This document shows positions 1 through 24,770 of a stretch of 24,770 nucleotides of DNA, piece by piece (within the stretch, counting starts at the first letter, position 1; each line of letters starts with the position of its first letter). This DNA comes from a virus: positions 1 through 24,770 of IMG/VR virus record IMGVR_UViG_3300017987_000345. The stretch is one strand, 5' to 3'. Under the pieces are notes generated by a model. That model made no database searches, had not been told where the DNA came from, and was given only the letters and a program-made list of their open reading frames with translations. Both the position numbers and the translations under genes were made by a program.

Positions 1-1828
1 CAGCTCCTGAAATAATCCCGGCTGTAGGGGAAGCAGAAGGATCCGCAGAAAAAGATGATACTGGAACACTTCTGGGTTCATTCGCAGTTGGACTTGTCCC
101 AGTACCACCCTCAACTATAAGTTGATAAATAGCTCCGGCAGCTGCTGGGACTGCCAAAATTACCTGTGTTGTAGAAGGTTCTGTATAATCATTTGGAAGA
201 GTTAATTTTTTGCCATTTTTAAAAACACGTAATGAATCATTTCCTGGAGTATAACTTCCAGAGGTAATATTTAAAATTGTCTGGCCCGCAGTTGCTGTAA
301 ATCTTTGATAAAGCTGGGGTGCTCCGGCACCTGGGCCACCGCCTCCCGAAATCCGAATAGCACTAACTCTTTCACCTGCAACTCTTCCATGAATAAATGT
401 AATAGTATTAGAGGAAGACTCTAAATAATCTAAATTATTTGTTTGAAGTTGCCCAGCACTAAAAACTAAAAGATCATCTGTACCTGGGGTATATGTAAAA
501 GTAAAAGAGAAGATTTGCTGACCAGCTGCGGACGCAAAGTCATCTCGATTAATTTGAACACCTAAACCTCCACCCAAATTAAGAAAACCCCGAACATCTC
601 TAATTTGAGAATCTAATATTTGTGTATCGCCTGGATTTACAGTAACTTCTGCAATAACTTGTTTATCAGTTGGGTAAACAGGAGCAACTGGAATAGCTCC
701 TGGAATACCAGGTGTAATTGCAAGATTGCCCCAGTCATCAATCGTTAATAAATCAATCTTAGGATTGCCTACAGGCAAAGCAAAAACAGGACTTGAGCCA
801 CCAGCATATGTAATTGCTTTTTGACCATTTGACGAAATGTATGTTCCCGCTTCTACATAAACGGTCATATTTGGAGTAGTTTGCTGATGCGGCCTTAAAA
901 TCTTAATATTACCCAGAGTTACCGTATCATCCTTAAAGGAACCGTCTATATTAATTGAAACATCAATTCTAGGAGTATCAGTAGCTAAATTACTAAACAT
1001 TCTAAGGTCTGTAAGCGAGGTTATAGTTGTAGCATTTGAAACAAATTTAGCTAGCGGAGTATTAAATGTCGTAGGTAGAGTCGCAGCTAATTGTAAAGTT
1101 CCAGCATTGTCTATATAAAGATATCGCGTTGAAGCAGCAGGTACCGCCCCAGCAAAAGATCCTAATGTATATTTTGTGTCTGCTACAAAACAAGAGCCTA
1201 AAGTCATTGCATAGGCCAAACCTCCCGTATGTGAAGGCCTTAAACCTGATATTACAAAATTGCGTGAGGCTTTTTTCCGGTCATCAGTTATCATCGTTGA
1301 GGTTATATTTGGATTGCCAGCTGTTCTACTAAGTGTAGCTATTTGTACATGAACTCTGCCGGCAGCTGGTTGAGGGATTGCTGTCCCTTCAGCAACTCTT
1401 ACATTAATTACAGTCTTTTTACGACAAGCAGTCTCAATACCTATTACAGGATCAATAATATTTGGGTCAACTGTGCCATCAATCTCTGTATCATAATACT
1501 CTATATAAACATAATCAGTTCTATTAGCCCCAGGAGTCGTTAAACCTGTAATTAAGACATTACTGAATAGTGTTAACTCTCGACCTTCATTATAATAAGT
1601 ACCTTGATAAATTAAAAGAGAATTTGGGCTACCGGATGAAAGAGATAAAAAACCATCGCCAATTGCTCCATTACCTATACCTGATTTTTCAATTAATTCT
1701 TCACGCCGACGATAAACATCTTGCCATTCATTCAGCTCAGCATCAAGAACTGGCCTATTTTGACTGAATATTAGTTCTTGATAACCCCGTGATGGGATAA
1801 ACGTATCTCTCGAAACATTACTGCTCAC
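1..1828 (-). CDS. Large tail fibre / baseplate appendage protein, partial (C-terminus beyond left edge)
   Basis: An uninterrupted minus-strand frame runs from a GTG at 1828 to the left edge, about 609 codons with no stop. The GTG start is supported by a strong Shine-Dalgarno AAGGAG at 1836-1841, 7 nt upstream, inside the tail end of the preceding gene; the protein begins MSSNVSRDTFIPSRGYQ. Residues 20-40 carry the motif RPVLDAELNEWQDV, which aligns without gaps to the N-terminus of the next gene upstream (4852-1844). A later stretch, DYVYIEYY followed by GIETACRKK, also matches that protein. Near the visible C-terminal end are two tandem beta-sandwich-like repeats (YTPGTDDLLVFSAGQLQ and YTPGNDSLRVFKNGKKL), a pattern common in phage fibre and appendage proteins. 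Seen: frame, start, motifs, repeats. Inferred: a virion appendage whose N-terminal module attaches it to the baseplate. The exact role is not known. Confidence 0.85.
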   Translation of the reverse strand, partial: MSSNVSRDTFIPSRGYQELIFSQNRPVLDAELNEWQDVYRRREELIEKSGIGNGAIGDGFLSLSSGSPNSLLIYQGTYYNEGRELTLFSNVLITGLTTPGANRTDYVYIEYYDTEIDGTVDPNIIDPVIGIETACRKKTVINVRVAEGTAIPQPAAGRVHVQIATLSRTAGNPNITSTMITDDRKKASRNFVISGLRPSHTGGLAYAMTLGSCFVADTKYTLGSFAGAVPAASTRYLYIDNAGTLQLAATLPTTFNTPLAKFVSNATTITSLTDLRMFSNLATDTPRIDVSINIDGSFKDDTVTLGNIKILRPHQQTTPNMTVYVEAGTYISSNGQKAITYAGGSSPVFALPVGNPKIDLLTIDDWGNLAITPGIPGAIPVAPVYPTDKQVIAEVTVNPGDTQILDSQIRDVRGFLNLGGGLGVQINRDDFASAAGQQIFSFTFTYTPGTDDLLVFSAGQLQTNNLDYLESSSNTITFIHGRVAGERVSAIRISGGGGPGAGAPQLYQRFTATAGQTILNITSGSYTPGNDSLRVFKNGKKLTLPNDYTEPSTTQVILAVPAAAGAIYQLIVEGGTGTSPTANEPRSVPVSSFSADPSASPTAGIISGA

Positions 1829-1835
1829 TTCAGAT

Positions 1836-1841
1836 CTCCTT
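1836..1841 (-). promoter_or_regulatory. Shine-Dalgarno deciding a GTG start
   Basis: The minus strand reads AAGGAG, then 7 nt, then GTG at 1828. It lies just after the TGA stop (1846-1844) of the upstream gene. No ATG closer to the site is in frame, so this ribosome-binding site fixes the GTG as the start of the left-edge gene. Confidence 0.8.
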
Positions 1842-1843
1842 GA

Positions 1844-4800
1844 TCATCTTCTGCTCAATAAAGGTCTATAGCGTAAACGAAAAACATCATAAGCGGTTAA
1901 ACCAGTAATCGAATAATCAGAATAAGCTGAACCAATAGTGCCTCCAGTTTTGGTATCAGTCAAAATAAACAAATATAACTCATTTTCAGGCGGCAAGCTA
2001 ATGATAAACCAATGCACATACTGGACAACAGCCGGATAAGGGGCATCAGGTGTTGGGTTTGAGTATTGAAAGAAATAAGGGTCAATCACACCAGTTCCTT
2101 TGTCTACAGTTAGGGCATCACTTAGGCCCCTTTGAGGAACTGGAACTGAATAAGAACCAGAAGGTGTTGTAACTCTTAATTTTAAGCCTTCATAGGTATG
2201 AGTGTAAGCAGTATAAGTAGAACTTAAGGGCGGAGCACCTGTAGTCGGCCTTGAATATATGACAGATGCTTGCTTAATTGATTCATATAAATCTAAACGT
2301 CTTAAACCAGTAGGCATTGCTGAATCAACGACAGCGACAGCAGTCATATCGAGGTCAGCATCATAATAATTTCCATTTAAAGGTAATTTTGCAGATATTG
2401 AAGATATCTCAATATCAGTATAACCAACCTGAGATGAAAGAGGAAAAGGAAGAGATACCCAACTATTGCCCCCCGTACCAATAGAATGCATTATGCCTTT
2501 TTGAGAAATTTGTTTAATAACAGCTTCATCAATGTCCAGACCAAGACCTTGATATGGGTCATATTCATAATAAATCTGCAGGCGATCACTTGCAGTGGGA
2601 GTATAAGTTGAAACAAACTCAAAGATTATTGTATCAGCTGCACCTGGAGCAACAGGAAAAGCAACACTAACAGCCCCGGTACCTTCCCCATAATTTACTG
2701 TTATCTGTCTACGAAGTCCATTAACATAGGCATAATTTTTTTCTCCTAATAAGTCTTCATAAACTCCCATTTTATGTATAATCTCCCCAGATGAAGATGT
2801 AACAGTATAATTACTTGCACCTGTACCTGCCATTGATTCAGTTGCCGCCGCATAGGATTCAACTATGCCTTTTGCATGTCTTTCTATTGTAAGGCTTTTA
2901 ATTCTAAGAGTAGCTTCATATTTAATTACTTGATTTGTGGTAAAAACCTGCCCAAAAATTACAGTGTAACTTCCAACTGCTCTTGTAACACTACTAGGAT
3001 GTATCTGAACTGGATTTAGTGGATCAGTATAATTCCAAAATCTATAGAAACCTGTAATAGCAAATCCGGCTAATGTAGATGGGAAGTTATAAGTAGCTGT
3101 CCCGTTCCCTTGCATAAAACCATTATAAACTCGCAAAGCTCCTTTCTGCGTACTAAAATAACTTGTTTGATTTGCAGCAGGATTAATATCTTCAATATAA
3201 TCCTGATTACCTCCTATAGAAGGGAAGGCTGATAGAGTTGTCTCAAAAAGACCTACAGTCCGCTTTTCAAGTTCTATATAACTAAAACCCATTCTTTCAT
3301 TCTGGGCTATATTCGCATTAAATGTATAGTAAAGATGATTTGGTACATGTCTAAAACCATCTCCTTGGTTTCCTACTACATGAGTCCATATCAGATAAAA
3401 AACTGCGTCAATGCGTCCTCCGGCTATATAATTAGGGTCAGCTACATCAATTGTCGCCCAAATTTGGTAATTACTAACGACATGCCAGCCTAAAGTTGCA
3501 ACCGTATTTCCTGTAGATCTCCAAACTAAGACTACTCCTGTGCCCGGAATTGTATTCGGAGCAATCGAAGTTATTGTTATATTTTTTAGGACTGTCTGGT
3601 AAGCAAAAGTAATATAAGCATTTGTAAAAGTGCTATCGGCATTTTCAAGAAATGAAAATGGAATAGTTTGAGTGATAGTTTTATCTGTAAACATTCGTCT
3701 AAAACCATCAGGAGCTGCAAAATCATAAATACCTGGTTGATCCACAGCACTTATGCCGTCAACCTGAAGTAATTTTGTACCCTTCTGTGCCCCAACATAA
3801 TCATTGCCCCAAGAATTTTGATTTTGTCCTCGAAGAAGTTGATCAAAATTTAAATTCACCATTTCAGAAAGACTACATTCACAATCTAAAACCAAATGCC
3901 GAAGATCTATGATATCCTTTTCATTAATTTCGTCATTAAACATACCATCAGGTCTATCACTCTTAGTGCTATCTCCTACACTAACTCCTGACCCATTCGG
4001 GTTAGTGTGAACATTATAAGCAGTTGAGTTTCTGCGATGTACTCCTAAAACAGGAATTGCATAAATATAACCGTCTACTGTTCCAAGAACACTGCGAGAA
4101 GTTGAGTCACCATTCCCTGCTCTAAAAAGACCATGATCATTTGAAGTAGAACCTTGATTTGTATAGGTATAAGAAGTATCTCCAGTATTTGGACCACGTG
4201 CTTTTACAGTTGGGTCATCAACACCTTCTGGATAATTAGTAAAGTTAACACCAGAAACAGTTCTAAGTCGAAATTGTAGTTGAACTCTCTGAGTAGTTTC
4301 AACACCTACAGACGGATCTTCCATATCATCTGTCAATTGAGTTCCACGATATTGAGTATTACCATACTTATAGATCTTGTCAACTGCCGGCTTATTAACT
4401 GTTGAATTAGGTCTAATTAATACTCTATATACTTCTAGGAAAATAAGATCTTGTCTTTGACCAGCAGCTGGCGGAGTCGGCATCTCTACCGAAATCCAAC
4501 CATCTGTAGTAAAATTACCGCCCTCGACTGAACTATCGATAAGATCTAAAACCCAACCATTTACAATTGCTCTGAAATTCTGAATAATAAATTCATTTTC
4601 ACCAAGAAATGCAGAAGGAAAAACTATATCAGTTGTCCCTTTATAGAGTTCATCAAAACCAGATAAACGAAAGTTTAAAACACCAGACTGTAGTTTAATA
4701 TTTGCCCGTCGAGATTGAACATCTCGAATATCCGACATTAAAGTTAATTCACTATCCAAAGGCGGTTTGCCCTTGTCCCAGACAACATCGAGAAAATTCC

Positions 4801-4852
4801 GATCATCTGGTTGTAATGTCCTGCTTACTTGACTTCCATAATCGAGAGCCAT
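1844..4852 (-). CDS. Large fibre / baseplate appendage structural protein (1002 aa)
   Basis: A 1002-residue virion protein with no transmembrane segment. The start ATG has GAGGT 5 nt upstream. Residues 25-42 hold KPPLDSELTLMSDI, matching the left-edge protein (RPVLDAELNEWQDV). Residues about 130-200 hold DLIFLEVY and DPSVGVETTQR, which match DYVYIEYY and DPVIGIETACR there, so the two share an N-terminal module of roughly 180 residues, with an insertion in this copy. Residues 308-321 read NEINEKDIIDLRHL-like sequence, a pattern I associate with large phage appendage proteins. The remainder is rich in G, T, S, Y and V and looks like serial beta-sandwich domains, including a YVNG-type repeat near residue 770. 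Role inferred: long appendage or baseplate-periphery protein next to the wedge genes. Receptor contact is possible but not shown. Confidence 0.85.
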   Translation of the reverse strand: MALDYGSQVSRTLQPDDRNFLDVVWDKGKPPLDSELTLMSDIRDVQSRRANIKLQSGVLNFRLSGFDELYKGTTDIVFPSAFLGENEFIIQNFRAIVNGWVLDLIDSSVEGGNFTTDGWISVEMPTPPAAGQRQDLIFLEVYRVLIRPNSTVNKPAVDKIYKYGNTQYRGTQLTDDMEDPSVGVETTQRVQLQFRLRTVSGVNFTNYPEGVDDPTVKARGPNTGDTSYTYTNQGSTSNDHGLFRAGNGDSTSRSVLGTVDGYIYAIPVLGVHRRNSTAYNVHTNPNGSGVSVGDSTKSDRPDGMFNDEINEKDIIDLRHLVLDCECSLSEMVNLNFDQLLRGQNQNSWGNDYVGAQKGTKLLQVDGISAVDQPGIYDFAAPDGFRRMFTDKTITQTIPFSFLENADSTFTNAYITFAYQTVLKNITITSIAPNTIPGTGVVLVWRSTGNTVATLGWHVVSNYQIWATIDVADPNYIAGGRIDAVFYLIWTHVVGNQGDGFRHVPNHLYYTFNANIAQNERMGFSYIELEKRTVGLFETTLSAFPSIGGNQDYIEDINPAANQTSYFSTQKGALRVYNGFMQGNGTATYNFPSTLAGFAITGFYRFWNYTDPLNPVQIHPSSVTRAVGSYTVIFGQVFTTNQVIKYEATLRIKSLTIERHAKGIVESYAAATESMAGTGASNYTVTSSSGEIIHKMGVYEDLLGEKNYAYVNGLRRQITVNYGEGTGAVSVAFPVAPGAADTIIFEFVSTYTPTASDRLQIYYEYDPYQGLGLDIDEAVIKQISQKGIMHSIGTGGNSWVSLPFPLSSQVGYTDIEISSISAKLPLNGNYYDADLDMTAVAVVDSAMPTGLRRLDLYESIKQASVIYSRPTTGAPPLSSTYTAYTHTYEGLKLRVTTPSGSYSVPVPQRGLSDALTVDKGTGVIDPYFFQYSNPTPDAPYPAVVQYVHWFIISLPPENELYLFILTDTKTGGTIGSAYSDYSITGLTAYDVFRLRYRPLLSRR

Positions 4853-4864
4853 TTTTTACCTCTT

Positions 4865-5065
4865 TTAATAAGCTGTTACATTTACTCCAGTTAAAAGATA
4901 ATTTACTTTATAATCAAGCAAATATCCAGATGAATTTCGCCAATTAGATCCAGTAGTTTTATTATAAAAATCTCTCATATCAGCCCCAGAAACTATAGCA
5001 TCTATCTGAGTTTGGGGCCAACCACCTTGAGTTCCACTTGCTGTACCATCTTGTGGTAAATTCAT
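4865..5065 (-). CDS. Small protein of unknown function (66 aa)
   Basis: A 66-residue ORF (MNLPQDGTASGTQGGW...) with a textbook ribosome-binding site GGAGGT 4 nt before the ATG. It starts 2 nt after the stop of the 79-aa gene and ends 12 nt before the next start, so it fills the operon with no slack, which is the main reason to call it real. The N-terminal 15 residues are G/T/Q rich and look flexible; residues 20-66 have mixed polar and aromatic content (DFYNKTTGSNW, YLLDYKVNYLL). No signal peptide, membrane segment or known motif is seen. Position between the wedge and appendage genes suggests a small virion or assembly factor, but that is inference only. Confidence 0.7.
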   Translation of the reverse strand: MNLPQDGTASGTQGGWPQTQIDAIVSGADMRDFYNKTTGSNWRNSSGYLLDYKVNYLLTGVNVTAY

Positions 5066-5067
5066 TA

Positions 5068-5307
5068 CTACCTCCAGGTTGATTCAACCATTCGTCTTTG
5101 ATCAATATGAAAATCTACATAATCTCGATGAACAGTTAATGAAAGAGCCTTAAGATAAGGAACTTCCACAAAAGAATTATTTTCTTTCTGTAATAGTTTA
5201 ACATCTCTAGGGTCGAGATTCCCATCTCTATCTATCTTAAACAAAATCTTATATTCTTGTGCTTCTCTATTTGTTAATTTGCAGTTCTTAACTTTAAGAG
5301 CATTCAT
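5068..5307 (-). CDS. Small protein of unknown function (79 aa)
   Basis: A 79-residue charged protein (MNALKVKNCKLTNREAQ...). It starts 4 nt after the HNH gene stop and ends 2 nt before the next start. The nearest Shine-Dalgarno is AGGAG about 12 nt upstream of the ATG, a longer spacing than its neighbours, inside the end of the HNH gene. Residues 26-35 (DRDGNLDPRD) resemble an acidic loop but do not fit the EF-hand spacing, so I do not call calcium binding. No known family is recognised. It could be a structural or assembly protein, or a passenger that came with the endonuclease. Confidence 0.65.
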   Translation of the reverse strand: MNALKVKNCKLTNREAQEYKILFKIDRDGNLDPRDVKLLQKENNSFVEVPYLKALSLTVHRDYVDFHIDQRRMVESTWR

Positions 5308-5311
5308 GTGG

Positions 5312-6898
5312 TTATGTCGCTCCTGTTAATAACTGAGATTGTTCAAGATGTTGTTTACAAATATCTGGTTTATTTTCAAACTTACCATGACAAGTATTGC
5401 AGTAACAAATAAGATTATTTAGATCATTTGCTTGAATATAACTCATGTTTTCTCCTGGTTTGTAACCAAACTTTCTAAACGGAGTAATATGATGGACTGA
5501 AGGATTACAACCTAAATTAGATTTTGTCTTACCACATCCAGGATTCTGACAAGTGCAATTATCCCTTTCTAAAGCCTTCTGTTGCTGTTTACCCCAATTA
5601 GGTCCACGAGAAATAGGTTTCGCTTCTTCACTCTCTACATAACATTTATGACAATAAAGATAAGTAGCGTACTTGCTTCTATTTTGCATATTTATAAATT
5701 GTCCACAATTAAAGCATGCCCTGAAATACATGTTATAAAGAAAAAGTAGCGGATGTTTTGGGGCTCTAAATTCTTCAAAACATTCAAAACAATACTTATG
5801 GTGAATATGTAGAGACTCAACAAGTGTTTCTTTTCCACAACGGGGACACTGGTCTTTAAAAAATATTTCTCCATTTATTTCAATTTCGAGTTCTTTATGG
5901 CGGCTTTCCTTTCCTTTCCTTAATCCTTCTTCATAGCGTTCTCTATATTTCTCTTCTGCGCACTTGTCACAATAAGATTTACTTGAACATTTCTGATAGA
6001 CTAAAATATCATCTCCACAACGTTTACATTTCCTAATTTTAGGTTCATCTAAAGGTTGCCAATTCTCCAAAGTTAACTTATCGATGATCTCTTGATTTTG
6101 CATCGGATTATTTCCATGTTTGAGAACATCCTGTGCTGTTTCTTTACGAGTTTTAAAAGGAATACCTTCCCTTCTAAAAATTTCGTCTGGAATAAATTTA
6201 AACTCTTTGATTAACATCGATTTTGTCCAGTTCTGTTTAGTATAGAGATCTATAATATAATCAATAAAATCTTGATGTTTTTTATTCACAGCAAAACGGC
6301 CTTCTGCTTCTTTATAGAGATGACGAACATAACTCGTTTTTCCATTCCAAAAACAATCTTCGACAAAACACTCAATTACTCTATAATTTCTATCACTATC
6401 TGTTGGAATAGCAGTAAGTTTTCGTTTACCAAGATACTTCCAAAAAGTATTTTTATCTAAACCTGGAAACTCCTTTTTAAATTGCTCTATCGTATAATTA
6501 TGGAGTTTTAAATGGCGGGGTGTTATATGTTTTTGTCTTGAATAGATTTCATCATTACATTCATTAAAACACAAAGGACAAACAATGTATTCTCCATAAT
6601 CCCAACTTTTTTTACATGAATAACAATATCCTCGATCCCAAGGATCTTTTGTAAATTCTTTTAATTCATCACATCCTTTGCATGTACGAAAATGTGAATC
6701 TTTTTTTGTTTTGCAATTTGAACAATAAAAAACTCTACCCCTCGGAGATTTTTCTAAATAATAGATTTCTTTACAAATAGCGCAAGTTCTAGGTTTAAGA
6801 GATCTTTGTTTTTTACAGATATCACAAACAAAAATTCCAGTCTTTCTCTCTTGGACTTCAAAAACTTGCTCACAGTAATAGCAAATTCTTTTAGTCAT
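5312..6898 (-). CDS. HNH endonuclease with multiple zinc-knuckle motifs (free-standing homing-type)
   Basis: A 528-residue protein from the ATG at 6898. A TTG 15 nt further upstream (6913) is also in frame, but the ATG overlaps the TGA of the previous gene as ATGA, typical translational coupling, and I prefer it. The C-terminal HNH domain has CTCQNPGC, HH at about 469-470, NDLNNL at about 491-496, and CYCNTCH ending at H504, which together give the His-Asn-His metal finger. The preceding 430 residues carry more than a dozen CxxC or CxxxxC pairs (CYYC, CDIC, CAIC, CSNC, CKGC, CYSC, CPLC, CKRC, CDKC, CPRC, CFEC, CFNC, CHKC), implying serial zinc ribbons. A segment around TPRHLKLHNYTIEQFKKEFPG resembles the Ros/MucR-like finger seen in many phage HNH enzymes. 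Likely role: site-specific DNA cleavage and self-spread of the gene. It is not a virion part although it sits inside the tail operon. Confidence 0.88.
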   Translation of the reverse strand: MTKRICYYCEQVFEVQERKTGIFVCDICKKQRSLKPRTCAICKEIYYLEKSPRGRVFYCSNCKTKKDSHFRTCKGCDELKEFTKDPWDRGYCYSCKKSWDYGEYIVCPLCFNECNDEIYSRQKHITPRHLKLHNYTIEQFKKEFPGLDKNTFWKYLGKRKLTAIPTDSDRNYRVIECFVEDCFWNGKTSYVRHLYKEAEGRFAVNKKHQDFIDYIIDLYTKQNWTKSMLIKEFKFIPDEIFRREGIPFKTRKETAQDVLKHGNNPMQNQEIIDKLTLENWQPLDEPKIRKCKRCGDDILVYQKCSSKSYCDKCAEEKYRERYEEGLRKGKESRHKELEIEINGEIFFKDQCPRCGKETLVESLHIHHKYCFECFEEFRAPKHPLLFLYNMYFRACFNCGQFINMQNRSKYATYLYCHKCYVESEEAKPISRGPNWGKQQQKALERDNCTCQNPGCGKTKSNLGCNPSVHHITPFRKFGYKPGENMSYIQANDLNNLICYCNTCHGKFENKPDICKQHLEQSQLLTGAT

Positions 6899-7503
6899 GT
6901 TGTTATACGCCAAACAAGCGTTAAGGTGCCAGTTGCCGGAACATTTATCACAGAAAATCGCCTAAGATTGAAAAACACATCTGTATTCTTCCCACCATTT
7001 GCAAAGGCAACTGGGGTCGAAATCGCGTCTCCACCTACCAGTCCCATTTCGCGAAGCGCCGCAGGCCCAGCCTCTCCCTGATTAAAAATTGTCACATAAT
7101 CAACTACATTAGTTGGCGTTGTCGTAACAGCTCCGGAACCATCTATAAAATTTACCGAAGAGAATGTTTTTCTAGCTATTTCACTAATTAGGCCATGTTC
7201 TGCTCCTGTTGGGCTAGGAGGCGGGTCTGGCCAGGTAGCATCGCCGCTGCCCACAGCCAAAAACTTTATGCCCCAAACTGGATCATTCTTATCTGATAGC
7301 AATCTCGCTACTAAAATACTTGCATCATTTATAACCAGATTACCAAAATCAAACTTTTCTTCGGACCCATCAATATGTCGCAGAGTAGCCCAGACATGTC
7401 CCGTGATTTGTTTAGGTACTCTATATTCCTCATTAAATCTCATTTCAGATCCTCTAAATTGATCTACATTTCTCCTGATTTTATAAGTATCTTCGAATCG
7501 CAT
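6895..7503 (-). CDS. Tail fibre / baseplate appendage-type structural protein (202 aa)
   Basis: A 202-residue soluble protein with the layout of small phage appendage proteins: ATLRHIDGSEEKFDFGNLVINDAS, then a glycine-rich AVGSGDATW segment, then E-I-A-RKTF, an ALREMGLVGG segment, and a final beta region ending in LTLVWRITT. Two starts are possible. ATG 7503 gives 202 residues but has no clear ribosome-binding site. ATG 7443 (182 residues, MRFNEEYRVPK) has GAGGA 6 nt upstream and fits the family pattern better. The two N-termini look alike (MRFEDTY and MRFNEEY). The gene lies after the gpI-like wedge gene and before the HNH gene, with its stop in an ATGA overlap. Function inferred from type and position only. 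Confidence 0.72.
   Translation of the reverse strand: MRFEDTYKIRRNVDQFRGSEMRFNEEYRVPKQITGHVWATLRHIDGSEEKFDFGNLVINDASILVARLLSDKNDPVWGIKFLAVGSGDATWPDPPPSPTGAEHGLISEIARKTFSSVNFIDGSGAVTTTPTNVVDYVTIFNQGEAGPAALREMGLVGGDAISTPVAFANGGKNTDVFFNLRRFSVINVPATGTLTLVWRITT
7450..7454 (-). promoter_or_regulatory. Shine-Dalgarno for the internal ATG at 7443
   Basis: The minus strand reads AGAGGA with a 6-nt spacer to the ATG at 7443. The longer ATG at 7503 has only a weak AAAG-type sequence upstream. This site makes the 182-residue form a serious candidate for the real protein. Confidence 0.5.
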
Positions 7504-7534
7504 AACTTTAATTCAGATGTATTAGTGAACTATT

Positions 7535-9646
7535 TTAAGGTCCTAACAGTAAAACACCTATTGGCCCAACTCTATCACGTTCATTATCATCTTCATTCAG
7601 ATGACATGCTTGGTCATTACACTCAAAGCCTTGTAACGAAATACCACAACTTGTATCTGTCATACCGCTATAAGTATCACTTAGGAAATCACCGCTTAAA
7701 GAAATATCTAATCTATTGTCACAAGCAATCGAAAGATAGCCTCCAGTTCCAGAAGTGGTAGTTTCTAAAAACTCCGACATACATGTATATATAGCATATC
7801 TAAAACTATTGATAACATTGTAGCTTACATAATTCAATCTGAAAGGTAAAGCTAAAGAATTAAGTAAATCAGTCAAAGAATTTAAAACATCACTATCTCC
7901 TGGAATTATTGAATATTCTATTTGAGCAGTAATTACATCCATTGTAAGTTTCATTAAAGGCGTATCCGGAGGTAATGTCGTAGTTCCAGATAAAAAATGA
8001 ATATCTGGAGGCCCTACCCAATCAGCCCCATATTTGATGATCGGAGATCGACTATCTATAACATTATAATGATTTAATGTACTCCCATTAACATTTAAAC
8101 GGCTTGTATCATTCAATAGTAATGAATACTTTATATTATCATTTAAAACTGCCGAATAGGCTAATTCAAAACCTTTATAATCATAGGTAATCTGTATTGG
8201 GTCGCATGTAGTAAATGGAGCAGGATATAAAACAGTGTTCTGTGGAAGTCTCCCGATCATATCATTATGATAGTCATTTAAAAGAGAACCAAATGTATTT
8301 AGGGCCATATGTAAATAAGGTTCTTCAAAATAGTAATAAGTGACAGTTACTGTAGCACCAGCCAAAGGTGCTACTGTTAACAAAATAACACCAATCTGAG
8401 GAAAGATTTGTTGGACAGCTACAGGGATCCCATTCACCTTAACTGTAAGATCACTTACATCATAAGTCAAATTACCAGATGAATCAGTATAAGGGCCAAA
8501 TTGAGTATAGAAAGTTCGACTTGGCGGATAAGCATCTAGAGTATAATTCTTACCTGTAATATCCTCAGCTACAATATGTTTTAATTCTCTAAGATCTTCG
8601 CAGCACTTACGGGCATCATCATAGTCATAATCAAAAAGATCAGATTTTACAACATCACAAATTGCTGTCGGTGTAGTTTTAAGTTGGTTATAAAAACCAT
8701 CAGCATTAATTGGAGCATCTACTATTGTACCCTCAACATAAACAAGATCATTAATATTTAAATCAGAAAAAGTTAAGGTATTACCAATATTATCTCGAAA
8801 AGTTGTATTACTATCTGTTACAACTCTAACATTATTACCAACTTTTAAAGATGGATCAGTTAAAGAAGTTATTCGATTACGAACTGAATTTTCTATAACA
8901 CCATCTATTAAAACTAGATCACTGCCCGCAGTTTTATCTACGACAATTCTGGCAGCTAAAAGATAACCAGTTGAACCTAAAAGAGTAATGCATTTACCTG
9001 TTGTGTAATAAGTATCTCTATAAATAAGGTGTAATTCATACCAAGTATGGGCAGGTTTAATAATTTTTGCTAAGAAATTTAAACCGCCTTCCAACCCAGC
9101 CAAATCAAACGGCCCAATTTCTGGAACATCTATTTCAAAATACCAACCGAATTGATCTGAAATATCATAAGCAAGACTATCACCATAAGGAGGTATTAAT
9201 TTAAAGATCTCAACAACACTTATTGGAACCTCAGTAAATATTTGAGTTCCTGTTTCTATATTTTTAGGGCGGCTTCCACCAAATAGTACGGTTTTTAGAG
9301 CAATTAAAAAATTGCGGTACTGTTCATCAGTATAATTCGGAGGGAAAAACTTTTCTACCTGAGTACCATGTAAAAGGTAACCCAAAACCTGATATAAAAA
9401 AGCAGATCGTGTTGTTTCATAATAAAAGTCATTCTGTATGTCTTCATGGGTAATACGGGCTAAACCAGATTCTTCAGCAATTGCTTTTTGAAAAGTAGCG
9501 TAATTTGTAGAAGGTATTGTTGAGATATAATTACTTGGGAGTTGACTGAGAAGTTTCTGTAAAACAGTATTAGTTTCATTCCACAATAGAACTCTTCTTT
9601 GTTGCCCATCTCTAAAAAATTCGGCATTAAACTGTAAATTTGACAT
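7535..9646 (-). CDS. Baseplate protein, gpI / gp7-like wedge component (703 aa)
   Basis: A 703-residue protein encoded directly after the gp6/J-like wedge gene, overlapping it as TAATG. Its N-terminal 200 residues look like the tail-protein-I family: LQKLLSQLPSNYIS near 31, FLYQVLGYLL near 83-92, and a KPAHTWYELHLIY segment at 197-209, where the KPAHT element is typical of gpI-type proteins. After that come beta-rich repeats, including VKVNGIPVAV followed by LLTVAPLAGATVTVTYYY near residue 420, an appendage-like sandwich fold. The C-terminus is cysteine-bearing (C, FECNDQACHLNEDD), with possible metal or disulphide use. Gene order J then I is as in Mu and P2 type tails. Known for the family: gpI sits at the baseplate edge and links fibres. 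The extra beta domains make this larger than the usual gpI of about 200 residues, and closer to a gp7-like scaffold. Confidence 0.72.
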   Translation of the reverse strand: MSNLQFNAEFFRDGQQRRVLLWNETNTVLQKLLSQLPSNYISTIPSTNYATFQKAIAEESGLARITHEDIQNDFYYETTRSAFLYQVLGYLLHGTQVEKFFPPNYTDEQYRNFLIALKTVLFGGSRPKNIETGTQIFTEVPISVVEIFKLIPPYGDSLAYDISDQFGWYFEIDVPEIGPFDLAGLEGGLNFLAKIIKPAHTWYELHLIYRDTYYTTGKCITLLGSTGYLLAARIVVDKTAGSDLVLIDGVIENSVRNRITSLTDPSLKVGNNVRVVTDSNTTFRDNIGNTLTFSDLNINDLVYVEGTIVDAPINADGFYNQLKTTPTAICDVVKSDLFDYDYDDARKCCEDLRELKHIVAEDITGKNYTLDAYPPSRTFYTQFGPYTDSSGNLTYDVSDLTVKVNGIPVAVQQIFPQIGVILLTVAPLAGATVTVTYYYFEEPYLHMALNTFGSLLNDYHNDMIGRLPQNTVLYPAPFTTCDPIQITYDYKGFELAYSAVLNDNIKYSLLLNDTSRLNVNGSTLNHYNVIDSRSPIIKYGADWVGPPDIHFLSGTTTLPPDTPLMKLTMDVITAQIEYSIIPGDSDVLNSLTDLLNSLALPFRLNYVSYNVINSFRYAIYTCMSEFLETTTSGTGGYLSIACDNRLDISLSGDFLSDTYSGMTDTSCGISLQGFECNDQACHLNEDDNERDRVGPIGVLLLGP

Positions 9647-12600
9647 TAACTAGACTGCGCTCTCAAAGTCAAGTTTAGTTCACCAAGAGCCAAATATTCA
9701 AAGTCAACTGCTTGTATATCATAAGCACCTGTTTCATTATAAACATAATACGTTACTTTATAAGAGTGGGTACTAGGCAAAGCGCCATCTAAAGTACTCA
9801 CTAATAAACGACCGTCACCCTTAATGAAACCTTGACCCGCAACTCGTCCAACATCAGCCTCTGCATCTACCATAGTTAAAGGTTCATTATCTTCAAATAT
9901 TTCTACATGTCTAAAAATATAACCAGGGCCAGTTCCAATTTGCTTTTTTCGCCCCCCTCCATCAATCGTATTATATTGTAGAACATCTACAGACGTAATA
10001 TAAACATCAACATGATCCAAATAATACCACTGCCAAGTGGGTGCTACTTCCTCTCTGAAAACTCTTGAGTCATTTGAACGAACAAGTTTTGTTAAACCAG
10101 GAGATAATACAGTATAAATAACACCTGATGTATTTGCAATAATCGCTATAATATCTCCTTGGTGCACAGAAAAACCAATAGGCGAATTAGCCATATAACG
10201 TGAAATTCTTGTACGTATAGTTTGATCTACAGTTACTTCGTCAGCTGAACTATCAATTACTGCTATCGCTTCAATAGTGGTATCATTTTTCTGAGCAGTC
10301 TTAACCAAAACATCTGCAGTAACATGTTTCATTTCATTAACTTCTTCCTGTACTTCCCCTAATAAAGAATTATGCAGATATTTAACAACAACATTTTCAC
10401 CACTTTGATAACTGACTTTTACTAAATCACCACTCCCAATTGAACCACTCGCAAGACGATTAATATAAGATGCTGTTTCATAAGTACCAATAGTAATTGA
10501 ATAATCTACATCTTTAGTATATGTAATAGTCTGTGCTTCATTTTTAACAACAATTGTTGATTCTATAATTCCTACCTTTGCTAATTCGACCTCCTGTTCT
10601 CCAGATAAAACTAAATCCTCTGTTGTCGATTGTAAAGAATCGACAGGCTTGCTTCCATATTTAAAAATTTCAATAGAATCTGAGGCTTGTGTTGAATCTC
10701 CAAGCAAAAGTGGATCTTCTTCTCTATAGACATTATAATTATCATTAAGGTCCCCAGAAACTTCCCCTGTTACATCGGTGACCTCAATAATTGGTTGATT
10801 ATTAAAGATATGTGTGACTACTGGTACATATTTATATGTAACTTCTATTGTATCTAGACTATCAAGGCCTATAGCAATATTTGCTGGGTTCGTTTCATCT
10901 AAATCTATGATTACCCCATCTACAATGGAATAACCAGTTAAATCATAATCATTTAAACGAGTAAGATTCCGAACTTTTGTCACTTCAAAAATAGGAGTTT
11001 CTACAGTAACTTCTGTATTTAAAACTCGAAATTGAAACATTGCAACATTTTCAACAGAAGCTAACTCATCTTGTATTTCCGGATATTGAAAAGCAAATCT
11101 TTCGGTTATCTCATTTATTACTTCACCTTGAATATAAACATCTACCTTCCCTCCTATATGCTTTAAACGAACTTCATCCCAGTCTCTCTCCATATAAGTA
11201 TTACCAGCATCTATAACCTGGGAACGCACAACATTTGGTACAGCTAAAGCAGTTGCGAGATAACCACCTTTTGTTCCAGTATCAAGAGAAACAAAAGCTA
11301 ACATTGCACGTGTTGCCAAACTAACATTACTCTCTTGATCTGTGCCAAAAGCAAAAGCAAGATCATTTGTTACACCTGCCGGTTCATTTACACCACTCAC
11401 AATATTCACAATAGTATTCGCTGAAACATTCCCAGAAGCTCCAGATTCTTGAGCTTCTACCGGAAATGTGACTTCGTAACGATTTGTTCTTGGATTAAAA
11501 AATAAGGAAAGAGAAGAAACACGAATCCGAGCCTCTGATAAAGCTACAAATAAAATTGCCGGAGTATTTGTTGAAGAATCTGGAGTCGTTGAGAATAATG
11601 CTCCTTGATTAACAACAATATCTTTTGTTGGAGCTGCTGATGATAACGTATAAATAGTTAAAGATCCCCGAGAAGCTGTTGCTTCTTTACGCTCTACATT
11701 GAAGTCTCCAGCTAATTTAGTAAATGCCTCATCAATTAATTGTTGTGTGGCTTCATCGGTCTCTAAAAACAAAGCTTGTTTTAAAGCTTGTTTTTGGGGA
11801 GAATCTTCTACCGGGTCACTAATACCGTCACCATCTGCGTCATCAAAAGCAACGAGGGTCAAAAAGCTTTGAGATCTATGAACAAAATCTTGAACAATAT
11901 AAAGTCTTTCAAATTCTTCAGAAGGTGGGTCAATCATCACATCTCGGGTGACTGTGCCTGGCTTTAAATCAACATTTGGATTTGTTTCTTGAATTCTAGT
12001 AATCTGACTTATGGAAACATCATAAGAAGTCCTAGGCACTAAATCTTTAATTGAAGTATCAATTAACTGAGGTAATCCACTGACTTCTCCGCTATAAATA
12101 CTCTCCACTTCTTCATTTAATACTGGATCAAAACCCACAGCAGTTGCTACAAAATATCTTCTAACACCCGCTTGAAGCGACTCCCCTGTAGTTGGATCTA
12201 AAGTCTGGGTAAAAGCATAATAGATCCGAGTTTGTATCTGATATGTATCTATAACCTTTTTAATAGTCCCAGCCTGTTCTATCTCTTCAGTTAATAGAGT
12301 TTCTATCTCTTCCGATTTATATGGATTTGAAATATAATCCACATTTAAACGTGTATAACCAGTAACGCCTCCTCCTGGATCAGTACTTCCATAAAGATTA
12401 TAACCCACGACTTGAGGCTCAGGATTCTTAACCCAAGAGGCTGTAACTGAATCTTTCTTAGATTCAGTTGAAATACCAGTTGGAGCAGTAACAACCAAAG
12501 AAAGCTCATCGTCACCTAAAAGAGTAATTGTTATAGTATCTGGTAGACTTTCTTCCATAGAGACATTTAAAGCAGTAACAGAAAAGGTATTCTCTCCTGA

Positions 12601-12792
12601 TTCTAAAGTTCTATCAGGGAATGACCAAACAGTATCTCCAGGAGTATAATCAACCCCAACAGGACTTCCATTTACTCTAATTTCATGAGTAGAAGCGTCA
12701 CAGGTCCCAGAAACTGATTGCTGGGCAATATTCGTCGAAAAATTTATGCCACTATTCGGTAACGTAATTACAGGAGCAGGCGGAGCAGCCAT
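9646..12792 (-). CDS. Baseplate wedge protein, gp6 / gpJ (Baseplate_J)-like, with N-terminal Ig/FN3-like domains
   Basis: A 1048-residue protein whose core matches the Baseplate_J pattern: SGASGNVSANTIVNIVSG followed by GVTNDLAFAFGTDQES at about 449-488 and a TRAMLAF helix, then DVYIQG near 551. The C-terminal region TADVLVKTAQ through the QTIRTRISRY and QGDIIAIIANTSGV segments is the usual gpJ second half. Residues 1-95 look like a bacterial Ig-like domain (VSGTCDASTHEIRVNG, ESGENTFSVTALN) and about 100-240 like fibronectin type III. Residues 318-329 read DADGDGISDPVE, which places D, D, D, G, D and E at positions 1, 3, 5, 6, 9 and 12 of an EF-hand-like calcium loop. The start ATG has GAGG 5 nt upstream. 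Known role: gp6/gpJ proteins form the baseplate ring that triggers sheath contraction. The protein is longer than T4 gp6 (660 aa) because of the N-terminal additions. Confidence 0.9.
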   Translation of the reverse strand: MAAPPAPVITLPNSGINFSTNIAQQSVSGTCDASTHEIRVNGSPVGVDYTPGDTVWSFPDRTLESGENTFSVTALNVSMEESLPDTITITLLGDDELSLVVTAPTGISTESKKDSVTASWVKNPEPQVVGYNLYGSTDPGGGVTGYTRLNVDYISNPYKSEEIETLLTEEIEQAGTIKKVIDTYQIQTRIYYAFTQTLDPTTGESLQAGVRRYFVATAVGFDPVLNEEVESIYSGEVSGLPQLIDTSIKDLVPRTSYDVSISQITRIQETNPNVDLKPGTVTRDVMIDPPSEEFERLYIVQDFVHRSQSFLTLVAFDDADGDGISDPVEDSPQKQALKQALFLETDEATQQLIDEAFTKLAGDFNVERKEATASRGSLTIYTLSSAAPTKDIVVNQGALFSTTPDSSTNTPAILFVALSEARIRVSSLSLFFNPRTNRYEVTFPVEAQESGASGNVSANTIVNIVSGVNEPAGVTNDLAFAFGTDQESNVSLATRAMLAFVSLDTGTKGGYLATALAVPNVVRSQVIDAGNTYMERDWDEVRLKHIGGKVDVYIQGEVINEITERFAFQYPEIQDELASVENVAMFQFRVLNTEVTVETPIFEVTKVRNLTRLNDYDLTGYSIVDGVIIDLDETNPANIAIGLDSLDTIEVTYKYVPVVTHIFNNQPIIEVTDVTGEVSGDLNDNYNVYREEDPLLLGDSTQASDSIEIFKYGSKPVDSLQSTTEDLVLSGEQEVELAKVGIIESTIVVKNEAQTITYTKDVDYSITIGTYETASYINRLASGSIGSGDLVKVSYQSGENVVVKYLHNSLLGEVQEEVNEMKHVTADVLVKTAQKNDTTIEAIAVIDSSADEVTVDQTIRTRISRYMANSPIGFSVHQGDIIAIIANTSGVIYTVLSPGLTKLVRSNDSRVFREEVAPTWQWYYLDHVDVYITSVDVLQYNTIDGGGRKKQIGTGPGYIFRHVEIFEDNEPLTMVDAEADVGRVAGQGFIKGDGRLLVSTLDGALPSTHSYKVTYYVYNETGAYDIQAVDFEYLALGELNLTLRAQSS
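10624..10645. repeat. Short inverted repeat, 8-bp arms
   Basis: TGTCGATT and AATCGACA flank a 6-nt loop inside the wedge gene. No T run follows on either strand. Several 8-bp repeats of this kind are expected by chance in a window this long, so no function is claimed. Confidence 0.35.
11771..11794. repeat. Perfect 12-bp tandem duplication
   Basis: AAAGCTTGTTTT occurs twice in a row on the plus strand. In the wedge protein it encodes KQALKQAL, an in-frame repeat right after the calcium-loop-like segment. It looks like a small slippage duplication that keeps the helix register by adding four residues. Confidence 0.75.
12445..12469. repeat. Intragenic inverted repeat, 10-bp perfect arms
   Basis: AACTGAATCT and AGATTCAGTT flank the 5-nt loop TTCTT inside the 5' part of the wedge gene, near codons 108-116. 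No T run follows on the minus strand, so it is not a standard terminator. It may be mRNA structure near the start of a long gene, or chance. Confidence 0.45.
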
Positions 12793-12802
12793 TTATGCCT
12801 CA

Positions 12803-13606
12803 CTATCTAATTTCTTGTGAGGAGCCAAGATAATTGGAATCACCTGGAACTCCTCGTGGGTCTCCATATAATAAATTTTGGGCGCCTGGAACACTTAACG
12901 TTTGTTCTACTTCAGCTGTTTCACCAGCCTTATTTACAGCAACAACTTGAACATTAAAAACCGAAGGGTCAATCTTACTTTGTTGTACATTTACCAAAAT
13001 AACTCTATAAATAAATTCTCGATCAGTTACTGTTTGTATATTTTGTTGTTGTAATTGGAGATTTTTCAAATTTTCAAGAGTCTCAACAATTTCTTCAGTC
13101 ATTGTAACTTCAGTAAAACCAGCGTCAAGTAACTTTGAACCAATCATTTCAATTATGCCTGCACCAATATAAGGATGAAAAGAATTTGAGGATCTTTTCG
13201 TAATAACAAATTTACGCATATCTTGGGTAAGTTTTGCTTCGTCTTTAAGAATAACAATCAAACCCAGAGGATTAAAAAAGAAATCATCCTCAACTCTTAG
13301 GCCAGCACACCGTCTACAATTTGAAGCAGAAGTATTGTAAGAAAATTCAAAAAGATCTCCAGTTGATTTAATCTTATTTCTAAAATAAACCATCCTACCA
13401 CCATCAATTCTTGCAGGATCTTTAACTAAATCATAACCCCACACCAAATTATCTCTAGTAACAACAAAGCCATTAACTCTAAGGGTAACACTTTCGCTAG
13501 AGGGTGGTCTCAAAGGTTTCAAAGATCGCCTATCTGATTCTAACTCTAAATGTTCCCAATAGACCTTATGTGGACAAACATGAGATAACGAAAAATCAAC
13601 CGACAA
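12803..13606 (-). CDS. gp25-like baseplate wedge protein with N-terminal zinc-site domain (TTG start)
   Basis: A 267-residue protein. The start is a TTG with a very strong ribosome-binding site (GGAGGTT, 4 nt spacer after the final T) inside the end of the previous gene; the next in-frame ATG would delete 70 residues including the cysteines. Residues 1-100 form a domain bounded by CPH (C11, H13) and CRRC (C97, C100), a likely four-ligand zinc site. Residues about 113-240 match the gp25/GPW type: LGLIVILKDEAKLTQDMRKF, SFHPYIGAG, a helix around 170-190, then a strand pair YRVILVNVQQS and FNVQVVAVN. Known role of gp25: a conserved wedge protein that starts sheath polymerisation. The C-terminal tail (LLYGDPRGVPGDSNYLG) is extra. 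It lies just before the gp6/J-like gene, the usual order. Confidence 0.75.
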   Translation of the reverse strand: MSVDFSLSHVCPHKVYWEHLELESDRRSLKPLRPPSSESVTLRVNGFVVTRDNLVWGYDLVKDPARIDGGRMVYFRNKIKSTGDLFEFSYNTSASNCRRCAGLRVEDDFFFNPLGLIVILKDEAKLTQDMRKFVITKRSSNSFHPYIGAGIIEMIGSKLLDAGFTEVTMTEEIVETLENLKNLQLQQQNIQTVTDREFIYRVILVNVQQSKIDPSVFNVQVVAVNKAGETAEVEQTLSVPGAQNLLYGDPRGVPGDSNYLGSSQEIR

Positions 13607-13608
13607 TT

Positions 13609-14400
13609 TTAACCTCCCGACCTTCCATAACCTTTAGTCGAAGGTTTACGAACATTAGCGTTATATTTAAGGACACTACTAGTGGTCTCCTGATCAATAA
13701 CACTTTGTGATTTTGTAGCTAAACCAATTTCTGTCTGAGAAGCTACTGCAGGTAACTTTGGAAAGGTTCTAAAGGATTCGGCAGTCTCAAACAGTGATGA
13801 ATTCTGGTAATTTGGGTTCATAAATCTGCCTTCTATTGTCCTAATCCTAGATTCAAGATAAGCACTTGTAGTAGTAACTTGTATAGCCGTCAACAATTGT
13901 TTTTCGTATTCTATTTGTTCAATAGCGTCATTAACCTTTTTTAATTTATATTCTATATATTCTTTACGCCGTTTAATTTGTTCATAAATCCAATGTTTTA
14001 AATCTTCAACTAAAATTCCATTTGATAAATCGTCTATACCTTGATCAGAAATAACTAGTTTATTAAAAGAAATAGGTTCATCCTGCCATGGACGGTCGCC
14101 TCCAACTACTGTAGGTATACTTGCACCATATCTGGATTGATTTGGTAATTGCTTAATTAAAGCCTGGGCTGCAGTAGTGCCTTCACTAACAACTGTACTT
14201 GAATCTCCGGCATTTCCAGTTAAAGAAGTACCACCTAAAGCATTATCAGCGAGCATTAATTTTTCTCTTAGAGATTTGAGTCTAGTTTGTAAAGCAGTTA
14301 GATGAGTAAGACGATAACTAATATCTAATTTCTCTGCTATTATAAAAGATTTAAGAACATTCCACTGAGATCGTGTAAAAGTACCTAGATAATCAAACAT
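13609..14400 (-). CDS. Probable baseplate structural protein with coiled coils, unknown family (263 aa)
   Basis: The ATG start has AAGGA 8 nt upstream. There are two predicted helical, heptad-like stretches, near residues 20-50 (LDISYRLTHLTALQTRLKSL) and 135-180 (LKHWIYEQIKRRKEYIEYKL), separated by a flexible G/T/S-rich segment (about 55-85). The C-terminal 80 residues are low-complexity polar and end in a basic, glycine-rich tail (STKGYGRSGG). No signal peptide or membrane segment is seen. I do not recognise the family. Position between spike and gp25-like genes suggests a baseplate part connecting hub and wedge, or a dedicated assembly factor, by gene order only. Confidence 0.65.
   Translation of the reverse strand: MFDYLGTFTRSQWNVLKSFIIAEKLDISYRLTHLTALQTRLKSLREKLMLADNALGGTSLTGNAGDSSTVVSEGTTAAQALIKQLPNQSRYGASIPTVVGGDRPWQDEPISFNKLVISDQGIDDLSNGILVEDLKHWIYEQIKRRKEYIEYKLKKVNDAIEQIEYEKQLLTAIQVTTTSAYLESRIRTIEGRFMNPNYQNSSLFETAESFRTFPKLPAVASQTEIGLATKSQSVIDQETTSSVLKYNANVRKPSTKGYGRSGG
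13611..13617 (-). promoter_or_regulatory. Shine-Dalgarno deciding a TTG start
   Basis: The minus strand reads GGAGGTT, 4 nt before the TTG at 13606, overlapping the end of the previous gene (stop TAA at 13611-13609). Its strength is what supports the rare TTG start of the gp25-like gene. Confidence 0.8.
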
Positions 14401-14411
14401 CTTTTTTATCC

Positions 14412-15110
14412 TTATAATAAAGCATGAATATGCCCAGCCCCTACAATCGGAACTATTACAGAATTATCTCTGATTTCCTCTAAAAAAGCCTTGGTCAGTT
14501 CAGTAATAAAAGAATTAAACTGAGATAAAGGGTCAGACGGATTAAACTTTGTCGATCCCATCTTCGTAGTCATACAGTTACTTATAGATCGAACCAATAT
14601 GGTAGTATACCCAGCAATCTTAGTATCGGAATCAAGTGATTCCCAATGAGTGTTAGTCGGAGGAGCAGGAGGCGGACGATTAAAGTGGTTATGAACAACT
14701 CCCCCATCTTGAATATTAGATCTTAACCACATACTATCAACAAATTTTATAAATTCCTGTGCCCAACACTGTGTTAAAAATAACATTGCTGTTAGAGCAG
14801 GAGGCATTGGAGGTATTCCAAATTCCTCAGAGGCAACAGCAAAACCATAAATAGATGTTTGATAAGCATTTGTAATTGTAATTAAATTAGCCCCTGTAAA
14901 GGAGTGGGCATGTAAATAAACTCCAGGAGGTGGTGGGCCAGTCCCTGGACGCATATCAGCAGATATTGAAGTTACCCAAAGTGGTACAAAAGCCTGACAA
15001 GCAGCATCTACTAAAGCATAAGTTGGGCCTGAAGAACCAATAGAAAAATTACCTGAAGTGTTCAAACTATTAATAACGCGAGTACGCATTGTATTAGGGA
15101 CTAACGGCAT
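14412..15110 (-). CDS. Unknown phage structural protein next to the spike gene (232 aa)
   Basis: The start overlaps the spike gene stop as TAATG and has no clear ribosome-binding site, so it is probably made by translational coupling to the spike. The N-terminal part is G/P/S-rich (SSGPTYALVDAACQAFV, RPGTGPPPPGVYLHAHSF). The middle has helical segments (FLTQCWAQEFIKFVDSMWL). Several histidines recur in pairs or near-pairs: HAH at about 67-69, HNH near 141-143 and HIH three residues from the end. These are not an HNH nuclease motif; no Asn/Cys pattern follows. I do not recognise the family. Likely a baseplate component near the spike or hub; a spike-tip or assembly partner is conceivable but unproven. 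Confidence 0.6.
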   Translation of the reverse strand: MPLVPNTMRTRVINSLNTSGNFSIGSSGPTYALVDAACQAFVPLWVTSISADMRPGTGPPPPGVYLHAHSFTGANLITITNAYQTSIYGFAVASEEFGIPPMPPALTAMLFLTQCWAQEFIKFVDSMWLRSNIQDGGVVHNHFNRPPPAPPTNTHWESLDSDTKIAGYTTILVRSISNCMTTKMGSTKFNPSDPLSQFNSFITELTKAFLEEIRDNSVIVPIVGAGHIHALL

Positions 15111-16915
15111 TATGTTGCCAATACATTAGATGACCCTTGCGGATGAGGCATTCCAGTAAAAGCACACACATGCTTTTGAGTAACCACTCCCGCCAAAGGC
15201 AATGTAGGGCCTTGTAATTGAACTTGTCCTCCTACTGTTCGAATATTAACATTTTGTGCTGTCGCTTCGATATTTACATTACCACTAGGACTTTTAATAT
15301 CAAGTTGTCCTGTTGTACCATCCATTTTAATATTATTCTGAGGAGTTTTAACTTCAATTGTTCCTGGCCCTGTATTATTGAGTTCAACGTTTCCACTCTG
15401 CACAGTTATTTTTAGAGATTTACCAGAATCAGGGCCTGCTGTAACTGGCTGTTGTATTGTTACATTTATCCCGCCTTGTGTTGTAATATTTATAGATTCT
15501 CCCAAAACCCCTTCATCTCTTCCTACTGTACCTTTAATCTTACCTGCTGTATCAAATCTAAGAGATTCTTTTTGCTCTCCAGTAGGGGTATTTGTTTGTC
15601 TGCCCAAATAGAGTTTAGTCCCACCTAAAATAGCTCCCTCCACACTTCTACCTTCGCCCAACGGATCAGATGTAGAAGATGGGCTAATAACAAATGAAAC
15701 TTTACCTTCTTTATTAATATCAAAAGTAGTGCCTTCATCCATTAAACCTGCTGTAGGATGCATTGCTTTTCCAGATCTTCTCGTTTTTGGAAAAAGCAAG
15801 TGGAATAGACTGGCAAGTTTGTTTTCTTCATCTGCTGTTATTGCAGCTAAATACCTTAATGTAGGGGTTGTTGAAGCATGAGTCCCAAAAATTTGTCTTT
15901 TCAAAACTTTACCATAGTCAGTTCCTTGAATCCCGCTTGTACCTCCAACAGAGGAAGCCAACAACAAAGGATTATAACCGACCAAAGTACCAACCACTTG
16001 AACAAAGAGAAGATTATCTTTTAATGTTGAAGAAGTTGACTGATCAGATCTAATTGAAGCATAAGGAGAATCTACATCCAGATCAGCATTTTCTTCCAAA
16101 ATTGGAGGTACTAATTCGCTCGTTTCTGTTAATTCAAATCTATATTCATTCCAAGCTGTTCCACCTAAATCTGGGTTTTGCAAAGATAAACTTGTTGTAA
16201 CAACCCAAAGACGCTTCCCATTAGGTAAAACAATAGGAGTTATATTTCCAATTTTTTGAGTAGCTGGGTTAATTCCAGGAGCATCTTGTATTGCTGCAAT
16301 TAAAGAAGAAATTGAAGGAAATGTAGTAGGTAAAAATTCGGTCGTTAAAACATCATTTCGAATTACTGGACCATTGGATATGCGGCCCGCATTTGTTAAT
16401 AAATAATTTGATATTGAATTTTGACGAATGGATTGATCAGCAGAACGAATTTCAAATTCATTCAACTTAGAATTTGAAATATAAACATCTCTTGAGAGTA
16501 AAACTTCACTCCCCTGTTTTGAAGCAAACCAACCCTCTCCCGGATAAATCTTTCTTTTCTTTCTACGAACCTCTGGACGCCCAACACCCCCGTCAATAGA
16601 ATCATAATTAAAACCTGATTTCCAGCTTGTAGGTAAATAGGCCACAATAGATGGGCGGGCTGATCTTTGAGAATGTCTAAAGAAATGACAAAGGCATAGC
16701 GAATTTTCCTCGGGCATTACTCCCATAAAAGATCGCGGGCCATCATACGGATTTGTCAATTGAATATTTGAAGCTCCTCCAGGTCCATCCAACCACTCTA
16801 TATCTACAAACCATCTCTCAGGATCTACACGAGTTATCCGAGCAGGACGTAACATGAAATAGCGATTGGCTGCACTAATAGAAAGATCAGGAGGACCTAT
16901 CGGGTCTAAAGGCAT
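15110..16915 (-). CDS. Baseplate central spike protein, gp5 / gpV-like
   Basis: A 601-residue protein next to the hub gene, starting 2 nt after its stop, with GGGGGT 5 nt before the ATG. Residues about 20-95 look like the OB-fold domain of spike proteins (RPARITRVDPERWFVDIEWL, PSIVAYLPTSW). The C-terminal third holds short repeating beta strands (SGNVELNNTGPGTIEVKTP, QLDIKSPSGNVNIEATAQ) that fit the triple-stranded beta-helix of T4 gp5 and P2 gpV. The end, KHVCAFTGMPHPQGSS (H582, C584, H591), resembles the metal-binding tip segment of PAAR-like and spike-tip proteins. No lysozyme domain is seen, unlike T4 gp5. Known role: the trimeric needle that pierces the outer envelope during contraction. 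Length is close to T4 gp5 (575 aa). Confidence 0.85.
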   Translation of the reverse strand: MPLDPIGPPDLSISAANRYFMLRPARITRVDPERWFVDIEWLDGPGGASNIQLTNPYDGPRSFMGVMPEENSLCLCHFFRHSQRSARPSIVAYLPTSWKSGFNYDSIDGGVGRPEVRRKKRKIYPGEGWFASKQGSEVLLSRDVYISNSKLNEFEIRSADQSIRQNSISNYLLTNAGRISNGPVIRNDVLTTEFLPTTFPSISSLIAAIQDAPGINPATQKIGNITPIVLPNGKRLWVVTTSLSLQNPDLGGTAWNEYRFELTETSELVPPILEENADLDVDSPYASIRSDQSTSSTLKDNLLFVQVVGTLVGYNPLLLASSVGGTSGIQGTDYGKVLKRQIFGTHASTTPTLRYLAAITADEENKLASLFHLLFPKTRRSGKAMHPTAGLMDEGTTFDINKEGKVSFVISPSSTSDPLGEGRSVEGAILGGTKLYLGRQTNTPTGEQKESLRFDTAGKIKGTVGRDEGVLGESINITTQGGINVTIQQPVTAGPDSGKSLKITVQSGNVELNNTGPGTIEVKTPQNNIKMDGTTGQLDIKSPSGNVNIEATAQNVNIRTVGGQVQLQGPTLPLAGVVTQKHVCAFTGMPHPQGSSNVLAT

Positions 16916-16917
16916 TA

Positions 16918-19275
16918 TTAACCCCCAAATAAAGTTAATTTTGCAGCTAACGCATTAATATAATCAGCATCATTTTTCCAACATTGACAAGCATTATCTC
17001 TATCAAAGTGACCAGCTTTCATTTCTTTAGTTAAACGAGCAACAAAATCCTTATCCATCTGATTAATAGCTAACTTTTCCTTGGATATATTGTAATTTAA
17101 TTCAGCTTCTGAATCACTGTCCAACGGAGACATGACTGCTATCTGTTTAGCATTATTTCCAGATAATGAAGAAAATGCATTAGTTATTTTTTGAGTTAAA
17201 CCTGTAACTTGATTAGCAATTCCAAGACGAACTTTTTCGGCAGCCACTTGAGTAGAAAGAGAACTAACAGATTTAAAAGAAACATTACCCTTCCGGTTGA
17301 TCTCCATATTTCGTCCATATGGAAACATCCCAATTAAATCATATCCATTTTCATCAGTAACCGGAATAATTGTTGTATATGAAAAATTTGGTTGGTATTG
17401 ATAATCAGCAAAACCAAAATGTTTAGATTTAACTTGAACCCTTTGATAATCTTTTATCTGATTGATTCTATAAAAATACTGCCCAGGCATTTGATCATAG
17501 ACAAATGTTCCACTCAAACAACCAAATACAGAGACATCAGAATTTTGTTGAACTTCTGTATTGACATAGTCAGGTATAGAATCAACAATAGCATCTTCTA
17601 ATTTACCAGTATTTGGGTTTCTTTTAAATATCGCCCGCTTTTGTCTCCAAGAAGTTGAAGTCAAAATTACATTTGGAGTACCTTTTTTAAACTCAATAGA
17701 ATCTCTTAATTTAGCAATACCCTCTTTTGAAGCAGTATAAGGTTTAGCAATGTGAGGGGGTGAAAATTTTCTTCTCACACCCCTCACATTAACTGTCGTT
17801 GTAAAAGTAGACCCAACAGATAAGTTGTGAGAAATCGAATCAACATAATAATAAGCATCTCTAGATGGGACATAAATTGGATAACCAAGACGTAATTCAG
17901 GCCTACCTGGAATTGTAATACTTCCACCTACTCGCATTGCGTTATTTCGATCAAGCCAACCAACGGCATAAAGTTGGCAAGCCCTAGCATCATTAAGCCA
18001 ATTAATTGATAAAGTTTTTTGACGGTTACCATATTGTCGAGTGAGTTTCTGGTCTATTGCACAACCTAACGGGCTCACTCTAGGATCAAATTCACCAGCA
18101 GGATAAAGGTTACCGTAAACATCACAACGAGTATAAATTTGTGATTCATCCTCAGAAATATTCCAACTAATAATATCTTCATCTCTCAAATTTAAAATCG
18201 GATTTGGTTTTACATCCAAATTATAAAATGGAGGTTTAAATATGATCTCTCCAGTAAAATCCATATAAAATTCAAAATTAATAAATTCAGCAACTTCTCG
18301 AGCAATTGCTAATTTAGTACGATAATCACTTTCAACTGAAGAAATACTTGCTTGAAATTTTGGAAAAGGAGTCACATCAGCTACATAATCTTTAATTGTT
18401 GCTCTCTCAATATCAAAAGGCAAAGAACCTTGGGTGGCTCTTTGATCAGCCGTTTTATAATTTCTTAAATCTATATCATCTTTACCTTTTATTGGTACAC
18501 CATCTAAACCGAACATACGCAAAGATTTACAAATCTGATTAAATCTTTTACTCCAATATTGGATCATTTCAGAAGAACGTTCTTTTAAAACTACATTGGA
18601 TGCTCGAGTATCTTCAATCGTTGTAAAATCTTTTTTAAGCGCTTCTTCGGGACGTTTTGTGTTCCAGGTAATTCCAAGATTTAAACCTTGAAGATGTTGA
18701 ATTGTACCCATTGTCTGAGCAAGCGAATAAATAATTGAATAGGGGTTATGCCCATAATAACGAGCAGGTTTACCTACACCAGGTTGTTCCTTCGGAAAAT
18801 ACTGAGGAGCAATTGCAGCAGGATGCACATTAATTACCATTAACTCCCACCAACGCAAGATGTCTTTACAATTAATGCTTAAAGTATGCGTACCATCACT
18901 ATAACTTTCTGAAAATGACGAGACAAGACCCCAAAACACTTGATAATATTTAGGTTCTGGATTTGTAGCCGATAAAAAACGACCTTTCATGAAAATTTCA
19001 ACTTCAGACATTGGGCCAAAAACAGGCTCGCCATTTCGCACATACTGATTAACCGCATGTCTCGGCGTTGCCAAATCAAAAGAAGCAGTTCCTGAACCTG
19101 CATCAAGCCCTAGAGAAACTGTAACATTTGTAATATCATCATTAATATTACCTTTTCTTCCGCACTCTCTACAAACAGGTACGGTAATCTCTCCATTAAT
19201 AAACACTAAAAAATCAGGAGCTAGTGTTGTTACTTTCTTTTGATGATATGACTGGGCATATGGAAATCTAAACAC
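16918..19275 (-). CDS. Baseplate hub protein, gp27 / gpD-like, with extended C-terminus (785 aa)
   Basis: A 785-residue protein between the tube-initiator pair and the spike, the standard hub position. The start is GTG at 19275, with GGGGT 8 nt upstream; it overlaps the previous stop by 8 nt. N-terminal motifs include FLVFINGEI, a CRECG pair (C35, C38) and a beta-rich VTVSLGLDAGSGTASFDL. A segment QVFWGLVSSFSESYSDGTHTLSINCKDILRWWE fits the two-domain beta-barrel hub layout of gp27/gpD. The second half has ARACQLYAVGWLDRNNAMRVGGS and PELRLGYPIYVPSRDAYYYVDSISH, the typical late hub barrel. After a basic hinge (GVRRKFSPPH) a further roughly 280 residues follow and end with CQCW (C763, C765). Known role: hub trimer holding the spike and starting the tube. 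The long C-terminal part has no function I can name. Confidence 0.82.
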   Translation of the reverse strand: MFRFPYAQSYHQKKVTTLAPDFLVFINGEITVPVCRECGRKGNINDDITNVTVSLGLDAGSGTASFDLATPRHAVNQYVRNGEPVFGPMSEVEIFMKGRFLSATNPEPKYYQVFWGLVSSFSESYSDGTHTLSINCKDILRWWELMVINVHPAAIAPQYFPKEQPGVGKPARYYGHNPYSIIYSLAQTMGTIQHLQGLNLGITWNTKRPEEALKKDFTTIEDTRASNVVLKERSSEMIQYWSKRFNQICKSLRMFGLDGVPIKGKDDIDLRNYKTADQRATQGSLPFDIERATIKDYVADVTPFPKFQASISSVESDYRTKLAIAREVAEFINFEFYMDFTGEIIFKPPFYNLDVKPNPILNLRDEDIISWNISEDESQIYTRCDVYGNLYPAGEFDPRVSPLGCAIDQKLTRQYGNRQKTLSINWLNDARACQLYAVGWLDRNNAMRVGGSITIPGRPELRLGYPIYVPSRDAYYYVDSISHNLSVGSTFTTTVNVRGVRRKFSPPHIAKPYTASKEGIAKLRDSIEFKKGTPNVILTSTSWRQKRAIFKRNPNTGKLEDAIVDSIPDYVNTEVQQNSDVSVFGCLSGTFVYDQMPGQYFYRINQIKDYQRVQVKSKHFGFADYQYQPNFSYTTIIPVTDENGYDLIGMFPYGRNMEINRKGNVSFKSVSSLSTQVAAEKVRLGIANQVTGLTQKITNAFSSLSGNNAKQIAVMSPLDSDSEAELNYNISKEKLAINQMDKDFVARLTKEMKAGHFDRDNACQCWKNDADYINALAAKLTLFGG
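17749..17790. repeat. Strong inverted repeat inside the hub gene, 11-bp perfect arms
   Basis: AATGTGAGGGG (17749-17759) and CCCCTCACATT (17780-17790) are perfect complements. Inside them GTGA (17760-17763) also pairs with TCAC (17775-17778), with one bulged A at 17779, giving about 15 paired bases. It falls in codons for NVRGVRRKFSPPHIA, at the boundary between the last hub barrel and the C-terminal extension. No T run follows on either strand, so it is not a simple terminator. Confidence 0.85.
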
Positions 19276-20116
19276 CGCCTGTTACCCCAAATAGAGTTCC
19301 TAATTGAGACAAAAGAGCTGCCGGTTGCATGCCCCGATACCATTTACGAACAACAAATTCAAAACTATATGAAAATGAAAAGGGTCGTGTTGCTTCCTCA
19401 GTTATTGTGAAACTTCTAAAGCTTCCAATATAGTTAACAAAATCATAGTATAATCTAACAGAACCAACAGAGTTGATCCTGCGTTTATCATACTGTTTTT
19501 CATAGTTATATCCGTTATTTTTATAGATTAAATATAGGGCCATAAGATTTTGATAAGCAGCACTATTTCTCGCATTTATACGCGTAATTCCGGCTTTGTT
19601 ATTAAACACCTCATTCCCGATATAAAAACCTCCAGTTCTACCACTAATAAGGATGCGATCAAGTTCTTCTCCCCAATGTTCTACAATCCAACCACCTTTT
19701 GCATAAGTTGGCGTTGCTACCTTTTGAGCATTTAAAGTCATATCGGAGGGATTTACTAACAATGTCAAAGGAGGTATATAAGTTCTTTTCTTACCTTGAA
19801 AAGCCGCTTTTACAGTATCTGCAGGAGTTCTAGCGCTTAAAGCCGAAGAAGCATCTCCTGGTAAACCTACAGGAGAATTTGCTGCTCGAGGACCTCTTGG
19901 GTTGGGGTCTGTATCAAAAATGTCGACTGAAAAAATCATTGGTGAAAAATTAGGTCTCGAACTAACAACTGGAAAACCCCCAGGCACCGGAAAAATTTTA
20001 GCTTCGAACTCCTCAGGCATGTGCAAAACAAGAGAGGCATAATTAGCAATTGTGGAAAGCTTAGTTACCTGGCTACCTACAAAATTACCTAATTTCTGAA
20101 AAATAGCATTTGACAT
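19268..20116 (-). CDS. Baseplate / tube-initiator-position protein, paralogue 2 (282 aa)
   Basis: Starts in a TAATG overlap with paralogue 1, with GGGAG about 10 nt upstream. Residues about 110-275 align along their length to the preceding 189-residue protein: PPLTLLVNP, GGWIVEHWGEELD, YQNLMALYLIYKNNGYN, GSVRLYYD, GSFRSFTITEEATRPFSFSYSFEF. The first 100 residues are specific to this copy, with a proline/glycine-rich part (IFPVPGGFPVVSSRPNFSPM, DPNPRGPRAANSPVG). The pair lies between tape measure and hub. In pyocin- and P2-type tails this slot holds LysM-type or tube-initiator proteins (gpX, gpU region), and in T4 gp48/gp54 are tube-initiator proteins. By position I infer a role at the hub-tube junction. 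No LysM signature is obvious. Confidence 0.68.
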   Translation of the reverse strand: MSNAIFQKLGNFVGSQVTKLSTIANYASLVLHMPEEFEAKIFPVPGGFPVVSSRPNFSPMIFSVDIFDTDPNPRGPRAANSPVGLPGDASSALSARTPADTVKAAFQGKKRTYIPPLTLLVNPSDMTLNAQKVATPTYAKGGWIVEHWGEELDRILISGRTGGFYIGNEVFNNKAGITRINARNSAAYQNLMALYLIYKNNGYNYEKQYDKRRINSVGSVRLYYDFVNYIGSFRSFTITEEATRPFSFSYSFEFVVRKWYRGMQPAALLSQLGTLFGVTGGV

Positions 20117-20685
20117 TAAAATGGACTCCCTGGAGAAAGAACAGTCATCGTGTTTTGTACTTTAAAAGTAAAACTCACATCAAATCTATAAGGAGTATCC
20201 TCAACTTCACGAAAGATAAAATCCTCAAAATAACCACTATGATAACCACTATCATAAAGTACACGTAAACTACCTGCTCGTACCGGAACTCCGTTTTCAT
20301 CCCATAAAAGCCCATTGCTTCTATAAATTTCTATGATACTCAAAAAATTCATGTAACCAATTGTACTTGTGCGATTTATAAATGGCTTTGAGGATCCTGA
20401 AGCTAAACCCGCATAAGGCAACATAAAAGAGGCAGTAGCAGCCGAAGCGCTTAAAGTATCAAGTTCATCTCCCCAATGATATTCAACCCACCCACTTCTT
20501 GTTTTAGTTGTTGTAACAATTTTGGCGCTGCTCTTTTCAAAAGTTCTTGGATTAATTAACATGAACAAAGGAGGTACCCAAGGTCTCTTATCAATACCCT
20601 TAATATCAAAAACCATGGGTATACGTTTATGGAGATTTACATTTAGGCCAATGTCTCGAAATAATGTATTCATAAAGGATGTCAT
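20116..20685 (-). CDS. Baseplate / tube-initiator-position protein, paralogue 1 (189 aa)
   Basis: A 189-residue protein overlapping the tape-measure stop as TAATG; AAGGA lies about 12 nt upstream of the ATG. It shares with the next gene the ordered motifs PPLFMLINP, SGWVEYHWGDELDT, a T..SF strand, YMNFLSIIEIYRSNGLLW, GSLRVLYD, GYFEDFIFREVEDTPYRFDVSFTF. This is a tandem duplication that has diverged widely; this copy is the shorter, without the N-terminal 100-residue extension. The W-G-E/D-E-L-D core is its most conserved element. Position between tape measure and hub suggests it caps or starts the tail tube. Family name is not certain. Confidence 0.68.
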   Translation of the reverse strand: MTSFMNTLFRDIGLNVNLHKRIPMVFDIKGIDKRPWVPPLFMLINPRTFEKSSAKIVTTTKTRSGWVEYHWGDELDTLSASAATASFMLPYAGLASGSSKPFINRTSTIGYMNFLSIIEIYRSNGLLWDENGVPVRAGSLRVLYDSGYHSGYFEDFIFREVEDTPYRFDVSFTFKVQNTMTVLSPGSPF

Positions 20686-22727
20686 TAATCAGCTCTTCCT
20701 TTTGCAAGCTTTTCAGCACGTTGCAATCCTCTTACGGCAGCCTCTCCCGCCTCTTTACTATCATTTGTATAAATGTTTTGATTTAGAGTCATTCCACTAG
20801 CCCAAGGAGATTGGAAACCTTCAAAAGGAGCCCTTTTACCTGCTCCAGAAATACTAGGGAAAAGTTTTTCTGCAATTTGATCAAGCCAAGGCATAACACC
20901 AGGAGCAAGGGCGGCACCTGCTGCCCATGCTGCAGTTCTGCCTGTTTTTCTCCCGCTTTCAATTTCTTTTAAAATGCCTGCTTCTTCCAACAACGCTTTA
21001 TGATTTACAGCTCCCAAATCTTTTAATTCTTTTAAATAGGCAGTCTGATCTAATGTTTTTCGTTCGCCCCTTTCATATTCTTGTCTAGCTTTATTCATAA
21101 GAATACGAGTAGCTTTTATCTCAGCTGCAGTCTCTGACATGTAAGGAAGATATCTCTCAGCGAAGTCAAACATAAGGTCTAATCCCATTTGTACATAAGG
21201 AGCAATCTCATTCATCAAAGCAAATAAAATGTTTTCTAAAACATTCCCTACCCGATCTTGGATTAATTTTCTGAATTTTTCCGCGCGTTCTTTTTCCTTA
21301 TCAGGATTTAAGCGTTTTTCAATCTCTTCCGGATTTTTTCTGAGAAATTTAATGAAATCATCGGTACTTTTAATATTCTCTTTTCTTGCAAGTACCGCCA
21401 TATGTTTGATAACTTCTAAATGTTTTTCTGTTACATTCGCTAAACCAAGCCCTTTTAATGTTAGATATTCTTGTGTTGCATCTAAATTAGCTATATCCTC
21501 CAATGATTTTAACTGTTTACCTATAAATTTTTCTGGAAGGGTCAAAATCATTTCTAAATGCCCAGCAGCCCCGACCCTTTTCATAGCCCTACCAGCGGCT
21601 ATAAACTCTCCAGCCATAACTGCTTGTCTATCTCGAATAGACTCCGCCAATTCCATTTCTTTTTGTAAATAGTCAGCACTGCCTTCTTCTAACTTTGACA
21701 TTTCTCCGCGTAATCTTTCTATAGTACCCTGAATTATTTTAACCATATTTTCTTGGCCAACTAGAGCAGCTATTTCAATTCGTCTTTCAACATTAAGTTC
21801 CTTAATTCCAACAGTTAAAGCATTAATGGATTCTTTGGCCTGTCTCATTGATATAGTGCTAGTTTTACCCATAAATTCTAAAAGACGAGAAGCTTCACCA
21901 ATTGAACCTCCGAAATAGCCCATAGTGGGAATTACCTGTTGTACAGTCATTAAAAAATTACGAGTCCCATAACGAGATTTCAAAGAAGATTCAAAAATCT
22001 CGGTGAAAGCTTCTTTACCCATTTCTCCAGAAATATTTAATTCACGTGTGAAATCGGTGATAGTTTTTGCCATTTCTCCATATTTCATTTGGAACAATGT
22101 TCCAAAATTAATTGCCATACTTGTAGCTTCATATAAATTTTCAAATTTAGAAGAAGTACTATCTACAATCATCCCAGCTTCTTGATAACCTTTCATTGCC
22201 TCAAGTTGATCTCCTACAGTAGAAGTAAAGACACCACTAGTAACTGTCGCTTTTTCTAAGTCATCTCTAAGTTTTTGTACTGCTGTACCAACATCTCCAG
22301 TAGATAAATCTAAATACGCGAAAGCATCTCCAGTCTCTAATACTATTCTATTTTGAGCAAGTGTCATAGTATATAACTTTTTTAAACCTTCCCAAAGACC
22401 AGATGCTACTGCTTGAACTGCGGCTATTTGGGGCACTGCCTTTGCTAAACCACTAGCCAAACCACCTATGGCTTTTATATTTCCGCTAAAAATAGTCCCA
22501 AGGATCTTTCCTGTTTTAATCGTCGCTTCGTCTTGCTTCTTTTTCTTCTTTTCTTGATCTGTCTCTTCTTTTTTCTTTTTTCTAGATTCCTCTGTTCTTT
22601 TTCGTAAAGTCTCTTGCTTTTTTGATAGAGAATCAATAGACTTTGCAAGAGCCTTGACAGACTTATCCATATCCTTAAAGATGTCTTCAGCACCTTTAAT
22701 TGTTACTTCTAATTTTTTGTCAGCCAT
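20685..22727 (-). CDS. Tail tape-measure protein (680 aa)
   Basis: The protein begins MADKKLEVTIKGAEDIFKDM and has a long K/E-rich charged coiled coil at about 25-70, a small-residue hydrophobic segment at about 75-118 (GGLASGLAKAVPQIAAVQAV), then largely helical sequence to the end, with a second hydrophobic patch (ILFALMNEIAPYVQMGLDLM) near residue 515. This layout, with position right after the chaperone-like pair and before the tube/hub genes, is the tape-measure signature. The start overlaps the previous stop as TAATG and no ribosome-binding site is clear, so coupling is likely. Known role: sets tail length and is ejected ahead of DNA. At about 1.5 angstrom per residue it predicts a tail near 100 nm. 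The codons for the K/E-rich part contain runs of six A (near 22565-22580). Confidence 0.88.
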   Translation of the reverse strand: MADKKLEVTIKGAEDIFKDMDKSVKALAKSIDSLSKKQETLRKRTEESRKKKKEETDQEKKKKKQDEATIKTGKILGTIFSGNIKAIGGLASGLAKAVPQIAAVQAVASGLWEGLKKLYTMTLAQNRIVLETGDAFAYLDLSTGDVGTAVQKLRDDLEKATVTSGVFTSTVGDQLEAMKGYQEAGMIVDSTSSKFENLYEATSMAINFGTLFQMKYGEMAKTITDFTRELNISGEMGKEAFTEIFESSLKSRYGTRNFLMTVQQVIPTMGYFGGSIGEASRLLEFMGKTSTISMRQAKESINALTVGIKELNVERRIEIAALVGQENMVKIIQGTIERLRGEMSKLEEGSADYLQKEMELAESIRDRQAVMAGEFIAAGRAMKRVGAAGHLEMILTLPEKFIGKQLKSLEDIANLDATQEYLTLKGLGLANVTEKHLEVIKHMAVLARKENIKSTDDFIKFLRKNPEEIEKRLNPDKEKERAEKFRKLIQDRVGNVLENILFALMNEIAPYVQMGLDLMFDFAERYLPYMSETAAEIKATRILMNKARQEYERGERKTLDQTAYLKELKDLGAVNHKALLEEAGILKEIESGRKTGRTAAWAAGAALAPGVMPWLDQIAEKLFPSISGAGKRAPFEGFQSPWASGMTLNQNIYTNDSKEAGEAAVRGLQRAEKLAKGRAD

Positions 22728-23902
22728 TATTCTAACTTCATAACGCTTTGTTTTCTGATCTTCTCAACTAATTCTTTATATTCTTTTGTTCCAGGTTTAG
22801 CCTTTAATAGTTGATTATTAAGTTCTTCATCGGTTATAGCTGACGAAGACATACCAACAAAAAAATCGTCTTCTGAGTTTTTAAATTGACTTAAATGTTC
22901 CTTTTTTATCTTCTCAATTTCTTCAGGACTTAAATCTGCCATTTGGCTAGCAAGTTTTTCACTAACAGTTGGCATTTCTTTTTGACTTTTGACTGGTTTA
23001 GATAATTTGGCAAGATCTTCTTCAGAAGCAATTCTAGTCTCCCCAATAACTGCCCCTTGATCTCTTTCAAGATTAAACTTCTGTCTGAAATCCTTTCTTA
23101 TTTGTTCTAATTCAACTTCTTTATGTAAAGCGCGTTCTTTTATCTGTCTTTCATAATCAGATATAAATAAATCATGCTCGTCCTTCTCACCCCTAACAAT
23201 TGAACGTTGGACTTCTTCATATAATGATTCCTTTGAGTCTTTACTTGGAGGTGCAGCATCTGCTCCCTTTAATATTCTCTCACGTTCTTCTAATTCTTCT
23301 TTCTTTCTTTGTTTATCTGAAGATTCTAAACGACTAAAATCTTGTTTTTTCATTTGTAAACGCATTAATGGTTTTATAAGACTCCACCCAATTTCAGAGT
23401 ATTCTTTAATATCCTCATATTGATTAAGAGTATACCACATTTGTTGGTGCAGATTAATACCAAGATTTTCGGTTCCCTCGACTCCAGTAAATTGGGAACT
23501 ATTGATTCCAATTACTTTAGCACTAGGCCAACGCATTCTTGATAAATCATCATAAGTAAAGCGACGAACATCTCTAAGTGCCTTTATGGACTTTCTATTT
23601 AAACCTGTTATGGCTTTATAAAGTGGAGCCGTAATTGATCCTTTAAGTTTATTAAAAAATTTAAAAAGGTTCTCTATTTTTTCTATTCTTGGGCTTACTA
23701 ACACATTTACTTTCTCAAATAAATAAACTGAAAAAGCCAAAAGATAATTGATTTTTTCTCGATTATTTGTTGAGAGAGTATTAATTAAATCATGTTCATT
23801 TTCATTAACAGATTTTAAAACAATTTTAGTTCCTGCGATCTCAGTTTTTACTGTTAAAAACCCCCGAAAAATCAAATATTCAATTTCTTTAGGAAATGCC
23901 AT
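22727..23902 (-). CDS. Probable tail-assembly chaperone-position protein (391 aa)
   Basis: It starts 1 nt after the stop of the 215-aa gene with AGGT 7 nt upstream. Residues 1-120 are mixed helical. About 123-185 is the most distinctive part: RMRWPSAKVIGIN, then MWYTLNQYEDIKEYSEIGWSLIKPLM, an aromatic W..L N..ED pattern like that seen in tail-assembly chaperones and T4 gp26-type proteins. From about 188 on, the sequence is strongly charged, K/E/R-rich and likely disordered or coiled (KKEELEERERILKGAD). Known for the context: in most phages two overlapping genes just before the tape measure make chaperones that coat it. Inferred from place only; the family is not confirmed. Confidence 0.55.
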   Translation of the reverse strand: MAFPKEIEYLIFRGFLTVKTEIAGTKIVLKSVNENEHDLINTLSTNNREKINYLLAFSVYLFEKVNVLVSPRIEKIENLFKFFNKLKGSITAPLYKAITGLNRKSIKALRDVRRFTYDDLSRMRWPSAKVIGINSSQFTGVEGTENLGINLHQQMWYTLNQYEDIKEYSEIGWSLIKPLMRLQMKKQDFSRLESSDKQRKKEELEERERILKGADAAPPSKDSKESLYEEVQRSIVRGEKDEHDLFISDYERQIKERALHKEVELEQIRKDFRQKFNLERDQGAVIGETRIASEEDLAKLSKPVKSQKEMPTVSEKLASQMADLSPEEIEKIKKEHLSQFKNSEDDFFVGMSSSAITDEELNNQLLKAKPGTKEYKELVEKIRKQSVMKLE

Positions 23903-23903
23903 T

Positions 23904-24551
23904 CTAATAACCTGTCTGGTCTAAAACTCCACCTGGCTCATCTTCAAGTTTTCTAAAAGAGACTTCCCTGGGTTCTGTCGTTTCAGACTCTTTAGATTCT
24001 TCAATAGAATCCTCTTGCATTTCCTGATCAATTTTGGACATTAAATCTTGATCAGACTGCAATTCATCTTTAACTAATTCGTCCAAACCTTCAATTTTAA
24101 ATGCTGGCTCCATATTAGCAGACGCTTCATTAACTAAAGTAACATACTGATTAAAAAGATAAGTAACAAGAAATGGTGGCCAACTCTTTAATTTATTTCG
24201 TAAAAAGATTTGACGTTCAATCTTTAAGTCTTCCCCTCCAGATGGGTTCTTAACTATAAAAAAGTCAATTTTGTCTAGGCGTTCTCCATTAAGGGCTTTA
24301 AAAGCATAAACAAGCGTTTCAACCTTAATATCACGAAGTAAAGCAGGTACCTTAACTTCTCCCTCACCCTTCGCTGCTGCCTCAGCATCAGGACGGCTAG
24401 ACAAAAAAGATTGAATTGCTTCTTCAGATTTACCATCAACCACACCTAGAATAATCTCTTGTCCATTAATTTTAACCGGACGTTCGCTATCAGATATTTT
24501 TTCGATCTCTTTAAAAGCAGTTTCAAGTTTTTCCATTAGAAGATCTGGCAT
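23904..24551 (-). CDS. Probable tail-assembly chaperone-position protein, first of pair (215 aa)
   Basis: The ATG at 24551 has a clear AAGGAG ribosome-binding site 6 nt upstream. It is a 215-residue soluble protein, acidic toward the C-terminus (DEPGGVLDQTGY, QEDSIEESKESE). Residues about 75-145 are helical and aromatic (VETLVYAFKALNGERLDKIDFFIV, WPPFLVTYLFNQY) and look like a small chaperone fold, preceded by VKINGQEIILGV. It is the first gene after the long leader and lies two genes before the tape measure. The usual chaperone pair is joined by a programmed frameshift; here both genes have their own start and are separated by 1 nt. Role inferred from gene order. Confidence 0.6.
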   Translation of the reverse strand: MPDLLMEKLETAFKEIEKISDSERPVKINGQEIILGVVDGKSEEAIQSFLSSRPDAEAAAKGEGEVKVPALLRDIKVETLVYAFKALNGERLDKIDFFIVKNPSGGEDLKIERQIFLRNKLKSWPPFLVTYLFNQYVTLVNEASANMEPAFKIEGLDELVKDELQSDQDLMSKIDQEMQEDSIEESKESETTEPREVSFRKLEDEPGGVLDQTGY

Positions 24552-24609
24552 TTAAAGCTCCTTGAAAATGGGAAGAAGGAAAACCTGAAGTGGTTTACAT
24601 CTTGATTCA

Positions 24610-24617
24610 AATTTATA
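24610..24617 (-). promoter_or_regulatory. Candidate promoter -10-like element (TATAAATT)
   Basis: The minus strand reads TATATAAATTTG here, about 58 nt upstream of the first gene start. TATAAATT is 7 of 8 to the T4 late consensus TATAAATA. No convincing -35 box lies 17 nt upstream, which would suit a late-type promoter. The sequence is very AT-rich, so chance is a real possibility. Confidence 0.35.
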
Positions 24618-24630
24618 TAAATCTTCATCT

Positions 24631-24647
24631 AACCTTTATTAAAGGTT
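24631..24647. repeat. 17-bp palindrome AACCTTTATTAAAGGTT (operator-like)
   Basis: 8-bp perfect arms AACCTTTA and TAAAGGTT with a single central T. With a 1-nt centre it is too tight for a hairpin terminator and better fits a dimeric protein binding site. It sits just upstream of the promoter-like element in the direction of transcription. Confidence 0.65.
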
Positions 24648-24656
24648 GTGATTCAA

Positions 24657-24678
24657 ATTTTATCTGCATTTTATCTGT
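24657..24678. repeat. 11-bp tandem repeat (ATTTTATCTGC / ATTTTATCTGT)
   Basis: Two adjacent 11-bp copies differ at the last base and lie next to the second copy of the GATTCAAATTT repeat. One-helical-turn spacing would place two bound proteins on the same face of the DNA. Confidence 0.6.
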
Positions 24679-24725
24679 ATTTAAATAATACCAGGACTAA
24701 AAATCTTCCCAAATTAATTATTCTC

Positions 24726-24770
24726 CTAAGATAGAGTATTCGTTGTTAATCCGGCATTCCCGGCAACATA
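24726..24770 (-). CDS. Possible C-terminal end of an upstream gene (partial)
   Basis: Read from the right edge, one minus frame gives YVAGNAGLTTNTLS and a TAG at 24728-24726. A second open frame gives CCRECRINNEYSILGE with TAA at 24720-24718. The first has third codon positions mostly A or T like the neighbouring genes, and a glycine/threonine-rich end fits a structural protein such as tube or sheath, so I favour it. Fourteen codons are too few to name the product. Confidence 0.3.
   Translation of the reverse strand, partial: YVAGNAGLTTNTLS

Follow-up and report, generated by a model that had tools for sequence, protein, structure and literature searches.

The gene at positions 5312-6898 on the minus strand of the window, the 24,770-bp virus record analyzed here at its full length, is probably a homing endonuclease gene of the HNH class, free-standing and not part of an intron; two conserved tail genes border the variable slot that it occupies, in a phage with relatives among the huge phages. 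Sequence and a predicted model together support the reading of its 528-amino-acid (aa) product as an HNH endonuclease with an exceptional predicted zinc array. The homing reading was built on the anatomy of the protein, its catalytic residues, the empty slots of other phages, the other nucleases found at the slot, and the diverged tracts beside two of them, with the HNH fold assigned by sequence and model. In the proposed mechanism, the modules would bind zinc and, like beads on a string, read the slot DNA of phages without the gene. The C-terminal HNH finger would then nick or cut at the slot, and the co-infecting phage would acquire the gene, with part of the adjoining tail sequence, when the damage is repaired from the carrier genome.

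All large open reading frames (ORFs) of the window lie on the minus strand, and those scanned include a baseplate-wedge protein. The first-pass annotation had placed a 528-residue ORF at 5312-6898; the ORF was found there, but on the minus strand, since the plus strand is riddled with stops. Its coding part spans 5315-6898 and its stop codon 5312-5314. The start is the ATG at 6898, and an in-frame TTG upstream would give a protein of 533 aa instead. The start overlaps the stop of the upstream tail gene t202 (202 aa, 6895-7503, minus strand) in an ATGA at 6895-6898 of the same strand, as had been claimed and as we could read directly. This gene, which matches phrog_5417 and resembles gp190 of Bacillus phage G, forms one border of the slot. 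On the other side, the nuclease stop lies 4 nt ahead of a 79-aa ORF (5068-5307), which is followed by a 66-aa ORF (4865-5065) and then by the 1002-aa tail gene t1002 (1844-4852), the opposite border, all read as ORFs on the minus strand. The two small ORFs, the second and third genes of the slot segment, had no relatives among loci L001-L168 other than those in copies of the same phage. Both t202 and t1002 are called tail genes on the basis of where they lie in the cluster and of their homologues in phages, their best PHROG matches carrying no functional name. Their frames were intact on both sides of the nuclease gene, and an Rfam scan of the window gave zero matches, indicating that no known intron is present there; the nuclease thus has an intergenic gene of its own, as a free-standing homing endonuclease should. 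Mobile-element repeats sought in 5000-7100 gave short, weak pairs only.

Relatives of t202 and the wedge gene occur in genomes of 309 to 497 kb, namely those of Bacillus phage G (497 kb), an uncultured phage (485 kb) and Tunturi_5 (309 kb), and a huge phage is hence the probable source of the fragment. The G+C content of t202 (6895-7400) was about 46-47%, as opposed to 30-36% in its neighbors and the nuclease gene. We rejected this rise as a sign of import, because t202 is similarly GC-rich in Bacillus phage G and in locus L134: its excess over its own locus was +6.7 here, +8.2 in phage G and +6.1 in L134, compared to a mean of +0.8 over the 35 loci compared. Given the similar t202 of phage G, the richness probably reflects the composition of the encoded protein.

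The HNH nuclease finger occupies residues 431-508 (5375-5608, minus strand) and was located by PHROGs, alignment and model. The PHROGs search returned HNH endonuclease families, with 8446 (E-value of 1.8e-15, residues 430-514), 1271, 119 and others among them. A profile built from residues 336-528 and 14 relatives matched the HNH domain of HfmIscB (1e-9) and HNHE of phage GVE2 (5h0m, 1.7e-7) in the PDB. The model of the last 193 residues had a mean pLDDT of 76, and six of the seven ten-residue blocks in residues 436-505 reached 90-98, with 69 in the remaining one. Structural comparisons gave a Z score of 8.5 with EcoKMcrA (6ghc; rmsd 2.7, 83 aligned residues), 8.5 with Cap5 (8fmf; rmsd 3.4, 93 aligned) and 7.7 with GVE2 HNHE (5h0m; rmsd 5.6, 84 aligned), values that near 8 may by themselves reflect a common arrangement. 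The best Foldseek match of this model was weak (E-value of 0.11), and the PDB profile hits therefore weigh more for the HNH fold, on which they and the Z scores to HNH structures agree.

H469, H470, N495 and H504, together with C450, C455, C500 and C503, were invariant in all 17 proteins of one family alignment (A5), so that a full His-Asn-His set sits in the predicted zinc-bound finger. The first-pass annotation had described a complete C-terminal HNH finger and named loss of its catalytic residues as the observation that would speak against it; no such loss was seen. Pfam was less responsive. No model reached its cut-off anywhere in the 528-aa protein, which counts against the homing reading, and the C-terminal part scored 14.4 bits against the required 21 for HNH_2 and 9.3 against 21.4 for HNH. 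Four of the five related proteins scanned were above the Pfam HNH cut-off, and the fifth was short by 0.3 bit. In NCBIfam, IscB alone was matched, with an E-value of 0.46.

The protein contains 38 cysteines and 14 CxxC motifs, 13 before the HNH finger and one, at residue 500, inside it. Composition shuffles gave a mean of 2.6 and a maximum of 10, and none of 20,000 reached 14; the more than a dozen CxxC motifs reported earlier ahead of the finger therefore stand far above chance. Twelve of them pair into six CX2C-X15-17-CX2C modules with putative zinc binding, and the thirteenth, at residue 107, opens a half module in which histidines follow. When a cysteine-free spacer was required (CX2C-X14-18-CX2C), five modules remained, compared to a shuffle mean of 0.018 and maximum of 2; the sixth paired module (residues 291-313) has an additional cysteine in its spacer. 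On the minus strand, module 1, with a spacer of 15 residues, lies at 6815-6883 (residues 6-28), module 2 at 6713-6784 (39-62), module 3 at 6614-6682 (73-95), the half module at 6503-6580 (107-132), module 5 at 5960-6028 (291-313), module 6 at 5780-5848 (351-373) and module 7 at 5642-5716 (395-419). The starts of the first four, the half module included, are 33-34 residues apart. Pairwise identity among the seven was 5-14 of 32-34 positions, cysteines counted, which indicates that they are not fresh copies. The four cysteines of modules 6 and 7 were invariant in all seven proteins of a second alignment (A6), comprising the 528-aa protein and six chosen relatives.

The half module, which begins with CPLC, belongs to the segment (residues 107-145) that had been called Ros/MucR-like. 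This assignment found no support in Pfam, PHROGs or BLASTP: ROS_MUCR (PF05443) was not matched by residues 100-165 at E-values up to 10 or by the whole protein up to 1, and a BLASTP comparison with a ROS_MUCR-bearing protein from another phage produced no alignment. The prediction for residues 145-285 was mostly helix, at low to middling confidence, without a meaningful family match (best E-value of 0.079). For the helical stretch at residues 205-275 (6074-6286, minus strand), modeled with similar confidence, a helix-turn-helix role is a guess, and a NUMOD-like reading of residues 250-280, prompted by a motif, was dropped as no profile supported it. The whole-protein model had a mean pLDDT of 63, its N-terminal half being too weak for judging finger folds, and its best PDB match by Foldseek was weak (E-value of 0.034); phmmer against the PDB gave weak RING-finger and other matches only (best 0.029).

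Putative nucleic-acid-binding modules make up much of the protein, which would also suit a protein that regulates the tail operon, has retained a nuclease fold and binds operon DNA through its array, as I-TevI does on its own operator (PMC2988022). We regard such a role as very improbable, as the catalytic residues are all retained and promoter-like sites in the region of the gene are at chance level (12 versus 11.6 expected). Terminator-like sites there numbered 3 versus 1.2 expected. The chance-level promoter count and the ATGA overlap are consistent with the suggestion of the first-pass annotation that the tail transcript may drive the gene. That the array could recognize a long DNA target, as also suggested there, is a hypothesis.

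We searched for relatives of the protein to judge how unusual the array is. A tblastn search found 15 phage records, 13 of them from haloarchaeal viruses; scans of IMG/VR found 19 loci and, the second time, 57; and the genome collection yielded 228 relatives, the best 80 of which were by title largely from Chloroflexi, with Bacillaceae and haloarchaea in addition. ORFs of 850-980 aa that share this HNH domain are present on many of the Chloroflexi contigs among L169-L248 (e.g., L244 and L203). In halovirus HCTV-5 (L015/L029), two HNH genes directly flank the terminase large subunit gene, one on each side, like a small nuclease-bracketed island.

The CxxC motifs were ranked over 129 distinct ORFs from the 57 IMG/VR loci and 80 of the 228 genomic relatives. 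The 528-aa protein, present as its copy L249, was the richest with 14, followed by 10, 9 and 8, and the median was 3. Longer relatives exist, namely a viral ORF of 535 aa with three CxxC motifs and genomic ORFs of up to 979 aa. One 535-aa viral ORF (L298, 4383-5990) has a radical-SAM-like start followed by an intein-like part, as judged by eye, and the same HNH domain. In the first family set, which some viruses entered twice via two collections, none of 29 ORF rows had CX2C..CX2C with a cysteine-free spacer, and most carried CX2C..CX3C. With cysteine permitted in the spacer, CX2C..CX2C occurred in 10 of 50 viral ORFs of the second set, the 528-aa protein included, and in 0 of 79 genomic ones. 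Eight CX2C..CX3C modules precede the same type of HNH finger in L020 (405 aa), and long arrays are thus not unique to the 528-aa protein. By these sequence counts, its array is long and its finger type is uncommon among HNH relatives.

The slot was then compared across phages. A t202 relative on the locus plus strand was present in 94 locus rows. In 58 of these, t1002 was matched no more than 6 kb downstream of t202, and the other 36 lacked such a match through a contig end, divergence or another gene order. Once two more copies of the contig that is the window's twin were set aside, 56 rows remained and represented 44 distinct loci at 98% identity, the window included. The slot was empty (gap of 6-59 bp) in 23 of the 44 and occupied in 21. 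Comparison with the empty locus of relatives had been proposed in the first-pass annotation, with a gene present in all of them as the adverse outcome; that outcome did not occur, and the relatives with empty alleles are distant. The data support, at the sequence level, the view that the nuclease is an accessory gene of the tail operon. The search for a near relative that lacks the window's own gene found none, and the one other copy seen belongs to the same phage (over 15,848 bp it has one mismatch). Because no close gene-free relative was found, the exact target of the window's nuclease, like its own homing, is something that we infer.

As judged from the ORFs read in each locus and from family or BLAST tests, nuclease genes of three types filled five of the 21 occupied slots: that of the window, HNH genes of PHROG 3106/2255 in L095, L111 and L114, and a nuclease in L139. 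Two of the three types are HNH enzymes from different families. The L139 nuclease (10549-11655) matched resolvase and endonuclease PHROGs, had a resolvase/endonuclease-like C-terminus and showed Pfam ROS_MUCR above the cut-off (6.1e-7). It is the kind of domain combination suspected in the first-pass annotation, but in another phage at the same slot. L102 held a probable nuclease remnant, with 39% identity over 90 aa to the C-terminus of the L114 nuclease.

The remaining 15 occupied slots hold non-nuclease genes, and the slot is therefore a general variable spot. A family of ~290-330 aa without assigned function was found in eight (L112, L116, L117, L118, L120, L121, L124 and L128); no PHROG was matched by L117 at an E-value of 0.01, and L118 had one weak match (0.02). 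PhoH was the sole occupant in L140, where it was tested, and in L006, by resemblance, and is also present in L139. FtsK-like occupants were found in L113 and in L126 (47% identical to that of L113), and L104 (10567-11001) had a 144-aa aspartyl-protease-like gene (gag-asp_proteas, 2.1e-5, below the Pfam cut-off). Small ORFs filled two of the 21. Such a range of occupants, and the two small ORFs that accompany the nuclease gene in the same insert, would also be expected if accessory genes in general landed at the slot, and if ordinary recombination, not its own cutting, had brought the nuclease there as one more passenger. This explanation is unlikely, as nucleases and the remnant account for six of the 21 occupied slots and a diverged tract adjoins two slot nucleases.

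The HNH type of the window was absent from the slot in all 43 other distinct loci (tblastn, E-value of 1e-4), which counts against the homing reading. The same absence argues against a domesticated, immobile HNH protein that is expressed with the tail genes and serves in packaging, replication or the exclusion of competitor phages. The intact frame of the gene and its close spacing to both neighbors (an ATGA overlap upstream, 4 nt downstream) are consistent with that role, and a packaging function is possible for phage HNH proteins (PMC5304195). A weak PHROG match to terminase small subunits (0.0033) over the HNH part likewise points to it and counts against homing. However, none of the seven neighboring proteins scanned matched terminase or replication proteins, and we consider domestication improbable.

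Two close pairs of loci provided further evidence for homing endonucleases at the slot. L109 is empty (gap of 10 bp) and L111 carries 816 bp with an HNH gene, and their flanks are 90% and 87% identical over ~3 kb. L139 and L140 differ by the 1,107-bp nuclease gene in L139; the flanks are 94% identical over the nearest 694 bp and then 83% over 2 kb, and 86% on the other side. The nuclease stop overlaps the start of t1002 in L111 and that of PhoH in L139. In both pairs, the last 100 bp of t202 were diverged compared to the preceding 400 bp, with 69% versus 92% identity in L109/L111 (p of 1e-8) and 79% versus 95% in L139/L140 (p of 3e-6). Over 194 pairs of more than 60% identity, which share members and are not independent, the mean difference was -1.3 points (sd of 5.8). 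A counter-example is L098/L100, both empty, with a milder drop from 89% to 78% (-10.7, p of 0.008). Identity also falls in other places: to 70% at 600-650 bp upstream in L109/L111, and over wide stretches past 700 bp in L139/L140. Downstream of the slot, L109/L111 showed no drop (96-98%, first 100 bp), and L139/L140 scattered (92%, 76%).

The last 16 residues of the t202 protein are identical in L109 and L111 despite the nucleotide changes. The idea that the 3' end is the most conserved part of t202 was rejected, because its last 12 residues rank 53rd among 191 windows. Co-conversion of flanks with marker exclusion (PMC2988022) and resistance of the recipient via replaced target sequence (PMC12724721) have been described for homing. 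Tracts like those at the t202 end would be expected after co-conversion from a diverged donor, or if silent changes had let the sequence escape cutting. The earlier suggestion that the neighboring tail gene is the cleavage target thus gains support by analogy, from the t202 3' divergence beside two other slot nucleases, but not for the gene of the window.

Zinc-finger repeats in phage homing nucleases and the replacement of nuclease classes in tail operons have already been published, as excerpts of PMC10448857 describe. Judged from sequence, this build of the array and the presence of other nucleases at the same slot in related phages appear to be new. A literature search by title and opening of the abstract, with the subscription literature mostly outside, gave no zinc-array HNH enzyme at the t202/t1002 junction among the matches listed. 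At the junction, nucleases of several families, alleles with nothing in the slot, a probably decayed copy and tracts that resemble conversion can be compared over dozens of mostly uncultivated phages, and the 528-aa protein is a predicted natural zinc-array nuclease whose recognition rule is open to experiment. That homing nucleases shape the tail operons of phages is already a published view, which these data strengthen but do not change. As a broader conjecture, to which we give little weight, the junction in the tail operons of huge phages could be a standing target for varied selfish nucleases, which would be mosaics of zinc and helix-turn-helix readers. Forced repair would exchange neighboring tail genes and may shuffle tail parts among huge phages, and the 528-aa protein would be an extreme case, with at least six CX2C..CX2C fingers and an unusually long site.

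Compared to GVE2 HNHE (5h0m), EcoKMcrA (6ghc) and Cap5 (8fmf), the 528-aa protein shares the nuclease fold alone, whereas the partner domains and the biology differ. The zinc-finger HNH enzymes of haloviruses and other phages (HFTV1 gp39, HRTV-28 gp29, HCTV-5 gp104 and L020) share the C-terminal HNH finger. In most of them zinc modules precede it, and two of these align with modules 6 and 7 of the 528-aa protein; a few relatives have helix-turn-helix-like repeats in their place, as judged by eye. However, their fingers are CX2C..CX3C as opposed to CX2C..CX2C, and the relatives of the first set have 185-405 aa, compared to 528 aa here. The highest CxxC count among the other ORFs ranked was 10, compared to 14.

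The nuclease domain of T5orf172 homing endonucleases is GIY-YIG-like. T5orf172 was matched in the 528-aa protein by neither Pfam nor PHROGs, and the protein is thus not a member of this CapR-type group. T5orf172 enzymes have repeated CapR/DUF723/DUF4397 zinc fingers (Barth, Dunham and Seed 2023, PMC10448857), and are described there as selfish phage nucleases near essential genes, often with several zinc-finger domains as beads. The likeness extends to these features, whereas the nuclease domain is another one and the CapR motif is CxxC...CxC, in contrast to HNH and CX2C..CX2C here.

The Mob and Seg enzymes of T4 likewise lie between conserved genes and their flanks are co-converted (PMC2988022). 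They were established by experiment, whereas the 528-aa protein is known from sequence and model. Mob-like proteins have an N-terminal HNH domain and a C-terminal zinc finger (PMC10448857), an order that is reversed in the 528-aa protein. In the homing endonuclease gene (HEG) islands of tail operons, PD-(D/E)XK replaces HNH-3 (PMC10448857). These islands lie in other phages and at another place, the t202/t1002 junction being unnamed in the excerpts of that paper, but they resemble the slot in that differing nucleases swap at one site beside tail genes.
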